Of a stretch of DNA of 64,000 bases, positions 1 to 64,000 are shown in pieces. Origin of the DNA: Cognatiyoonia koreensis. GTDB taxonomy: Bacteria; Pseudomonadota; Alphaproteobacteria; Rhodobacterales; Rhodobacteraceae. Position 1 is the stretch's first letter. Every line of letters starts with the position of its first letter. The stretch lies in assembly GCF_900109295.1 (NCBI RefSeq), contig NZ_FOIZ01000002.1:868001-932000 (forward strand). Direction: 5' to 3'. The notes below the pieces were generated by a model. It was not told the origin of the DNA and did not search any database. It worked only from the letters and a program-made list of their open reading frames with translations. Made by a program: the position numbers and the translations under genes.

Positions 1-922
1 AACTGGGCAACACGAGCATGTCGGTTTCGGACAGGATATCGGCGACCGCATCCTGAGACTGATATCCCATGAAACGGACCGATTGCCCCAATGTCAGAGC
101 CTGTTTCTCGAGATCATTTCGGGCCGGACCATCCCCAACAACCACAAGTTCAAGCTCCGGATGAATTTTGTGGAGACGTGTAACCGCGTCGAGAAGTAGT
201 GGCACGCCCTTGACCCCATCAAGCCTGCCGACAAACAAGAGGCGCTTGCCGTAGCTGCGCTCAACAGGCACGTCGTATTTTGATGGGTCGATTCCACAAT
301 GCACGATCTTGAGCTTGTCCCAATGCGCTACATCGGAAAACAGCATGCCCTGAGACCGGCAAAAGTGACTGATACATGCGACGAAGCTCGCACGGGCGAT
401 CTTTTCGTCGATCCGCCAGTGCAAGGGTTCAAAGAAAATACCCGGCCCGTGCATGGTGACGCTGTATGGGATTCCACTGATCTGTGCGGACAACATGGCG
501 ACGGTGCAGCTGCTGTCGGCGAAATGGTTGTGCAAATGCTGCACGCCGGATGCGCGCAGGTGCTGCGCAAGCACACCGGCTTCGAGAAAGTAAAAGAATT
601 GCCAAAGCCCTGCTTTGATCCCCGCCGGTTTGGTGCGCCATGCCAATGCCAACGCCCCTACCCACCGTTTTGGGTTTCTGACTAGCGCCGCGGCATGGGC
701 GCGGATGAGAGTTAGGGGATTCTTGCAGGCATTCATCACCTGAAATGTCGCTGCAAATTCGGCCTGCTGTTCGGGGCCGACATGATGGGCCGCTTCGGTC
801 GCGCGAATCGTATTTGTCATCACGTCATGCCCATGGGCACGCAGCGCTGCGACTTCGCGCTGGATAAAAGTATCTGTTGCGCGGGGATACTGGCCGGTCA
901 GATAGGCGATGGGTCCGGTCAT
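1..922 (-). CDS. Glycosyltransferase family 4 protein (partial, 3' end outside window)
   Basis: The frame opens with ATG at 922 and reads leftward without a stop to base 1, so the C-terminus is missing. The product starts MTGPIAYLTGQYPRATDTF, typical of GT-B glycosyltransferases of exopolysaccharide/colanic-acid clusters. Near residue 150 is SVTMHGPGIFFEP, around residue 225 RLLFVGRLDGVKGV (donor-binding Rossmann domain) and then VVVGDGPARNDLE. It probably transfers a nucleotide-activated sugar to a lipid-linked glycan at the inner face of the membrane. Its ATG overlaps the TGA of the upstream epimerase gene (ATGA), so the two are translationally coupled in one minus-strand operon. Sugar and acceptor are unknown. 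Confidence 0.85.
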   Translation of the reverse strand, partial: MTGPIAYLTGQYPRATDTFIQREVAALRAHGHDVMTNTIRATEAAHHVGPEQQAEFAATFQVMNACKNPLTLIRAHAAALVRNPKRWVGALALAWRTKPAGIKAGLWQFFYFLEAGVLAQHLRASGVQHLHNHFADSSCTVAMLSAQISGIPYSVTMHGPGIFFEPLHWRIDEKIARASFVACISHFCRSQGMLFSDVAHWDKLKIVHCGIDPSKYDVPVERSYGKRLLFVGRLDGVKGVPLLLDAVTRLHKIHPELELVVVGDGPARNDLEKQALTLGQSVRFMGYQSQDAVADILSETDMLVLPS

Positions 923-1845
923 TGGCTATCCTGTTCGGCCTGTTTTGCACGGGCGATCTGGTCTTTGAAGGGTACTTGTGTCGTTTGTTCTAGCAGCCGC
1001 GCAGCATGTGTCGTGTCATAAACAAGCGGTCGGAACCGTGCCTGCCAGGCCGGTCCGCGCCCTGTGATGGAACCCAAGAGATGCACAAGCTTGGCTGGCA
1101 CTGGCACGATCTTGAGCCCAAGGGCTGCAATCCAGTCCGCGCATGTTGGCGGGTTTGATTCGATCAGGTTGACGGTCGCTGCGCCATTGGCACTTATTGC
1201 GGCGCGTAGAATTGCTTGCGCCGCGCGATCCACCGAAATAGCGGGCATCTTGGTACGTGGGCCGGGGCAGAACACGCGTCCGGACCTTGCAAAGCCAAGT
1301 TGCGCCGACCAGAGCCTATGTGGGCCGAATATTGCGCCAGGACGGATGATTTGGTACGGTCCATCGTACTGCGCGATCAGACGCTCTTGCGCTGCTTTCG
1401 CTGCTGCATAGACGTCGCGCTGGCTCGCATCCGTCACCATAGGCGAGTCCTCGGTCAGAACCTCGTGATCGGTCATTCTGGCCACGTCATAGACCGACAG
1501 CGAACTGATCAGAACGAGACGAGGCTTGGAGGTCATATTCGTCATCGCTGCCAGCAAGTTTTCCGTCGCTTTGAGCGTATCGCGCGCATGTGCTTCTGCG
1601 GTTCCTGAAAAACTGGCGGCTGCGTGGATAACGACATCGATCCCTTCAAGCGCACTTTGGAGGTGTTCCACGGCATCAGGCGCGCCTAGATCGAATTTGG
1701 CAGTTTGGACGTGGCTATCCTGTTGGGCCACACTTGAACCAGTGGACCGCGTCAGGGCAACAATCCCGTGCCCCTCTGCTTTTGCCGCCTGCAAAAGAGC
1801 TTGTCCAAGAAAACCCGATGCGCCGGTGATCATGATCCGCGTCAT
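919..1845 (-). CDS. NAD(P)-dependent epimerase/dehydratase (extended SDR)
   Basis: The protein (about 308 aa) starts MTRIMITGASGFLGQALL, which holds the GxxGxxG dinucleotide-binding loop of extended short-chain dehydrogenases. LISSLSVYD and a YAAAKAAQE motif (YxxxK) supply the catalytic Ser/Tyr/Lys. Family members epimerise, dehydrate or reduce nucleotide sugars. I placed the start at 1845 because its ATG overlaps the stop of the upstream oxidoreductase gene as ATGA; an ATG 18 bases upstream is also in frame. It lies between a Gfo/Idh/MocA oxidoreductase and a GT4 gene, so it probably makes or modifies a sugar for the same polysaccharide. The exact reaction cannot be read from the sequence. 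Confidence 0.82.
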   Translation of the reverse strand: MTRIMITGASGFLGQALLQAAKAEGHGIVALTRSTGSSVAQQDSHVQTAKFDLGAPDAVEHLQSALEGIDVVIHAAASFSGTAEAHARDTLKATENLLAAMTNMTSKPRLVLISSLSVYDVARMTDHEVLTEDSPMVTDASQRDVYAAAKAAQERLIAQYDGPYQIIRPGAIFGPHRLWSAQLGFARSGRVFCPGPRTKMPAISVDRAAQAILRAAISANGAATVNLIESNPPTCADWIAALGLKIVPVPAKLVHLLGSITGRGPAWQARFRPLVYDTTHAARLLEQTTQVPFKDQIARAKQAEQDSQ

Positions 1846-2990
1846 TTTAGCGCCTTTGCCCATGGCATAGGTGGGACAGAAGCGAAATCCGTGGTCATAA
1901 TTTGCGCACCCTTTGTTTTGCCGGAATTTTGAATCGCCAGTGTGACTTCGGTCAGGTGGAGTGCAAAATCGGCCCCCATCCGGCTAGGGCGACCACTGGC
2001 AATTGCTTCGAGCACTTCTGCGGGGCCGAGGGCGAAATTCATTGACGCGGCACCGGTGCGTTTCACCTTGGGATGGGTCGGCTGGCGCAGCTTCAGCCGC
2101 TTCGTAAGCGGCCATTCAATCAGGCGCCTGCGGATTTTCTTGCGTACGCGTTTGCGCACCGTTGCGCTGTTGTCCCAGCATTCGTGCACTTCCAGCGTGC
2201 CATCAGTGCCAAATACGCGCATTCCATGATCATGTTTAGCAAGAATCGAACACGTAAGCCGTGCAACGACATTGTTATCAAAATAAAGCACTGCGACAGA
2301 GAAATCAGGAGCGCCGTTTGCCCCGTTCAGTTTCGTCGTGTCCAGTTCGGCAGAGCCAGCGACGACGTGTCTAACCGGCCCAAAACACATCATCAGCCAG
2401 GTCAGATAGTACCCAGCATGTTCAAGCGTGCAGCCAACCTCGAATTCGTCCATGGCAGGCCAAGGGGCCCCCGACGCACTGATCCAGCCTTCGTAGGGAG
2501 CTTGACTGATATAGCCGTCATCCAGTTCGGCATAAACTAGTTGCGGTGTCCCGATCTGGCCATCCCTCAGGGCCGCCCAAAGCGTCTGTGCTGTCTCGCT
2601 CAGATAGCTGCAGGGCGCGGAAGCCAAGCGGACGCCCTTGGTCTTTGACAGGTCATGCAGATTACGGGCATCGTTCAGCGTCATCGCCAATGGCTTTTCA
2701 CTGTAAACGTTCCGGCCAGCTTCAATGCAGGCCCGCGACACATCATAGTGCGCCGACGGATTGGTCAGGTTCAAGATCAGATCTTGATCGGTGCAACGAT
2801 CTAGCAGATCGTCAAGGCCTGTGGCTGCGGACACGTTCCAGTGCTTAGTGAAAGCCCGGAGCCGGTCAGCATCGATGTCCCAGACAGTCTTAATCTTGAT
2901 ATCGGGGTAAACCGCCAAAGAAGTCATGTAGAGGTCGGCAACAAAGCCGGTACCGATGATCGCTACGTATTTTACTGATCTATCGGCCAC
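1842..2990 (-). CDS. Gfo/Idh/MocA family oxidoreductase
   Basis: A 382-aa protein beginning with a Rossmann fold (YVAIIGTGFVADLYM, residues 8-22, then VWDIDADR). The EKPLA motif near residue 98 marks the NAD(P)-binding domain of this family, and an alpha/beta C-terminal domain carries substrate. Members oxidise or reduce hydroxyl groups of sugars, often as nucleotide-sugar 3-dehydrogenases in surface glycan clusters. The 3' end overlaps the next gene by four bases, and its start overlaps the end of the upstream GT2 gene by 11 bases, so the four minus-strand genes form one operon. The substrate is unknown. Confidence 0.85.
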   Translation of the reverse strand: MADRSVKYVAIIGTGFVADLYMTSLAVYPDIKIKTVWDIDADRLRAFTKHWNVSAATGLDDLLDRCTDQDLILNLTNPSAHYDVSRACIEAGRNVYSEKPLAMTLNDARNLHDLSKTKGVRLASAPCSYLSETAQTLWAALRDGQIGTPQLVYAELDDGYISQAPYEGWISASGAPWPAMDEFEVGCTLEHAGYYLTWLMMCFGPVRHVVAGSAELDTTKLNGANGAPDFSVAVLYFDNNVVARLTCSILAKHDHGMRVFGTDGTLEVHECWDNSATVRKRVRKKIRRRLIEWPLTKRLKLRQPTHPKVKRTGAASMNFALGPAEVLEAIASGRPSRMGADFALHLTEVTLAIQNSGKTKGAQIMTTDFASVPPMPWAKALK

Positions 2991-3813
2991 GTACCCAGTC
3001 CTTGGTTGGACGTTTCGTTTTTACTGCCAGAGCGACAGCGGCGTAAACTGAAAAAGCCAGCGGTGTGCCGAGGGCAAGCTTTGCGATCTGTGGTTTGGTC
3101 AGTTGTTGTGCACCTTCGTTGTCGACGAGATCAGGATACAATGCTCGAACCTCTGCAACGCCTGCGTCCTGCCGCCGACGGACTTTCACAAGCCCCGCGA
3201 ACCCCTCAATCATGGGCCAGTGAAAACGCGCGGGCACTTCGACACGCTCGGACGGGGCAAAGCAGAGCCGCACGAACGTGTCATCCGATATGATGTCGGG
3301 AAAGGCACCCCAGCGTGCGCGTCCGGCTGCATTCGTGGCGAAAAGTCCGGCACCGACGGCACCGCTTTGATAAAAGGGAAGGCGCTGCCAAAGGCGTCCG
3401 TAAGCCCGTGTGACCCAGCTTTGCGCAGGCGCAATGGTCAAACGCCCAGTCGCGTAGCAGGGTTCATCGGTTTGAAGAGCGGCGATCAGTTGCCCAATCA
3501 GATCGGGTTCACATATCACGTCCGCGTCAAGATAGATCCGGATCCCCGGTTCAAGCTTTGCTTCAGCGCTGTTCAGTGCCCCAATCTTGCCCGGTGCCTT
3601 CAGATCCAGAACCAGCAGTTCCGCCTGACGGGCCATGAATGCTTCTGTTCTGGCGCGCGCGATCTGGATAGTGTCGTCTGTGCAGGCATTGGCCGCCACA
3701 ATGACCCGCATTTTCCCGGCAGACCCATCTTGTTGCAAAAGAGCGCACAAGCATGCGTCAATGTAGTCAGCCTCGTCGTGGGCGGGGATGATGATCGTAC
3801 TGCTAGGCTGCAT
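2980..3813 (-). CDS. Glycosyltransferase family 2 protein
   Basis: This 277-aa protein starts MQPSSTIIIPAHDEADYID, the usual GT-A entry strand, followed by VIVAANACTDDT and IYLDADVICEPDLIGQL, where DAD supplies the metal-binding Asp residues. GT2 enzymes move a sugar from a nucleotide donor. The first gene of the minus-strand polysaccharide operon, it is divergent from the GT2-GtrA gene. I prefer the ATG at 3813 because the alternative (GTG at 3855) adds 14 residues that do not look like family sequence. Neither start has a strong ribosome-binding site. Confidence 0.82.
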   Translation of the reverse strand: MQPSSTIIIPAHDEADYIDACLCALLQQDGSAGKMRVIVAANACTDDTIQIARARTEAFMARQAELLVLDLKAPGKIGALNSAEAKLEPGIRIYLDADVICEPDLIGQLIAALQTDEPCYATGRLTIAPAQSWVTRAYGRLWQRLPFYQSGAVGAGLFATNAAGRARWGAFPDIISDDTFVRLCFAPSERVEVPARFHWPMIEGFAGLVKVRRRQDAGVAEVRALYPDLVDNEGAQQLTKPQIAKLALGTPLAFSVYAAVALAVKTKRPTKDWVRGR

Positions 3814-3911
3814 CTTACTAAGTGGGTGATCCCCGTATTTGCCGCTGTCTAGCACAACCGCCGCAGCCCGTCCAAAGCGATTCCGGAATTATTGACTTCC
3901 GAACTCCGCGA

Positions 3912-3962
3912 AAGCGATGACGGCCATCGCTTGTTGACCTATCCGGCAAGAAACGATCTTAT
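3912..3962 (+). promoter_or_regulatory. Predicted promoter with adjacent 8-bp inverted repeat
   Basis: Within the divergent 220-base gap between the two glycosyltransferase operons, AAGCGATG (3912-3919) and CATCGCTT (3925-3932) form a perfect inverted repeat with a 5-base spacer. It is followed at once by TTGACC (3934-3939), a 17-base spacer and TCTTAT (3957-3962), a plausible sigma-70 promoter for the rightward operon. The repeat could be an operator shared by both operons. No regulator is linked to it here. Confidence 0.4.
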
Positions 3963-4035
3963 CAGGCGGCAATTTGCGAAGTAATTCTTCATTTCTTGAT
4001 CGTGTTACCGGTGTCTTGCGCCATTCGCGCGTGAG

Positions 4036-5196
4036 ATGTCTAGTTTGAGGCTTAGTATGGTTTTTGGTGCGCCACCACCCGTTGGGTCTGACCTCCCACT
4101 GGGGACCGGCATCAGTATTATCGTCCCCACCTATCAGGAAGTGGACAATATCCCTCATTTGCTGAAACGGCTGGAGGTATTTCGAGCTCAGTATGACGCT
4201 CCGGTGGAAGTGCTATTCATGGATGATGACAGCCAAGATGGTAGCGTAGAAGCCGTCGCGGCGGCCGGGCATGATTGGGCCCGTATCATCACGCGCACTG
4301 AGAACCGCGGGCTTAGTCAGGCTGTTATTGAAGGGTTCACGCAAGCTAAGTACCCGGTTCTCGCCTGCATGGATTGCGATCTATCTCATCCGCCGGAGGC
4401 ATTGCCTCAGATGGTTCTGGGTTTGCGGGCCGGTCAGCAAATGGTGATCGGATCGCGCTATGTTCCGGGCGGATCAACGGACGACGATTGGGGTATCGGC
4501 CGTTGGCTGAACTCCCTGGTCGCCACGCTGCTGGCCCGGCCCCTGACAAAAGTACGCGACCCTATGTCCGGTTTTTTTGTCCTGCGCAAATCAGATTTTG
4601 AGGCCGCTGATTGGCTCAGCCCTGTCGGGTACAAGATCGCGCTTGAGCTTATTGTGAAGTGCGGTCTTGAGAATGTCGGCGAGGTCCCCATCCACTTTAC
4701 TGACCGGGTCCATGGAGAATCCAAGCTCACGTTCAAAGAGCAGCTGAAATACATTCAGCATTTGCGGCGGCTTTACCTCTATAAATTCTCCAACATGATG
4801 TATCTTGCACAGTTCCTCGTCGTCGGGATGTCGGGAGTTGTGGTAAATCTCAGTGTGCTCAGCGTGTTGAGCGTGATGGGTCTTCCTGATTGGATTTGTC
4901 TTGCGGGCGGGATTGCAGTCAGCATCGTGACGAATTTCTTGCTGAACAGAAGATTCACGTTTTCCTATGCGCGCGATGGCGCGATCCTGCGCCAGTTCGT
5001 CAGCTTTGTCGGAGCATGCGCATTCGGCATGGTGGTCAACTACGTCGTTGCCTTAACCGTGCGGAACAACTTGGGTGACGATGGCACATTTACTTTGCAA
5101 CTGGCTGCCCTAGCAGGAATTGCGGCCGGAATGGCGTTCAATTTCCTTGGCAGCCGCTATCTGGTCTTCCGAAAGCGGTTTGTGAAAAAGCCATGA
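4036..5196 (+). CDS. GT2 polyprenyl-phosphate glycosyltransferase with C-terminal GtrA domain
   Basis: A two-domain protein of 386 aa. Residues 25-250 are a DPM1-like GT2 domain: ISIIVPTYQEVDNIP, LFMDDDSQDGS and CMDCDLSHPPEALP, with the DxD-type Asp residues in place. Residues 255-380 are hydrophobic with about four membrane spans and end in RYLVFRKRF, as in GtrA flippase-like proteins. Such fusions load a sugar onto polyprenyl phosphate and move it across the membrane. The next gene is a GT-C-type transferase that would use this lipid-linked sugar, and the two overlap as ATGA. An ATG at 4057 with a GAGG ahead of it is an alternative start. Confidence 0.85.
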   Translation: MSSLRLSMVFGAPPPVGSDLPLGTGISIIVPTYQEVDNIPHLLKRLEVFRAQYDAPVEVLFMDDDSQDGSVEAVAAAGHDWARIITRTENRGLSQAVIEGFTQAKYPVLACMDCDLSHPPEALPQMVLGLRAGQQMVIGSRYVPGGSTDDDWGIGRWLNSLVATLLARPLTKVRDPMSGFFVLRKSDFEAADWLSPVGYKIALELIVKCGLENVGEVPIHFTDRVHGESKLTFKEQLKYIQHLRRLYLYKFSNMMYLAQFLVVGMSGVVVNLSVLSVLSVMGLPDWICLAGGIAVSIVTNFLLNRRFTFSYARDGAILRQFVSFVGACAFGMVVNYVVALTVRNNLGDDGTFTLQLAALAGIAAGMAFNFLGSRYLVFRKRFVKKP

Positions 5197-6743
5197 CGTT
5201 TATTCGCACCCATGTCGTTTGGCTATGGCCGGTCGGATTGGCCGTTCTGGTGTTGCTGACCCAAAGCGGTGCTTTGGTGCGTGAGGTTATCGATTGGGAC
5301 GAGTCTACATTTATGTTGCTGGCGTCTGATCTGCGGGACGGGACACTTCCTTATGTCGAGCGTTTCGACAACAAGCCACCAATGCTCTTTTTTATCTTCG
5401 CTGGCTGGATGTCGTTATTTGGTGAATCTGTCCAGTCGGCGCGGTTCTTGGGTGACTTTTCCATGTGGATTGTTGCTGTGACGATTTTTTTCATTTCGCG
5501 AAGGTATGTCGATGACCTTGCCGCCGTGTCTGCGTCAGCTCTGTACGTCGCCATCCATGCGGTCGAGCCGGGCCTTCATACTTCTGCGGCGCTCCCGGCC
5601 ATGGCGGCGGTGATGGTAGCCCTCTTGCTTTTGTTGGTCTATCCGAGGAAGTCCCCTGCAGTTTTTTGTGCGGGTATCCTTGTTGGGATCGCCGTCTTGA
5701 CCCGGAGCAATCTGGCCTACATGGCGGTAGCCAGTGGTTTGTTGATTGCAGTGCTGGGCCTGATCTGGCCGGGTCGATTTGGTTTTGTCAGGATGTCACC
5801 CTTTGCTTACGGGGCAGGGGGTATGGTTCCTTTAGCGATAATTCTTGGCATCTTCGCCAACGGGAACGCGTTACACGAACTGTGGCTTGCAAGCGTTGAG
5901 GTCGCGATCAGTTATTCAAAAGAATGGAAATGGGGCCCGATCATTGCCGGCGTTAGTCATGTGCGAGTATGGATCCGCACAATGTCTGAAGCACCGTATT
6001 TGTATGTTCCGTTTACCATACTCACTGTGCTTGGAATTGTGGCTTCACTTTGGCCTCAGTCGGCAGATAAGATAAAAAAGCCTCTTCGCCTCCGACAGGT
6101 CCGCATGGAGTGGGCATTGATATGGGTTTTTTTGATCTCGATCCAGTGGTCGATTCTAAATAGCGGCTCGCTGTACGGACACTATTGGCTTCAGTTCTTT
6201 CCGCTGACTTGCCTTTTCGTAGCCGTGTTAATCGGTCGATTGCAAAGATGGATGATCTGGCGCGGTTTGGCCCTAGTTATTGTTTTAATTCCGGTTATGG
6301 CTGCGATGGTGCGAGTGGTGCCGACCAGTTTGCAGGTATTGACGAAGCATGGCTATGCTACGGAGCAATATGATATCTTGGCAGCGTCGATTGTGCTGGA
6401 CGATATGATGGCACCAGATGACAGAGTCTGGGCGTTGTCCAATCACTTGATCTTGCACTATCTTAATCTTCCTACAGTATCGCGTGTGGTAGCTCATCCG
6501 AGCAACATCGTCAGAGAATCGATTACGACGCCGTTGGAAGAAGCTGGATATATCGAGCCCGACGAACTCAGACGCGTGATGGAAAGTTTGCCAGAGTTTA
6601 TCGTATCTGATGCTTCCGAGGATTTGTTTTACTTCAAGGATCGCAGTCTGATCCCGAACTACCTAGAAGAAAATTACGACCTCGTTCATGCAACCCCGAT
6701 CATCACAATATACCGTCTGAAAGAAGGCAGCGCTGCCAATTGA
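5193..6743 (+). CDS. GT39/ArnT-like membrane glycosyltransferase
   Basis: A 516-aa polytopic membrane protein with roughly ten hydrophobic segments. The first periplasmic loop reads DWDESTFMLLASDLRDG and YVERFDNKPPM, the acidic-residue signature of PMT/ArnT-type (GT-C) transferases that take sugar from a polyprenyl-phosphate carrier on the periplasmic side. The soluble C-terminus (residues 380-516) is short. It starts inside the stop of the GT2-GtrA gene, which should make its donor. The acceptor may be lipid A, a glycan or a protein; the sequence does not tell. Confidence 0.78.
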   Translation: MTFIRTHVVWLWPVGLAVLVLLTQSGALVREVIDWDESTFMLLASDLRDGTLPYVERFDNKPPMLFFIFAGWMSLFGESVQSARFLGDFSMWIVAVTIFFISRRYVDDLAAVSASALYVAIHAVEPGLHTSAALPAMAAVMVALLLLLVYPRKSPAVFCAGILVGIAVLTRSNLAYMAVASGLLIAVLGLIWPGRFGFVRMSPFAYGAGGMVPLAIILGIFANGNALHELWLASVEVAISYSKEWKWGPIIAGVSHVRVWIRTMSEAPYLYVPFTILTVLGIVASLWPQSADKIKKPLRLRQVRMEWALIWVFLISIQWSILNSGSLYGHYWLQFFPLTCLFVAVLIGRLQRWMIWRGLALVIVLIPVMAAMVRVVPTSLQVLTKHGYATEQYDILAASIVLDDMMAPDDRVWALSNHLILHYLNLPTVSRVVAHPSNIVRESITTPLEEAGYIEPDELRRVMESLPEFIVSDASEDLFYFKDRSLIPNYLEENYDLVHATPIITIYRLKEGSAAN

Positions 6744-6774
6744 TCGCTTCACTCCTCGATAAGGCGCATTTAAC

Positions 6775-7716
6775 GTGACCGAGATCTCTCAAGACCCAAT
6801 CATCATTTACGGCTCTGTGCGGTCTGGAACGACGATGTTCCGGCTGATGCTTGGGGCACATCCAGAACTTGTCGAGATAGGTGAAAACCAGTTCATAGTT
6901 GACGGTCTGATCGATCCGCATGCAGAAGACTTTCGATATAACACTCACTGGCTGCGCCACGAGCGGGTCTTTCGTATGCGAAATCTGACCTGTCCTGATG
7001 GATTGGACGGTCTTGCTTTGCGCGACCACATGATTGCCGCGATGAAGGATGGCCGGGATGGGCCGCCGGTCATTACGTTTCATGCCGATATCGACGTCCT
7101 CGATCGTCTGTTTCCGACGGCGCGTTACATACACATTTATCGCGATCCCCGCGACGTTGCCAATTCGGCAACTCGTTTCGGGTGGTCTGGAAATGTCTAC
7201 TACGGTGCTGACTTCTGGTTGGCCGCAGAGGAAAGCTGGGCGCGCAAGAAAAAGACACTGAACCCGCGCCGCTATGCTGAAGTGCGTTATGAAGACCTGG
7301 TCATGAACCCGTCATCCGAATTGTCCCGACTGTGCGATTTTCTTGGTATCGCGTTCACCGATGCTATGTTCGGCTACGCTGAAAAGAGCACCTATGATAA
7401 ACCCGATCCGAAACTGACCCAGCAATGGAAACGGAAACTGACGTCCCGCCAGACGGCCCTTGTCGAGCATCGATGCGGGCCGCTGATGGACGAACTTGGC
7501 TACGAACGTGCACACCGTGATCTCCAACCAATGGGCAGGCTTTCCAAACTGCACCTCGCCGTTGACAACAAGCTACGCAAAGTGAAGGCAGCCATCCGGT
7601 TTTTCGGTTTTCGCGACTACGGAATGGAAAAAATATTCCGTCTGCCCGGCTTGCAGGCCCGTCGTCAAGCAGTGTTGCTCCGCATGCAAGAGACGATGAA
7701 CCGGTCTCTCAAGTAA
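6775..7716 (+). CDS. PAPS-dependent sulfotransferase family protein
   Basis: This 313-aa protein begins at a GTG. IIYGSVRSGTTMFRLML (residues 9-25) is the 5'-phosphosulfate-binding loop, and YIHIYRDPRDVANSATRF (near residue 120) the 3'-phosphate-binding strand/helix of cytosolic-type sulfotransferases. The enzyme would move sulfate from PAPS to a hydroxyl or amine, here probably of the polysaccharide or lipid made by the neighbouring genes. It follows the GT39-like gene by 31 bases in the same direction and ends the operon. A free-standing role on a small molecule is possible. Confidence 0.82.
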   Translation: MTEISQDPIIIYGSVRSGTTMFRLMLGAHPELVEIGENQFIVDGLIDPHAEDFRYNTHWLRHERVFRMRNLTCPDGLDGLALRDHMIAAMKDGRDGPPVITFHADIDVLDRLFPTARYIHIYRDPRDVANSATRFGWSGNVYYGADFWLAAEESWARKKKTLNPRRYAEVRYEDLVMNPSSELSRLCDFLGIAFTDAMFGYAEKSTYDKPDPKLTQQWKRKLTSRQTALVEHRCGPLMDELGYERAHRDLQPMGRLSKLHLAVDNKLRKVKAAIRFFGFRDYGMEKIFRLPGLQARRQAVLLRMQETMNRSLK

Positions 7717-8253
7717 GTCATCGATGTGCAGCTTTAACCCTATATATCTTTAAACAAGATTTCATTGCTGAAAGCGGCGCTTTTAGTTGCCAGATTATCC
7801 GATCCTTGTTCGTTCGCGGCGTGATCGGGGCCTTTGCCTACATCCCACAATCTGAACATCTCGGCCTCTGCCGATACGGAGAGATTTTGGGAACGGGCAG
7901 ACCAGTAATACCGCCTTTGACAAGCTCGCGTGTTACCTGAACAGCAGTGACATCGCGTGTGAGATCACGGAGACGCAGGCCTGGGCGGACGTGGTGGGCC
8001 TTTTCAAGAGTTTAGGCCTTGGCGTTTGAAATCGTTTATCCGGCAGCCTCACTTGGAATTCGCAATCGAGCGCATTCTGGGATGTGCGTAGCCTTCCACA
8101 TGGGTTTCTCAAAAGTCGATAGCGTAAGAGTGAGTCGTGTTACATCTCATTCTCAGGTTCCAGAGGACAAGATCGATTTCGGCCACTGACCATGTTCACG
8201 CAGGCCTTCGGGTCCTATTTTGAAGGCCTTTGCGCAACTACTAAATTTTTAGT
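7717..8253 (+). other. Gene-free stretch with a possible coding relic
   Basis: No intact gene is visible over about 600 bases before the glycerol transporter operon. Roughly 7890-8029 reads on the plus strand in an uninterrupted frame that ends with ITETQAWADVVGLFKSLGLG and a TGA. It has codon use like a real C-terminus but no credible start. It may be the tail of a decayed gene. TTGACA at 8254-8259 could be a -35 box for the operon, but the -10 region behind it is weak. Confidence 0.3.
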
Positions 8254-8331
8254 TTGACAAGATGTGCAAACAGCCACCATGGTAAAGTGTCGGCGAAAAC
8301 CGGCTCAATAAATCTCAAGGGAGGAGAAAAG

Positions 8332-10068
8332 ATGCGCAAGTATCTGCTCTCCGCAGTTGCAGTGTCTGCTGTGATTGCGGGGTCCAATAGCGCTATGGCT
8401 GATGAAGCCGCAGCACAGCGTTGGATTGATCAAGAATTTCAACCGTCAACACTTTCAAAAGACGAACAGCTGATAGAAATGCAGTGGTTCATAGAAGCTG
8501 CACAGCCCTTTGCTGGCATGGAAATCAACGTCTTGTCCGAAGGCATCCCGACGCATTCGTACGAGAGCGAAGTGCTGACAAAGGCTTTCGAGGAAATCAC
8601 CGGAATCAAAGTAAATCACCAGATCTTGGGTGAAGGTGAGGTCGTACAGGCTGTGCAGACCCAGATGCAGACCAACCGGAACCTGTATGACGGCTACGTT
8701 AATGACTCTGATCTAATCGGCACCCATTCGCGTCTACAACAGGCGTACAATCTAACCGAACAGATGGCCGGTGATTGGGCGGCAACGACATCCCCGACCT
8801 TGGATCTTGAAGACTTTATGGGCATCCAGTTTACGACCGGTCCTGATGGTAATTTGTACCAGTTGCCAGATCAGCAATTTGCGAACCTGTATTGGTTCCG
8901 CAAAGACTGGTTTGATCGTGAAGACCTGCAGGAACAGTTCAAAGCAAAGTATGGCTATGATCTGGGCGTGCCTGTTAACTGGTCCGCCTACGAAGACATT
9001 GCCGAGTTCTTCAGCAACGATGTGCAGGAAATCGAAGGCGTGCGTATCTACGGCCACATGGATTACGGCAAGCGTGCCCCCGATCTTGGCTGGCGCATGA
9101 CCGACGCTTGGCTGTCTATGGCCGGTGCCGGGTCAAAAGGTGAGCCGAATGGTGTGCCGATTGATGAATGGGGCATCCGCATGGAAGCGGGTACGTGTAA
9201 CCCGGTTGGTGCGTCCGTCACCCGTGGTGGTGCTGCCAACGGTCCGGCTGCAGTCTATGCGATCCGCAAGTGGGATGAGTGGTTGCGGAACTACGCGCCT
9301 CCGGGTGCGGCAAGCTATGACTTTTACCAGTCATTGCCGGCATTGGCCCAAGGCAACGTCGCCCAGCAGATTTTCTGGTACACAGCTTTCACCGCCGACA
9401 TGGTTGCCCCGCAGTCTGCTGGCAACAACACGGTAGACGAAGAGGGCACGCCGCTTTGGCGTATGGCCCCAAGCCCGCACGGCCCATATTGGGAAGACGG
9501 CCAGAAAGTTGGTTATCAAGATGTGGGGTCTTGGACTTTCCTGAAATCCACACCGTCTGATCGTGCACAAGCCGCCTGGCTTTACGCCCAGTTCGTGACG
9601 TCCAAAACTGTTGACGTGAAAAAGTCCCACGTGGGTCTGACATTCATTCGCGACAGTTCGGTCAACCACGAGTCCTTTACGGAGCGTGCGCCACAACTCG
9701 GCGGATTGGTTGAATTCTATCGCTCACCTGATCGGGTGCGCTGGTCGCCAACCGGGATCAATGTGCCTGACTATCCCAAGCTTGCCCAAATCTGGTGGCA
9801 GCAGATCGGTGACGTAAACTCCGGTGCGTTTACGCCTCAGGAAGCGATGGACCGACTGGCTGAGGAAATGGATATCACCATGGCCCGGATGCAGGCAGCT
9901 GACGAAGCCGCCGACGTCTATGGCGGATGTGGTCCACGTCTGAATGAGGAACAGACTGCGGAGTATTGGTTCGAAAACGGTGGCGCGAAGCCTCCCTTGG
10001 AGAACGAGAAACCGCAAGGCGAGACAGTCAACTACGACGAGTTGGTTGCACGCTGGGCTTCTGAATAA
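8332..10068 (+). CDS. glpV: Glycerol ABC transporter, periplasmic substrate-binding protein GlpV
   Basis: A 578-aa precursor with a Sec signal peptide (MRKYLLSAVAVSAVIAGSNS, cleavage after AMA near residue 24). A large extracellular-solute-binding domain follows (FWYTAF, GQKVGYQDVGSWTFLKSTPS, YGGCGPRL). Its length and sequence match GlpV of the glycerol importer described in Rhizobium leguminosarum. It would capture glycerol and hand it to GlpP/GlpQ. The start at 8332 has a GGGAGGAG ribosome-binding site; an upstream in-frame ATG at 8279 lacks one. The gene heads the operon and is separated from glpS by two hairpins, which would fit a binding protein made in excess. Confidence 0.87.
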   Translation: MRKYLLSAVAVSAVIAGSNSAMADEAAAQRWIDQEFQPSTLSKDEQLIEMQWFIEAAQPFAGMEINVLSEGIPTHSYESEVLTKAFEEITGIKVNHQILGEGEVVQAVQTQMQTNRNLYDGYVNDSDLIGTHSRLQQAYNLTEQMAGDWAATTSPTLDLEDFMGIQFTTGPDGNLYQLPDQQFANLYWFRKDWFDREDLQEQFKAKYGYDLGVPVNWSAYEDIAEFFSNDVQEIEGVRIYGHMDYGKRAPDLGWRMTDAWLSMAGAGSKGEPNGVPIDEWGIRMEAGTCNPVGASVTRGGAANGPAAVYAIRKWDEWLRNYAPPGAASYDFYQSLPALAQGNVAQQIFWYTAFTADMVAPQSAGNNTVDEEGTPLWRMAPSPHGPYWEDGQKVGYQDVGSWTFLKSTPSDRAQAAWLYAQFVTSKTVDVKKSHVGLTFIRDSSVNHESFTERAPQLGGLVEFYRSPDRVRWSPTGINVPDYPKLAQIWWQQIGDVNSGAFTPQEAMDRLAEEMDITMARMQAADEAADVYGGCGPRLNEEQTAEYWFENGGAKPPLENEKPQGETVNYDELVARWASE

Positions 10069-10075
10069 ACCTCCC

Positions 10076-10127
10076 TGTCCGGCGCTTTGTGCGCCGACAC
10101 GACCGGGGCCTGTAACGGGCTCCGGTC
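10076..10127 (+). terminator. Two tandem intergenic hairpins between glpV and glpS
   Basis: CGGCGC (10080-10085) pairs with GCGCCG (10091-10096) over a 5-base loop. GACCGG (10101-10106) pairs with CCGGTC (10122-10127). Neither is followed by a proper T-run, only AATTT after the second. They are therefore better read as mRNA-stabilising or partly terminating structures that raise GlpV over the membrane and ATPase subunits than as a full terminator. Confidence 0.5.
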
Positions 10128-10154
10128 AATTTAGCTGATGCCTCAAAGGTCGAC

Positions 10155-11222
10155 ATGACACTGCAAGTAAACAATATCACCAAGGTCGTGAATGGTCAGG
10201 TCCACATCAAGCCAACAACGCTGACGCTGGAGACCGGTCATTTCAATGTGCTTCTTGGCAAAACCGGATCGGGAAAAACGTCCCTGATCAAGATGATGGC
10301 TGGTCTTGATCCGATTGCCGATGGGCAGATCATCATGGACGGCAATGATGTGACAAAGCTGAGTACACAAAAGCGCAACATCAGCCTTGTTCACCAGTTC
10401 TTCGTTAACTACCCGCACATGACCGTTTTCGACAATATCGCCTCCCCCTTGAAGGTTGCAGGCATGCCGAAATCCGAAATTCAGGGCCGCGTGGAAGAAG
10501 CAGCTGACATCTTGCAGCTGCGCCCCATGTTGAACCGCCGTCCTCATGAATTGTCGGGCGGTCAGCAACAGCGCACCGCATTGGCCCGCGCCATCGCGAA
10601 GGAGAGCCGCGCCGTGTTTCTTGATGAGCCTTTGGCGAACCTCGATTACAAGCTGCGCGAGGAACTGCGTGAACAATTGCCGGAGCTTTTCAAAGGGCGT
10701 GGTGCCGTGGTCGTTTATGCCACATCAGAGCCCGAAGAAGCCTTGTTGCTTGGTGGGTACACAGGTTTGATGGATGATGGCCATGTCGTCCAATTTGGCG
10801 AAACTGCCAATATATATCGCAAACCGGGGTCACTGATGGCGGCCGCCGTCTTTTCCGACCCTCCGATCAACACCGCGTCTGTGTCCAAACGCGGCAATGA
10901 AATACAAATGGGAGCCGCAAAATGGACTGTGGCGGTGAGTGATCTTGCCGACGGGGAATACACGTTAGCCGTTCGGCCGCATCATGTAACACCTACGCCC
11001 ACCGCGAAGAATATTGTGGCGTTGGTGGGTGACGTTCTGGTGACTGAACTGTCCGGTTCAGAAAGCTCTGCACATTTTCGTATGCCTGGCGCTGACTGGG
11101 TTTCCCTTGCTCACGGGGTGCATCCTTATGAAATCGGCAAGTCCCATCCCTTTTATCTTGATCCGGCAGCATGTTTCTATTTCGCGTCAGACGGATCGCC
11201 TGCGAAGGAAGGATCAGTCTGA
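10155..11222 (+). CDS. glpS: Glycerol ABC transporter ATP-binding protein GlpS
   Basis: A 355-aa ABC ATPase of the MalK/UgpC class. The Walker A is LLGKTGSGKTSLIKM (residues 35-49), the signature LSGGQQQRTALARA (around 132-145) and the Walker B AVFLDEPLANLDYKL. The C-terminal 120 residues form the TOBE-like regulatory domain. In the usual D-loop/H-loop region it reads VVVYATSEPEEALLLG, so the switch position after the beta strand is Ser rather than the common His (ATSEP versus VTHDQ), as in several GlpS-type partners of GlpT. It probably forms a heterodimer with GlpT. Its TGA overlaps the ATG of glpT. Confidence 0.86.
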   Translation: MTLQVNNITKVVNGQVHIKPTTLTLETGHFNVLLGKTGSGKTSLIKMMAGLDPIADGQIIMDGNDVTKLSTQKRNISLVHQFFVNYPHMTVFDNIASPLKVAGMPKSEIQGRVEEAADILQLRPMLNRRPHELSGGQQQRTALARAIAKESRAVFLDEPLANLDYKLREELREQLPELFKGRGAVVVYATSEPEEALLLGGYTGLMDDGHVVQFGETANIYRKPGSLMAAAVFSDPPINTASVSKRGNEIQMGAAKWTVAVSDLADGEYTLAVRPHHVTPTPTAKNIVALVGDVLVTELSGSESSAHFRMPGADWVSLAHGVHPYEIGKSHPFYLDPAACFYFASDGSPAKEGSV

Positions 11223-12295
11223 TGGCAAAAATCTCGCTTTCCAAGTTGCGGCACAGCTATCTTGCCAACCCGAGTTCACCGGATGACTTTGCCTTGAACG
11301 AGATCGACCTCAATTGGTCAGATGGTGGGGCCTATGCCCTTCTGGGGCCATCAGGGTGCGGTAAGTCAACCTTGCTGAACATCATTTCCGGGCTTCTTCA
11401 TCCGTCAGAAGGGCACATCCTGTTCGATGACAAGGATGTAACTGACCTGCCGCCAGATCAGCGCAACATCGCGCAAGTTTTCCAGTTTCCCGTTATTTAT
11501 GACACGATGTCGGTTTACGACAACCTCGCCTTTCCACTGCGCAACCGCGGCGTTCCGGCCGATAAAGTAGACCAGCGCGTGAAAGAGATCGCTGAGATGC
11601 TGGAAGTGACCGAGATGCTGCGGAAGCGGGCAGCGGGTCTGTCACCTGACAACAAGCAAAAAATTTCGATGGGGCGCGGTCTCGTCCGCGATGACGTCAA
11701 CGTCGTGATGTTCGATGAACCGCTGACGGTGATCGACCCGCATTTGAAATGGAAGTTGCGCAGTAAGCTGAAAGAACTGCATCAGAAGGTTCGCGTGACG
11801 ATGATCTATGTCACACATGACCAGACCGAGGCGCTGACCTTCGCGGATCAGGTAGTTGTCATGCAGGAAGGTGAAGTGGTCCAGATCGGTACACCCGTCG
11901 AATTGTTCGAGCGTCCGACGCATACGTTCGTCGGCCATTTCATCGGTTCACCCGGCATGAATATCCTGCCTGCTGACGTGCGGGACGGCGGCGCGTTCTT
12001 GCAGGGCCATCATGTTCCACTCGAAGGGAAGGTCACAGGCGAAGCAGGCCTAACGCAGATCGGTGTACGTCCTGAATTCATTCGCGTCAGCGATCAAGGA
12101 CTGCCAGCGGTTGTCCGCAAGGTGTCAGATGTCGGTCGCCATAGTGTGATCGAAGCAATGATCGGTGACACTTCGATCAAGGCCGTTACCGAAGATTCAC
12201 CACCCGAACAGGGCGAGAATATTCGTTTGGCGTTCCAGCAGAACCAAACCCGGCTTTACCGTGACGGCTGGCTGACCTCGGAGGCAGCAACATGA
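11222..12295 (+). CDS. glpT: Glycerol ABC transporter ATP-binding protein GlpT
   Basis: A 357-aa ABC ATPase. It has a normal Walker A (LLGPSGCGKSTLLNI), Walker B (VVMFDEPLTVIDPHL) and H-loop (YVTHDQTEAL), but the signature reads LSPDNKQKISMGRG in place of LSGGQ. Taken with GlpS, which has a good LSGGQ but no H-loop His, this suggests an asymmetric heterodimer with one complete and one degenerate ATP site. The start at 11222 (MAKISLSKLRHSY) overlaps the glpS stop as TGATG. The 3' end overlaps glpP by four bases. Confidence 0.86.
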   Translation: MAKISLSKLRHSYLANPSSPDDFALNEIDLNWSDGGAYALLGPSGCGKSTLLNIISGLLHPSEGHILFDDKDVTDLPPDQRNIAQVFQFPVIYDTMSVYDNLAFPLRNRGVPADKVDQRVKEIAEMLEVTEMLRKRAAGLSPDNKQKISMGRGLVRDDVNVVMFDEPLTVIDPHLKWKLRSKLKELHQKVRVTMIYVTHDQTEALTFADQVVVMQEGEVVQIGTPVELFERPTHTFVGHFIGSPGMNILPADVRDGGAFLQGHHVPLEGKVTGEAGLTQIGVRPEFIRVSDQGLPAVVRKVSDVGRHSVIEAMIGDTSIKAVTEDSPPEQGENIRLAFQQNQTRLYRDGWLTSEAAT

Positions 12296-13155
12296 AAACT
12301 CAAAACCAAAAGGCCTGGTTCTTTGTTCTGCCGGTCCTGTTCCTCGTCGCCTTTAACGCGCTGATTCCTATGATGACCGTCGTGAATTATTCGGTACAGG
12401 AAACCTTCGGGAACAATGTGTTCTTCTTCGAGGGATTGCGCTGGTTTGAGGAATTACTTGCATCCGAGCGGTTTCATGCGGCGTTGGGCCGGCAGTTCTT
12501 GTTCACCGCGATCATTCTTGCGATCGAGATCCCTTTGGGAATTGTCATCGCGCTGGCCATGCCACGCAAGGGCGTCTGGGTCTCTGTATGCCTCGTGCTG
12601 ATGGCACTGCCGATGCTAATCCCGTGGAATGTGGTGGGCAGCATGTGGAATATCTTCACGCTGCCCAAGATCGGGATGCTGGGCTATTTCATGAACGATG
12701 TGCTGGGTGTGCCCTATGATATGACGCAGCAACCGGTATCGGCTTGGGTCACGATCATCGTCATGGATGTATGGCACTGGACCTCGCTTGTTGTGCTGCT
12801 TTGCTATGCTGGTTTGGTTTCAATCCCAGATGCGTATTATCAGGCCGCCAAAATTGACGGTGCGACGCCCTTCAAGGTGTTTCGGTACATTCAGCTTCCC
12901 AAGATGAAGCAGGTACTGACCATCGCGATATTGCTGCGGTTCATGGACAGCTTCAACATCTATACTGAACCTTTTGTTCTTACAGGGGGTGGTCCGGGAA
13001 ATTCGACAACGCTCTTGTCCATTGATCTTGTGAAAATCGCTCTCGGGCAATTCGATCTTGGCCCAGCCGCTGCGATGTCGCTGATCTACTTCGCGATCAC
13101 GTTGTTGGTGAGCTGGCTGTTCTATACGCTGATGACAAAGGACGACGCGCAATGA
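12292..13155 (+). CDS. glpP: Glycerol ABC transporter permease GlpP
   Basis: A 287-aa inner-membrane protein with six predicted spans, starting with a long hydrophobic segment (AWFFVLPVLFLVAFNALI). The cytoplasmic EAA loop that docks the ATPases reads YYQAAKIDGATPFKVFRYIQLP, written here across residues 178-199. It belongs to the MalF/UgpA permease group. GlpP should pair with GlpQ to form the glycerol channel across the membrane. It overlaps both neighbours by ATGA, as expected for tightly coupled subunits. Confidence 0.87.
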   Translation: MKTQNQKAWFFVLPVLFLVAFNALIPMMTVVNYSVQETFGNNVFFFEGLRWFEELLASERFHAALGRQFLFTAIILAIEIPLGIVIALAMPRKGVWVSVCLVLMALPMLIPWNVVGSMWNIFTLPKIGMLGYFMNDVLGVPYDMTQQPVSAWVTIIVMDVWHWTSLVVLLCYAGLVSIPDAYYQAAKIDGATPFKVFRYIQLPKMKQVLTIAILLRFMDSFNIYTEPFVLTGGGPGNSTTLLSIDLVKIALGQFDLGPAAAMSLIYFAITLLVSWLFYTLMTKDDAQ

Positions 13156-13949
13156 GAAAGCGTTCACTCATCCCGATCCTTTACATCCTGTTCTTGCTAC
13201 TGCCGATCTATTGGCTGGTATCGATGTCGTTTAAGACCACGAACGAGATTCTGTCAGGTTTCAGCCTCTTTCCCCGCACCGTTACACTGGAAAATTATCG
13301 CACGATCTTTACCGACCCAAGCTGGTATTGGGGTTACATCAACTCGATCATCTACGTTTCACTCAATACGGTGATCTCGCTCGCGGTGGCTTTGCCAGCA
13401 GCGTATGCCTTCAGTCGTTACCGGTTTCTGGGGGACAAAACGCTGTTCTTCTGGTTGCTGACGAACAGAATGGCACCGGCGGCAGTATTCGCACTGCCAT
13501 TCTTCCAGCTTTATTCAGCTGTAGGTCTATTTGACACCCATATCGCTGTAGCGCTGGCGCATTGCCTGTTCAATATCCCGCTGGCGGTCTGGATACTTGA
13601 AGGTTTCATGGGCGGCGTACCGAAGGAACTGGACGAAACCGCCTATGTGGACGGCTATTCCTTTCCACGCTTTTTCCTGACGATTTTTCTGCCGACGATT
13701 AAGGCAGGGGTCGGCGTCGCTGCGTTCTTCTGCTTCATGTTTTCGTGGGTCGAACTATTGCTCGCCAAGACACTGACAGCCGTTGAGGCCAAACCGATTG
13801 CAGCGACCATGACCAAGACGGCATCGTCCGCGGGTTACGAGCTTGGCCTGTTGGCGGCAGCTGGAACGTTGACAATCATTCCAGGGGCGATCGTGATTTA
13901 TTTCGTACGCAACTACATCGCGAAGGGCTTTGCCCTGGGGAGGGTCTGA
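13152..13949 (+). CDS. glpQ: Glycerol ABC transporter permease GlpQ
   Basis: A 265-aa MalG/UgpE-type permease with six spans. It starts MRKRSLIPILYILFLLLPIY, and its EAA loop (ELDETAYVDGYSFPRFF, residues 158-174) contacts the ATPases. It is the second half of the transmembrane pore with GlpP. The start overlaps the glpP stop, and glpU begins one base after its TGA. The name is that of the rhizobial glp transporter and must not be confused with E. coli GlpQ, a phosphodiesterase. Confidence 0.86.
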   Translation: MRKRSLIPILYILFLLLPIYWLVSMSFKTTNEILSGFSLFPRTVTLENYRTIFTDPSWYWGYINSIIYVSLNTVISLAVALPAAYAFSRYRFLGDKTLFFWLLTNRMAPAAVFALPFFQLYSAVGLFDTHIAVALAHCLFNIPLAVWILEGFMGGVPKELDETAYVDGYSFPRFFLTIFLPTIKAGVGVAAFFCFMFSWVELLLAKTLTAVEAKPIAATMTKTASSAGYELGLLAAAGTLTIIPGAIVIYFVRNYIAKGFALGRV

Positions 13950-13950
13950 G

Positions 13951-14229
13951 ATGTTTGGTTGGATGGCGTGGACATGGCCAACAGGGCTGTTCTTCATCGG
14001 CCTTTTCACGGCGATGGGGATCATCACCTTTATCGAGATCAAGTATCCTGGAACGTCTGAGCGCAAGGGTGCCTTGGGATTGACGACCACGCGGGGGGAC
14101 CGGTTGTTCCTGTCGCTGCTTGGAGCGACATACATCTTTCTTGCATGGCTCTTCTTCTTTGGATCACCCCTTTGGGGGCCATTGGCAATCAGCGTCGGAT
14201 GGGGGCTCTTTTGCTTTTGGAAAGTCTGA
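13951..14229 (+). CDS. glpU: DUF2160 small membrane protein GlpU of the glycerol transporter
   Basis: A 92-aa protein (MFGWMAWTWPTGLFFIG) with three hydrophobic segments and a polar middle (KYPGTSERKGALGLTTTRGD), characteristic of DUF2160 proteins. These are encoded in glycerol ABC transporter operons of rhizobia and roseobacters, where the gene is called glpU. Its role is not settled. It is the last gene of the operon here, one base after glpQ. I chose the ATG at 13951 over an in-frame upstream start, because the extra residues would be coded inside the end of glpQ. Confidence 0.83.
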   Translation: MFGWMAWTWPTGLFFIGLFTAMGIITFIEIKYPGTSERKGALGLTTTRGDRLFLSLLGATYIFLAWLFFFGSPLWGPLAISVGWGLFCFWKV

Positions 14230-14237
14230 CAAAGTTC

Positions 14238-14266
14238 TTGGACTTACGAAAACCTTCGTATTTACT
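14238..14266 (+). promoter_or_regulatory. Promoter with palindromic operator for the BlaI-like repressor gene
   Basis: TTGGAC (14238-14243) and TTTACT (14261-14266) are 17 bases apart. The spacer is filled by a perfect inverted repeat, TACGAA (14245-14250) and TTCGTA (14255-14260), around AACC. BlaI/MecI/CopY repressors bind TAC-rich palindromes over their own promoters. The position, 24 bases before the first possible start codon of the BlaI-like gene, makes an autoregulatory operator likely. Confidence 0.6.
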
Positions 14267-14289
14267 CCTGCGCGGGGCGAGTAGGTCTA

Positions 14290-14697
14290 ATGAAAACGGT
14301 AGGTGGTATGCGGCAAAAGAAGAAAAGTGAGTTTCTGACCGAGGTCGAACTGGAGTTCATGACTGAGCTTTGGGCGCTGGGCGAAGGGTCGGTACGTGAT
14401 GTGCTGGCACGGCTCGCACCCGAACGCGACCTTGCCTATACCTCTGCTGCCACAATCCTGCGGATCATGGAACAAAAAGAATTTGTGACAAGCGAAAAGC
14501 AAGGCAAGACATTCGTCTATAAGCCGATCCTGGAGAAAGACGCCTATCAGGCCAAAACGCTGCGCGACCTGTCAGACAAGCTGTTTGACGGAACGCCTGC
14601 TTCGATGGTGGCACGATTGGTTGATGATCAGGGCATTTCAGATCAAGCATTGGAAGAAATACGGGCACTTCTGGAGAGGAGGTTGACCGAACAATGA
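14290..14697 (+). CDS. BlaI/MecI/CopY family transcriptional repressor
   Basis: A 135-aa protein with a winged helix in residues 15-85 (LTEVELEFMTELWALGEGSV, then YTSAATILRIMEQKEFV as the recognition helix) and a C-terminal dimerisation helix (ASMVARLVDDQGISDQALEEI). Such repressors control beta-lactamase, copper or cell-wall stress genes and are removed by proteolysis by the partner M56 peptidase. The next gene encodes that peptidase, with an ATGA overlap. A palindromic operator lies in the promoter. Starts at 14290 and 14308 are both possible. No beta-lactamase gene is nearby, so the output beyond self-control is unknown. Confidence 0.87.
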   Translation: MKTVGGMRQKKKSEFLTEVELEFMTELWALGEGSVRDVLARLAPERDLAYTSAATILRIMEQKEFVTSEKQGKTFVYKPILEKDAYQAKTLRDLSDKLFDGTPASMVARLVDDQGISDQALEEIRALLERRLTEQ

Positions 14698-15818
14698 CCG
14701 CTGAACACCTGTTAAGCGCCTATTTCGATACCAACGTAATTCTTCTTATCGTCGCACTTGTGTGGTGCGGAGCGAAGACCCTAATCACGCGCACCCGATT
14801 GCGAAACGCCTACGTCATGCAGCTTCACCTGCTTTATGGGGTAATCAGCATGGTTGCCCTAACTCCGCTGCTCCTGTTTCTGTTCGACGCAAGTCATCGC
14901 ATTGGCATTGTCTCGTCACGAAATGGGCTGACATTCTCTGATTTTCTTGTGGCGCAATACTTGCATGGCAACATTGCCATGGCCCCTTCCAAGTTCGAAA
15001 GCTTCCTTATGCTGCGCACTGAGTTGACGCGCGACATTGTGACTATGGGAAGCTGGATTGGCAGTCTAGTGGTTGTCGGATTGCTGTCTGGTTTTCTTTA
15101 CATCGTTGTGAAAAACGCGCTGACCACGATCAAGCTCGTTAGAATAATCAAAGAGAGTTACGTCCTGCGCCGGATCGGGCGGGTGGATGTCCGATTTACA
15201 CATGAAACGACGGTGCCGTTCTCGACCCGCGGCTTATTCAGGCATTACGTCGTGTTGCCGACCGGGCTTTTGGCGCACAACAATGATGTGCGCATTGCCG
15301 TCAGTCACGAAATGCAGCACATCCGTCAACGTGATTTGACTTGGGAAATCGGTTTGGAATTGCTACGCCCGTTCTTCTTCTGGAATCCGGCATTTGCATA
15401 CTGCAAACGTGACGTGGAGCGCATTCGGGAATTGGCCTGCGATCAGCAGGTGCTTTGCCGCAGGACCCACTTGATCCGAGCCTATTGCGAGTGCCTGTTG
15501 CGCGTCTGTAAGAATAGCCTGACCCGTGACCACAGCAACCAGATCATGACGCCGAGCGTGCCTTTCGTGCAGCTGGATCAGCGTGCCAGTGCAAGCCACT
15601 CCGAAAGCTTCCTGATGCAGCGGATCGTTTCGGTTCTTGATGGTCCATCGACAGTGGGTCACAGCCTTGCAAGCAAGACGGTGATGCTGGCGCTTGTCAT
15701 GATCGTGATGGGGGCTACTGTTGCGTTGAGGCCTGTCAATGACTGGAGCCATGATCGTTTGATGCTCTCGACGATCGTGAACCTTGAGCGGTTAAACACA
15801 CGTACGATCCAGCCATAA
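14694..15818 (+). CDS. M56 family (BlaR1/MecR1-like) membrane metallopeptidase
   Basis: A 374-aa membrane protein with about four spans (residues 14-30, 45-65, 118-142 and 325-343). The cytoplasmic loop carries the zinc motif SHEMQH (HExxH, residues 205-209), followed by IRELACDQQVL with the third ligand Glu. In BlaR1, antibiotic binding outside activates this protease, which leads to loss of BlaI. Here there is no penicillin-binding sensor domain after the last span, only about 30 residues, so the signal must be sensed differently. It is coupled to the BlaI-like gene by ATGA and ends five bases from the end of the convergent SulP gene. Confidence 0.85.
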   Translation: MTAEHLLSAYFDTNVILLIVALVWCGAKTLITRTRLRNAYVMQLHLLYGVISMVALTPLLLFLFDASHRIGIVSSRNGLTFSDFLVAQYLHGNIAMAPSKFESFLMLRTELTRDIVTMGSWIGSLVVVGLLSGFLYIVVKNALTTIKLVRIIKESYVLRRIGRVDVRFTHETTVPFSTRGLFRHYVVLPTGLLAHNNDVRIAVSHEMQHIRQRDLTWEIGLELLRPFFFWNPAFAYCKRDVERIRELACDQQVLCRRTHLIRAYCECLLRVCKNSLTRDHSNQIMTPSVPFVQLDQRASASHSESFLMQRIVSVLDGPSTVGHSLASKTVMLALVMIVMGATVALRPVNDWSHDRLMLSTIVNLERLNTRTIQP

Positions 15819-15823
15819 GGCCG

Positions 15824-17572
15824 TCAGTTGGCTGCTGCCTTGTTGACATCAGAATTTCTGAATTCCGGGCCTCTCAGACTATGAGCGGCTTCGAATTGCG
15901 ACAGAAAAACCTTACCGGTCATTTCTTTGAGGAAATGTCCCTTTTTCAAACGATCCATCACCGGGCCTTTGACTTCGGAAAGATGAAGTTTGACATCCAT
16001 TTCGCGCAGTCGCTGGTTGATGGCCTCAAGCGACTCCAGCGCGCTCAAGTCGATTTCATTGATGGCAGAGCACTGCAGGATGACGTGCCTGATCTGCTTG
16101 TCGCCGGCGACCCGGTTTTGAATCTTATCTTCGAGGAACCGTGCGTTTGCGAAGTAAAGGCTTTCGTCCACGCGGAGCGAAACGACCGTGGGGTCTGTCA
16201 TCACGTCATGGCGTAGGATGTTACGGTAGTGTTCGGTGCCGGGAACCTGCCCGACCTCTGCAATGTGTGGTCTAGAGGATCTGTAGAGATGCAAAAGGAT
16301 CGACAGACCCACCCCGGCGGACACCCCGGCTTCAACTCCGAAAGCGAGGGTCACGATGATTGTCGTTAGTACCGCGGCGAAATCCGCCTTTGAGTAATGC
16401 CAGCTCCGGCGCAGGATCGAGAAATCAACAAGGCTCAGAACTGCGACGATGATCGTTGCTGCTAGCGTTGCATTGGGAAGGAAGTAGATCAGCGGAGTAA
16501 GCGAAACGGCAGCGATGGCAAGTCCCAGCGCCGTAAATGCACCGGCGGCTGGCGTTTCCGCGCCTGCATCAAAGTTGACGACCGACCGCGAAAAACCTCC
16601 TGTCACTGGAAATCCACCGGTGAGGGATGCCCCGATATTTGCCGCCCCAAGCCCGAGCAATTCCTGATCGGGATCAATCCGCTGGCGCTTTTTCGCGGCG
16701 AGGGTTTGGGCGACGGAGATCGATTCAACAAAGCCGATGATTGAAATCAGAAAAGCGGGCAATAGAAGCTGACCTAGTAGCGACGGCGAAAAAGATGGAA
16801 GCGTGAAGGGTGGAAGGCTTTGCGGCACATCCCCGACGATCTTGACCCCATTTTCGTCCAGTCCGAACGACCAGACCGCAATCGTCGTTACGACCACGAC
16901 AGCAACCGGACCCGCTTTGACGAGTATTCCTGTCAGTCTCGGCTTCAGCCCAAGGCTTTCTAGGAGGGGTTTCAGCCCTTTGCGGACCCAGAACAGAAAT
17001 GCGGTCGCTGCAATGCCAATAACTGCGGTGATCCAGTTCGACTCCGTCAGATGGGTCACAAGCGAAATGACAAGCTCCAGTAGGTTATGCCCTTCTGCGT
17101 CAATACCAAGGATGTGTTTTATCTGGCTGGCGGCGATGATGATCCCTGATGCCGTAATGAACCCTGCAATGACGGGGTGTGACAGGAAATTCGCAACGAA
17201 CCCAAGACGGAACAATCCCATCACGATCAGCATCAGGCCTGACAATGCTGCAAGCGAAAGTGCCGCAACTCCGTAACCCATTGTGCCCTGTTCGACGATA
17301 TTGCTAAGAGCGGCGGCTGTCATCAATGAGACAACCGCAACGGGTCCGACTGCCAGCGCGCGGCTCGTCCCAAATACTGCGTAAAGCAGGATCGGCACGA
17401 TGGATGCGTAAAGTCCGGCTTCGGCCGGAAGCCCCGCCAACAGCGCATAAGCCAGTGATTGCGGGATCAGCATGATCGTTACGATCAACGCTGCCATCAG
17501 ATCGTTCGACAATGCGGCGCGCGAATAATCGCGACCCCAGACAAGAATTGGCAGGTAGCGGGAAAGCATCAT
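15824..17572 (-). CDS. SulP family inorganic anion transporter with STAS domain
   Basis: A 582-aa protein. Residues 15-410 are the multi-span SLC26/SulP transport core (MLIPQSLAYALLAGLPAEAGLY is the hallmark first helix pair). Residues 440-560 form a cytoplasmic STAS domain (VVSLRVDESLYFANARFLED). SulP proteins move sulfate, bicarbonate or related anions. As the last gene of the sulfide/persulfide cluster it may export sulfite or sulfate, or import sulfur anions; the direction is not evident. It starts 58 bases after the stop of the DUF442-SQR gene in the same orientation and is probably co-transcribed. Confidence 0.87.
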   Translation of the reverse strand: MMLSRYLPILVWGRDYSRAALSNDLMAALIVTIMLIPQSLAYALLAGLPAEAGLYASIVPILLYAVFGTSRALAVGPVAVVSLMTAAALSNIVEQGTMGYGVAALSLAALSGLMLIVMGLFRLGFVANFLSHPVIAGFITASGIIIAASQIKHILGIDAEGHNLLELVISLVTHLTESNWITAVIGIAATAFLFWVRKGLKPLLESLGLKPRLTGILVKAGPVAVVVVTTIAVWSFGLDENGVKIVGDVPQSLPPFTLPSFSPSLLGQLLLPAFLISIIGFVESISVAQTLAAKKRQRIDPDQELLGLGAANIGASLTGGFPVTGGFSRSVVNFDAGAETPAAGAFTALGLAIAAVSLTPLIYFLPNATLAATIIVAVLSLVDFSILRRSWHYSKADFAAVLTTIIVTLAFGVEAGVSAGVGLSILLHLYRSSRPHIAEVGQVPGTEHYRNILRHDVMTDPTVVSLRVDESLYFANARFLEDKIQNRVAGDKQIRHVILQCSAINEIDLSALESLEAINQRLREMDVKLHLSEVKGPVMDRLKKGHFLKEMTGKVFLSQFEAAHSLRGPEFRNSDVNKAAAN

Positions 17573-17630
17573 GTTCTTCTCTATTCAGGGCAACCGCCCC
17601 TTCTGTTCGCGCAAGGGACGGTTGCTGGTA

Positions 17631-19304
17631 CTACTCGGCGGCGATCTTTTCAGGCTTGGCCATCCATTCCCGACCTTTGAGCATACCTTTCCAGTAAACA
17701 GGGGGCAGCATCCTTTCCTTCAGGAACCATGCTGCGCGTGTGGGCTTGGTCCCGTCGATCAAAAACTTTGGGAAGCTGGGCAGCAGAGTGCCGCCATAGC
17801 CGAATTCGGCCAGAACGATCTTGCCACGCTCGACTGTCAATGGGCAGGAACCATAGCCGTTGTATTGTGCAACTGGCGATCCGCCACGCATATCTGCCAC
17901 GATGTTTTCGGCCACGATCGGGGCTTGAATGCGTGCTGCCGCAGCCGTCTTGGCGTTGGGCGCGTTCATGACATCCCCAAGCGACCAGATGTTGCCATAG
18001 GTCTTGTGGCGCAGCGTCGCTTGATCCACATCGACCCAGCCTGCGGCGTCTGCCAGCGGAGAAACACGAATGAAGTCGGGGGCCGTTTGTGGTGGGCAGA
18101 CATGCATCATATTAAATTCAATCTCGACCCGTTCGACAGGCGCATCTGGTACTGCCACATCGAACCACGCCTTCTTTGAAGGGCCGTCCACAGCGACAAG
18201 GTTATGAAAGAAGTTCAGCGTGGCGTCATATTTGTTGATGTAATCCATCAGTGCGGGGACATAATCTTTGACCCCGAACAGGACGCCGCCTGCGTTGTTG
18301 AACTGGATGTCCATGTTCTTGAGGACCCCGCGACGGTGCCAAGCATCCGCTGAGAGGTACAGCGCCTTTTGTGGGGCACCGGCGCATTTAATCGGCATCG
18401 GCGGCTGGGTAAAGATCGCGCGACCTTTTTTCAGACCCTTCACCAACTGCCAAGTGTAGGGGGCCAAATCGTAACGATAATTCGAAGTCACGCCGTTCTG
18501 GCCCAATGTCTGAACTAGGCCTTCGACCTTGTTCCAGTCGAGTTTCAGTCCCGGGCAGACAATCAAGCGGCCATATTTGACGACCCGACATCCGTCGAGG
18601 ATGATGGCATCATTCTGTGGTTCGAACGCAGCGACTGCGGCCTTGATCCAGTGCACACCTTGCGGGATGAGGGACCCCATCGTGCGTGCTGTCTGTTCGG
18701 GGTCGAAAATCCCGCCACCCACCATCGTCCAGCCCGGTTGATAGTAATGGATATCGGCAGGATCGATGATCGCGATTTCAAGGCCTGGTTTGCGGGCTTT
18801 CAGGCTTGCTGCTGCGGCTATCCCGCCAGCACCAGCACCAACGATCACGACTTCATAGCGTGCATCGCCCGTATCAGTTGGCGTCTTGCCGCCATTCACG
18901 ATCCGGCGCACCACGCCACCCATGTCATAGCCCGCCGCTTTTGTCGCCGCGAGGATGTCTGCGACGCTGCGGTTGCCGGCCTGCGAAAGCGACCAGAGCG
19001 TGGCAGATCGCGTGCCTGTGCGACAATAGGCAAGCACGGGGCCAGGCAATTTTGCAAGCGCCATGTCAAATGCGGCTGCATCCTCGTCCGATACCTTGCC
19101 TGCGACAATCGGCTGATAGACAGCTTCAAGACCTGCGGCCTTTGCGGCTTTTGACAGCTCTGCGAATGTGGGCTGGTCTGCGCCTTCGCCGTCAGGGCGG
19201 TTGCACACGATCGCGCGAAAGCCCGCGTCCTTGATCGCCTGGATATCGTCCGCAGTGACCTGCGGACTGACTGACAGGCGTGCGGTCAGTGATTTGATTT
19301 CCAT
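17631..19304 (-). CDS. DUF442 (TIGR01244) / sulfide:quinone oxidoreductase-like fusion protein
   Basis: A 557-aa fusion. Residues 1-140 are a TIGR01244/DUF442 domain with the phosphatase/rhodanese-like loop AYCRTGTRSATLW (Cys94). Residues 150-557 form an SQR-type flavoprotein beginning YEVVIVGAGAGGIAAAASL. Three cysteines sit where SQR redox cysteines are expected (IVCPGLKLDW, PIKCAGAPQKA, HVCPPQTAPDF). It should oxidise sulfide to sulfane sulfur and pass electrons to quinone, with the N-terminal domain acting on the persulfide product. The ATG at 19304 has an AAGGGA ahead of it; a TTG at 19325 overlapping the upstream stop is an alternative. Confidence 0.86.
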   Translation of the reverse strand: MEIKSLTARLSVSPQVTADDIQAIKDAGFRAIVCNRPDGEGADQPTFAELSKAAKAAGLEAVYQPIVAGKVSDEDAAAFDMALAKLPGPVLAYCRTGTRSATLWSLSQAGNRSVADILAATKAAGYDMGGVVRRIVNGGKTPTDTGDARYEVVIVGAGAGGIAAAASLKARKPGLEIAIIDPADIHYYQPGWTMVGGGIFDPEQTARTMGSLIPQGVHWIKAAVAAFEPQNDAIILDGCRVVKYGRLIVCPGLKLDWNKVEGLVQTLGQNGVTSNYRYDLAPYTWQLVKGLKKGRAIFTQPPMPIKCAGAPQKALYLSADAWHRRGVLKNMDIQFNNAGGVLFGVKDYVPALMDYINKYDATLNFFHNLVAVDGPSKKAWFDVAVPDAPVERVEIEFNMMHVCPPQTAPDFIRVSPLADAAGWVDVDQATLRHKTYGNIWSLGDVMNAPNAKTAAAARIQAPIVAENIVADMRGGSPVAQYNGYGSCPLTVERGKIVLAEFGYGGTLLPSFPKFLIDGTKPTRAAWFLKERMLPPVYWKGMLKGREWMAKPEKIAAE

Positions 19305-19321
19305 GAGGCTATCCCTTTCAA

Positions 19322-20203
19322 TCAAAGGCCGTTGACAGGCACACGCAACATCGGGTTGCCGTCCTTGTCTTTGGGAAGTTCACCTGCCCGCATGTTCACT
19401 TGCAGTGATGGAATGATCAGGTTGGGCATCGCAAGCTGCGCATCACGTTCGGTGCGGAATCGGATGAAGTCTTCACGTGTCTTGTCACCGCCGACATGTA
19501 TGTTGTGCGCCTTCTCTTCGGCAACCGTGGTTTCCCACTGGATCGCGCGGCCGTTTGGCCCATAGTCATGACACATGAACAGACGCATGTTGTCGGGCAG
19601 TTCCAGCACCTTCTGAATGCTATCATAAAGCTGTCCTGCATCGCCGCCCGGGAAATCGGCACGCGCAGATCCGCCATCGGGCATAAACAGTGTATCACCA
19701 ACAAAAGCGGCGTTCCCCATAACGTGAACCATGCATGCGGGCGTGTGTCCGGGCGTATACATGGCAAAGCCTTGCATGTTACCGACCATATACGTGTCGC
19801 CATCCTTGAAGAGCGCATCGAACTGCGACCCGTCACGCTGGAATTCGGTGCCCTCGTTGAAAACCTTCCCAAAGGTTTCCTGCACGACCATGATCTTTTC
19901 ACCGACACCGATCTTGCCGCCAAGTTTTTGCTGGATGTAGGGCGCAGCGCTCAGGTGGTCGGCGTGAACATGGGTCTCGATAATCCAATCCAACTTGAGA
20001 CCGCGCGACGTGATTTCTGCAATCAGCGCGTCCGCGTGATCGTAAGTAATCCGTCCGGCAGCATAATCGATGTCCATCACACTATCTATGATCGCGCAAT
20101 GATCGCTTTCGGGATCCTTGACGATATAGGAAATTGTATTCGTCGCCTCGTCGAAGTGTGCAGAAACGTCGGGCTTGATTGTTAGGTCGACAGGGTAGGT
20201 CAT
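19322..20203 (-). CDS. MBL-fold hydrolase, persulfide dioxygenase-like (Blh type)
   Basis: A 293-aa metallo-beta-lactamase-fold protein. THVHADHLSA (His78, His80, Asp82, His83) is the metal motif, followed by YTPGHTPACMVHVMG and VGDTLFMPDGGSARADFPGG, which resembles the ETHE1/Blh persulfide dioxygenases and their relatives. It probably oxidises glutathione persulfide made by SQR to sulfite. The start at 20203 has CCGGAGG ahead of it; the open frame extends upstream without a better start. A GTGAC-palindrome lies 75 bases upstream, and the Crp/Fnr-type gene is next. The SQR fusion follows after 17 bases. Confidence 0.87.
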   Translation of the reverse strand: MTYPVDLTIKPDVSAHFDEATNTISYIVKDPESDHCAIIDSVMDIDYAAGRITYDHADALIAEITSRGLKLDWIIETHVHADHLSAAPYIQQKLGGKIGVGEKIMVVQETFGKVFNEGTEFQRDGSQFDALFKDGDTYMVGNMQGFAMYTPGHTPACMVHVMGNAAFVGDTLFMPDGGSARADFPGGDAGQLYDSIQKVLELPDNMRLFMCHDYGPNGRAIQWETTVAEEKAHNIHVGGDKTREDFIRFRTERDAQLAMPNLIIPSLQVNMRAGELPKDKDGNPMLRVPVNGL

Positions 20204-20277
20204 GGTTTTGCCTCCGGATGAGAAACGGAAATTATCGAAAAGGTCCCTTCGCATAGGCCTATTCGGGACCGGCGTCG

Positions 20278-20290
20278 GTGACATTGTCAC
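20278..20290 (-). promoter_or_regulatory. Predicted Crp/Fnr-type operator (GTGACATTGTCAC) before the MBL-SQR-SulP genes
   Basis: GTGACA and TGTCAC form a perfect palindrome around one central base. An almost identical site lies at 21311-21323 in front of the DUF2892-regulator pair; the two share flanking CG before and AA after (CGGTGACWTTGTCACYAA). Each stands upstream of one transcription unit of the same sulfur module. The linked Crp/Fnr protein is the obvious candidate to bind them. Confidence 0.65.
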
Positions 20291-20308
20291 TAAATCGGAG
20301 ATGATGAT

Positions 20309-20986
20309 TCAGGTGTTGTGGTGCGCCAGTTGTGTCAGCTGCGCCCGGTTGCGCAAAGTTACACTGCCCCGGCTTTGCGCGATCCAGCCGCGTCGCTGGA
20401 ATTCCTGAAGTTGTCGCGAGATCACTTCGCGCGCTGTTCCAAGTTCGACCGATAGTTTCTGGTGCGTCGTCGCGATAGTGTCTGCACCGTCAGACAATTC
20501 GATCAGCCTGTCTGCCAGTCGCACGTCCAGCCGTTGAAACGCGACTTCGTCAATCATGTGGAACAGGTCGGTAATTCGCTTTGAAAACGCGGCAAAGACG
20601 AAGTCCCGAAAGGATTTTGATTGCGCGACCAGATCGTCAAATACATCGCGAGGAATGGCTGCAGCCTGCACCTGCGTTTCCGAAATGCCTTCTGCAGCAT
20701 AGTGTTCGTAAGCAAGAAGGCAGGCCGTCGTCAGGACGCAGCTTTCACCCGCATGGATGCGGTAAAGCACGATCTCATGGCCGGTATCCGACACTTGTTG
20801 TACGCGCACCGTGCCATCCAGTAGGAACAGCATGTTTTCCGGCGAATTGCCTGGGCCAAAGATCGTTGTGTTGGCGGGGACCGAAATGATCGCGCTGCGT
20901 TTCAGCAAAAGGTCTTTGACCGGGGACTCCAAATAAGAGAGACCCGGAAAACGTTCGACCCATTCTTCGTCAATCGCCATTTGCAT
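20309..20986 (-). CDS. Crp/Fnr family regulator, probable sensor of reactive sulfur or redox state
   Basis: A 225-aa protein with an N-terminal cyclic-nucleotide-binding-like beta-barrel (LFLLDGTVRVQQVSDTGHEI) and a C-terminal winged helix (TTHQKLSVELGTAREVISRQ). It lacks the N-terminal cysteine cluster of FNR. It does have two barrel cysteines six residues apart in GESCVLTTACLL (Cys83 and Cys89 in this numbering), which could form a disulfide or polysulfide bridge. It sits between DUF2892 and the MBL gene, and two matching palindromes flank its transcription unit. The start is uncertain: ATG at 20986 fits family length; 20980 and 21031 are also in frame. Confidence 0.82.
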   Translation of the reverse strand: MQMAIDEEWVERFPGLSYLESPVKDLLLKRSAIISVPANTTIFGPGNSPENMLFLLDGTVRVQQVSDTGHEIVLYRIHAGESCVLTTACLLAYEHYAAEGISETQVQAAAIPRDVFDDLVAQSKSFRDFVFAAFSKRITDLFHMIDEVAFQRLDVRLADRLIELSDGADTIATTHQKLSVELGTAREVISRQLQEFQRRGWIAQSRGSVTLRNRAQLTQLAHHNT

Positions 20987-21061
20987 CCCATCAGTGACAG
21001 CTAGAATGCAGTAGCGCACGCATGAATGCAATTGCAGCGAACCGTTCGGTCTGATGAACGC

Positions 21062-21256
21062 CTAGCAGTCAGTGCAGGTTTTGAAACCAAACACGCGGTA
21101 GAGCGGGCAGAAGTTCAAGGCCGCCGTTCCGACCAGAATAAGGCCAAGCCATCCCCAAACGCCGATTGTGCCGATCGCGGCAAGAACAACAAGAATAGCG
21201 CCAATCACAAGGCGCAAGAGACGGTCTGTCGTGCCAAGATTACGCGAGATTTGCAT
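21062..21256 (-). CDS. DUF2892 (YgaP-like) small membrane protein
   Basis: A 64-aa protein starting MQISRNLGTTDRLLRLVIG, with two hydrophobic segments and a cysteine-rich end (NFCPLYRVFGFKTCTDC). It matches the DUF2892 family, which also forms the membrane part of the YgaP rhodanese, and is common in sulfide-oxidation gene groups. The start at 21256 has an AGAGGAGA site. A GTGAC palindrome lies about 55 bases ahead. The Crp/Fnr gene follows in the same direction, so the pair is probably one unit. A role in moving or holding sulfur across the membrane is an inference. Confidence 0.8.
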   Translation of the reverse strand: MQISRNLGTTDRLLRLVIGAILVVLAAIGTIGVWGWLGLILVGTAALNFCPLYRVFGFKTCTDC

Positions 21257-21310
21257 GATGTTTCTCCTCTTTCCTGTTTCGGACCTTAGCATAGTCTGCC
21301 GCACACGACG

Positions 21311-21323
21311 GTGACTTTGTCAC
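21311..21323 (-). promoter_or_regulatory. Predicted Crp/Fnr-type operator (GTGACTTTGTCAC) before the DUF2892 gene
   Basis: Perfect inverted repeat GGTGAC/GTCACC (21310-21324) around TTT. It has the same core and flanks as the site at 20278-20290. It is centred about 60 bases upstream of the DUF2892 start and could also influence the divergent gene at 21463. Confidence 0.65.
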
Positions 21324-21462
21324 CAATGACACACAAGTCTTCGGCGGCTGTCAGCGCGACAAATTCCCTACAAAAGTCGGATCACCGTAAGATTATCGCC
21401 ACTTTTGCACCCCATTGTCCAAGAACTGGAAGGACGCAGTGGGTGCGTGAAAGGGGCCGAAC

Positions 21463-23754
21463 ATGCTTGATAAACAAGACCTGGAGGAGTCTGACTCGGC
21501 ACAGAATGTCGGAGCGGTGACTTACACCGGTGACCTGAAAGGCCGCATTATCGCGCACCGCAACGACCGAATGGGTGCGCGGCTGATCGCGATGATCAAC
21601 GCAATGCGGATCGCAGATACGCTTGATCTTCCGTTTCTGGTGGGCTGGACGACACATGGCCGCACCAGCGAAGAAATCCGTCGCCCGTCCGACATTTTTT
21701 CAAGGGACTTTATCGCCCAACATTTCTTTGGCGGCGACGACCTGAACCGGATCTGGCCCAGTTTGACAAATCTGGACAAGATTGAAGAGACATCGCCGCA
21801 ATCCATCCGCAGTGCCGCCAGCAAGGGCGCATCGTTTCTGTCCGAGGTCGTTCTTGGCAGCCTTGTTCTGCCTTGGGAAAATGCGGATGAAGTCGAAGCG
21901 ATATTGCCGACCTATTTCAAGAAAATCCCATTCTCGCCGGTCGTGGCGCAGGTGATGCAAGAAATCGACGACCGCTTTGCCGGTCTGTCCTTGCGCGCTT
22001 ATCACATCCGACGCGGCGATATCATTTCCGATCCAATCACGTCAGAAAAGCTGTGGCCGAACAAGTACATCCCGCGTGAATTTTACGAGGTCCATATCCG
22101 GCAGTTCCTCGATGGCGGCGGTGACCGATGCATCATTTTTTCGGACACGCCAGAAGAGATTGCACGTCTCAAAGAAATCGATAGCCGCATTTTGGCATTC
22201 GACGACGTCGTCCCAAATGATGGACTGACTGCTGGACAGCGCGATTTTCTGGAACTGTTTTCAATGTCGAAGTGCCCGCAGATTTTTGGCCCTCCGGAAA
22301 GCGCATTTTCACAGACGGCGGCCACGATTGGTGGTGGCAAGGTCTTTGCAGTTCAAACATCGCTATCCAACGCGGAACACGCGAAGGCGATGAACCTGAT
22401 GTCGAGCCGCCTTGCGCAGCCGGAACGCTATTTCCTAGGCGATGGTGATGTCGGGCAGAACTTTCCATTTCTCATCGAACACTATGAAAATAACGGTCAA
22501 CCGAAAGAAGCGCGTGATATTATTCAGCAGCTGGTCGAAGATGGCTTTTCGCGATCCTACGCCTATCCGCAGCTTTGCCGGTTGTCTTGGGCGTGTGATG
22601 ATCTTGCCGCGGTGCATGACATACTTGAAACGGCCCGCAAGCGTCCGATCATGACCGATGCAGCGATGGCGACGCTTTATGCGTTTTCCGCGCTGTCATA
22701 CATGCAGCGTGGCGACAAGACCAAAGCTTTGCGTAGTATCCAATCGGCATACTGGTTCGGTCCGCTGGACAAGATTGTCGGCGGTATCCTGAACATGATG
22801 CTGTCGGTCGGATGGTTGGGCGATCAAACGATCTATCCCTTCGATGCAGGGCTTGTGCGCAACAAGGGCCGGCTTTTCCCACAGAACAATCCGGAACTGG
22901 ACATCTTCAACACCATTGCGCTGCCCGGTGGTTATAAGGGTAAACCGCAGTATTACCCGTGGGATCTGGCCGTCCGGGATTGGCGGTTTATTCATGGCAA
23001 GAAGCTGAACCGCGCGTTCTGGCAAAAGGGCAAGCTGCAAAACGAGCTAAGTCGACTTGTCCGATCTTCCTCAAAGATCGCCGGATCGCCGCAATTATCC
23101 AGCGCCATGTCAATCTATCTGCGCTATTTGGAGGAGTTCGAAGCCGCCTATAAAGAAAGCACCCGGGCCGAGGCGCAGGACAGGTTCAACCCGCTTTATG
23201 CAAAGCGCAGCGCCGACATTCTGCTGGAGTCAGGTGATTTGGGTGAAGGTATCAGTGCGCTGTCGCGCGCAGCGGATATGTCAGATGACAACCCGTATTA
23301 CCTTGCACATCTAGGGTTCTGGTACGGAAAGGCCCGAATGCCTGACATGGCTTATGATACTTTTATGCGGCTTGCTGACGTCAACCACACTAGCATCGAG
23401 GTCACGTTGATGACCTCTGAATTCCTGCGTCGACGGCTTGACACCCGCGACCAGGCGCTGGTCCTTTTGAATGAGGTCGAGGCCAAAGCGCATGGGTCGC
23501 AGCGCGTGCTGATTTCAAAAGCCCGCCTGCTCTTGCTGATGGGACGCACTGAAAAAGCCGCTGCAATCTACCGCACAATCGCTGCGCAACATACGGCGCA
23601 TGAAAATGTCTTTGTACAGATGTATCGCCTATTGGCGAAGGACGGGCATGAAAGCCTTGCCCGCAGTATTCTGCAGGATAGCCAGTTCACGCCGGACGAC
23701 ATCCAAGAACGTTTCAAAGAAACGCTTTCCGATCCTGACAAACTCGCTGCCTGA
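21463..23754 (+). CDS. Putative fucosyltransferase-like glycosyltransferase with C-terminal TPR-type repeats
   Basis: A 763-aa protein without signal peptide. Residues 15-310 begin GRIIAHRNDRMGARLIAMIN and contain AYHIRRGDI (near residue 180), the HxRRGD nucleotide-binding motif of GT11/GT23-type fucosyltransferases, and FLELFSMSKCPQIFGPPESA toward the end of the domain. Residues 330-760 are helical and repeat-like (LILLMGRTEKAAAIYRTIA-type units), fitting tetratricopeptide repeats. Its 3' end faces the gmd/fcl/colD-like operon, so it may use the GDP-deoxysugar made there. The family of the N-terminal domain is an inference from motifs only. Confidence 0.65.
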   Translation: MLDKQDLEESDSAQNVGAVTYTGDLKGRIIAHRNDRMGARLIAMINAMRIADTLDLPFLVGWTTHGRTSEEIRRPSDIFSRDFIAQHFFGGDDLNRIWPSLTNLDKIEETSPQSIRSAASKGASFLSEVVLGSLVLPWENADEVEAILPTYFKKIPFSPVVAQVMQEIDDRFAGLSLRAYHIRRGDIISDPITSEKLWPNKYIPREFYEVHIRQFLDGGGDRCIIFSDTPEEIARLKEIDSRILAFDDVVPNDGLTAGQRDFLELFSMSKCPQIFGPPESAFSQTAATIGGGKVFAVQTSLSNAEHAKAMNLMSSRLAQPERYFLGDGDVGQNFPFLIEHYENNGQPKEARDIIQQLVEDGFSRSYAYPQLCRLSWACDDLAAVHDILETARKRPIMTDAAMATLYAFSALSYMQRGDKTKALRSIQSAYWFGPLDKIVGGILNMMLSVGWLGDQTIYPFDAGLVRNKGRLFPQNNPELDIFNTIALPGGYKGKPQYYPWDLAVRDWRFIHGKKLNRAFWQKGKLQNELSRLVRSSSKIAGSPQLSSAMSIYLRYLEEFEAAYKESTRAEAQDRFNPLYAKRSADILLESGDLGEGISALSRAADMSDDNPYYLAHLGFWYGKARMPDMAYDTFMRLADVNHTSIEVTLMTSEFLRRRLDTRDQALVLLNEVEAKAHGSQRVLISKARLLLLMGRTEKAAAIYRTIAAQHTAHENVFVQMYRLLAKDGHESLARSILQDSQFTPDDIQERFKETLSDPDKLAA

Positions 23755-23770
23755 TCGCAGCGATTTGTTG

Positions 23771-24937
23771 TCAGATGTCGTTTAGGACATCGACAATTTC
23801 GGGAATAGGGTAGTGGTGGTTTCCGATAAAGAGCCCATGGGTGTCGATGTATTCGGCATTTGTCATGTTGCCATGAATGATATGCGGGATGTGTGACATG
23901 ACGGGGTTCTTGGTAAAGTTGCCCGCCACAATTGGGCGGCACTCAATGCCAAGCGCAGTGAGCTTGGCGACAAACTCCTTGCGGGTGATACCGGCGTCGG
24001 GACGCAGTAAAAGTGAAAAGCCAAACCAGCTGCTTTCGCCAATTTCAGATTGTAATGTGAACAGCGGATGATTGGGCAAACCGTCTTGAACGCGCTTCGC
24101 ATTGTCACGGCGTCCTTCAATCAGGTCTGGAAGTTTTTTCAACTGCTCTTGACCCAATGCGCCCGACATTTCCAAGGGGCGCAGATTGTATCCCGGCAGG
24201 ACGAAATTGAAGCTTTCCTCGAACGGGTCATCGCTCTTGGTTCCGGTTACGAGGTTTTCCTTGGGAAGATGGCGGGTCCAGCCATGCGAACGCATCGACA
24301 ACATGATGTGGTACAGTTCTTCGTCATCTGTCGTGATGATCCCGCCTTCCATCGTTGAAATGTGATGCGAGAAGAAGCTGGAAAAGCTGCCAACGTGCGC
24401 AAACGTGCCTGTATGCTTGCCCTTGAACGTCGCACCCATACTTTCGCAGTTGTCTTCCAGCAGCACGATCTTGCGATTGCCAATGATTTCTTTGATGCGA
24501 TCAAAGTCGTTGGGGTTTCCAAGCAGATTTACGATCATGATCGCGCGGGTCTTGTTCGTCACGGCAGCTGCCAGCGCGTCGAGGTCGTAGTTTAGCGTGG
24601 CGCGGTCGATATCGACAAACTTCTGCACCAACCCATACTGGGCGAGCGGGTAGTAAGTTGTGGACCAGCTTACGGCGGGCACGATGACTTCGTCGCCGGC
24701 TTTTAGCCGCAGATCATCGTTCTTGCTGTAAAAGAATGCGCCTGTCATCAATAGGTTTGCAGACGACCCCGAATTGACCATGACCGCAAATTTGGACCCG
24801 AAATACGCCGCGAACTGCTCTTCAAAGGTCCGCACTTCGGTACCCATGGAATACATATCCGATGCGATGACACGTTGCAGGGCGTCCTGTTCGGCCTGAT
24901 CCCAGGACGACGTGGCAAGTGGAAATCTGACTGTCAT
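23771..24937 (-). CDS. colD: GDP-4-keto-6-deoxy-D-mannose 3-dehydratase-like PLP enzyme (ColD-like)
   Basis: A 388-aa protein of the DegT/DnrJ/EryC1/StrS fold, the same length as E. coli ColD. In aminotransferases of this fold a Lys binds PLP; here the segment reads SSFFSHHISTMEGG, with His191-His192 at that place. This His is the mark of the 3-dehydratases ColD and RfbH, which remove the C3 hydroxyl rather than install an amine. VNSGSSANLL and LLEDNCESMGATF are the other PLP-site segments. It would act on the GMD product toward GDP-colitose. Start at 24937 overlaps the upstream SDR stop by ATGA. An aminotransferase annotation would be the usual automatic call. Confidence 0.78.
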   Translation of the reverse strand: MTVRFPLATSSWDQAEQDALQRVIASDMYSMGTEVRTFEEQFAAYFGSKFAVMVNSGSSANLLMTGAFFYSKNDDLRLKAGDEVIVPAVSWSTTYYPLAQYGLVQKFVDIDRATLNYDLDALAAAVTNKTRAIMIVNLLGNPNDFDRIKEIIGNRKIVLLEDNCESMGATFKGKHTGTFAHVGSFSSFFSHHISTMEGGIITTDDEELYHIMLSMRSHGWTRHLPKENLVTGTKSDDPFEESFNFVLPGYNLRPLEMSGALGQEQLKKLPDLIEGRRDNAKRVQDGLPNHPLFTLQSEIGESSWFGFSLLLRPDAGITRKEFVAKLTALGIECRPIVAGNFTKNPVMSHIPHIIHGNMTNAEYIDTHGLFIGNHHYPIPEIVDVLNDI

Positions 24938-25863
24938 GATGCGGAAATCTCCAGAAAATGCGCATAGGTTTTCGCGACGCCGTCTTCGAGGCTCGTCTGA
25001 GGGTGCCAGCCCCATGCGGATTGTTTTGTGGTGTCGCTGAGCTTGCGTTTCATGCCGACGGGCTTGGTCAGATCATGCGTAAAGCTGCCTTCCCAACCGA
25101 TCACGCGGGCGACTGTTTCGTAGTAGTCGTTGATCGTATGATCATCCCCGACACCGATATTCATGCAGTCGGGAAGATCGGGCAGGGCGTCGGCTGCGCG
25201 AAACACTGCATCTGCCAGATCGGGCGCATACATGAATTCGCGCCGTGCTTCGCCGTCGCCCCAAATCTCCACGGTGCTTGACCCATCCCGCTGGGCCTCG
25301 TGTACTTTGCGAATAATGGCAGGCACAAGATGCGAGTTCTTCGGGTCGAATTTGTCATAGGGCCCATAGAGGTTGCAGGGGATCAGAGTCTTATAGAGGA
25401 ACGTCTGATCTTCTCGCCGGATGTATTCGCAAAGCCGGAGCGCAAAAATCTTCGCAATGGCATAGCCTTCATTCGTCGGCTCAAGCTCGCCCTGAAGTAT
25501 CTGGTCTTCTGACAAAGGGTTCGGGGCAGCACGCGGATAGATGCATGTTGATCCAAGATTGATCAGTTTTTTGATGCCTGCATCGCGCGCGCACACAATG
25601 ACATTGCGACCGATCATCGTGTTTTGATCAAGGAACGCGACGGGTTCGGCCATATTCGCGCTGATTCCGCCAACCTTGCCAGCCGCGTGGACGATGAGGT
25701 CCGGTTTATTGCGCCACAGATAGTCGGCCACTGCGGTACCATCCGTCAGGTCAAGTTCCTTGCTGGCAGGCGCAAGAATGTCCCATCCTGCAGCGGCCGG
25801 GTGTTCTTGAATAATCCTTCCGACCATCCCGCCACCGCCGGTCAGGAACAGTTTCTGCGCCAT
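24934..25863 (-). CDS. GDP-L-fucose synthase / GDP-L-colitose synthase-like SDR
   Basis: A 309-aa extended SDR starting MAQKLFLTGGGGMVGRIIQE, with the conserved AAGKVGGI loop, NLGSTCIYP (catalytic Ser) and GYAIAK (Tyr/Lys). These are features of GDP-4-keto-6-deoxymannose 3,5-epimerase-4-reductase (Fcl/WcaG) and of the related ColC. Since the neighbours are gmd and a ColD-like dehydratase, it may act as ColC (5-epimerase and 4-reductase on the 3-deoxy intermediate) rather than make fucose. It starts four bases after the gmd stop and overlaps colD by ATGA. Confidence 0.8.
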   Translation of the reverse strand: MAQKLFLTGGGGMVGRIIQEHPAAAGWDILAPASKELDLTDGTAVADYLWRNKPDLIVHAAGKVGGISANMAEPVAFLDQNTMIGRNVIVCARDAGIKKLINLGSTCIYPRAAPNPLSEDQILQGELEPTNEGYAIAKIFALRLCEYIRREDQTFLYKTLIPCNLYGPYDKFDPKNSHLVPAIIRKVHEAQRDGSSTVEIWGDGEARREFMYAPDLADAVFRAADALPDLPDCMNIGVGDDHTINDYYETVARVIGWEGSFTHDLTKPVGMKRKLSDTTKQSAWGWHPQTSLEDGVAKTYAHFLEISAS

Positions 25864-25867
25864 TGGT

Positions 25868-26989
25868 CTAGCCCTCGCGGACCATCGGGGTATCGTAACC
25901 GTGTTTGCGTAGCAGGCGTGCGCGCTTTGCGGACTCAAGATCGTTGGCGACCATTTCCGCACACATTTCCTGCGCCGTGATTTCCGGTTCCCAGCCAAGT
26001 TTTGCCTTTGCGTAGGACGGATCGCCCAGTAGCGTTTCGACTTCGGCGGGACGGAAATAGCGCGGGTCGATTTTCATGATGACATCGCCTTGGCTCAGCG
26101 CAGGGGCCATGTCACCGGTGACGGACTCGACGATTGCGCGTTCTTCGACGCCTTCGCCGTCAAAGCGCACCTTGATGCCCAGTTCAGCGGCTGACCATGT
26201 GATGAATTCGCGGACCGAATACTGTTTGCCGGTGGCAATGACGAAATCTTCGGGCTTGTCTTGCTGCAACATCATCCACTGCATGCGCACATAGTCCTTA
26301 GCATGCCCCCAGTCGCGCAAGCTGTCGATGTTACCCATATAAAGACATGGTTCCAGCCCTTGTGCGATATTCGCGAGACCACGGGTGATCTTGCGGGTTA
26401 CGAATGTCTCACCGCGACGAGGGCTTTCGTGATTGAACAGGATGCCATTACAGGCGAACATATCGTAGGCCTCGCGGTAGTTCACGCACATCCAGAAGGC
26501 GTAAAGCTTTGCGACGCCGTACGGCGACCTGGGGTGAAACGGTGTCTTCTCTGTCTGGGGTGTTTCTTGTACTAGACCATAGAGTTCCGATGTGGATGCC
26601 TGATAGAACTTTGTCTTGTCAGTCAGGCCGAGGAACCGGATTGCTTCAAGCAAGCGTAAAGTACCCATAGCGTCAACGTCCGCCGTGTATTCCGGTGCTT
26701 CAAAGCTGACGGCGACATGCGATTGGGCACCAAGGTTATAGACTTCGTCCGGACGCACGTCGTGCAGGATACGCGTCAGGTTGGACGTATCCGTCAGATC
26801 ACCATAGTGCAGATGCAGTTTGGGATTGGGCGCGTGCGGGTCTTCAAAGATGTGGTCGATACGATCAGTGTTGAATAGCGATGCTCGGCGCTTGATCCCA
26901 TGGACTTCGTATCCTTTCTCCAGCAGGAATTCAGCCAGATATGATCCGTCTTGACCGGTGATACCGGTAATGAATGCGCGCTTGCTCAT
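25868..26989 (-). CDS. gmd: GDP-mannose 4,6-dehydratase
   Basis: A 373-aa SDR, the usual length for GMD. It begins [20 protein letters not shown] (GxxGxxG) and has [27 protein letters not shown] (catalytic Ser/Thr and Glu) and [12 protein letters not shown] (YxxxK). It converts GDP-D-mannose into GDP-4-keto-6-deoxymannose, the common precursor of fucose, colitose and perosamine. It is the first gene of the gmd-SDR-colD operon. The ATG at 26989 has AGGACAAGAA before it; upstream in-frame codons do not look coding. Confidence 0.93.
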
Positions 26990-27173
26990 TTCTTGTCCTG
27001 CTCTGCCCATTTTTCGTGTCTTGTTTTTTGTTGGAAGGCTCACGCCGGTCCCTGACACTTTGTTACACAGGACATATTCGCCAATTGACGTCTGCGCCAA
27101 GGGTCACGGCAGTAAAGGCGCGATAGTTTCGCAACTACTGTTGCATTAACGCCAGAAACACGCGCTCTGCGGA

Positions 27174-29303
27174 TTATTCGCTGCTACTGACGACGCGGCG
27201 GCCCTTCTGCTCTAGCAAAAGCGCCGTGAAATCTTCAGCGGGCAGCGGTTGGCCAAGCGCGTGGCCTTGCAACGCATCACAATCCACATTGCTGATCGCG
27301 GCCAGATGAACATGCGTCTCTAAACCCTCCATCACGATCCGGCATCCTGACAAACGGGCAATCGCTGCGATGGACTGCAGCAACAACAGCTGATTTGGAT
27401 GTGCGTTGATCGGCTGCACAAGCCGCCGATCAATCTTGACATGATCGGGACGGACATTCTGCAAAGCAACGATAGATGCGTGTCCGGACCCAAAATCGTC
27501 CAACGCAATCTTGATCCCGAGGTCGCGCAAGCTCTCGATCTGTGCCAGTTTTGATCCTTCTGTTTCATCGAGGAATGCTGTTTCCAGCAACTCAAACGAA
27601 AGCAAGTGAAACGGGCGCAGACAGGATCGAACTTCAGATAAGAGGTTCGGATCCGACAGGCGGTCTTCGGAAATATTCAAGGCAATAGGTGGGAACGCGA
27701 CGCCCGCGTCATGCCATGCCGATTGCTGCGCGATCACTTGATGGAATACGGCCGCATCAATACTGGCAATCATCCCGGTTTCCACAGCAAGCGGAACAAA
27801 TTCTTCGGGCACGATCATGCCTTGCTCAGGACATTCCCAGCGCACCAAAGCCTCTGCCCCGATGACGGAATGCGTTTTTGGATCGAACTGCGGTTGGTAG
27901 TGGCAGATAATTTCGTTTCGGGCCAGGGCGTCCAGCAAGCGCTGACGCGTATCTGCAATCACACGCGCATTGCGCCTGATTGACGGTGAATAGACTTCGA
28001 CACAGGACCGGCCGCCATCCTTGGCAGCATAAAGCGCGACATCTGCATTGCGGAAAACCTCTTGCGGCGTATTTTGAGACCCGCGTCCGGTGGCGATGCC
28101 AATACTGACGCCGACCGCACAACTGTGACCTTCATACCTGATCGGTTTTTTGAAGGATGTGATGATTTCTGTGGAAAGCTTCTGTAGTGTTTCGGTGTCA
28201 GGCGCATCGCAGAACAATACAACGAATTCGTCTCCGCCAACGCGGCAGGCCAGCCCGCGATCTCCGATGATCTGTGACAACCGTTTTGTCAGCGTTTTGA
28301 GCACAAGATCCCCAGCAGCATGGCCCAACGTGTCATTCACTTTTTTGAAATGGTCGAGATCAAGATGCATGACGGCGTAAACGGTGGTGTCGGACGTTTC
28401 ACGCAGTGCGGCGATCGTTTCGTCCAGCATTCGGCGGTTGGCAAGCCCGGTCAGCGCATCATGGCGGGAATCGAACTCAAGTTGGCGGCGCGCCTGCTCT
28501 AGTTCCGCGGTGCGGAGGTAGTCGTCGGTGACGTCGATGTTCACACCGATCAGCTTTGCGTCGGCTGTCGCGTTCTTCACATAGCGGGCAAGGCTACGTA
28601 CGTGCTGGATTGCTCCGTCCGGCCGAACGATCCGATAATCCTTTGCGAAGTCCAGATTGTTCCTGTGACAGTTTTCGGCATAGGCGATTGTTTCATCCAA
28701 ATCATCAGGATGTAAATAAGTCTCCCATGAATCGCCGGACCGGTCATTCTTTCCGTCTGTGACGCCATAGATTTGCAGCATCCGATCATCCCAATGGACC
28801 TTTCTGGTCACGGGATTGAATTCCCAAATCCCCATACCCGAAGCTTCGATGGCAAGTTGCAGCTTGCTGTTTAGCTGCATCAGATCTGTTTCGGTTTGCT
28901 TCACGACGGTGATATCAGTGTCAGAGCCCATGATGCGCAGCGGCATGTTGCTTGAATCAACCTGCATGACGCGGGCCTGACACAGAATCCAGACCCAATG
29001 CCCGGAGGTATGCCTGCGCCGATATTGAATTCGGATGTCTTCTTGTTCGCCACGGGTCTGGGCATTGAATAGGTTGCGCAGGCTGTCCCTATCGTCAGGG
29101 TGAACTTCGTCTAGCCAGCTTTCATCGTTCTTGTTGAAGGTATCGGTCAGCTTTAGGCCGCGCATGCGCCGCCATGCGTCGGACACCGAAAACGCGCCGG
29201 TTGTCGTGTCATATTCCCAAATGGCCAGATCAGTGTGTTCTAGAAATAGACGCAACTGGTCCGGTGAGATTTCGGCGAGTGCGGTGGTGGCCGGGTGCGA
29301 CAC
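27174..29303 (-). CDS. PAS-PAS-GGDEF-EAL cyclic-di-GMP signalling protein
   Basis: A 709-aa cytoplasmic protein. Two PAS/PAC domains (residues about 10-130 and 145-265) precede a GGDEF domain (HDALTGLANRRML, then CRVGGDEFVVLF) and an EAL domain (IGAEALVRWECP, ALDDFGSGHASI). The GGDEF active site and the EAL catalytic motif are both intact, so it may make and/or break c-di-GMP. No membrane segments are visible; the PAS domains would sense a small ligand or redox state inside the cell. It ends 184 bases before the gmd start in the same direction but is probably a separate unit. Net activity cannot be told from sequence. Confidence 0.9.
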   Translation of the reverse strand: MSHPATTALAEISPDQLRLFLEHTDLAIWEYDTTTGAFSVSDAWRRMRGLKLTDTFNKNDESWLDEVHPDDRDSLRNLFNAQTRGEQEDIRIQYRRRHTSGHWVWILCQARVMQVDSSNMPLRIMGSDTDITVVKQTETDLMQLNSKLQLAIEASGMGIWEFNPVTRKVHWDDRMLQIYGVTDGKNDRSGDSWETYLHPDDLDETIAYAENCHRNNLDFAKDYRIVRPDGAIQHVRSLARYVKNATADAKLIGVNIDVTDDYLRTAELEQARRQLEFDSRHDALTGLANRRMLDETIAALRETSDTTVYAVMHLDLDHFKKVNDTLGHAAGDLVLKTLTKRLSQIIGDRGLACRVGGDEFVVLFCDAPDTETLQKLSTEIITSFKKPIRYEGHSCAVGVSIGIATGRGSQNTPQEVFRNADVALYAAKDGGRSCVEVYSPSIRRNARVIADTRQRLLDALARNEIICHYQPQFDPKTHSVIGAEALVRWECPEQGMIVPEEFVPLAVETGMIASIDAAVFHQVIAQQSAWHDAGVAFPPIALNISEDRLSDPNLLSEVRSCLRPFHLLSFELLETAFLDETEGSKLAQIESLRDLGIKIALDDFGSGHASIVALQNVRPDHVKIDRRLVQPINAHPNQLLLLQSIAAIARLSGCRIVMEGLETHVHLAAISNVDCDALQGHALGQPLPAEDFTALLLEQKGRRVVSSSE

Positions 29304-29458
29304 GAGTTTGCTATTCCTGTTGCCAGCAACTTGGCAACATGTGCTGCTGACGTGATGTGGTGGTCATGAAGCGTGCCGTTCGCCCACTCTCTGAGCTAAG
29401 TAATGGTTCTTAACAAAACGTTAATTTCGCCAGTTTTTCGTCGTGGCCGCCTGAAATT

Positions 29459-32400
29459 TCAGTGAAAATCCCGCGACTTCGGTATGACGCGGGCATTGCG
29501 TGGGTGTCCCTTGATACCGACCTGATCGGGGCGGGGTCTGACGACTTCGTCCCCGCGCGCGATTTGATGATCAAGTCGATCGTCTGACAATCCGTCCAAC
29601 CGGTCGCTGCGGTTCTCTAGCCGGTCGGCGACCACGTGGATCACGCGCCCATCGGTTTGCACACGGCCATGCACCACAAGCAATCTTGCAGCCATGATCA
29701 CCTGCCGGAAGTGATCGAAAAGCTTTGGCCAGACGACAAGATTGGCAACCCCGGCCTCATCTTCGATGGTGATGAAGCAGACGCCTTTGGCGCTGCCCGG
29801 TTTCTGGCGGACCAGCACGAGCCCTGCCAGTTTCACCCGCTGACCGTGGTGCATCTTTTCAAGATCGGCTGTGGCCTTGAAGCCCTGCGCGCGCAGGCTG
29901 GCGCGATAAAAGGACATGGGATGCGCCTTTAGCGACAGGCGCAAGGTCTGGTAGTCGGCAACAACATGTTCGGCCTTTGGCATCTGGGGCAATGATACAG
30001 CCGGTTCCGGTCCATGTGCCTTTTCTTCAGCATGTGCAAAGATGGGCAAGTCAGGTGCGTCCCGCAACGCCTGCGTCTGCCAAAGGGCTTGCCGTCTGTC
30101 GATCCCCATTGAACGCATTGCGTCTGCCGCCGCCAGTCGTCGCAGACTGCCAACATCAAGGCGCGCGCGGACTTTCAGATCTTCAGCATCGGCAAATGCG
30201 GTATCGCGCGCGGCCATGATCCGCAACCCTGCGTCCTGTCGCATCCCGTCCACTTGCCGCATCCCAAGGCGCAGGGCAAAGCCTGTGGCGCAGGGTTCCA
30301 GTGTGCAGTCCCAATCGGAATAATTCACATCGACTGCGCGAATTTCGACCCCGTGATCGCGGGCACAGCGCACAATCTGGGCTGGCGCATAAAACCCCAT
30401 TGGCTGGGAATTCAGCAGCGCACAGGCAAAGGCCGCCGGGTAATGACATTTCATCCAGCTTGAAACATAGACCAGTTTGGCAAAACTCGCGGCATGGCTT
30501 TCGGGGAACCCGTATTCACCGAACCCCTTGATCTGGTCAAAACAGCGTTGGGCGAAATCCGGATCATAGCCCCGGTTGGTCATTCGCCCGACCATTTTTT
30601 GTTGTAGCTTTTCGATTGTCCCACGGGACCGAAAGGTGGCCATCGCCTTGCGCAGTTCGTTGCTTTCCGCCGGTGAAAACTGCGCAGCATCCATCGCGAT
30701 CTTCATGGCCTGTTCCTGAAAGATCGGCACGCCCATGGTGCGGCCAAGGATTTTGCGCAACTCATCCTGCGGGTGCTCTGGCCCCGGGCGTGGATATTCA
30801 ACCTTTTCGATACCTTGCCTGCGCCGCAGGTACGGGTGCACCATATCGCCCTGAATGGGGCCGGGCCGCACAATCGCGACTTCGATCACCAGATCGTAGA
30901 ACTTGCGCGGGCGCAGTTTCGGCAGCATCGCCATTTGTGCGCGGCTTTCGACCTGAAACACGCCGAGACTGTCGCCTTCGCAGAGCATGTCATAGGTCTT
31001 TTCGTCTTCATGCGGGACCGTCGCCAGTTCAAGCGGGCGATCATAATGCGCCTCCAGCAGACCAAAGCACTTGGCGATGCAGGACAGCATCCCCAGCGCC
31101 AGAATATCGACCTTGAAAATATCGAGTGCGTCGATGTCGTCCTTGTCCCATTCGATGAAACTGCGGTCGGGCATGGCTCCGTTTCCGATCGGGACGATCT
31201 CGGTCAAAGGGCGTTCGGTGAGGATGAAACCTCCGACATGCTGTGACAGGTGACGTGGCATGCCGATCATTTCGCGTGCCAGTTTCAATACAAGGCGCAG
31301 GTAAGGGTCGGACATATCAAGACCCGCCTGTTTCACACGCTCATCCGCGACCTGCGCTTCGAAACTACCCCACATGACACCCGCCAGCTTGGAGGTCACG
31401 TCTTCGGACAGACCCATTGCCTTGCCGACCTCGCGGATGGCAGAGCGGGGGCGGTAATGGATGACGGTCGCACACAATCCGGCCCGTTCGCGGCCGTATT
31501 TGTCATACATGTACTGGATGACCTCTTCGCGCCGTTCGTGTTCGAAATCGACGTCGATGTCGGGGGGCTCGTCACGCTCTTCTGACAAAAAACGCTCGAA
31601 AAGCACGTCGTGTTCGTTCGGATCGACTGCAGTGATCCCGAGGCAAAAGCAAACGGCCGAATTGGCAGCCGACCCGCGCCCCTGACACAGGATCGGTGGC
31701 ACGGCATCCTCGCGGGCGAAACGCACGATGTCGTGGATCGTCAGAAAGTAGCGGGCGATCTTCTTGCTGGCGATCAGATCGAATTCCTTGAGGATGGTGT
31801 TCTGCACATGTGCTGGCACACCCTGCGGATAACGTTGCGCCGCGCCAGCCCATGTCAGCCGCTCAAGCTCTTCCATCGCGGTTGTGCCGTCAGGTACGAT
31901 CTCATGCGGATACTCATAGCGTAGATCGTGTAGCGAAAAGTCGATCCGGTCCGCCAGCGCCCGCGTGGCGCGAATAGCATGGGGCCAGTCGGCAAAAAGA
32001 CGGCACATTTCGGCAGGCGGTTTCAGGTGGCGTTCTGCATTCGCTTCGAGCAGGAAGCCAGCCTTGGGCACTGTGGTCCCGTTGCGGATGCAGACCATGA
32101 CATCCTGAAGGGGACGGCGGTCCGGAACATGATAAAGTACGTCATTCGTGGCAAGTAGCGTCAGGCCATACTGCCGCGCCAATCCATCCAGCCGATTTAT
32201 CCGCGCCCGGTCATCGCCTTTGTAAAGATAACTCGCGCCGATATGGGTCAGCGTTGGCAAGATTTCGACCAGCCGGGGCAGACCGGCGGCAAAAACATCG
32301 ATATTGTCAGGCGGCATGACGACCAGATGTAGGCCAGTGGCATGAGCGGCCAGCATTTCAAGCGTCAGATGGGTTTCACCTTTTTCCTGCCAGCCACCGT

Positions 32401-32767
32401 CCATGTCCTGCATCTTACCCTTGGACAGCAGAGTCGAGAGACGGGCATATGCGTCGCGATCCTGCGGATAGGCGAGGATATCGGTCCCGCAAAGCAACAC
32501 AAGGCGACAGCCGATCAGAGGTTTGACGCAGGCTTTGGCCGCTTCGGTGTGCATCCGCACCACCCCGGCCAGCGTGTTGCGATCCGCGATGCCGATGCAG
32601 TCATAACCCAGCAGATTCGCGGTGATGGATAGATCAATCGCATCCGATGCCGCGTGCAGAAAGGAAAAGCAGCTGGCAAGCCCGAGTTCGACATAGTCAC
32701 TGGGTGGGTTGGGGGTGAACCCAACGTCTTCCAGCGTGCGTCGCTTATGTCCCTCTTGCTGTGGCAT
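29459..32767 (-). CDS. dnaE2: Error-prone DNA polymerase DnaE2 (ImuC)
   Basis: A 1102-aa C-family polymerase alpha subunit starting MPQQEGHKRR. The N-terminal PHP domain runs from about residue 25 (YVELGLASCFSFLHAASDA). The palm has the PPDIDVDFEHERREEVI segment with the catalytic Asp residues, and the C-terminus has an OB-fold region (VKLAGLVLVRQKPGSAKGVC). It acts with ImuA and ImuB in SOS-induced translesion synthesis. The start ATG overlaps the imuB stop (TGATG). It is the last gene of the cassette and should be induced through the LexA box at 34927-34941. Confidence 0.94.
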   Translation of the reverse strand: MPQQEGHKRRTLEDVGFTPNPPSDYVELGLASCFSFLHAASDAIDLSITANLLGYDCIGIADRNTLAGVVRMHTEAAKACVKPLIGCRLVLLCGTDILAYPQDRDAYARLSTLLSKGKMQDMDGGWQEKGETHLTLEMLAAHATGLHLVVMPPDNIDVFAAGLPRLVEILPTLTHIGASYLYKGDDRARINRLDGLARQYGLTLLATNDVLYHVPDRRPLQDVMVCIRNGTTVPKAGFLLEANAERHLKPPAEMCRLFADWPHAIRATRALADRIDFSLHDLRYEYPHEIVPDGTTAMEELERLTWAGAAQRYPQGVPAHVQNTILKEFDLIASKKIARYFLTIHDIVRFAREDAVPPILCQGRGSAANSAVCFCLGITAVDPNEHDVLFERFLSEERDEPPDIDVDFEHERREEVIQYMYDKYGRERAGLCATVIHYRPRSAIREVGKAMGLSEDVTSKLAGVMWGSFEAQVADERVKQAGLDMSDPYLRLVLKLAREMIGMPRHLSQHVGGFILTERPLTEIVPIGNGAMPDRSFIEWDKDDIDALDIFKVDILALGMLSCIAKCFGLLEAHYDRPLELATVPHEDEKTYDMLCEGDSLGVFQVESRAQMAMLPKLRPRKFYDLVIEVAIVRPGPIQGDMVHPYLRRRQGIEKVEYPRPGPEHPQDELRKILGRTMGVPIFQEQAMKIAMDAAQFSPAESNELRKAMATFRSRGTIEKLQQKMVGRMTNRGYDPDFAQRCFDQIKGFGEYGFPESHAASFAKLVYVSSWMKCHYPAAFACALLNSQPMGFYAPAQIVRCARDHGVEIRAVDVNYSDWDCTLEPCATGFALRLGMRQVDGMRQDAGLRIMAARDTAFADAEDLKVRARLDVGSLRRLAAADAMRSMGIDRRQALWQTQALRDAPDLPIFAHAEEKAHGPEPAVSLPQMPKAEHVVADYQTLRLSLKAHPMSFYRASLRAQGFKATADLEKMHHGQRVKLAGLVLVRQKPGSAKGVCFITIEDEAGVANLVVWPKLFDHFRQVIMAARLLVVHGRVQTDGRVIHVVADRLENRSDRLDGLSDDRLDHQIARGDEVVRPRPDQVGIKGHPRNARVIPKSRDFH

Positions 32768-34290
32768 CAGGCAAAAAATCCGTGCAGGAACCATTCGGGT
32801 GTTCCGCCGCGCCGGTCATAGGCGACACCTTGGCGGTAAAGCCAGAACCGCCGGCCGTCCTGAACTTCGACCTTGTAGTAGTCACGCAGGCGTGTGCCGG
32901 GACGGTCCATCCACCATTCCGGGGCAATCCGTTCCGGTCCTTCGTAGCGGGTCATCCGAAAGGCTACACTGCGCCAGCGGAACTGTGCGGGCGGGCCTTC
33001 GGGGACGGCATAAAGCACCTTGATTTCCTCGGGGGTCTGTAACAGCCGCAATGGTCGTTCCCGCAACAGGGTAGGTGGGTCTTCGAGACGGGCGCGCAAA
33101 GCGGGCACGCGGGCTTCGAAGCGTTCGGGCTTGTGGCTTTCAACCCATGAAGACCACGTGACCTTTTCCGGACCCAGCCGTGCAGTCAATCGATCCAGCA
33201 GGGCGGCAACATCCGCGCTGGCATCGCGCTTGCCATCAAGGTTTTCCTGCAGCAGTGACACAGGTTCGACACGGGTGGCTTCAAGGGTCAGCAGATCGAA
33301 CCCGAAGCCGGGATCAATACTGTCCAGCTTTCCATCAAACAGTCGAGCCATATGCAAGGGGTCGCGTGTGGCGCGGGCGGTGGCCAACTGAACCGTTCGG
33401 CATTCGCTATCGACACGGTATATCGTCAGTCGCAAATAACGCGCACCCTGTTCAGCCTTGGCCAGATCAGCGCAGAGTTGCGCGGCCAGGGTTTTCAGAT
33501 GAGGCACGGGATCTATGACAGGTTCAGCCAACCGCACCCGCGATAGATACCAGACCGGATCAGCCGGCGCGTTCAGCGGATCGGCTAGCTTGCCCGTCAT
33601 CCGGTCCAGCAGGATCAGCGGGTTCGCATCCGGTTTCATACTGGCAAACCGTCGCATCAGGGAAGTGCGCGGAATACCGGCAAGCGCCCCGATGGTTTTC
33701 AGACCCAGCCGGTCCAGCAGGCGTATGGTATCGGGCGCGATGCGCAGGGCGGCGACGGGCAGGGGAGAGATCGCTTCTGTCAGGGTCTCGCCATCGCAGA
33801 TCGCCGCCTGGCCATAGCGGGCAAGCGCCTGCGCCGCACCACGCGTCGGGGCCATCGCCACCCGGGCTGTCACCCCCTGCATAGCAAAACGCTGGACGAT
33901 GTCGCGTAGCATCGCGGCTTCACCGCCGAACAGATGCGCTGATCCGGTTGCATCCAGAACGATCCCATCACGGTCTTTGACCGTCCAGGGACACCAGCGG
34001 CGTGACCAGTGGACAAGACGGTCCAGAAAGGCGTCGTCACCGCGCGGATCGGCGCGTTCGACGTGAAGGTCAGGATGGATCGCTTGCGCATCGACCACGC
34101 GGACACCGTGGGTGATACCCCGTGCAGCGGCTGCAGCGCTTGCAGCATGAATCACTGGCCCGTGAGTCCCCTCTCGGGAGAGTACCACGGGAATATCATC
34201 TGCTGGCAACGTCCTGATTTGCCGGTTCACCTGACTCCAACGTTCCATCGCCAGTGCGGGAAACCAGACAGAGACGATCCTTGCGGTCAT
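32767..34290 (-). CDS. imuB: Y-family polymerase-like protein ImuB
   Basis: A 507-aa protein starting MTARIVSVWFPALAMERWSQ. It keeps the Y-family fold, with a helix-hairpin-helix region (LLDRLGLKTIGALAGIPRT). As in known ImuB proteins, the acidic active-site residues appear to be missing, so it likely acts as a scaffold that joins DnaE2 to the clamp rather than as a polymerase. The start at 34290 is inside the imuA gene; the two genes overlap by 95 bases in different frames. The stop overlaps the dnaE2 start. Confidence 0.9.
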   Translation of the reverse strand: MTARIVSVWFPALAMERWSQVNRQIRTLPADDIPVVLSREGTHGPVIHAASAAAAARGITHGVRVVDAQAIHPDLHVERADPRGDDAFLDRLVHWSRRWCPWTVKDRDGIVLDATGSAHLFGGEAAMLRDIVQRFAMQGVTARVAMAPTRGAAQALARYGQAAICDGETLTEAISPLPVAALRIAPDTIRLLDRLGLKTIGALAGIPRTSLMRRFASMKPDANPLILLDRMTGKLADPLNAPADPVWYLSRVRLAEPVIDPVPHLKTLAAQLCADLAKAEQGARYLRLTIYRVDSECRTVQLATARATRDPLHMARLFDGKLDSIDPGFGFDLLTLEATRVEPVSLLQENLDGKRDASADVAALLDRLTARLGPEKVTWSSWVESHKPERFEARVPALRARLEDPPTLLRERPLRLLQTPEEIKVLYAVPEGPPAQFRWRSVAFRMTRYEGPERIAPEWWMDRPGTRLRDYYKVEVQDGRRFWLYRQGVAYDRRGGTPEWFLHGFFA

Positions 34291-34912
34291 AGTGGGCCAC
34301 CCAGTGCGCCGGTGGTCGTGCGCGTGCGCGGAACAAATCGGCATCCCAGCGCGGCGCGCCGGGGGCCTGCGCATCGTGCGGGTGCATTTGCGAAGGCAGT
34401 GATCCAATCCGCCAGCGTTCGCGCGCCGCCGACAACCCGCCGGTGGTATCGCCGCTGCGGATCAGCCAGACCGGCACGCCGGATGTTTCCGAGCGCAGGG
34501 CCAGCCGTTTCGTTGCGGTGAAATCCAGCACCGCAGGTTGCCCATGGATTTCGCCGACGACCGCAGACAGCCCGGCACAAGCGGCCCCTTCTTCCATGGC
34601 CCAAAGCACATCCCGCGGATGACTGACAGTGACATGCAGAATCGGCTGGGTCAGACCAAACGCCTGTGTTCCTGGCGTATAAAGTCGCCCGTTTTCGCGG
34701 GCAGACATCCGATCCTGCACCCAAAGTACTGGAGATCGAGAGTTGGGGAGGAGCGAGAGCAGGAACCCTGTCCCCGCCGGATCGAAGGGCTTTGCGGACA
34801 GAACATCCGTCAAAACACGCGTATCGGCTGGCAAAACCGCTGGGCGTTTTGCGTGTCGGCCTGGTGGTTTTGGCAGCGAGATGACCCGCGAGGATGCAGA
34901 ATCGGTTGTCAT
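34196..34912 (-). CDS. imuA: SOS mutagenesis protein ImuA
   Basis: A 238-aa RecA/SulA-like accessory protein: VLTDVLSAKPFDPAGTGFLL, VLWVQDRMSARENGRLY and LALRSETSGVPVWLIRSGD match the ImuA core. It supports mutagenic translesion synthesis with ImuB and DnaE2. The start at 34912 (MTTDSASSRVISLPK) is chosen because a LexA box lies at 34927-34941, directly ahead. The ATG at 34924 would leave only two bases to the box, and starts further upstream would place the operator inside the gene. The leader must be very short or absent. Confidence 0.88.
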   Translation of the reverse strand: MTTDSASSRVISLPKPPGRHAKRPAVLPADTRVLTDVLSAKPFDPAGTGFLLSLLPNSRSPVLWVQDRMSARENGRLYTPGTQAFGLTQPILHVTVSHPRDVLWAMEEGAACAGLSAVVGEIHGQPAVLDFTATKRLALRSETSGVPVWLIRSGDTTGGLSAARERWRIGSLPSQMHPHDAQAPGAPRWDADLFRARARPPAHWVAHYDRKDRLCLVSRTGDGTLESGEPANQDVASR

Positions 34913-34926
34913 ACACCTATCCATAT

Positions 34927-34941
34927 GTTCACATTTTGTTC
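34927..34941 (-). promoter_or_regulatory. LexA (SOS) box
   Basis: GTTC-ACATTTT-GTTC on the plus strand, an exact match to the GTTC-N7-GTTC operator of alphaproteobacterial LexA. It sits 15 bases ahead of the imuA start and within its presumed promoter, so LexA would repress imuA-imuB-dnaE2 until DNA damage. Confidence 0.85.
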
Positions 34942-34979
34942 TCATTTGGAAGATGCTTTTGCGCCTGTCCATTGTGAAT

Positions 34980-35822
34980 TTATAACCGCAAACCCAGAAT
35001 CTCGCGCGCTTGTGCCACTGTCGCGACAGGGCGGTCATACTTTGCGCAAAACGCGGCTGCACGGGTGATAAGTGCCGCGTTCGAAGGTGCCAGTGTGTCA
35101 CGATCCAGCCGAACGTTGTCTTCAAGGCCGGCACGTGTATGACCACCCGCAGCGATCGCCCATTCGTTCACCATCACTTGCGCCGCACCGACACCGGCAG
35201 CACACCAAGGGGCGTCCGGAGCACGGGATTGCATGGTCTGCACGTAGAAATCGAAAACAGCCTTGTCCGCCGGCATCGCGTTCTTCACCCCCAAGACGAA
35301 CTGCACATAGAGGCGACCATAAAGCGCGCCGGCCTTGTGCATCCTGATCGCAGCGAGGATATGACTGAGGTCAAAAGCCTCGATTTCAGGCGTGACCTCG
35401 TAGGTCTGCATCTCATTTGCAAGCCATGCGATCAGCTCTGGCGGGTTCTCATAAACGCGGGTCGGGAAATTGTTCGATCCCACCGCCAACGACGCCATAT
35501 CGGGGCGCAAAGGTAGCATACTGCCACGTTCCGCCCCGGCACCGGATCGCCCGCCGGTCGAAAACTGGATAATCACGTCGGGACAATGGGTCCTCAACCC
35601 TTCTTGCAAAGCGGCGAACCGATCAGGATCACTGCTTGGGGTCTCATCATCGTTGCGCACATGGGCGTGAATGATGCTCGCCCCTGCCTCGAAAGCGGCA
35701 TGGCTGCTTTCGATCTGCTCGCTCAGACTGATCGGTACTGCGGGGTTATCGGACTTACGAGGAACTGACCCCGTGATCGCACAACATAGAATGCAGGGCT
35801 TTCCGGCATATGCAGACATCAA
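34980..35822 (-). CDS. BKACE family (3-keto-5-aminohexanoate cleavage) enzyme
   Basis: A 280-aa TIM-barrel protein of the former DUF849 family. HAHVRNDDETPSSDPDRF holds the zinc-binding His pair, GGHTRAGLEDN the C-terminal loop, and STGGRSGAGAERG the substrate region. BKACE enzymes cleave beta-keto acids with acetyl-CoA, giving acetoacetate and a new CoA thioester. Substrates vary: aminohexanoate in lysine fermentation, dehydrocarnitine and others. No partner genes of a given pathway are next to it. It is encoded just upstream of, and in the same direction as, the imuA cassette, whose promoter lies between. Confidence 0.85.
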   Translation of the reverse strand: MMSAYAGKPCILCCAITGSVPRKSDNPAVPISLSEQIESSHAAFEAGASIIHAHVRNDDETPSSDPDRFAALQEGLRTHCPDVIIQFSTGGRSGAGAERGSMLPLRPDMASLAVGSNNFPTRVYENPPELIAWLANEMQTYEVTPEIEAFDLSHILAAIRMHKAGALYGRLYVQFVLGVKNAMPADKAVFDFYVQTMQSRAPDAPWCAAGVGAAQVMVNEWAIAAGGHTRAGLEDNVRLDRDTLAPSNAALITRAAAFCAKYDRPVATVAQAREILGLRL

Positions 35823-36057
35823 TATCCCTTTTTAGCAGCGTTCTGGAAACAAGTACGGCCTCATGATCTTCCGCGCATTTCGAAATGACTGCAAGGATGG
35901 GGGCATTACCAATGCAAACACGCTAAAACGGCGCGGCGAAAAGAGGAAATTCCGAACCATCTGGCCCAGGCGAAATGACGTGCAGGTAACCCATTCACGC
36001 TTAAGTCAAACTTTACCTTCTTAAGGCAAACAGACGCGCAATGTATGCGTGAGAGTA

Positions 36058-38190
36058 ATGCAATCAAATCCTGATCAAATCGCTGACCTGACCGCAATGC
36101 AGGAACTCGTGGAACGCGGGTTGCTACTCCTCGCTTTCGAAGAGGCGGAGTGCCAAATCCTCGTGTTCGATGCCGCTTCGCGGCGCGTGATTGCGGCGAA
36201 CAAACAGGCTCAGGCGCTTCTGGGTGCGACCATGCGCACGCTGCAAAAACAGCACATCACCGATGTCATTCCAAAGGTTGATCCCGTCCGGTTCCAGCGA
36301 ATCCTGTCGAGGGTCCAACGGCGCAGGACGCAATCGGCGTCTCTGCGGTGCCGCCTCGGGGGCGATGCACCGCAAATGGCAGATGTTGGGATACGATATG
36401 TGCCCGGCAAGAAAGACAGTCTCATCGTCTTCATCCGCGACCTGACACTGGCAAGCGCTGCAAAGCGGCAAGCCGATCTGGCAGAAGACAGGCTGCAAAC
36501 CGCGATTGAGGCGCTGACCGACGGCTTCATCCTCTTTGACGCTGATGATCGGCTGGTGATGTGCAATGACCGCTACAGGGAACTCTACAAGGAAAGCTCT
36601 CCGGCCCTCGTCTCGGGTGCAAAGCTTGAAGATATCCTGCGATATGGGCTGCGCAACAACCAATACGCGTTGGGCTTTGGCACTGAAGATGAATGGGTTG
36701 CCCGGCAGGTGGAGGCATTCAAAAACCTCAGTATGTCCAGCGAGCAGCGCCTGAACGATGGGCGTTGGCTGCGCGTGGTGGAACGGCCGACGGCCGATGG
36801 AGGCCGCGTTGGCTTGCGGATCGACATCACGCATCTCAAGGAACAGCAGGACGAATTGCGCCGCTTGTCACGTACGGACGACCTAACCGGCCTATTGAAC
36901 CGGCGGGGTCTGTCGCGTCGGATCGAGGTGTTGGCCGCAGGTGCCGCCGGCCCTGCAAGGCTGGCAATCCTACATGTCGATTTGGACCGCTTCAAGACAG
37001 TGAACGATACACTTGGCCATGATGCCGGCGATTTCGTGCTCCAACACTGCGCGCAGATTCTCTCTTCCGGACGCCCGCCTGCGGATGCCATCGCACGCGT
37101 GGGCGGCGACGAATTCATCCTCGTTATCCGAACAGAAAGGCCGGACAAGACGATCATTCGCTATGCGCGCAAGCTGATCAGTCTGTTGTCCGAACCAGTT
37201 ATGTTTCGCGAACAGGGTTGTAGTGTCGGGGCTTCGATCGGAATTTCCTTCATTAGCGAAGAAAATGCCATCGATTTTGGTGACGTGCTAACGGCGGCGG
37301 ATATCGCACTCAATCAAGCCAAGGCGCTTGGCGGGAGCGAAGCACTCGTCTTTCATCCAGATATGCGCGCGCAGATGATCCACCAGACGAATATGGCACG
37401 CGAAATTGAACGCGGTATCAAAAACAACGAATTTGTTCCGTTTTTCCAGCCGCAGATCGATACGTTCACCGACCAAATTCTTGGGTTCGAGGCGTTGATC
37501 CGCTGGCATCATCCAGTTCTTGGCACAGTGCCCGCATTTCAGTTCCTTCCAATCGCGCAACGTGCCGGGCTGACAGACGCGCTTGACGATGTCGTGATGG
37601 ATCGTGCCTGTGCGGCACTGCGAGATCTCAAGGAATGGGGGCTGCACGACCCCTGTATCAGTATCAACCTGTCGATGGGCCAGATCAGCGACCCGCGCAT
37701 CGTCACACGATTGGGAACCCACCTAAAACGTTATGGTGTCTGTACCGAAAACCTGCGCATCGAACTGCTGGAATCGACGTTGCTTGACGACAGATCGTCT
37801 ACAATCATTCAGAACGTGCATGCCCTGATCAAAGCTGGCTTCATGGTCGAGCTGGATGATTTCGGAACAGGACATGCTGCCATTGCGACACTGCGAAAAT
37901 TCGCCGTGTCTCGTATCAAGGTGGATCGCAGCCTCGTGCAAAACATTGATACTGATGCAGAACTTCAGGTTATCACCGCTGCGGTGATCAATCTCGCGAA
38001 ACGTCTCGGAATCGACGCTTTGGCTGAAGGAGTCGAAACCGTCCTCGAACAATCAACGCTGCAAAAGATGGGGTGCTTTCTAGCGCAAGGCTACCTGCAT
38101 GCGAAACCCATGTCGTTAAGTGATATCAAGCCATGGCTGCAGGCACGCGGGGACATCCCGATTGACGATTTCAGGGCCGGAACCGTCTAG
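36058..38190 (+). CDS. PAS-type GGDEF-EAL cyclic-di-GMP signalling protein
   Basis: A 710-aa cytoplasmic protein. Two PAS-like domains (about residues 30-130 and 140-255) are joined by a short linker, then come GGDEF (RTDDLTGLLNRRGL, IARVGGDEFILVI) and EAL (LGFEALIRWHHP, ELDDFGTGHAAI, then KVDRSLVQNID). Both catalytic signatures are intact. It lacks a membrane segment. ATG at 36058 is preceded by GAGAG; a GTG nine bases earlier is possible. Its stop shares CTAG with the stop of the convergent LacI gene. It is not closely similar in its PAS part to the other GGDEF-EAL protein in this window. Confidence 0.9.
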   Translation: MQSNPDQIADLTAMQELVERGLLLLAFEEAECQILVFDAASRRVIAANKQAQALLGATMRTLQKQHITDVIPKVDPVRFQRILSRVQRRRTQSASLRCRLGGDAPQMADVGIRYVPGKKDSLIVFIRDLTLASAAKRQADLAEDRLQTAIEALTDGFILFDADDRLVMCNDRYRELYKESSPALVSGAKLEDILRYGLRNNQYALGFGTEDEWVARQVEAFKNLSMSSEQRLNDGRWLRVVERPTADGGRVGLRIDITHLKEQQDELRRLSRTDDLTGLLNRRGLSRRIEVLAAGAAGPARLAILHVDLDRFKTVNDTLGHDAGDFVLQHCAQILSSGRPPADAIARVGGDEFILVIRTERPDKTIIRYARKLISLLSEPVMFREQGCSVGASIGISFISEENAIDFGDVLTAADIALNQAKALGGSEALVFHPDMRAQMIHQTNMAREIERGIKNNEFVPFFQPQIDTFTDQILGFEALIRWHHPVLGTVPAFQFLPIAQRAGLTDALDDVVMDRACAALRDLKEWGLHDPCISINLSMGQISDPRIVTRLGTHLKRYGVCTENLRIELLESTLLDDRSSTIIQNVHALIKAGFMVELDDFGTGHAAIATLRKFAVSRIKVDRSLVQNIDTDAELQVITAAVINLAKRLGIDALAEGVETVLEQSTLQKMGCFLAQGYLHAKPMSLSDIKPWLQARGDIPIDDFRAGTV

Positions 38191-39209
38191 GGCCGCCGCA
38201 ATGTATCGCCATATGCAAGGGTTGGGCTCAGGCTATGAACGGATTCACCGGTGTCGCGTCCCCCATGCCGGTCTGCAATCACCTGCGCGGCGCGTTGCCC
38301 GATTTCCCGCCGACAAGCATCCATGGTCGCCAATTGCCGGGGCAAACCGTCAAGAAGTTCCACACCGTTGAATGCGGCAAGTCCAACCTGACCGGGAATG
38401 TCGATACCTTGCTCTAGCAGATACAAAAGACCACCCGCTCCGATCATATCATTGGAATAATAGAGAAAATCAAGATCTGGCGAACGCTCCAGCATCGCTG
38501 CTGTCATTTCGCGACCCTTCGCTAGGGCAGACCCGCCGGAATAGAATTCCTGATCCGCGATCTCGATCCCCGCCTTCGCCAATGTGCGGGTGAACCCTTC
38601 GAACCTTTTGCGGGCCCGATGATCAAGCGGCATCTTCGTTCCCATGAAGCCGATCTTGCGATATCCCGCATTAATGATCGCCTCGGCCATCATGCGACCG
38701 GCCCGACGGTGCGAAATCCCGACGCAGGTATCCACGGGTTCACCGTCCACATCCATGATTTCGACAACAGGAATACCGGACTGGGCCAACATCGCGCGGG
38801 ATGCTTCCGTGTGTTCCAGCCCCGCGATAATCACGCCGGACGGACGCCAGGACAGCATCTCGAACAACACCTTTTCTTCCTTCTCTGGAAGATAATCGGT
38901 TACACCTACTACAGGTTGTAAGCCCGTGTCCTCAAGGACTTCGGAAATGCCGGACAGCACCTCTGGAAAAACCATATTCTTGAGTGAAGGGATGATGACA
39001 GCCACAAGGTTCACGCGTTGCGATGCCAGCGCCCCTGCAATCTTGTTGGGGACGTATCCCAATCGCTTTGCGGCTTCGCGAACCTTCGTCCGTGTTGCCT
39101 CGCTGACATCGCCTTTGTTGCGCAGAACACGGCTGACGGTCATTTCGCTGACACCCGATGCTTCGGAGACATCGCGCAGAGTGAGCGGGCGTTTTGGGGG
39201 ATGTGTCAC
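38187..39209 (-). CDS. LacI family transcriptional regulator
   Basis: A 340-aa repressor. The N-terminal helix-turn-helix and hinge read TLRDVSEASGVSEMTVSRVL and RLGYVPNKIAGALASQR, and the periplasmic-binding-like sugar domain fills residues 65-335. LacI proteins of this GntR-like type answer to sugar acids or sugars. If the integrated element is removed in thought, this gene and the tRNA lie only about 0.2-0.4 kb from the uronate operon that begins with uxaC, so it is a candidate regulator of that operon next to the GntR protein at its end. Confidence 0.88.
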   Translation of the reverse strand: MTHPPKRPLTLRDVSEASGVSEMTVSRVLRNKGDVSEATRTKVREAAKRLGYVPNKIAGALASQRVNLVAVIIPSLKNMVFPEVLSGISEVLEDTGLQPVVGVTDYLPEKEEKVLFEMLSWRPSGVIIAGLEHTEASRAMLAQSGIPVVEIMDVDGEPVDTCVGISHRRAGRMMAEAIINAGYRKIGFMGTKMPLDHRARKRFEGFTRTLAKAGIEIADQEFYSGGSALAKGREMTAAMLERSPDLDFLYYSNDMIGAGGLLYLLEQGIDIPGQVGLAAFNGVELLDGLPRQLATMDACRREIGQRAAQVIADRHGGRDTGESVHSLSPTLAYGDTLRRP

Positions 39210-39311
39210 GTTGGCTTGTCCTGTCGTCAGTTATCCTTGTCTAGCGCCCATTGCATACTTGTCCAAGCCCACCGTTGACGGATCGTGATTTCATTGGCAC
39301 TCAGGGCAGAA

Positions 39312-39388
39312 GATCCCGTGGCTCAACTGGACAGAGCAGCCCCCTCCTAAGGGGCAGGTTGCAGGTTCGAATCCTGCCGGGGTCGCCA
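39312..39388 (+). tRNA. tRNA-Arg (anticodon CCT)
   Basis: A 77-base cloverleaf with encoded CCA. The acceptor arms GATCCCG and CGGGGTC pair with one G-T. The anticodon stem GCCCC/GGGGC holds the loop CTCCTAA with anticodon CCT, which reads AGG. The T arm GCAGG-TTCGAAT-CCTGC is perfect. The last 47 bases are also the left attachment repeat of the integrative element, whose insertion keeps the tRNA whole. Confidence 0.95.
39342..39388 (+). repeat. Left attachment repeat (attL) within tRNA-Arg
   Basis: Forty-seven bases, from CCCTCCTAAGG through the encoded CCA, identical to 51836-51882. The bases outside differ on both sides (CAGCC versus GGTT before, AAAC versus TTTC after), which fixes the repeat limits. 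Confidence 0.92.
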
Positions 39389-39425
39389 AAACTGCCTGAA
39401 AAATATGGCTTATTTTCAGCCTGTT

Positions 39426-39509
39426 GTGCAGAAGCGTGCAGAAACGCCCGTTTCGTTTTCCGCCGAATTCTCCGAAAACGGGCGAAATCTCGTACAAAAC
39501 CTGTACAAA
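39426..39509 (+). repeat. Direct and inverted repeats beside attL (integrase arm sites, possible oriT)
   Basis: Two 10-bp direct repeats (GTGCAGAAGC at 39426-39435 and GTGCAGAAAC at 39436-39445) precede a perfect 9-bp inverted repeat (CGCCCGTTT 39445-39453 and AAACGGGCG 39476-39484). Two GTACAAA copies, exactly 11 bases apart, follow at 39492-39498 and 39503-39509. GTACAAA also occurs near the right end. The GTACAAA copies look like integrase arm sites. The others may belong to an origin of transfer or excision control; this cannot be decided by eye. Confidence 0.5.
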
Positions 39510-39543
39510 ATTCGCACGTCCGTGCGGCTTTTGGGGCGTTCTC

Positions 39544-40398
39544 ATGAGTTGGCGCGTGGCGAATGCGTGTGCGGAGCGGAAGTTCGGGAGTGCGACGCGC
39601 AAGCAGATCATCATGTTCCTTGCGGATAAGGCGAGTGATGACGGCTCAGGCATCTGGTGTTCCAAGGGGACGATCCAGCGGCATACGGAGCTTGGAGAGA
39701 CCACCGTCAAGCGGACGATCCGGGATTTCCTGAAGGAAGGCATTCTGGTCGATACTGGCGCGCGTGGGTGCAAGAACGGCTTCACGGTCGTTTACCGGAT
39801 CGATCTGGCTGTGGTCGAGGCGCTGGCACTGACCGCCGAGCCCGAAATCGAGACGGGGGCCACTGTGGACCCCGTCCGGACTGGACCCGGTACGGGGGCC
39901 ACAGTGGCCGGGGTACCGGGGCCACCACGGCCCCCAAACCATCCTAAAACCATCCATAAACCACCTACGTGCGAGCGCGAGGCGGCGGAGGATGAAGAAG
40001 CTGAGAAGGTGTTGGCCTGCTATCCGCCCGACCGTATGCGCGGGAAGGCTGAGTGTCTTGGGCGGATCAGGGACATCCTTGATGCTGGGACAGAGGTTGA
40101 GGACCTGTTGCAGGCTGTGACGGCCTACGCGACTGAGAGCGCGGGCTTCACCCGGTCTAAAGTCAGTTTCTCAGACAACTGGTTCAAGTCAGGGCGTTGG
40201 CAGGCCTATGCTGAAAACATCGCCAAGAACCGGGAAGAGACGAAGGCGAAGGAAGCGGAGGTGCTGGCAGGCTTGGCGAACTGGGTGACGGACAAGCACC
40301 CTCTTTGCCGCCATATCACACCCGGCCAGATTGACGCGCTCTTGGCCGCTGAGTTGGTGACACAGGCGCAAATTCAGGCGGCGGGCCTTAGATCATGA
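39544..40398 (+). CDS. Helix-turn-helix protein of the mobile element, possible replication/mobilization initiator
   Basis: A 284-aa protein starting MSWRVANACAERKFGSATRK. Residues 20-90 form a winged-helix-like domain (IIMFLADKASDDGSGIWCSK, then QRHTELGETTVKRTIRDFLK), typical of plasmid and island HTH proteins that are often called replication proteins. A Pro/Gly-rich linker (about residues 105-150) repeats GATV-PV-TGP units and is coded by repetitive GC-rich DNA. The C-terminal part (about 165-284) is helical. It is first in the mobilization operon and overlaps mobC by ATGA. An upstream in-frame start is possible, but the ATG at 39544 lies just past the repeats. Confidence 0.65.
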   Translation: MSWRVANACAERKFGSATRKQIIMFLADKASDDGSGIWCSKGTIQRHTELGETTVKRTIRDFLKEGILVDTGARGCKNGFTVVYRIDLAVVEALALTAEPEIETGATVDPVRTGPGTGATVAGVPGPPRPPNHPKTIHKPPTCEREAAEDEEAEKVLACYPPDRMRGKAECLGRIRDILDAGTEVEDLLQAVTAYATESAGFTRSKVSFSDNWFKSGRWQAYAENIAKNREETKAKEAEVLAGLANWVTDKHPLCRHITPGQIDALLAAELVTQAQIQAAGLRS

Positions 40399-40868
40399 GC
40401 ACAACCGATTCCACCGAAGCGCAAACAGCAAGGCGACCCATGTCATACGCTGGCGCTGCTGACACGGGACCTTGCGAGGGGCGGCACGCCTCCCCTTCGA
40501 ACCCCACCGGCGCGGGCAAAGCCCCCGCCAAAGAGCCGCTGACCGAGACCTTCGTCTTCCGCTGCACCGCGTCCGAGAAGGCCCAACTGCGCGCCAAGGC
40601 CGAGGCCGCTGGCCTGCCTGCCTCGACCCTCCTGCGCGAGGCGCTTGGTCTCACTGAAGCCCGTCGCCGCAAGCCGATCCCGCGCGTCGATCCGGCGCTG
40701 GTGCTGGCCGTCGGGCGTATCGGCGGCAACCTCAACCAGATTGCGCGCTGGCTGAACCACGCCATGAAGGTCGGGCGCACCGACCTCGACACGCTCACCG
40801 TTGCGCGCCGCCTCGTAGTGATTGAACGCCAGCTTGCCGCGCTTCTCGATGAGGCGCGGCAGTGCTGA
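40395..40868 (+). CDS. mobC: MobC-like relaxosome protein
   Basis: A 157-aa protein with a disordered first 45 residues and then a ribbon-helix-helix/MobC region: TFVFRCTASEKAQLRAKAEA and VGRIGGNLNQIARWLNHAM (near residue 112), the latter strongly conserved in MobC proteins. Such proteins bind oriT and help the relaxase to open the strands. The start overlaps the upstream HTH gene by four bases, and the end overlaps the relaxase gene by seven. Confidence 0.85.
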   Translation: MSTTDSTEAQTARRPMSYAGAADTGPCEGRHASPSNPTGAGKAPAKEPLTETFVFRCTASEKAQLRAKAEAAGLPASTLLREALGLTEARRRKPIPRVDPALVLAVGRIGGNLNQIARWLNHAMKVGRTDLDTLTVARRLVVIERQLAALLDEARQC

Positions 40869-42415
40869 TCAAGTTCTTCCCCAACGGCAAAGGCGCGGGC
40901 GCAGGGCCGGTCGGTTACCTCGTGGCCAAGCGCGTTCTGGCCTATGACGGCAACCGCGACCTGATCCGCGATGCGGACGGCCAGCCCAAGACCGTCATGC
41001 GCGATCCACTGCCCGAGGTCCTGCGCGGTAATCCTGAGCGCACCGAAGCCCTGATCGACGCCAGCCGCCACCAATGGACCTACCGCGCGGGCGTGATCAG
41101 CTTTGCCGACAGCGACACCCCGACAGAGGACCAGCAGGCAGACGTCATGGACGCGTTCGAGCGGCTGGCCTTCGCGGGGCTGGACCCCGAGCAATATGAA
41201 GTGCTCTGGGTCCGCCATCGCCACGAAGGCCGGGTCGAGCTTCACTTCTGCACGCCGCGCCTGGAACTGACGACGGGCAAGAGCCTCAACATCGCACCCC
41301 CGGGCTATCAGGACGCCTATGACAGTCTGCGCGATGTGATGAACCAGCGCCACGGCTGGGCCGACCCAATGGAGCTGGAGCGCACCCAAGAGGTGCGTGA
41401 AACCGTCGAGGCCACAACCCGCGCGCAAGGCCGCGACGAACTGCACACCTGGATACAAGACCAGATCGATATGGGCCTGATCGCGGATCGCGCGTCCATG
41501 ATCGACGCACTCACCGACGCGGGCTTCGATCTGCCCCGCACCGGCAAGGCCTACATCACCGTCCGGGACCCCGACACCGGCGAGCGCTGGCGGTTGAAAG
41601 GAGAGATTTTCCATGAAGACTGGCAAGCCGACCCGGCTGAGCGAGAAACTGAACGCGGAGCTCGACACGATCCGGGCCGAACACGTCGCCTCGATCTCGT
41701 CCCAGCTCAAAGGCTTCAGGATCGATTTGAAGAACATTGTGGGCGCCGCGCAGCATACCATCGCGAGCGATACGCGCCGCTTTCAGACCGAGACGGTGAG
41801 TATTTTCGAGATGCGGCTGAGATCGATCCGTCTCTGGCTGACGATCTCGCCCTGGCTGATCGCGGCGATGGTGCTGACGGGGATCGCCTTGATGATGGCC
41901 GCGAGCTTTTTCTGGACGGTGCACCTGACGCGCTCGGAGCTGACGGAACTGGGCCTGACAAGGATCGAACGGCCCGAGGGGACCTGGCTGATCCTGGACC
42001 CATCGAAGACGCGCCTACGCACCTGCACGATGGGCGAGAGACACGTCACCTGCATTCGGATCGAGGAGGATTAGATGACCCAACTCACAGCCTTGGAACG
42101 CGACTTGCTCGCTTGCGTCGAGCGGTTGGTGACGGCCTCAGAGGCCTCCGCGAGGGATTTGACCGCCTTGGAGACACGCTCGACTGGCAGGATCGAGAGG
42201 GAGCTGGCTGGCTTGAAAGACTGCGTGACCTTGCTCATTCGTTCACAAGCCGCATCCATGAAGGCCTTGAGCGGATTGCTGAACGAGGAAGCGAGCTACA
42301 AGACGCTGGACGAGAGCTTGCAGCAGAGCTTGACCTTAGCGAAGGCCGCCGCCGAGAGATTGAGGGACAGCTAGACAGCCAGGAGGCGCATGCGGAGAGG
42401 GGACTTACGCACTAG
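40862..42415 (+). CDS. Relaxase/mobilization nuclease
   Basis: A 517-aa protein. The N-terminal 250 residues are a relaxase domain: GPVGYLVAKRVLAYDG at the start and WVRHRHEGRVELHF (near residue 120), with the His residues that bind the metal. It should nick oriT and lead the strand into a recipient. The C-terminal half is very charged (Asp/Arg/Glu-rich) and low in complexity. Two further genes are nested in another frame at 41613-42074 and 42075-42374 inside this half, so its unusual composition may partly reflect the overlap. Mob family was not determined. Confidence 0.85.
   Translation: MLIKFFPNGKGAGAGPVGYLVAKRVLAYDGNRDLIRDADGQPKTVMRDPLPEVLRGNPERTEALIDASRHQWTYRAGVISFADSDTPTEDQQADVMDAFERLAFAGLDPEQYEVLWVRHRHEGRVELHFCTPRLELTTGKSLNIAPPGYQDAYDSLRDVMNQRHGWADPMELERTQEVRETVEATTRAQGRDELHTWIQDQIDMGLIADRASMIDALTDAGFDLPRTGKAYITVRDPDTGERWRLKGEIFHEDWQADPAERETERGARHDPGRTRRLDLVPAQRLQDRFEEHCGRRAAYHRERYAPLSDRDGEYFRDAAEIDPSLADDLALADRGDGADGDRLDDGRELFLDGAPDALGADGTGPDKDRTARGDLADPGPIEDAPTHLHDGRETRHLHSDRGGLDDPTHSLGTRLARLRRAVGDGLRGLREGFDRLGDTLDWQDREGAGWLERLRDLAHSFTSRIHEGLERIAERGSELQDAGRELAAELDLSEGRRREIEGQLDSQEAHAERGLTH
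41613..42074 (+). CDS. MobB-like membrane protein nested inside the relaxase gene
   Basis: A 153-aa protein in a different frame, wholly inside the relaxase gene. It has AGGAGAG nine bases before its ATG. Residues 1-65 are helical and charged (KLNAELDTIRAEHVASISSQ). A strong hydrophobic pair of spans follows (LWLTISPWLIAAMVLTGIAL, continuing to about residue 105), then a small soluble end. RSF1010 likewise has a membrane-associated MobB coded within mobA. The same role, bringing the relaxosome to the membrane, is inferred. Its stop lies just before the next nested gene, which is in the same frame. Confidence 0.72.
   Translation: MKTGKPTRLSEKLNAELDTIRAEHVASISSQLKGFRIDLKNIVGAAQHTIASDTRRFQTETVSIFEMRLRSIRLWLTISPWLIAAMVLTGIALMMAASFFWTVHLTRSELTELGLTRIERPEGTWLILDPSKTRLRTCTMGERHVTCIRIEED
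42075..42374 (+). CDS. Second nested small protein in the relaxase gene
   Basis: A 99-aa helical, probably coiled-coil protein (MTQLTALERDLLACVERLVT) read in the same frame as the MobB-like gene and inside the 3' part of the relaxase gene. A GAGGAGG site sits a few bases before the ATG, which follows the upstream TAG directly. No known family was recognised. The strong ribosome-binding site and direct coupling to the MobB-like gene argue that it is translated. It may be an accessory mobilization protein. Confidence 0.6.
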   Translation: MTQLTALERDLLACVERLVTASEASARDLTALETRSTGRIERELAGLKDCVTLLIRSQAASMKALSGLLNEEASYKTLDESLQQSLTLAKAAAERLRDS

Positions 42416-42464
42416 GACCTAAGGTCGGAAGTTCGGGCAACACCTGATGACGTCAATATGGGCG

Positions 42465-43124
42465 TCAAAACAAAGCAGACGAATTCATCACCAACCCATC
42501 GTGAAGTGCTGCATCTAGAACTTTCTTTCTAAGTTTGGCTCTAAGTTTTTTTCTGCCAGGCGTCTCAGCGGGTGGTACCTCTGTACAGGCGATTTCAGCG
42601 TGTGATGGATTGTCCGATAGACCAGTATCATAGACTGCGATCGCACGCTCATTATCGTGATTAATGCGGCGGATGTTCTCGACTGACAGCTCAATTGAAC
42701 CATGGTTCGCCTTTTTTGGGCTATCTTCGACTAGTCTTTCCGCCCGTAGGTCATAGTCCTCAAGTGTAGTGTGAGCTTTTCGGTCTGTAGATATGCCATT
42801 GCTCATCCGGCTTTCGAAAAGCGTTGGTTCGACCCGACCATCATGAGCCACAAAGCCTTTGCTGGTCACGACTGTGACCAAGGTTTCACTATCCAACACT
42901 GGTCCCGGTGAATCCGAGCTTACTGAAACAACCTCGCATTCGCAGCGGGGATGTGCTTTTCCAAGTTCGCTCCAAAACTCCTTTCCGATCTCGCCCCTAC
43001 GCCCAAAGAACGTCCTGCAATCAGTTTCCTTGCTGTTGGCGGTGGTGCTGCCCCAGAAATTCGGAAAGAACCTTCCAAATACCGCTCGTACTAGGTTCAG
43101 CAACGTTCTCAATTCCCTCTTCAA
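42465..43124 (-). CDS. Hypothetical protein, last gene of the unknown three-gene cargo operon
   Basis: Up to 219 aa if read from a TTG at 43124, which would overlap the upstream gene by 104 bases; the true start may lie later, but no in-frame ATG exists until codon 107. The middle part reads VLDSETLVTVVTSKGFVAHD, the end is basic (RKKLRAKLRKKVLDAALHDG). No signal peptide, membrane span or known domain was recognised. It belongs with the two genes upstream, which are in the same direction and overlap. Confidence 0.5.
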   Translation of the reverse strand: MKRELRTLLNLVRAVFGRFFPNFWGSTTANSKETDCRTFFGRRGEIGKEFWSELGKAHPRCECEVVSVSSDSPGPVLDSETLVTVVTSKGFVAHDGRVEPTLFESRMSNGISTDRKAHTTLEDYDLRAERLVEDSPKKANHGSIELSVENIRRINHDNERAIAVYDTGLSDNPSHAEIACTEVPPAETPGRKKLRAKLRKKVLDAALHDGLVMNSSALF

Positions 43125-43704
43125 TCAGTTCGATTTCATCTGAGTCATCGCCCCAGCACATTGTTGTTCGGCCGGAGCCGTCGAAGTTTAGCTCCGCGTA
43201 GCCAGAAGGGCCGTGCCAGTACATTGCGATCTCCCCATCAGGGCTGGGTGCAGCACTTCGAGGTTCACTACCAGAAAACCGCCGTCGAAATTCATCCAGG
43301 AAGTTCAGCGTGGCGTAGATCGCAGGGAGTGGGATCTCTTTTGCCCCGTCTCCGTCCCAATCGTCGCTGTAGGAGAGAAATTCTCTGACGCGGGATTCCA
43401 GCCTTGATGCTTGGTCTTCAGTGTACTGATTTGACCACAACCGAGTTGCTGGAGCGGCTGTTGCGTTCGGTTCCACTCGACCCAACTCTCGAAGCCGGGC
43501 CCGATTGGCTGCATGCTCGTATTCGGCGATTGCAATACGCCCAGCATGCCGCGGTGCGTACCATGCATCGGCAGACTGTTCGACCTTGCTTACCCAGTCT
43601 CTTGCTTTGTATTCATCAGTATGGAGGTCGGACAGTTTTTCCAGTACGTCGGTCGCGGATATTGACCGCCAAGTTTGAAGTTCGCTTGTGCTATCTGACA
43701 TCAT
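43021..43704 (-). CDS. Hypothetical protein in the three-gene cargo operon
   Basis: A 227-aa protein, soluble and acidic. Notable stretches are FLSYSDDWDGDGAKEIPLPA (residues 108-127) and GEIAMYWHGPSGYAELNFDG (about 155-175). The first resembles a motif seen in uncharacterised proteins encoded beside TIGR04255-type genes; I could not check this. It starts four bases inside the end of the upstream gene and overlaps the next one. The DNA is more A+T-rich than in the relaxase module. Confidence 0.6.
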   Translation of the reverse strand: MMSDSTSELQTWRSISATDVLEKLSDLHTDEYKARDWVSKVEQSADAWYAPRHAGRIAIAEYEHAANRARLRELGRVEPNATAAPATRLWSNQYTEDQASRLESRVREFLSYSDDWDGDGAKEIPLPAIYATLNFLDEFRRRFSGSEPRSAAPSPDGEIAMYWHGPSGYAELNFDGSGRTTMCWGDDSDEIELIEEGIENVAEPSTSGIWKVLSEFLGQHHRQQQGN

Positions 43705-44588
43705 TGCAGTCCAATGCTATTCGACATCTGGTCGTTCAAAATCTCGCTAAGTACGTCTTTATCTATCTGGTGTAGGCTCTGAAAATTATCCAGACCACGG
43801 TCCAAGATTTGTTTGCCAAGACCTTTCTCCCCAATCCACGGTTCGCGGTGTGAGGATATCTGATGGAAAAGCACCATAGAAAGGTCTCGGGTCTTTTCTT
43901 CGTCATTGTCACGAAGATCAGCATTGATCCGCGTAAGTACTCTGTGCCGAGAAGGTTCATCCCGTGTCTCGAAAAAACCTGTATGAAAGTGGAAATTCTC
44001 AACTCTGTCAAAAACATGGGAAGGAATGTATCGACTGCCTGGTCTAAGGATTCCACTAGCGTCAAACTCATCGTATTTTCCGGTCGCTCTGAACAGGTCC
44101 GTGTACTCGGAAGCGAACGAGATAACTGGATTGTCTTCCGGTACAAGGCCCATGGCCGCCCCAAGAAATTTTTGGGCATGAGGCCAGACTTCAGCCCATC
44201 GTGTATACCGACCAGCAAGAAAAAGGACTCGGCTTTCGTCGAATCTCAAGCCAAACTCAATCGATCCATCTTTCAGCAGTGCTTCATATGAAAGCCCTAC
44301 GATACGCTCATCGTCAAACGCTACACGGTTAGAACCAGGTTGTAGAAGCACAGCATTCGAGACCGAGCGCCTTGGAAGTTCCTCGCGCCAGTTCCTCGAG
44401 TTATTGTCAAACCGTTGGAAGTCTTGCTCCGAAAAATCCTGTCGAAATTGAACAATGAAAACGACCCGCTGGAGTGCATTGTCGCTACGTCCTGACGCAC
44501 TGTATTCCATCAAAACGAAGCTTTCATATTTGGGTACCTGATTGCGAGCGGCTTTGCGCCTGGTTTTGTTGAGAATGTATGGTGCCAT
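43701..44588 (-). CDS. TIGR04255-like conserved protein
   Basis: A 295-aa soluble protein. VVFIVQFRQDFSEQDFQRFD near the start, WAEVWPHAQKFLGAAMGLVP in the middle, GFFETRDEPSRHRVLTRINA and an end rich in NFQSLHQIDKDVLSEILND recall TIGR04255, a widespread protein family with no known function that often lies in variable genome regions. It is the first gene of a three-gene minus-strand operon, coupled to the next by ATGA. The assignment is by resemblance and should be held lightly. Confidence 0.55.
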   Translation of the reverse strand: MAPYILNKTRRKAARNQVPKYESFVLMEYSASGRSDNALQRVVFIVQFRQDFSEQDFQRFDNNSRNWREELPRRSVSNAVLLQPGSNRVAFDDERIVGLSYEALLKDGSIEFGLRFDESRVLFLAGRYTRWAEVWPHAQKFLGAAMGLVPEDNPVISFASEYTDLFRATGKYDEFDASGILRPGSRYIPSHVFDRVENFHFHTGFFETRDEPSRHRVLTRINADLRDNDEEKTRDLSMVLFHQISSHREPWIGEKGLGKQILDRGLDNFQSLHQIDKDVLSEILNDQMSNSIGLQ

Positions 44589-44931
44589 TCCACTCTATGC
44601 AACTCCATCCCGCTCGAACCCAACCAAAATCACGACCGTGCCTCCGAATTTTTCGTCTGAAATTTCGTTGGTGCCGTTGGAACTACGACTGGCACTAGAG
44701 GAAAAATCATCTTATTTCAGAGGATTAGTCCCCTAGCAACCGTTCTGATACAGCGGATCTATGGCAAGATGACTGCTCTTCGGCGGCTTGACGGTATGCT
44801 GGATGTTCAGATTTGACAGGTCGCGAAACTATGCATTTTCGCCTTCCTGTGCACCACGGCCACTCATTTCGACTGCAGCGCTCTGAACGCTTAGTCCGAT
44901 GCAGAAGCCATTGCGGCACAAGTGCTTGAAA
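44589..44931. other. Gene-free stretch in the island cargo
   Basis: About 340 bases between the three-gene operon and the HigA-like gene, both read leftward. The A+T-rich left part should hold the promoter of the TIGR04255-like gene. No RNA gene, terminator with T-run, or convincing small gene was seen. Confidence 0.4.
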
Positions 44932-45246
44932 TCACACTTTGGGCCTATGTGGCAACTCGGCCGCAACGAGCGGTTCAATGTTGGATAAATCGACATCTTT
45001 GACAGCCTGCGCCATGTCGTAATTCGTCTGCAAGTTCATCCAGTAGGCCGGGGTGGTGTTGAACGCGCGGGCGAGGCGCAGAGCCATGTCAGGCGTAATC
45101 CTTGTGGTACCTTTTATCAGCCGTTCGATCCTCGTTCGAGGCACACGCAGATGCCGCGCAAAGGCAATAGCCCCCATGTCCAAGTACTCAAGATGGAGTT
45201 CTTTCAGGACTTCACCCGGGTGCATTGGTCTTTCAATCAGGCTCAT
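44932..45246 (-). CDS. higA: HigA family addiction-module antitoxin
   Basis: A 104-aa XRE-type protein: MHPGEVLKELHLEYLDMGAI, RTRIERLIKGTTRITPDMAL and AYWMNLQTNYDMAQA are the hallmarks of the HigA/VapI antitoxin family. HigA normally binds HigB toxin and represses its own operon. Here the gene just upstream, which overlaps its start by ATGA, codes for a 61-aa protein that does not look like HigB, so the toxin is lost, replaced or unrecognised. It could also act as an island regulator. Confidence 0.85.
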   Translation of the reverse strand: MSLIERPMHPGEVLKELHLEYLDMGAIAFARHLRVPRTRIERLIKGTTRITPDMALRLARAFNTTPAYWMNLQTNYDMAQAVKDVDLSNIEPLVAAELPHRPKV

Positions 45247-45428
45247 TTACGAATCCTATCAAGGGCAATCGGCAATCTCGTCATTGGCCGTACTAACTGC
45301 ACATAAAAGATGATCCGCCCAACAAATACGGTACCTTTGGAGCAAATGAAACATTCTTTGTCAGCACCTCGAAGATGTGAAACAGCGAGCGATCCCGATG
45401 CAAAAGGCGGGCGCAAGAGATAAGGCAT
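45243..45428 (-). CDS. Small protein coupled to higA (unrecognised or decayed toxin)
   Basis: Sixty-one codons whose stop overlaps the higA start (ATGA), which is the usual layout of a toxin gene ahead of higA. The product (MPYLLRPPFASGSLAVSHLR and on to QLVRPMTRLPIALDRIRK) does not match HigB and lacks the RelE-fold motifs. It may be a remnant or the shifted frame of a longer gene. No clear ribosome-binding site was found. Low certainty that it is a real gene. Confidence 0.3.
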   Translation of the reverse strand: MPYLLRPPFASGSLAVSHLRGADKECFICSKGTVFVGRIIFYVQLVRPMTRLPIALDRIRK

Positions 45429-45479
45429 TCTCGGCTGACGTGATGTAGGACGGTGCCACCAACAACTCTAAATTGCACA

Positions 45480-45508
45480 TTGCAATGCGAGATCATCTCG
45501 TAAATGAT
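45480..45508 (+). promoter_or_regulatory. Predicted promoter with palindromic operator before the QueC-like operon
   Basis: TTGCAA (45480-45485) and AATGAT (45503-45508) lie 17 bases apart, each matching the consensus at four of six positions. The spacer carries a perfect palindrome, CGAGAT-C-ATCTCG (45488-45500), that would block RNA polymerase if bound. The first start codon, at 45546, follows at a normal distance. Candidate binders are the HigA-like or XRE proteins of the island. Confidence 0.45.
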
Positions 45509-45545
45509 CCACCTGTTTACACAAGATATTGATTTGGGGATTGAG

Positions 45546-45920
45546 ATGGGCAGCACGGGATCGGGACGTTTTTCAGACTACTCAGGAACAGGCGGGGACA
45601 CAGGCGCTGGCGGCGGTGGGGCAAGTGGAGAGGATCGTTGCAACCGTGCATTTGCATGCGTCTTGGAGGAAGTCGAGCAATGTGATTACTTCACGGCAAA
45701 TCAAGACGTCCCACCAACAAACACAGCATTGACGCTGGAGCTGCGCGGAAGGCTTATGGCTATCGATCCAAACGATTTAAGCGTAGGTGCGCTTCCTACT
45801 CGCCTCAATTATCTTGCCGATTGTCTAGGCGCGGGCTTCTCTTACGACGGGCGTGTGATAGCTTCTACGTCGGGTTCAGTAGCCTCAGTGAACGTGGACT
45901 TCGGCCCTCGTCAGCCATGA
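45546..45920 (+). CDS. Small glycine-rich protein, possible conjugation substrate of the QueC-like enzyme
   Basis: A 124-aa protein starting MGSTGSGRFSDYSGTGGDTG: Gly/Ser-rich to residue 28, then a compact domain with cysteines at 32, 38, 46 and 93 (RCNRAFACVLEEVEQCDYF). Removal of Met would expose an N-terminal Gly. The GGGGA before the ATG at 45546 supports this start over an earlier in-frame ATG at 45504 inside the promoter. The gene is first in the four-gene operon and overlaps the next by ATGA. Family not recognised. That it is modified at its N-terminus by the QueC-like enzyme is an inference from Qat and type IV CBASS systems. Confidence 0.7.
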   Translation: MGSTGSGRFSDYSGTGGDTGAGGGGASGEDRCNRAFACVLEEVEQCDYFTANQDVPPTNTALTLELRGRLMAIDPNDLSVGALPTRLNYLADCLGAGFSYDGRVIASTSGSVASVNVDFGPRQP

Positions 45921-47248
45921 ACCGCAGTACTGACCTGTTGCTAATGGGGGAAGTCTTTGTAGATTTTACCCTCCCGAATGCAAGTGCTCAAAGTAAATTG
46001 CGGCTGGGAGGCATTGTCCACGCTGCACGAGGTTTGTGGGCCGTTGATCAGAGTTTTGCTGCAGCTGTAGTGTGCCCTGCGTACCTCGTTGATAATGCGA
46101 GAAAGTATCTTGAGCATCTCGGATGCACGGAGTTCATTTGGGTGGCCGATGTAGAAGGTTCACCCAATGTAATGGCCATTGGTGATCCAACAGAAATTGC
46201 CGATCAAGGATACCAAGACATTCTAAGGGACGAGAAATCGGTTAATTTCCTTGAACACAGTGCAGACATCGGAAAGTTCAAAAGGTGCCTTCTATTCCCT
46301 GGTAAGTTTGATCTGCCAACGGTTGCTGACTTAATCTCTGATGACGCGGAAGTAAGTTTCGATATCGCGTACGATCTTCCGGAGACAAAGCCACTAGTGG
46401 CATTTAAGGGTCGCATACACGCACTGATTACCTCTACGTCGTCCAGCTTGTTTTTGGAGAACGCGGCTACTGATGTCACGTGTTTGATTAATGATCTTCG
46501 TCAGTTTTCCCCAACATGCATTCTGTTGAAAGAGAACCGTGGTGGAAGCCGTCTTTTCGATCTTGATAGCGATACGGTCGAAGAAATTCCTGCTTTGCTT
46601 GGAGAAACAGTCAATTCGGTTGGTGTCGGCGATGTATATTCGGCGGTTTTTGTTTCGCTTATCGACGCGGGCATGCGGGATGCAGGTTGGAAAGCTGCTC
46701 GCGCCGCAACGTGCTATGCCCAAACCACGTTTCCTGATGATTTTAAACGAGACGTGGGGCGGAGCCTCACTCTCTCAGTTGATCAGATGCATGACCTTGG
46801 TGGAACTTTCGTGCCTTGGCATGGTCGCCCAAAACTCCAAATCTACTTCGCTGCCCCTGACTTCACCTACATTGACCGGAATTTTATTGATCAAGCACTT
46901 GAGGCCCTCGCTTACCATAACTTCAAAGTCAGACGTCCTGTTTTTGAAAATGGCGAACTAGAGAGAGACAGCACAGTTGATCAAATGCACACGATGTTCA
47001 CGGCTGACATCGCACTGCTTAAAGACTGTGAAATTGTCTTTGCTGTGCCTTTGACACGTGATCCCGGAACCTTAGTCGAAATGGGATGGGCTATGGCCAC
47101 TGATGTTCCTGTTATCACTTTCGATCCACTACGGGAGAACACTAACACAATGGTGGTCGCTGGGAGCAAGGCATACTCAGATAAACTCGATATCTGTCTC
47201 AACGGCCTTTTCGAGGCCATGTCTAGCATCAGAGCATCCCGCCAATGA
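45917..47248 (+). CDS. PfkB-type kinase fused to nucleoside 2-deoxyribosyltransferase-like domain
   Basis: A 443-aa fusion. Residues 1-295 resemble the ribokinase/PfkB fold: LLLMGEVFVDFTL, LRLGGIVHAARGL and the anion hole/catalytic loop NSVGVGDVYSAVF (Asp239). Residues 306-440 resemble nucleoside 2-deoxyribosyltransferases: LQIYFAAPDFTYIDRNFIDQ at the start and AVPLTRDPGTLVEMGWAMA with the likely nucleophile Glu388. The parts suggest phosphorylation and base release or exchange on a nucleoside. It lies between the small glycine-rich protein and the QueC-like gene, overlapping each by four bases, so it must work with them. Substrate unknown. Confidence 0.78.
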   Translation: MNRSTDLLLMGEVFVDFTLPNASAQSKLRLGGIVHAARGLWAVDQSFAAAVVCPAYLVDNARKYLEHLGCTEFIWVADVEGSPNVMAIGDPTEIADQGYQDILRDEKSVNFLEHSADIGKFKRCLLFPGKFDLPTVADLISDDAEVSFDIAYDLPETKPLVAFKGRIHALITSTSSSLFLENAATDVTCLINDLRQFSPTCILLKENRGGSRLFDLDSDTVEEIPALLGETVNSVGVGDVYSAVFVSLIDAGMRDAGWKAARAATCYAQTTFPDDFKRDVGRSLTLSVDQMHDLGGTFVPWHGRPKLQIYFAAPDFTYIDRNFIDQALEALAYHNFKVRRPVFENGELERDSTVDQMHTMFTADIALLKDCEIVFAVPLTRDPGTLVEMGWAMATDVPVITFDPLRENTNTMVVAGSKAYSDKLDICLNGLFEAMSSIRASRQ

Positions 47249-47865
47249 AACGCGCACTTGTCATGGTATCAGGCGGTCTCGACTCGACCACGGTATGCCA
47301 TTTGCTCGTCAAAGCAGGTACTGAGGTTCACCCAATATTCTTCGATTACGGTCAGCATTGTGCGGAAACTGAGTGGGCCAAGGTCAACGAGGTGCTGCCC
47401 ACGGAGGTATTGCCACCAGAGCGCATAAATCTGTCGGATATCTTTAAGGGTTCGACGTCGCGAATGATCGTTGAGGCAGACCTTTGGACCGAAGCTGTTG
47501 TAGATGACGATCTGTATATCCCATACCGAACGATGTTGTTCTTCGCTTCTGCAGCCGCTCGAGCACAAACCGTTGGTATCCTTGACGTCTACTCGGGGTT
47601 CATAAACAGCAATCACGCCAAGGAAATCGACTGTAGTACCGAGTTTATGAATGGTCTCGATGAACTATCCGTCGGTGTTGGAGCGGTTAGATTTCACGCG
47701 CCTTTCGGAACTTGGTTAAAGAGCGATGTCGTGCGCGAAGCCGTTAAGTTGGGGGTGCCTGTAGGGCGCACGTTCTCGTGTCAGGCTTCAAGCTCATTTC
47801 CTTGTGGGGCTTGCCCGAACTGCGTAGAGAGGCTTAACGCTCTTACAGAGGCTGGCATTGCGTGA
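47245..47865 (+). CDS. QueC-like 7-cyano-7-deazaguanine synthase family protein
   Basis: A 206-aa PP-loop ATPase. MVSGGLDSTTV (residues 7-17) is the ATP loop and the C-terminus has the zinc site Cys179, Cys187, Cys190 and Cys193 (SCQASSSFPCGACPNCVERL). QueC turns 7-carboxy-7-deazaguanine into preQ0. The rest of the queuosine pathway (queD, queE, folE, tgt) is not here, and the central loop reads IPYRTMLFF where housekeeping QueC has a PxRN. It is therefore more likely a QatC/Cap9-like enzyme of a defence-type system that couples deazaguanine to a protein. Coupled to the preceding gene by ATGA. Confidence 0.82.
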   Translation: MKRALVMVSGGLDSTTVCHLLVKAGTEVHPIFFDYGQHCAETEWAKVNEVLPTEVLPPERINLSDIFKGSTSRMIVEADLWTEAVVDDDLYIPYRTMLFFASAAARAQTVGILDVYSGFINSNHAKEIDCSTEFMNGLDELSVGVGAVRFHAPFGTWLKSDVVREAVKLGVPVGRTFSCQASSSFPCGACPNCVERLNALTEAGIA

Positions 47866-47880
47866 TTTTGGGGGACTCGT

Positions 47881-48561
47881 ATGCAAGAACAGACTGACTA
47901 TTCCAACGCTCTGTACGCTGCTAGGTGTATTGCAGACCATGCGGTCGGAGAAGGCATCTTAAGAGCGAATGTTCCTGTCCGCCCAGTCTATCACCACATG
48001 GGTGCAGTTCTTGCTGATTCGGTTCTCCAAGCGGGTTTAAACTACTCAACGATTGTTCGGCCTCGCGTGCAGGCGATATTGGAAATCTTCCCACACGCCA
48101 CGACGTTAAATGCCGTCACGCAGATCATTGAGACGCAAGGCAGCGGAAAATTCCTTCAATGGAGGCACGAGGAGAAGGTTTCCCGCTTTGATGACCTTGT
48201 GGAATTCCTTGTCGGGTCTCGTATTGAAGATACCTCGGATTTGAGCGAAGCGCTGCTTGATGATGCCTTTCGCATTGATATTCGAGAAGTTAGAGGCATT
48301 GGCCCGAAGACAGTGGACTATATGGCCTGCCTAGTTGGTGTCGATTGCATTGCTGTTGACCGTCACATCAGAGGGTTCGCTGAATTGGCCGGGTTAGAAG
48401 AGGATGGCTATGATTTTCTGCGTGACACATTCAGTTTTGCAGCGGATCTTTTGAGCATTTCGCGCCGGGAATTTGATGCTTCAATCTGGCATTTTCAGGC
48501 AACGAAAAACTCTCGTCAGTTGTTCCTTGATTTCGATTGTACACCTAGTAGCGAAATCTAA
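47881..48561 (+). CDS. OGG/EndoIII-like helix-hairpin-helix glycosylase family protein
   Basis: A 226-aa protein. Residues 125-175 hold the HhH-GPD core: IREVRGIGPKTVDYMACLVG with Lys143 and CIAVDRHIRGF with Asp160, which fit the catalytic Lys and Asp of OGG1/EndoIII. No 4Fe-4S cysteine loop is present. It starts 15 bases after the QueC-like gene with a GGGGGA site. OGG-like genes sit next to QueC-like genes in type IV CBASS, so these two likely act in one pathway, perhaps by releasing or attacking a modified base. Its true substrate is unknown. Confidence 0.75.
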   Translation: MQEQTDYSNALYAARCIADHAVGEGILRANVPVRPVYHHMGAVLADSVLQAGLNYSTIVRPRVQAILEIFPHATTLNAVTQIIETQGSGKFLQWRHEEKVSRFDDLVEFLVGSRIEDTSDLSEALLDDAFRIDIREVRGIGPKTVDYMACLVGVDCIAVDRHIRGFAELAGLEEDGYDFLRDTFSFAADLLSISRREFDASIWHFQATKNSRQLFLDFDCTPSSEI

Positions 48562-48653
48562 GTCCCAGATAACAAATAGACACCAATGCAGTATGGTAAA
48601 CGCTCGCTGTAAGACAGCAGTATCGCGGCACTCTCAAAGTTTGGCTTGGGTTG

Positions 48654-49553
48654 TTAGTGTTTGAAGCAATTCTCTCGGTGCCAAGTCACAAATTCCCCTC
48701 TAGGGCGGTTTGCCAGGCGACCAGGTGCCAAGAGCTTACCGGAAGAATTAACCATCGCTGTCACCGCTTTCAGGTCGTTACTCTGCCTCGACACTAAAAT
48801 GGAGAGATCATCGGCCAGCCCCACCAGCCCACGATCAAACATCCAGTGTGCGGTTCCAGAAAGCGCTAGCCCATTGCTCACGATATCGGGCCCATCATGC
48901 TCGACGGGCCTGATGTGGGCGGCTTCAACCTCGGCCCGCCCGCCACCGTTGATCAAACGTAGACCTGTGATAGCGCAGCGCTCGCCATATGCGCGCAGCA
49001 CGTTTTTTCTAAAGTTCCGGTCCCGAACCGCTCTGTTGGTAAGTTGATTTATGCGCTCGCGCGCAGGCAGGTGTTGGAAGGGGGCTTGGTCATCTTGAAA
49101 GCCAATAGTAGCCTCAAGGTCTCCCACACGCGGCAAAACATCGTCTTCAGCGCCTAACCCGCGCTCGATGATCCTAGCGAAGTCTTCATTCGATAGCGTT
49201 CTGACAGCTGCTTGTGCACGGCCGGACATGCGGCCTTCATCGTTCAGCAGGCCTCTCTCAACGATGTTTTTGACGTCGCGGAACGGCACAGGATCGCCGA
49301 AATCGAGATACGTTCTGGGCTCGATCACGGCCAAGTACATATCAGATTTTCGTGGGTCAGAAATGATCTCTTGCACCTTTGCGACAGCGAAGTACCCCTT
49401 CGTGTCTTTCACCTTGCTTGGCTCAAGATAGACTATCCAGTCGCCTTCGCACTGCTGAGCGCGGGACAGATATTGGCGAGGGAACTGATAGCGTTCGGAG
49501 GGAACGTCATCGTAGATCGAGTCACTGCGGTGAATGAACACTCCGAAGGCCAT
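48654..49553 (-). CDS. HNH endonuclease with N-terminal EVE/PUA-like region
   Basis: A 299-aa protein. The C-terminal half (residues 185-275) is an HNH_2-type nuclease: AYGERCAITGLRL, then VEAAHIRPVEHDGPDIVSNG and GTAHWMFDRGLVGL, which hold the His/Asn/His. The N-terminal 110 residues (VFIHRSDSIYDDVPSERYQF, GDWIVYLEPSKVKDTKGYF) look like an EVE/PUA-type fold, known to read modified bases. Such a layout fits a restriction enzyme for modified DNA. It is convergent with the QueC-like operon. No methyltransferase partner is present. Confidence 0.78.
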   Translation of the reverse strand: MAFGVFIHRSDSIYDDVPSERYQFPRQYLSRAQQCEGDWIVYLEPSKVKDTKGYFAVAKVQEIISDPRKSDMYLAVIEPRTYLDFGDPVPFRDVKNIVERGLLNDEGRMSGRAQAAVRTLSNEDFARIIERGLGAEDDVLPRVGDLEATIGFQDDQAPFQHLPARERINQLTNRAVRDRNFRKNVLRAYGERCAITGLRLINGGGRAEVEAAHIRPVEHDGPDIVSNGLALSGTAHWMFDRGLVGLADDLSILVSRQSNDLKAVTAMVNSSGKLLAPGRLANRPRGEFVTWHRENCFKH

Positions 49554-49634
49554 TCAGGTTAAGCCCTTTCGCAACGTGCGCGAGCATCGTGTGCCAGGTT
49601 TGATTCATCCCAGCCGCTCATCATTGCAGTGTCG

Positions 49635-49931
49635 TCATTCACGAAGGAGCTTTCCCAGGCGTCGGTCGGTGAAGTGCAGGGTAAATGCTGATCCTGTCAG
49701 AACAGGCACTAGTAGACCGGCAGCGGCTACAAGCAGAACGAAGGCTCCAGAAGCTAGCGAGAATTCGCCGGTTTTACCGAATAGGTTCAGGCGCAGAAAT
49801 CCGGCCAAGTAGAGCGCGCTGGCTCCGAGAAGTGCGAGGTGAACGACCTCCAAAGGTTCGATCATATTGCGGCGCGCGCGTTCCAGTGATGCGCGACGAA
49901 GTTTCTTCCATTGGTCGCTTGGTTTTTGCAT
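49635..49931 (-). CDS. Small membrane protein of the island
   Basis: A 98-aa protein with two hydrophobic segments (residues 30-48, VVHLALLGASALYLAGFL; 60-85, ASGAFVLLVAAAGLLVPVLT) and basic ends. No family recognised. It starts four bases after the stop of the XRE-type gene in the same direction, so both are on one transcript. It could be an anti-regulator or a toxin-like partner of that protein, which is a guess. Confidence 0.6.
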   Translation of the reverse strand: MQKPSDQWKKLRRASLERARRNMIEPLEVVHLALLGASALYLAGFLRLNLFGKTGEFSLASGAFVLLVAAAGLLVPVLTGSAFTLHFTDRRLGKLLRE

Positions 49932-49935
49932 TTGC

Positions 49936-50400
49936 TTACTCCCTTACGAGTTCGATCCAAGTGTGAACGTCATCATCCGTTACTTCCCGCCCCTCGACAT
50001 GCGACTGGTACCAACGCGCAACGATTGCGCCGCGCTTTTCACTTTTGACTTTAATTTTTTCCGCCTTGAGGTGCTGATCGAGTGAGGTCTCGATCTCCTT
50101 CAAAGCATTGAAATCGTGGCCTGCGCGTATCGCCTTGGTGCCCAATAGCAACCAGGGCACATCGACATCGAATTGCTCACCAAAGGCCACCAAGGCTTCA
50201 ACCGGAATGCCGCGCTGGCCCTTCTCGTAGCTGTGATATGCCCTCGGTGAGACACCAAGCGCTTCAGCCATCGCGGCCTGAGATAGACCCGCTTCATTGC
50301 GCGCAATGGTTAGACGCGCACCCATCGAAGCAAACAATTCAGCATCTTTCCGCGCCATGTGCAGTTTCCGTTTGACGAGATCGTAATTTTTCGCGAACAT
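49936..50400 (-). CDS. XRE family transcriptional regulator
   Basis: A 154-aa protein with a helix-turn-helix of the XRE type (LTIARNEAGLSQAAMAEALG, VSPRAYHSYEKGQRGIPVEA) at residues 30-75 and a helical C-terminus. Phage- and island-type repressors of this kind often control excision genes. It is divergent from the excisionase gene, with a 114-base gap between the two starts, which fits such a role. The start is uncertain: ATG at 50400 or 50358. Confidence 0.8.
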   Translation of the reverse strand: MFAKNYDLVKRKLHMARKDAELFASMGARLTIARNEAGLSQAAMAEALGVSPRAYHSYEKGQRGIPVEALVAFGEQFDVDVPWLLLGTKAIRAGHDFNALKEIETSLDQHLKAEKIKVKSEKRGAIVARWYQSHVEGREVTDDDVHTWIELVRE

Positions 50401-50514
50401 TGCAAAAAATGACGAACTATTCCGGTTAATCCCATCTCACCACGTCAAATGGTGCTTAACAAGCGATTCCATGCGGCGTGCAGTTTTTCACTTAAGCGGA
50501 CAAGGACGACTGAA

Positions 50515-50862
50515 ATGACAGAGACCGACAAATCAGACAGCTCGCAAATCCTCGGCCTTGGGAAAAAGCCTTCCGAATGGGTCGAGCTGATGGCGGATAT
50601 GGGCATCGACATTTCTGAGCGGACCTTGCGCGAGCGGGCAAACGACACAGGGGCATTCTACCGTCTTGGGCGGACTATGCTGATCACGCCAGCGCAGATC
50701 GACACGATTTTTGAAGGAGGTCAGTCATGCCGCTCCAAATCTACAAGAGGGGTCGCTTCTACTGGGCCAAGGGTTGGGTCGAGTACAACGGCAGGCCCAT
50801 CGCAGGTCCATACAGGCGAAGCACTAAGGCATCTTCAGAAGCAGGCGCACGGGACTGGATAA
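50515..50862 (+). CDS. Excisionase-like DNA-binding protein
   Basis: A 115-aa protein. Residues 14-65 form a MerR/excisionase-like winged helix (WVELMADMGIDISERTLRER, FYRLGRTMLITPAQIDTIFE). The Ser/Thr/Arg-rich tail (SCRSKSTRGVASTGPRVGS) is coded over the first 136 bases of the integrase gene in another frame, a common arrangement in roseobacter islands. It should bind the att arms and direct excision. The ATG at 50515 was chosen as upstream codons look non-coding. Confidence 0.72.
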   Translation: MTETDKSDSSQILGLGKKPSEWVELMADMGIDISERTLRERANDTGAFYRLGRTMLITPAQIDTIFEGGQSCRSKSTRGVASTGPRVGSSTTAGPSQVHTGEALRHLQKQAHGTG

Positions 50863-51821
50863 ACCGCGAGACCGAGCTTCAGATACGTCGCCATGTGGTT
50901 GGTGACGAGCCCAGCAAGACGTTCTCGGATGCAATCATGCTCTACAACGCTGCACCAAAGACCGCGAAGCAGTTGATCCCCATTGTCGAAGAGATTGGCG
51001 ACATGCCCCTAGGTGCGATCTCTGGTGCCCTTCTGAAAGGCCTTGGCCCGAAACTCAAACCGAAAGCTTCGACTGACACTTGGTGGCGCGAGATCGTGAC
51101 GCCAGCGAGTGCGGTCATCAACAATGCGCATGAGCTGGAAGGCACGCCGCTGATCCGGGTGAAGCCGTATGACAAATTCGAGCGCATTGCCCAGGACAAG
51201 CGACGCGGGAAGATCAGCCGCGTGGAACGCAAGCCTGCCGACAAGGAGTGGATCGAGGCCTTCTGCCGCGCCGCTGATCCTTACAACGCCGCATTGGTCC
51301 GCTTCATGTTTGAGACGGCGGCGCGAATCGATCAGGCTGTCTCGATTGAGCCTGACGATCTGCGACCCGCCGAGAACAAGGTCAGGGTGAAGGCGCAGAA
51401 GGGCCACCCGGAAAGCTGGATCACCGTTTCGCCACAGATGATGGACGAGCTTCTGGCGCTACCGCCGAAGCGTCCCAAGAACCGCAAGACCGGTAGGTTC
51501 ATGAAACCGCGTGTCTTCGGCTATGGAAGTTCGACAGGCTACAACACGCGTTGGAAGACGATCTGCAAGAGCGCGGGCATCCCGTACCTGTCAGCACACC
51601 CGGCGGGGCGGCATGGGTTCTTCACTGAATTGGTCGTTCGCCAGGGCGTCGATCCTGTCACTGCAGCCAAAGCTGGCCGCTGGTCTGACCCCAATTTGCC
51701 AATGCGCATCTACGCCCACGCAGAGACGGATGAGGCCGATGTCAGGGCCCGTTTTCGTACAAACCACGTACAGGCGGACACTGTACAAATACCCAAGAGC
51801 AAGAAATCACAGAAGGAATAG
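50727..51821 (+). CDS. int: Tyrosine-type site-specific integrase
   Basis: A 364-aa recombinase. The catalytic residues can be placed: Arg in MFETAARIDQAVSI, His and Arg in SAHPAGRHGFFTEL, Trp/His in AGRWSDPNLP and the nucleophile Tyr in MRIYAHAETD. The N-terminal 60 residues (MPLQIYKRGRFYWAKGWVEY) are an AP2-like arm-binding domain. The gene ends 15 bases from attR in tRNA-Arg(CCT) and carries GTACAAA arm-like repeats in its 3' end. A GGAGG precedes the ATG, inside the excisionase gene. Confidence 0.93.
   Translation: MPLQIYKRGRFYWAKGWVEYNGRPIAGPYRRSTKASSEAGARDWINRETELQIRRHVVGDEPSKTFSDAIMLYNAAPKTAKQLIPIVEEIGDMPLGAISGALLKGLGPKLKPKASTDTWWREIVTPASAVINNAHELEGTPLIRVKPYDKFERIAQDKRRGKISRVERKPADKEWIEAFCRAADPYNAALVRFMFETAARIDQAVSIEPDDLRPAENKVRVKAQKGHPESWITVSPQMMDELLALPPKRPKNRKTGRFMKPRVFGYGSSTGYNTRWKTICKSAGIPYLSAHPAGRHGFFTELVVRQGVDPVTAAKAGRWSDPNLPMRIYAHAETDEADVRARFRTNHVQADTVQIPKSKKSQKE
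51757..51789 (+). repeat. GTACAAA repeats beside attR (predicted integrase arm sites)
   Basis: GTACAAA at 51757-51763 and 51783-51789, and a near copy GTACAGG at 51768-51774, within the end of the integrase gene. The first two are 11 bases apart, the same spacing as the pair at 39492 and 39503 beside attL. Matching repeats at both ends are what arm-type binding sites of a lambda-like integrase would look like. Confidence 0.5.
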
Positions 51822-51835
51822 CGCTATGAACGGTT

Positions 51836-51882
51836 CCCTCCTAAGGGGCAGGTTGCAGGTTCGAATCCTGCCGGGGTCGCCA
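51836..51882 (+). repeat. Right attachment repeat (attR)
   Basis: Forty-seven bases identical to the 3' end of tRNA-Arg(CCT) at 39342-39388, without the 5' part of the tRNA. This is the restored half-site after integration. Confidence 0.92.
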
Positions 51883-51983
51883 TTTCTTGTTTTTGCTAGG
51901 GGGAAGATTGAATACTGGCTTGCCCTCGGATGTGTGAAGTCGTCCTATCACAAGTGCGAGCAAAACCTCTTTAATCATCTGGT

Positions 51984-52066
51984 TTGACACAACTGACATA
52001 CTAGAATATCATTGCGAGGCAAAGGCGCTTTCAGGTGTAATTCCTGACGGTAGACCTCTGAAAGCG
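51984..52066 (+). promoter_or_regulatory. Strong promoter and leader hairpin of the uronate operon
   Basis: TTGACA (51984-51989), a 17-base spacer and TATCAT (52007-52012) form a near-consensus promoter just outside the island. The leader starts with a 9-bp stem, CGCTTTCAG (52026-52034) and CTGAAAGCG (52058-52066), whose loop holds a smaller hairpin (CAGG/CCTG). It ends 15 bases before the uxaC ATG. It may stabilise the mRNA or sense something. Confidence 0.6.
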
Positions 52067-52081
52067 GCGGGAGGGCGGCAG

Positions 52082-53488
52082 ATGAAAAACCTTGATCCTG
52101 CACGCCTGTTACCCACAGACCCTGAAAGCCAGAAAATTGCTCAGGAACTGTATGATGACATAAGCGCGTTGCCGATTATTAGTCCTCATGGGCACACCGA
52201 TCCTGCATGGTTCAGCCAGGATTTGCCTTTTCCCGACCCGGCGCAACTGTTCGTAACACCAGATCACTATGTCTTCCGAATGCTCTTCTCTCAGGGGATT
52301 TCTCTGGATGCGCTTGGCATTCCGCGTGCGGATGGACGCGCGGTAGAAAGCGACGGGCGCGCCATTTGGCGTTTATTTGCGAGACATTATTATCTGTTTC
52401 GCGCAACGCCATCGCGCTTGTGGATCGATCATGCACTGTCGGATGTGTTCGGTGTCACCGACACTTTATCCACTGATACCGCCGACGCGATCTATGATCA
52501 TGTTGCGGATTGCCTAGCGCAGCCCGAATATTTGCCGCGCGCGCTCTTTGATCGTTTCGGAATAGAGGCATTAGCGACCACAGATTCCGCTCTGTCGTCG
52601 CTTTCCGATCATGCCGCTATAAAGAACGACGCTTGGGATGGTCGGGTCATCCCGACCTATCGGCCTGACTCAGTTATTGATCCGGATGCACAGGATTTTG
52701 CGGCCAATCTTGCGACCTTTGCGGATTTGACGGGCGAGGACACAGAGGACTGGCGGGGTTATCTGAACGCCCATCGAAAGCGTAGGCTTTTCTTCAAACA
52801 GTTGGGTGCCACTGCGACAGACCATGGCCACCCGACACCCGAGACTGCTGACCTTACCCCGAAGGATGCGGCAGATCTTTTCCATAAGGTGCGCTCTGGC
52901 GATGGTAGCGCGCAGGATCACGCGTTGTTCCGCGCGCAAATGCTAACCGAAATGGCTGGGATGAGCGTCGACGACGGATTGGTCATGCAGGTCCATCCTG
53001 GATCAAATCGCAACCATGCAGACGCAATCTTCAGACAATACGGCCCCGACAAAGGTTTCGATATTCCGCGCGCGGTCGATTTCACGCGAGCGCTGCATCC
53101 GCTTCTGAATAGGTACGGGCTGGATCCGAACCTGACACTGATCATCTTCACGCTCGATGAAACAACCTATGCCCGCGAACTCGCTCCAATGGCAGGTGTT
53201 TATCCGGCGTTGCGCATCGGTCCTGCTTGGTGGTTCTTTGACAGCCCCGAAGGAATGCGCCGTTACCGAGAAGCCACCACCGAAACTGCTGGTTTTTATA
53301 ATACTGTCGGATTCAACGACGATACCCGTGCATTCTGTTCGATTCCGGCTCGCCATGATGTCGCCCGCCGCGTCGATTGTGCTTATCTCGCCTGGCTTGT
53401 AGCTTCTGGGCGGCTGAACATGTCGGATGCAGCCGAGGTCGCATACGACCTCACGTACCGGCTGCCAAAGCAGGCCTATAAGCTTTGA
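52082..53488 (+). CDS. uxaC: Uronate isomerase
   Basis: A 468-aa amidohydrolase-fold enzyme. PIISPHGHTDPAWFSQDLPF (residues 30-50) carries the metal-binding HxH, and HPGSNRNHADAIFRQYG and GPAWWFFDSPEGMRRY are UxaC hallmarks. It converts glucuronate to fructuronate and galacturonate to tagaturonate. It is the first gene of the uronate operon, with GGGAGGG before the ATG. UxuB and UxuA downstream complete the path from glucuronate to 2-keto-3-deoxygluconate. Confidence 0.93.
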   Translation: MKNLDPARLLPTDPESQKIAQELYDDISALPIISPHGHTDPAWFSQDLPFPDPAQLFVTPDHYVFRMLFSQGISLDALGIPRADGRAVESDGRAIWRLFARHYYLFRATPSRLWIDHALSDVFGVTDTLSTDTADAIYDHVADCLAQPEYLPRALFDRFGIEALATTDSALSSLSDHAAIKNDAWDGRVIPTYRPDSVIDPDAQDFAANLATFADLTGEDTEDWRGYLNAHRKRRLFFKQLGATATDHGHPTPETADLTPKDAADLFHKVRSGDGSAQDHALFRAQMLTEMAGMSVDDGLVMQVHPGSNRNHADAIFRQYGPDKGFDIPRAVDFTRALHPLLNRYGLDPNLTLIIFTLDETTYARELAPMAGVYPALRIGPAWWFFDSPEGMRRYREATTETAGFYNTVGFNDDTRAFCSIPARHDVARRVDCAYLAWLVASGRLNMSDAAEVAYDLTYRLPKQAYKL

Positions 53489-53520
53489 TCAAAGAGCAAT
53501 TTCTTGGGAAGAAGGATGGT

Positions 53521-53874
53521 ATGACGACGATCAGAACGATGCTCGGTGCCTTGCTCGCTTCTTTTTCCTTGGCCACAGCCGCCGCCGCAGAATTCGGGGT
53601 CACCCTCCGCTCTTCCAGTACAGATCCCAACCGTTATCCGACTGTTGCTGCAGTCAAGCACTTGGGTGACTTTTTGAAACTCCGGTCCGACGGGTGGATT
53701 TGTGTTGGAGTCTTTTACTCCGGTCGATTTCGGTTTTCGATAGACGGCACGGAATTCAAAGTCGGGCCCGCTGACAGCTGCGTCACCTCCTCTAATGCCG
53801 TACACGATCGCACATTTTTTGAGGACGGTGCGCTGATTGACTGTTTTACTCCACGCCGCGACGATTTTCTCTGA
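53521..53874 (+). pseudogene. Chimeric relic: TRAP substrate-binding protein N-terminus joined to cupin C-terminus
   Basis: An in-frame 117-codon gene. Residues 1-60 are the signal peptide and start of a DctP-type TRAP binding protein (ALLASFSLATAAAAEFGVTL, YPTVAAVKHLGDFLK). From about residue 66 (SGRFRFSIDGTEFKVGPADS, then DGALIDCFTPRRDDFL) it reads as the C-terminal part of a small cupin. Both families are common in hexuronate TRAP operons between uxaC- and kdu-type genes. An internal deletion with its join near residues 61-68 would explain the chimera and the missing dctQ/dctM. The cupin metal-binding half is lost, so function is unlikely. Confidence 0.72.
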
Positions 53875-53888
53875 AAGGACGCCTACCC

Positions 53889-54716
53889 ATGACGCTAAAG
53901 ACCGAAACCCGCTATGCCATTGACCCGGAATACGCAAAGGGCATGGATACGACCGAACTGCGTAAGCATTTTCACAAGGACGGGCTGTTCGCGGACGGCG
54001 AAATCAACCTTGTCTATACACATTATGATCGCCTGATCCTCGGGTCGGCAGTTCCTGCTGGCGGCACACTCACGCTCGACCATGTGGCCGAAACCGGCAC
54101 CAAGAGTTTCCTGGAGCGACGCGAGATGGGCATCTTGAACATTGGTGAAACTGGTCAGATCAATGTCGGCGGCGAAACGCATACGCTCGACAATGGAGAG
54201 CTTCTTTACGTCGGAATGGGCGCTGGTGACGTGACCTTCTCTGGTGGCGGACGCTTTTACATCACCTCTTCCCCCGCGCACCGGACCTGCCCGACGAAGC
54301 TGATCAAACTCGCTGACGCACGCCGTGTCGAGATGGGCAGCCGCGAAACTGCGAACGAGCGTGTCATCATCCAATTCCTGCATCCAGAGGTCTGTGAGAC
54401 CTGCCAGCTGTTGATGGGCTATACCCAGTTTCAGGCGGGCAGCCTTTGGAATACGATGCCAGCACATCTGCATGACCGCCGAATGGAAGCCTATCTCTAT
54501 TTCGATGTCCCCAACGACGCGCGTGTCTTCCATTTCATGGGTAAACCAGAAGAAACCCGCCACATCGTCATGGCAAACGAAGAGGCTGTGATCTCTCCTC
54601 CGTGGTCTATCCACTGCGGCGCTGGGACAGCGGCGTATACGTTCTGCTGGACAATGGCGGGAGACAACGTCGACTTCGGTGACATGGACATGGTGGCGAT
54701 GGGGGATTTGCGATGA
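53889..54716 (+). CDS. kduI: 5-dehydro-4-deoxy-D-glucuronate isomerase
   Basis: A 275-aa cupin-fold enzyme of full family length: LVYTHYDRLILGSAVPAG, MPAHLHDRRMEAYLYFDVP with the zinc-binding HxH and Glu, and SPPWSIHCGAGTAAYTFCW with the fourth ligand. It isomerises the unsaturated-uronate product 5-keto-4-deoxyuronate, from pectin or similar polyuronates. Coupled to kduD by ATGA, and preceded by the chimeric relic. Confidence 0.93.
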   Translation: MTLKTETRYAIDPEYAKGMDTTELRKHFHKDGLFADGEINLVYTHYDRLILGSAVPAGGTLTLDHVAETGTKSFLERREMGILNIGETGQINVGGETHTLDNGELLYVGMGAGDVTFSGGGRFYITSSPAHRTCPTKLIKLADARRVEMGSRETANERVIIQFLHPEVCETCQLLMGYTQFQAGSLWNTMPAHLHDRRMEAYLYFDVPNDARVFHFMGKPEETRHIVMANEEAVISPPWSIHCGAGTAAYTFCWTMAGDNVDFGDMDMVAMGDLR

Positions 54717-55438
54717 ACCCTTTCTCGCTCGAGGGCCAGACAGCATTAGTGACAGGAGCGAACACTGGAATCGGTCAGGCGATTGCGGCCGCCATGGGGC
54801 GTGCGGGGGCACATGTGATCTGCGCGGGACGGTCCTCTTGTGCTGAAACAGTTGGGATGATCGATAGCGCAGAAGAAATGACGCTCGACTTTGAAGACCC
54901 GATGGCCGCAAGGGAAGTTTTTTCAGATCGCCACGTCGATATTCTCGTGAACAATGCGGGGATTATCCGTCGCGAGGACAGCGTTGATTTCTCCGAAGCG
55001 GATTGGGATGCGGTGATGGACGTCAACCTAAAGGCCCTGTTCTTTACGACGCAGGCATTCGCCAAGGCCGCCTTGCCACGCGGTGCGGGGAAGGTGGTGA
55101 ACATCGCATCACTCCTTTCGTTCCAGGGCGGCATCCGTGTGCCAAGTTACACTGCGTCCAAGCACGGTGTGGCGGGCCTGACCAAGATCCTCGCCAACGA
55201 ATGGGCGGCGCAGGGTGTAAATGTGAACGCAATCGCGCCGGGCTACATCGAAACCAACAACACCGAAGCCCTCCGCGCCGACAAGAAACGTAACAAATCG
55301 ATCCTGGATCGCATTCCGGCCGGCCGCTGGGGCAAGGCCGATGACATCGCCGAAACGTCGGTGTTTCTGGCATCGCCTGCCGCCAACTACATCCATGGCG
55401 CTGTGCTGAACGTGGACGGTGGCTGGCTTGCCAGATAG
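54713..55438 (+). CDS. kduD: 2-dehydro-3-deoxy-D-gluconate 5-dehydrogenase
   Basis: A 241-aa classical SDR: ALVTGANTGIGQAIAAAMGR, ILVNNAGIIRR, NIASLLSFQGGIRVPSYTAS with the Ser/Tyr and AGLTKILANEWA. It is the partner of KduI and reduces the diketo acid to 2-keto-3-deoxygluconate. Starts inside the kduI stop. The end overlaps the beginning of the next gene by about 20 bases if that gene starts at 55419. Confidence 0.92.
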   Translation: MNPFSLEGQTALVTGANTGIGQAIAAAMGRAGAHVICAGRSSCAETVGMIDSAEEMTLDFEDPMAAREVFSDRHVDILVNNAGIIRREDSVDFSEADWDAVMDVNLKALFFTTQAFAKAALPRGAGKVVNIASLLSFQGGIRVPSYTASKHGVAGLTKILANEWAAQGVNVNAIAPGYIETNNTEALRADKKRNKSILDRIPAGRWGKADDIAETSVFLASPAANYIHGAVLNVDGGWLAR

Positions 55439-56828
55439 ACGGCGGCTCGTGCCTTCTGGTGCGGCCCGTCCAACCACGCGTATCGTGCATTTGGGGCTTG
55501 GCGCATTCTTCCGCGCGCATGTTGCGTCCTACCTTCAGGATTTGGGGGGCTGGGGCGTGATCGCAGTCAGCCTGCGGAGCCCTGATGTGCGCGAAAAGCT
55601 GAAACCGCAGGATTGCGTTTATACCGCCGCAGAACTGGCCGAAGGCACGATCAAAACGCGCCTGATCGAGGTCGTGCGCGACGTCTTGGTTGCTCCGAAA
55701 GATCAGCAAGCAGTCATTGATGCAATGTGTGATCCGACCATTTCCTTGGTGAGCCTGACAGTCACTGAAAAGGGCTATTGCCACGATCCTGCAACCGGTG
55801 AACTGAACTGGGACAATCCCGATATCGTCCACGACCTGACGCATGATTTGCCGCGTTCAGCGCCCGGGTTCATTGTGCACGCCCTACAGTCCCGGCGAGC
55901 AGCGGGCGTGCCACCATTTACCGTCCTCAGCTGCGATAACCTGTCCGACAATGGAGCATTGATCCGGCGTGTGACACTTGCATTCGCGGAGCAGGTCGAT
56001 CCTGCTTTGGCCAACTGGATATCAGAGACCTGCGCGTTCCCCGCTACCATGGTCGACCGCATCGTGCCTGCAACGACCGATGTCGATGTTGCCACAGTTA
56101 CAGGGCTCATCGGATCACACGACGCTGCACCTGTCATGCACGAACCGTTTCGGCAGTGGGTGATCGCTGACTGCTTTCACAATGAAACATTTCCGCCGTT
56201 GGACCAAGTCGGGGTTCAATTCGTTTCAGACGTTGCACCTTTCGAAGACATGAAATTACGCATGCTGAACGGAACGCATTCCGCACTGGCCTATCTTGGA
56301 TACCTCGTTGGACATCGCACCGTGGCAGAAGCAGTGACTGATCCTTTGTTCGCCGACTTCGTGCGACACCTTTGGACGCATGAAATCGGACCGACCGTTG
56401 CCGCTCCTGAAGGAACTGACCTTTCGGCTTATGCCGAGACCCTGATGTCTCGCTTTGCCAATCGGGGTGTTGCGCATTCGCTTGGGCAAATCGCGATGGA
56501 TGGCAGTCAAAAGCTACCGCAACGATTTCTGGCTCCCATCAAAGAAAGGCTTCGTGAAAATCAACGCTGTGACGGGCTGATACTGTGTGTTGCGGCTTGG
56601 ATGGTTTATGTCTCTGGCCAAGCTGGAAAAATCGACGTGCGCGATCCACTTGCAGAACGACTGAGTTTGGCATCAGCCGACCCTGAAAAATCCGTGGACA
56701 ACATTCTGGCACTGCGCGAGATTTTCGAACCGGCACTTGCAGAGAAGCTGAAGGTGCCGCTGAACCAGTATTATGCAGACCTGCAGCAGCATGGCGTGCG
56801 GGATTGCATCAGAAAGGTGCTCTCATGA
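55419..56828 (+). CDS. uxuB: Mannitol dehydrogenase family protein, fructuronate reductase (UxuB-like)
   Basis: A 469-aa long-chain polyol dehydrogenase. RIVHLGLGAFFRAHVASYLQ binds NAD, VSLTVTEKGYCHDP and KLRMLNGTHSALAYLGYLVG (catalytic Lys and His) mark the family. Between kduD and uxuA it should reduce fructuronate to mannonate. The start is unclear: GTG at 55419 overlaps kduD; TTG at 55428 and a GTG further on are possible. It ends with the uxuA start inside its TGA. Confidence 0.88.
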   Translation: MAGLPDRRRLVPSGAARPTTRIVHLGLGAFFRAHVASYLQDLGGWGVIAVSLRSPDVREKLKPQDCVYTAAELAEGTIKTRLIEVVRDVLVAPKDQQAVIDAMCDPTISLVSLTVTEKGYCHDPATGELNWDNPDIVHDLTHDLPRSAPGFIVHALQSRRAAGVPPFTVLSCDNLSDNGALIRRVTLAFAEQVDPALANWISETCAFPATMVDRIVPATTDVDVATVTGLIGSHDAAPVMHEPFRQWVIADCFHNETFPPLDQVGVQFVSDVAPFEDMKLRMLNGTHSALAYLGYLVGHRTVAEAVTDPLFADFVRHLWTHEIGPTVAAPEGTDLSAYAETLMSRFANRGVAHSLGQIAMDGSQKLPQRFLAPIKERLRENQRCDGLILCVAAWMVYVSGQAGKIDVRDPLAERLSLASADPEKSVDNILALREIFEPALAEKLKVPLNQYYADLQQHGVRDCIRKVLS

Positions 56829-57976
56829 AGGAAACATGGCGCTGGTACGGTCAGTTCGACAATGTTTCGCTTGCCGAAGTCCGGCAGACGGGCGCGGCTG
56901 GGATCGTGACATCACTGCACGAAATTCCATACGGTGAAGTCTGGCCGCGTGAACGCATTGCGGCGGTTAAGGCCAAGATCATGGCCGCCGGATTGACATG
57001 GGATGTCGTCGAAAGCCTGCCGCTGCATGAGGCTTTCAAGAAAGGTGACGCGACTCCAGAGCTTTTTGCAAACTACCGTCAGAGTATGACGAATCTGGCC
57101 GCCGAAGGGATCACCACGATTTGCTACAACTTTATGCCATTGCTGGACTGGACACGCACCGACTTGCACGCGCCCGTTCAGGGGGGCGGCACCTGTTTGC
57201 GGTTCGAGGCGTCTCGTATGGCAGCATTCGAAATCCATATGCTGGGACGGGATGCGGCGCGGGATGAATACCACCCCGACGCGGTCGCGGAAGGCGATTC
57301 ATGGTTTCAAGCCTCGGCTGATGACGATCGGGCAGCCCTGTTGGCCGCTATCATGTCGGGACTGCCTGGCGCATTTGACCGTTACGATGTCGTGGAACTG
57401 CGCGCCGCGCTCAAAGATTACGCAGGGATCAACAAAGCGGCGCTACGTGCACATTTCAAATTGTTCCTCGAAGGTGTCGTGCCTGCTGCCGAGGACCTTG
57501 GCATCAAGTTATGCGTCCATCCTGATGATCCACCGCGCGATATCCTTGGCCTGCCGCGGATCGTATCTGACGCGGACGATATTGCGTGGATCATGGACGT
57601 GGTTGATAGCCCTTCAAACGGGTTGACGCTATGTTCCGGATCGCTGGGGGCGAACCCCGAAAACGACGTGCCTGCCATCGCTCGGCAGTTTGGTGAACGC
57701 ATCCATTTTGCTCATCTACGCAATGTCCGCAAATATCCAGATGGATCGTTCGAGGAAGCACCGCACCTGGATGGCGATACGGACATGGTCGCACTTGTCC
57801 GGGTTTTGCTGGACGCTGAAGCAATACGCAGCGTAACGATCCCGTGGCGGCCAGATCATGGGCACGAATTGCTGATGGACAGTGAACGGGCGAACCCGCC
57901 GGGATATCCATTGATCGGGCGTCTGCGTGGCCTTGCCGAACTGCGCGGCGTTGCGCGAGCGCTGGAGCACGGCTGA
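56825..57976 (+). CDS. uxuA: Mannonate dehydratase
   Basis: A 383-aa TIM-barrel enzyme: MKETWRWYGQFDNVSLAEVR at the start, CYNFMPLLDWTRTDLHAPVQ, CVHPDDPPRDILGLPRIVSD and LCSGSLGANPENDVP, all typical of UxuA. It removes water from D-mannonate, giving 2-keto-3-deoxygluconate. Start at 56825 overlaps the uxuB stop by four bases. KDG kinase and aldolase genes are not in the window. Confidence 0.93.
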   Translation: MKETWRWYGQFDNVSLAEVRQTGAAGIVTSLHEIPYGEVWPRERIAAVKAKIMAAGLTWDVVESLPLHEAFKKGDATPELFANYRQSMTNLAAEGITTICYNFMPLLDWTRTDLHAPVQGGGTCLRFEASRMAAFEIHMLGRDAARDEYHPDAVAEGDSWFQASADDDRAALLAAIMSGLPGAFDRYDVVELRAALKDYAGINKAALRAHFKLFLEGVVPAAEDLGIKLCVHPDDPPRDILGLPRIVSDADDIAWIMDVVDSPSNGLTLCSGSLGANPENDVPAIARQFGERIHFAHLRNVRKYPDGSFEEAPHLDGDTDMVALVRVLLDAEAIRSVTIPWRPDHGHELLMDSERANPPGYPLIGRLRGLAELRGVARALEHG

Positions 57977-58067
57977 TCCGGTGAACGCATGGCGCAGATG
58001 CAAGACGTCTTGCATCGCGGACCTTTCTTCTGTGGTCAGATGTTATGGCAGATGGTAAACAATATGC

Positions 58068-58748
58068 ATGTCAGGATTATCCAACCTCATCGATCGCCGC
58101 ACGAGCGCGGATGTCGTTTTTGACGCGCTCTATGATGAAATTGTTTCACTCCGAATGTTACCTGGTGCCAAAATTTCCGAAGCGGAGATCGCAGCAACTT
58201 ATGGGGTTTCGCGTCAACCGGTACGCGATGCGTTCCGTCGGCTTGGCAACATGGGCTTTCTTCTGATCAGACCACAAAAGGCGACGGAAATTCAGAAGTT
58301 CTCTGTTGCGGCAATCACAAGTGCGCGCTTTCTGCGCACAGCGGTCGAAATCGAAGTTGTGAAGCGTGCCGTGGAGCGTTGGACGGACGGGCAGGCGGCG
58401 GCATACCTCGAAAACCTCGCAGAGCAGGATAACGCCGTTCATAACCATGATGCTGACGCGTTTCACGAACTTGATTTCGATTTTCACAGGCAGTTATGCG
58501 GTACAGCCGGTGCCGCGTTTGCTTTTGACGATATCATGGAAAGCAAGGCACAGGTCGACCGGCTCTGTTTGCTGTCGATGATGGATAACGACGCGATGGC
58601 GACACTTGTCAGTGATCACCGTGCCATCTTCAACTGTCTGAAAGCGCGTGACAGTGTGGCTATCGAAGCTGCGGTACGTCTGCACATGACAAGGCTGGAC
58701 GGGACGATTAAGCGGGTTCGTGAATCACATCCCGATTACTTTATCTAA
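58068..58748 (+). CDS. GntR family regulator (FadR/FCD type), likely of uronate genes
   Basis: A 226-aa regulator. The N-terminal winged helix reads DALYDEIVSLRMLPGAKISE, IAATYGVSRQPVRDAFRRLG; the C-terminal FCD domain has FHELDFDFHRQLCGTAG and LVSDHRAIFNCLKARD, with the metal-binding His residues. Regulators of this type (UxuR/ExuR-like) answer to uronates or their products. It follows uxuA by 91 bases in the same direction. Whether the LacI protein at 38.2 kb shares its target cannot be said. Confidence 0.86.
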   Translation: MSGLSNLIDRRTSADVVFDALYDEIVSLRMLPGAKISEAEIAATYGVSRQPVRDAFRRLGNMGFLLIRPQKATEIQKFSVAAITSARFLRTAVEIEVVKRAVERWTDGQAAAYLENLAEQDNAVHNHDADAFHELDFDFHRQLCGTAGAAFAFDDIMESKAQVDRLCLLSMMDNDAMATLVSDHRAIFNCLKARDSVAIEAAVRLHMTRLDGTIKRVRESHPDYFI

Positions 58749-58768
58749 ATCGACCTGACCCGAAAGGG

Positions 58769-59473
58769 TCAGACCATCTTGATGACATCCTTGTCGATCG
58801 CCAGCATGTAACCCTTGCGGGCGATGTTCTTGATCAGCAGTTCGCTCATCATCTGGTTGCCAAGTGTATCGCGCAGACGTTTGATGCGCGTGGCACCTGC
58901 GGCCTCGTCACAATCGGCAGCATCGCGGCCTGAAATAACGCCTTCGATCTCGGCACCGGTCATGACGTCGTCATCCATTCGCGCTTCGGCCAGCACTGAC
59001 AGGGTTTCTATTGCGGCCTCTGTCAGTTTGAATTCAAAATTGTTAAGGTAAACTGCCTTTTGGTCGCGACTGATTAGCAGCGAATTGACTTCGATCCCCT
59101 TGCGTTCAATCTGGCCCATGCGACGGGTCAAGGCAATCAACATGACTAAAAACGCGATCGCGGCAACAAGCATTGCTGTGGCGAAGACAAGCAACACGAA
59201 TATGACGAAACGATAAGACGACAGTGTATCGGAAAACGCCGTGCCTGATCCGGCAAGGATTTCCAACAACTTGATTTCAGCATTGCTCGTCAGATTGTCG
59301 TTCTCAACGAACAGCTGCTCGACGCGCATATTGAATGCGTTTGCGTCTGGCAGATTGATAAACAGCAAGACGGCAGCAATCAGCAGGATCAGCACGATGG
59401 CGGCAATGCCCGCAACGACGATCCGGTTACCAATTTCGCGCGCTTCAGTAGCGGAGGTAGTATTCACCCGCAC
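58769..59473 (-). CDS. Membrane-anchored winged-helix protein
   Basis: A 234-aa protein with two membrane spans (residues 18-40, IVVAGIAAIVLILLIAAVLL; 88-115, FVIFVLLVFATAMLVAAIAF). Between them lies a short periplasmic loop, and behind them a cytoplasmic winged-helix domain of OmpR type (residues 135-232: LNNFEFKLTEAAIETLSVLA, TRIKRLRDTLGNQMM). In ToxR/CadC proteins the DNA-binding domain is at the N-terminus, so this order is reversed. It overlaps the gene upstream, for a small secreted protein, by 29 bases. Target genes are unknown. Confidence 0.75.
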   Translation of the reverse strand: MRVNTTSATEAREIGNRIVVAGIAAIVLILLIAAVLLFINLPDANAFNMRVEQLFVENDNLTSNAEIKLLEILAGSGTAFSDTLSSYRFVIFVLLVFATAMLVAAIAFLVMLIALTRRMGQIERKGIEVNSLLISRDQKAVYLNNFEFKLTEAAIETLSVLAEARMDDDVMTGAEIEGVISGRDAADCDEAAGATRIKRLRDTLGNQMMSELLIKNIARKGYMLAIDKDVIKMV

Positions 59474-59726
59474 TTTCCTTTCGTTCCTCTAACCCGGCAT
59501 CATCAAAGACGCCCAGCACATTCAACAATTGCCAGCCATCCGAAGCCAGACGACCTTCAAGCTGCTGTTCGGCAGACTGGACAGAACAGTCACCGTCCAC
59601 TTCGGCAACGCCGTAATGTAGCCGTAGCGGATCATCCTGCTTTGCCTTGTAGTCCGCGTAACAGGCCGCTTGGGCGGCGCTGCAGGTGATCATCAGGATC
59701 ATGGTAAGGAATGAAAGTTTCTTCAT
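59445..59726 (-). CDS. Small secreted protein
   Basis: A 93-aa protein with a signal peptide (MKKLSFLTMILMITCSAAQA) and a 73-residue mature part (ACYADYKAKQDDPLRLHYGV, two cysteines) with no recognised family. It is encoded just ahead of, and overlaps, the membrane-anchored winged-helix gene, so it may take part in the signal which that protein senses. Periplasmic location is inferred from the signal peptide. Confidence 0.7.
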   Translation of the reverse strand: MKKLSFLTMILMITCSAAQAACYADYKAKQDDPLRLHYGVAEVDGDCSVQSAEQQLEGRLASDGWQLLNVLGVFDDAGLEERKESAGEYYLRY

Positions 59727-59874
59727 ATCTGCATGTGTCCGGCTTTCGGCCTGATATTCAATATCGAAACACGTTAGCGCGCCTGCAATCGCATAACCAT
59801 CCCCCGTTATTGTCTGGCGCAGTCCATCGCATCCAATCTTTGTTCATCACCACGAACCTGGAAAGGGAAATACG

Positions 59875-60375
59875 ATGTTCAAGACACTGACCGCGGGTCT
59901 GATGGCCCTGACACTCACCTTTACAAGCGCAACATCCGTGCAGGCCCAAGGCCTGACAGAGGAAGATGTGGGCAAGCTGATCTTTGGCCTTCTGGCGACA
60001 GCGGCTATCGCGACGGCGATCAAGAACAATCAGGATGACCGTGCAGACCGACCGAACACGCACCAACCGCGCGTCGAACGGCGTCAACCGAAACCACGCG
60101 GCGTGATACCCGAACGGCGCAACCCCCGTCACGAACGCCAGCCAAATCGTCGCAATGAAGCACGCACCGTGTTGCCACGTGCTTGCCTCGACAACTTCGA
60201 AGGCCGCTTCGGTACGCAGCGGATGTTGAACCGCCGGTGCCTGACCCGCAATTTCGCTTATGCCAATGATCTGCCGCGCCGCTGCGAGGTGCGTGTCTTC
60301 ACCAACCGCGGACCGCGCAATGGTTTTGATCCGCAATGCCTGCGCCAGCAAGGTTACAGCATTTCGCGCCGCTGA
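59875..60375 (+). CDS. Secreted arginine-rich protein
   Basis: A 166-aa protein with a signal peptide (MFKTLTAGLMALTLTFTSAT, cleavage after VQA). A short hydrophobic helix (LIFGLLATAAIATAIKN) is followed by a very basic Arg/Pro/Asn-rich stretch (residues 60-100) and a C-terminal segment with four cysteines (ACLDNF, RRCLTRNF, RRCEVRVF, PQCLRQQGY). No known function; similar small proteins occur in Rhodobacteraceae. A GGAAAGGG lies before the ATG. Confidence 0.75.
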   Translation: MFKTLTAGLMALTLTFTSATSVQAQGLTEEDVGKLIFGLLATAAIATAIKNNQDDRADRPNTHQPRVERRQPKPRGVIPERRNPRHERQPNRRNEARTVLPRACLDNFEGRFGTQRMLNRRCLTRNFAYANDLPRRCEVRVFTNRGPRNGFDPQCLRQQGYSISRR

Positions 60376-60502
60376 TATCGTTTTGACAGGATGGCTGGTC
60401 CCCTTTGGCATCTTGTCGACCTGCGGGGCAAAGGGTTCGGATATCACCCTTTGCCCTGCCTTTTTGCTTGAAGCGAATGGTTGCATCTGGTTTCGACCTG
60501 GT

Positions 60503-61139
60503 ATGAAACAGCCCGAACCAGATTTCGAATTCGAGACAAACGCCTACAAGCATGGTTTTCTTGCAGTCTGTGGTGTGGATGAGGTCGGACGCGGGCCGCT
60601 GGCCGGACCCGTGACCGCTGCTGCGGTAATCCTCGATCCCGCAAATATCCCGGAAGGATTGAACGACAGCAAAAAGCTGTCCGTGAAGAAACGCGAAGCG
60701 CTGTTTGACTTGTTGATGATCCAGGCGCATGTCGCGATCGGAGAGGCGTCCGTCGCCGAAATCGACGAGCACAACATCCTGCGCGCATCGCATATGGCGA
60801 TGGTCAGGGCGATCGCAGGATTGAAGACCAGAGCTGACTACGCCCTGATTGACGGCAACCAGACGCCGCGCGGGCTGACGATCAGATCAGAGACTCTGGT
60901 GAAAGGAGACAGCCGCTCTCTGAGCATTGCGGCGGCCTCAATTGTGGCAAAAGTTTGGCGTGACAGATTGATGGTGACTCTCTCGCAACAATATCCGCAC
61001 TACGGTTGGGAGACGAACGCAGGCTACGGCACAAAAGTTCATCAAGAGGGACTCAAAAGCCACGGTGTAACTCCACATCATCGACGTTCCTTCGCCCCCA
61101 TACACAACATGTTGTGGCAAGAGAAAAACTTAAGCCGTT

Positions 61140-61141
<2 letters not shown>
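60503..61141 (+). CDS. rnhB: Ribonuclease HII
   Basis: A 212-aa enzyme: AVCGVDEVGRGPLAGPVTAA (DEVGRG active site), LNDSKKLSVKKRE, LIDGNQTPRG, and SIAAASIVAKVWRDRLM. It cuts RNA in DNA-RNA hybrids. The ATG at 60503 gives normal length; the frame is open further upstream through the preceding gene. It lies directly before ccrM, an order seen in many Rhodobacteraceae. Confidence 0.94.
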
Positions 61142-62339
<1,198 letters not shown>

Positions 62340-62408
62340 CACGGGAATACCGCCGGTGCCTGTGGCCCGCTTGTCCCAACGAGGACAAGACCACTCGCAC
62401 ATAACTTC

Positions 62409-62434
62409 ACCCCGCCCTTGTGGCGGGGTTTTTT
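62409..62434 (+). terminator. Rho-independent terminator after ccrM
   Basis: CCCCGCC (62410-62416) and GGCGGGG (62422-62428) form a perfect stem with a 5-base loop, followed by six T. It should end the ccrM transcript ahead of the cytochrome gene. Confidence 0.92.
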
Positions 62435-62536
62435 CTGTTGGCGCGGCGACGCGAGTGGCCACTCATTGATATTCCTCAAACGGCCCAGCGGCCGGCCAAT
62501 TATACTACTCACATTAAGCCAGCAAAGGAGAAAGGG

Positions 62537-62941
62537 ATGAAAGACATTCGTCTAGGTAACGGGATTGCGGCTGTTCTCTTGGTCGTATCAGGATCGGTCG
62601 CCTTCGCGGACAGCGAATTGGGCGCAAATACCTATAATCAGTACTGTGCCACCTGCCACGGCGCGTCCGGCATGGGGGATGGTCCGTTGACTGAACACAT
62701 GCTGATCAATGTGCCGGACTTGACACAGCTCGCGGCTGATAACCAAGGGGACTTCCCGCTACTTCGGGTCATGCACATCATTGATGGGCGAACCGGTTTA
62801 CGTGGCCATGGCGGGCCAATGCCTGTTTATGGCGCGCTGTTTGACGAGGATGCGGATGAAAGAGCCTATGGCTCGGTATTCTATACGCACGCCAAGATTC
62901 TGTCGTTGACGCGCTATCTCGAAAGCATTCAAGCCGAATGA
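62537..62941 (+). CDS. Periplasmic c-type cytochrome
   Basis: A 134-aa protein with a signal peptide (about 24 residues, ending VAFA) and one haem-binding motif, YCATCHG. A Met in GGPMPVYG could be the sixth ligand. It resembles small class I cytochromes. The start at 62537 has AAAGGAGAAAGG ahead of it; upstream frame runs through the terminator. It is convergent with the alkB-like gene. Electron partner unknown. Confidence 0.88.
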   Translation: MKDIRLGNGIAAVLLVVSGSVAFADSELGANTYNQYCATCHGASGMGDGPLTEHMLINVPDLTQLAADNQGDFPLLRVMHIIDGRTGLRGHGGPMPVYGALFDEDADERAYGSVFYTHAKILSLTRYLESIQAE

Positions 62942-62966
62942 TATTAGTAGGGTTCGTCGAACCCGG

Positions 62967-64000
62967 CTATCGCGGCATCGGGTTTGTGCCGTTCTTGTAA
63001 GGCGTCCAGTCTTCGATCTCCGGATAATAGCGCGCGCGCCACGCTTGCACACGCGGGTTCATCATCCGCCGCCATAGCGTGGGCGACACCGCGACCATTG
63101 TCATGACCGGATAGCCATAGGGCAGTTGCGGCGCGTCATTTTCTTCGTAGGTCTGCAAAAGCGGGAATCGCCGATCGGGTTTGTAATGATGGTCAGAATG
63201 CCGCTGCAGATTGATCAGCAACCAGTTCGATGCCCGGAACGAGGTATTCCACGAATGGCGCGGAAGGACATGTTCGTACTTGCCGTCACCAAGATGCTTT
63301 CGTGTCAGGCCGTAGTGTTCGATGTAATTCACCAGTTCCAGCTGGAAGAACGCCCAAAAAGCCTGCGTGGCAAAAAGGATCACGCCCCACCAGCCACCAA
63401 TGGCGGCTGCTACGGTAATGAACCCAAGCTGAAGCGCCCAATATCGCCAGAAGGGATTGGATAAATCCGTCCAAGGCTTGTTTTTTCGCGCCAGCATCGC
63501 TTTCTCGGCCTCGAAAGATGACACAAGGGATTCCTTCAGAACGCGCGGAAAAAATCGCCAGAAATGTTCATTGTAGCGGGCTGTCACCGGATCCTTTGGT
63601 GTGGCGACATAGCGATGATGCACCAGCAAATGCTCAGACCGGAAATGAGAATAAAGCACCGACGCGAGCAGTATATCGGCAAGCCAGCGTTCCAGCTTTG
63701 GTTTTTGATGCATCAATTCATGGCTGTAATTGATACCGATGGTTCCAGAAATGACGCCGATGCCTGCAAACAAGGCCCATTCTTCCCAGCCTGCCAGATG
63801 ATCGGTGTTCACAACGTAAATCATGATGCTCAACATCGTCAGGATCTGCACCGGTGCCCAAATGATGGTGATCGCCTTGTACCAGAACAGTTCCGCTTCG
63901 GCGGTCTGTGGATCGGCGTTGTCTTTGTTCAGGCCAATCAGCAGATCGAGGAACGAGAAAAGATACCAGGTCAGCACAGGCATAAACAGAAGCGTCCAGC
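62967..64000 (-). CDS. alkB: Alkane 1-monooxygenase / fatty acid desaturase family protein (partial)
   Basis: A membrane di-iron hydroxylase; the 5' end lies beyond base 64000, since the frame is open to the edge and early membrane spans are missing. His motifs INYSHELMHQK, SEHLLVHHRY and NLQRHSDHHYKPDRRF match AlkB-type enzymes, with the second His cluster RSEHLLVHHRYVATPKDP. It would hydroxylate the terminal carbon of alkanes with electrons from rubredoxin. HELMH replaces the common HELGH. The substrate may be another hydrocarbon. Confidence 0.87.
   Translation of the reverse strand, partial: WTLLFMPVLTWYLFSFLDLLIGLNKDNADPQTAEAELFWYKAITIIWAPVQILTMLSIMIYVVNTDHLAGWEEWALFAGIGVISGTIGINYSHELMHQKPKLERWLADILLASVLYSHFRSEHLLVHHRYVATPKDPVTARYNEHFWRFFPRVLKESLVSSFEAEKAMLARKNKPWTDLSNPFWRYWALQLGFITVAAAIGGWWGVILFATQAFWAFFQLELVNYIEHYGLTRKHLGDGKYEHVLPRHSWNTSFRASNWLLINLQRHSDHHYKPDRRFPLLQTYEENDAPQLPYGYPVMTMVAVSPTLWRRMMNPRVQAWRARYYPEIEDWTPYKNGTNPMPR

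Follow-up and report, generated by a model that had tools for sequence, protein, structure and literature searches.

A mobile four-gene module with a QueC-like enzyme and a Gly-tailed protein in Cognatiyoonia koreensis: a possible nucleobase–protein conjugation system

Introduction

What might be accomplished by an operon that places a QueC-like enzyme beside a kinase–deoxyribosyltransferase fusion, an OGG-like glycosylase, and a small protein with a Gly-rich tail? The question is raised by the window analysed here, a stretch of 64,000 nucleotides from contig NZ_FOIZ01000002.1 of Cognatiyoonia koreensis, in which a first-pass annotation had seen a candidate new deazaguanine-based conjugation or defence system. 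The set is compact, its enzymes are apparently soluble and it includes no cyclase, so that the nature of the attached base, its acceptor, and the purpose of the attachment can be asked about here in a simpler setting.

The operon and its island

The four open reading frames that had been described on an integrated island are all present at confirmed coordinates, each on the + strand. Gene 1 (45546..45920) encodes a tail protein of 124 aa, the sequence of which opens MGSTGSGRFSDY; an MGSTGSG N-terminus, the putative conjugation acceptor, is followed by a Gly-rich linker and a HIRAN-like C-terminal domain. Gene 2 (45917..47248; 443 aa) encodes a fusion of a PfkB-like kinase with a nucleoside 2-deoxyribosyltransferase (NDT), gene 3 (47245..47865; 206 aa) a QueC-like enzyme of the family designated class A, and gene 4 (47881..48561; 226 aa) an OGG/EndoIII-like HhH glycosylase. 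The ATGA overlaps said to join the first three genes occur at both junctions, 1/2 and 2/3, and a gap of 15 nt separates gene 3 from gene 4.

The island lies at tRNA-Arg and is bounded by perfect 47-bp direct repeats, 12.5 kb apart. The left repeat (39342..39388, + strand) is the 3′ part of tRNA-Arg(CCT), and the right repeat (51836..51882, + strand) is identical to it. The island carries a relaxase (40862..42415, + strand; PF03432, E 8.9e-6) and a tyrosine integrase (50727..51821, + strand; PF00589, E 1.3e-8).

Conservation and genomic setting

When loci were fetched by a profile of gene 2 alone, genes 1–4 were found with order and strand kept in 67 of the 74 genome-contig loci, and the complete ordered set was present in 12 of the 15 viral-contig loci. 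Because the same order and strand recur in both collections, the linkage of the four genes is not due to chance. Among the genome loci that lack part of the set, L016 and L052 are truncated where the contig stops, L077 sits close to the start of its contig and has a partial gene 2, L054 has a partial gene-2 match with no downstream genes found, and L057 retains only a QueC piece of 87 aa and no OGG; in the Firmicutes loci L072 and L076, from Paenibacillus and Cohnella, the OGG is not recognisable. The three incomplete viral loci (L078, L082, and L092) are on contigs that stop within the set or soon after it. Models of the fusion, QueC, and OGG, run separately, gave strong matches in the same five of 295 family genomes. 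The cross-genome search thus bears out the earlier claim of a dedicated, conserved system. At E 1e-10, a search of the phage collection found no match to gene 2, and blastn of a single Pectobacterium locus against E. coli genomes found none to class A. Judged from sequence, the distribution of the module is patchy and mobile.

The expected association with defence genes was found in the flanks, which are rich in PADLOC matches: two sets of 92 and 93 flanking ORFs matched 364 and 280 models, and the 98 control ORFs 27, in a count of redundant models rather than of proteins and with unequal selection, the control taking the five longest ORFs per stretch and the flanks up to four of the longest near the cassette. 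The flank scan proceeded from 470 candidate ORFs to 204 selected and 185 scanned; for the control, 100 ORFs were picked and 98 scanned, from 20 stretches at hand-chosen round coordinates in 20 host genomes.

This setting bears on the idea that the genes form a purine or deazapurine salvage operon, in which the kinase, deoxyribosyltransferase, and QueC-like enzyme would together reclaim an unusual base and the tail protein would act as a regulator or chaperone. Salvage is how the related Cluster 4 has been interpreted in print (PMC13329287), and it fits the activities of a kinase and an NDT. However, it leaves unexplained the near-invariant MGS tail, the OGG-like glycosylase, the island and patchy distribution (5/295 genomes), and the defence-rich flanks, and we regard it as quite unlikely.

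The QueC-like enzyme

Gene 3 matches QueC (PF06508) with E 8e-32, and the ATP loop and zinc site attributed to it are seen as an SGGLDS loop and four zinc cysteines. It has in common with housekeeping QueC the SGGxDS loop, YGQ, and the zinc cysteines, but YPDC is replaced by EIDC, and VPxRN by PYRT or PYRN, in class A. The zinc motif in the window is CQ(x)6CGACPNC, with Gln in 98% of class-A rows. The first-pass annotation had allowed that the protein might group with housekeeping QueC; instead it falls outside, class A forming a separate clade (support 100/99) in a tree of 24 class-A rows (the window and 23 of 86 locus sequences), 7 class-B rows, 18 of 26 canonical rows, and one Cap9. With a score of 95 bits against the NCBIfam QueC cut-off of 150.3 bits, a clade of its own, and differing motifs, gene 3 was rejected as a housekeeping QueC.

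The nearest solved relative by sequence is Cap9 (9NTO, E 3.7e-14), and identity to the Cap9 of locus L170 is 26%. In the tree Cap9 joins class A weakly (39/17), a placement flagged as possible long-branch attraction. Where Cap9 has the Tyr that stacks on the base, class A has an invariant Glu; the Asp that reads the guanine edge (Asp129) is kept. In view of the exchange of Tyr for Glu in the base motif, the reaction may differ altogether.

Host pathway and identity of the base

In the genome that carries the window (99.99% complete), searches for QueD-type, QueE, and housekeeping-QueC proteins found no match. The QueC of the operon is its only full-length QueC match, one TGT match is located on another contig, and queuosine genes other than TGT were not found. 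Since no enzymes for making 7-carboxy-7-deazaguanine (CDG) were matched in this genome, the base is probably not host-made CDG. With no CDG source found in the host, the sole characterised QueC-family conjugation chemistry may therefore not apply, and the identity of the base becomes a directly testable question.

It is conceivable that true CBASS-style deazaguanylation takes place with CDG acquired from the environment, from deazaguanine-making phages, or in hosts that bear the pathway. Retention of the base-motif Asp, the proximity of Cap9 among solved relatives, and a PTPS/QueD-type match in 34 of 51 hosts, from a survey for which 50 host genomes were hand-picked from the 74 loci, are consistent with such chemistry. 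Against it stand the invariant Glu, the lack of QueD, QueE, and housekeeping-QueC matches in the module's own genome, and the 15 of 51 hosts in which no PTPS/QueD-type protein was matched and no QueC reached 183 bits. We consider this alternative unlikely. Deazaguanine chemistry as originally stated for the locus was thus not borne out and, on the motifs and gene content given above, appears doubtful, even with the Asp kept and PTPS matches in many hosts.

The tail protein

The N-terminus of gene 1 reads MG[S/T] in 85 of 87 loci, with an ATG start codon in 84 and GTG in 1, the starts in these loci having been chosen by the MG[S/T] motif itself; it also reads MG[S/T] in 113 of 120 listed database homologues with starts as annotated. 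In an alignment the N-terminus is far better conserved than the linker that follows, positions 1–3 partly by construction, as the sequences were first trimmed to MG[ST]. The less biased counts are those from the 113/120 annotated starts and the start codons of the 85/87 loci. The CBASS substrate begins MGGS, and QatB begins MGTS with an essential G2 (PMC13279940); a tail reading MGGSGGGFFSN was seen in a CBASS locus. Because gene 1 begins MGS as the CBASS and Qat substrates do, the link to protein–nucleobase conjugation is stronger than when conjugation was first proposed for this locus, while the deazaguanine part of that proposal is unsupported.

No Pfam family scored above cut-off for gene 1. 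Compared with HIRAN by hhalign, its C-terminus gave a score of 33.8 (probability 77%), versus at most 13.4 in 30 shuffled controls. The hhalign probabilities were 77% and 67%, with 6 of the 7 HIRAN matches found being used in the comparison, but Pfam HIRAN reached just E 0.13, in 3 of 79 members, and single gene-1 members match unrelated Pfam families at lower E than this. We therefore describe the C-terminal domain as HIRAN-like at the level of profiles, with moderate confidence.

The kinase–NDT fusion and the glycosylase

Gene 2 matches NDT (PF05014) at E 8e-13; its match to PfkB (PF00294), at E 0.16, is under the cut-off. The PfkB and NDT motif positions that were checked are conserved in 87–90 of 90 sequences. 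Gene 2 is homologous to the class-B PfkB-NDT (hhalign 99.4%), which matches ribokinase and NDT structures. A CMP N-glycosidase is found among the NDT-fold relatives, and this and the mobile carriage are what one might expect of a system for nucleotide depletion or of a toxin–antitoxin kind, with gene 2 as the nucleotide-destroying component kept in check by the others. But four conserved genes, three of them enzymes, are unusual for a toxin–antitoxin pair, and no toxin family appears among the Pfam, PADLOC, and NCBIfam matches of the four proteins; such a function seems highly improbable.

Gene 4 has no Pfam family above cut-off and matches the PADLOC OGG model at E 4e-5. The Lys143 and Asp160 assigned to it are both present, and all 82 aligned OGG-like sequences share the catalytic Lys and Asp; in the window the HhH motif is GxGxKT, accompanied by DRH. 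The PADLOC OGG model matched 12 of 398 phylum genomes, and no CBASS locus was recognised by eye in the four stretches fetched. Those stretches were set aside, and a plasmid CBASS locus served as the control instead.

The OGG-like glycosylase and the HIRAN-like domain point to DNA, and an NDT could yield a deoxynucleoside. The module might then be one of DNA modification or repair: bases in its own DNA or in that of an invader would be edited or removed, and the QueC-like enzyme would make a modified base for use in DNA. However, the cassette has no transglycosylase, polymerase, or methylase, and the host queuosine genes other than TGT were not found, which makes this function improbable.

Proposed function

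The balance of probability leans slightly toward the following reading: the four genes are a mobile module, most likely anti-phage, whose QueC-like enzyme activates a guanine-like nucleobase with ATP and joins it to the exposed N-terminal Gly of the tail protein. In its favour stand the fixed gene order and the co-occurrence of the genes, the MG[S/T] start of gene 1, Cap9 as the nearest solved relative of gene 3 and the retained ATP loop, zinc site, and Asp129, the OGG Lys and Asp, the defence-rich flanks, the island, and a sister class built on the same plan. Removal of the initiator Met from the gene 1 protein would expose Gly2, and the tail could then enter the QueC-like active site and be conjugated there, as Cap9 does to the CD-NTase tail. 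PfkB-NDT would supply or handle the base, phosphorylating a nucleoside and cleaving or transferring the base, and would occupy the place of TGT/Cap10 in type IV CBASS. The OGG-like enzyme may excise a DNA base, either to supply it or to cut invader DNA, and the HIRAN-like domain may dock the tagged protein on DNA.

Beside the base-motif Glu, the lack of a CDG source found in the host, the moderate HIRAN match, and the redundancy of the defence models counted, the mostly MS start of class-B tails and the two Firmicutes loci with no recognisable OGG count against this conjugation model.

A more speculative extension of the conjugation model, which we offer tentatively and think rather unlikely, is that the tail protein is tagged with a nucleobase other than CDG. 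In its boldest form, a base drawn by the OGG-like and PfkB-NDT enzymes from invader DNA or infection-altered pools would be adenylated by the QueC-like enzyme, much as ring carbonyls are activated by GMP synthetase and TilS, and fixed to Gly2, and the HIRAN-like domain would sit on the DNA end left by a glycosylase-lyase, the whole forming a covalent alarm tag. On this view nucleobase–protein conjugation would have a third family beside type IV CBASS and Qat, with classes A and B as its branches.

Comparison with known systems

Protein–nucleobase conjugation is reported as demonstrated for one system, type IV CBASS; Qat has been proposed to conjugate, and its authors call the reaction unresolved. 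CD-NTase, Qat ATPase, TGT, and TatD partners had been reported as missing from the locus, and indeed none belongs to the cassette: searches with Pfam, PADLOC, and NCBIfam gave no CD-NTase match among the four proteins and no TGT-like Cap10 in the operon, and by the same searches and locus comparison the QatA ATPase and QatD TatD nuclease are absent.

Type IV CBASS (CD-NTase, Cap9/QueC, and Cap10/TGT, with OGG in PADLOC's model set) resembles the operon in placing a QueC-like enzyme next to an MG Gly-tailed protein, a base-handling enzyme, and an OGG-like gene. It differs in that the operon has no CD-NTase, TGT, or CBASS effector, PfkB-NDT replacing TGT; the putative acceptor here is a small HIRAN-like protein rather than a CD-NTase; and the base motif is Tyr/Asp in Cap9 but Glu/Asp in gene 3. 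Membership in CBASS was rejected on the missing CD-NTase and TGT and the change of the base-motif Tyr to Glu.

The qatABCD system likewise combines a QueC-family enzyme and a flexibly tailed partner, whose MG motif is essential in Qat (PMC13279940). QatC, however, has about 400 aa and a Thr/Thr base motif, compared with 206 aa and Glu/Asp for gene 3, and the core of QatB is helical, whereas gene 1 is HIRAN-like by profile. With QatA and QatD absent and the length and base motif of gene 3 unlike those of QatC, membership in Qat was also rejected.

The idea of a new system stands in part. A description of the four-gene set was not found in open-licence PMC papers, among the matches listed, but the pairing of a kinase-NDT gene with a neighbouring QueC gene has been published as QueC Cluster 4, where it is read as purine salvage (PMC13329287). 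Cluster 4 appears to be a sister class, class B, rather than the window's own family. In 7 of 7 class-B loci read, a small tail protein, PfkB-NDT, and a QueC-like gene follow in that order, and the C-terminal domain of the class-B gene 1 is homologous to that of class A (hhalign 93%). The two are separate clades (100/100 for class B and 100/99 for class A), the class-B zinc motif is CH(x)5CxxCxGCxK (6 of 7 rows) rather than CQ(x)6CGACPNC, the tails are mostly MSGSG, thus starting MS and not MG, and the OGG-like gene has no fixed fourth place. The Cluster 4 motif is printed as YGQ(x)6E (PMC13329287), and both classes have YGQ(x)5E, so that neither matches the spacing as printed, which may be counted otherwise. 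Plain membership in Cluster 4 was rejected because zinc motif and tree placement differ. Of 5426 complete E. coli genomes, 22 match a class-B relative, 18 of them over at least 80% of the query. If the conjugation–defence reading of the operon is true, this related QueC family, at present classed with purine salvage, would be recast as one of probable defence.

Operon, Island and Distribution

All four genes ascribed in the first-pass annotation to an operon at 45546–48561 of the window (forward strand) are present as described, and the ATGA overlaps claimed for genes 1–3 are seen at the 1/2 and 2/3 junctions; 15 nt separate gene 3 from gene 4. The forward-strand genes encode a small tail protein of 124 residues without any family match (gene 1), a 443-residue fusion with a nucleoside deoxyribosyltransferase domain (NDT; PF05014, 8e-13) and PfkB similarity only below the cut-off (gene 2), a 206-residue QueC-like protein (PF06508, 8e-32; gene 3) and a 226-residue OGG-like HhH glycosylase (PADLOC OGG, 4e-5; gene 4). 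Perfect 47-bp repeats (39342–39388 and 51836–51882), one of which is the 3′ part of tRNA-Arg(CCT), flank the operon and also enclose a tyrosine integrase, a relaxase and an HNH_2 endonuclease gene. The last of these (48654–49553, reverse strand, E 3.2e-9) is convergent with the operon and is possibly a second defence gene. Two other island ORFs (43701–44588 and 43021–43704, both reverse) lack a Pfam match at E 0.01. Directly upstream of the operon and divergent from it lies an HTH_3 protein (44932–45246, reverse) that resembles HigA-type antitoxins; no partner toxin was identified for it.

A gene-2 profile built from 23 homologues recovered 74 genome-contig loci and a further 15 from viral contigs, assigned by record title to Proteobacteria, Bacteroidota, Planctomycetota, Firmicutes, Acidobacteria and others. 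Among these gene-2-selected loci the complete set, with order and strand kept, occurs in 67 of the 74 and 12 of the 15. At E 1e-20 gene 2 matched four plasmid records, of which two have the size of a chromosome; in the phage collection it had no match at E 1e-10. In the Paenibacillus and Cohnella loci (L072, L076) of class A, the family of the window operon, genes 1–3 are present without a recognisable OGG-like gene.

Because the loci were chosen through gene 2, genes 2, 3 and 4 were also searched separately in 295 genomes of the host's own family, and these searches concur with the proposal of a dedicated, conserved set. Genes 2 and 4 each match in the same five genomes, where gene 3 adjoins them with at least 333 bits; weaker gene-3 matches (56–99 bits) in 28 more genomes are presumed to be other QueC proteins. 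No prior description was found in open-licence papers, and the set appears undescribed as judged from that literature.

The neighbourhoods are rich in matches to defence models. PADLOC was run on 185 of 470 candidate flanking ORFs, and the models matched (many redundant, hence not a count of proteins) number 364 among 92 and 280 among 93 flanking ORFs versus 27 among 98 control ORFs. Recurrent among the first 25 families of each scan are Septu PtuA/PtuB (best E 7.5e-244), dGTPase, AriA, AbiLi and Gabija-like GajA.

The Enzymes

Gene 3 scores 95 bits against the NCBIfam QueC model (cut-off 150.3). Common to it and 26 canonical rows are the SGGxDS and YGQ motifs, Pro and Arg in VPxRN, Asp and Cys in YPDC, the four zinc cysteines and a Lys. 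The YPDC Tyr is Glu in every class-A row compared. In Cap9, the QueC-like enzyme of type IV CBASS, Y115 is described as stacking on the base and D117 as reading its N1/N2 edge, and QatC is described as having two threonines at these positions (PMC13279940). Class-A QueC-like proteins do not group with housekeeping QueC: they form a single clade (support 100/99) separate from 18 canonical rows and from the sister class B.

The PfkB (GG, GxGD) and NDT (Y, PD, D.GT..E.G) positions of gene 2 are kept in 87–90 of 90 aligned sequences. Lys143 and Asp160 of OGG/EndoIII, attributed to gene 4 from the outset, are invariant (82/82).

The Small Tail Protein

A gene-1 homologue is present in 87 of 89 loci and starts at the motif in 85 of them (MGS in 84, MGT in one); the others are L028 and L089, the latter cut at its end. 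In an independent protein search, 113 of 120 homologues listed (of 121 matches) are annotated with an MG start, and the remaining seven are longer proteins in which the MGS is internal. Conservation is far higher over the first 12 residues than over the linker. Published QueC-family substrates are described with similar N-termini in which G2 is essential, MGGS in the CBASS CD-NTase and MGTS in QatB (PMC13279940); a CBASS control locus examined alongside begins MGGSGGGFFSN.

The C-terminal end was compared by profile with six HIRAN sequences, with 30 column-shuffled controls per class. Class A scored 33.8 (probability 77%; shuffled at most 13.4) and class B 32.0 (67%; shuffled at most 15.0). 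The Pfam match to HIRAN is confined to 3 of 79 members and reaches only E 0.13, and individual members hit unrelated families with a lower E. The domain may be called HIRAN-like, no more. The HIRAN domain of HLTF binds 3′ ssDNA ends.

A Sister Arrangement

Weak plasmid matches to gene 2 led to class B, of which seven loci (L163–L169) out of 21 weaker matches were examined. In all seven a small tail protein precedes PfkB–NDT and then a QueC-like gene. The tails start MSGSG (four), MSGGG, MGGGSGG (an archaeon) and MSSGDK (one each), and 43 of 46 database homologues start MSGS. The small-protein families of the two classes are homologous (hhalign 93%, E 2.7e-7), as are the PfkB–NDT proteins (252 columns, 99.4%), which in class B match ribokinase and NDT structures. 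OGG-like genes lie close to at least three of the seven loci, and dGTPase, TIR or restriction genes close to six (the exception is L165).

Class B matches in 22 of 5426 E. coli genomes, and one such locus adjoins an annotated 8-oxoguanine glycosylase, a DNA adenine methylase and an anti-phage dGTPase. L185 (E. coli KMi029) has the same class-B arrangement, with a small Gly/Ser-tailed protein. In L166, L167 and L185 a dehydrogenase/nitroreductase gene starts within the end of the QueC-like gene and is possibly a further component. The Halorubrum tail protein (L163, 2382–3470; 362 residues) has a Gly/Ser/Glu tail (MGGGSGGYERP...) that is acidic and very long, and apparently two copies of the C-terminal domain. 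In L165, on a Roseivivax plasmid, an annotated VUT-family (queuosine salvage) gene (5991–6530) lies directly downstream of the class-B genes.

In six of seven rows the class-B zinc motif agrees with the one reported for QueC Cluster 4; the YGQ-to-E spacing is x5 in both classes versus the YGQ(x)6E printed for Cluster 4 (PMC13329287). Cluster 4 is reported to have a PfkB–NDT neighbour in about 89%, and its authors suggest purine salvage; the Cluster 4 sections mention neither a small protein nor OGG, and the main text contains neither the word "ogg" nor "glycosylase" (PMC13329287).

Base Supply and Proposed Function

The deazaguanine basis originally suggested fares less well. The host genome (99.99% complete) has TGT, no match to QueD-type PTPS and none to QueE at E 1e-3 with TIGR03365, the sole QueE model used, which matches in 10 of 14 controls, E. 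coli and Caulobacter included; yet PTPS is present in 34 of 51 hosts. Gene 3 is the host's only full-length QueC match. Among the 51 hosts, some with incomplete genomes, 17 lack PTPS, 25 lack QueC of at least 183 bits and 15 lack both. The absence of QueC is not caused by the system, since the majority of own-family genomes sampled also lack a match. The four-gene set is retained where 7-carboxy-7-deazaguanine (CDG) is apparently not made, and any conjugated base is more likely to be other than host CDG.

The predicted parts fit a base-tagging module, in which gene 1 would provide the acceptor tail, the QueC-like enzyme would be the ATP-dependent ligase, gene 2 would serve as nucleoside kinase–glycosidase and gene 4 as DNA glycosylase. 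On balance, a defence-type module that conjugates a nucleobase to the N-terminus is modestly favoured. A comparable set of parts exists in type IV CBASS; there the acceptor is the cyclase, and a TGT stands where the four-gene module has PfkB–NDT.
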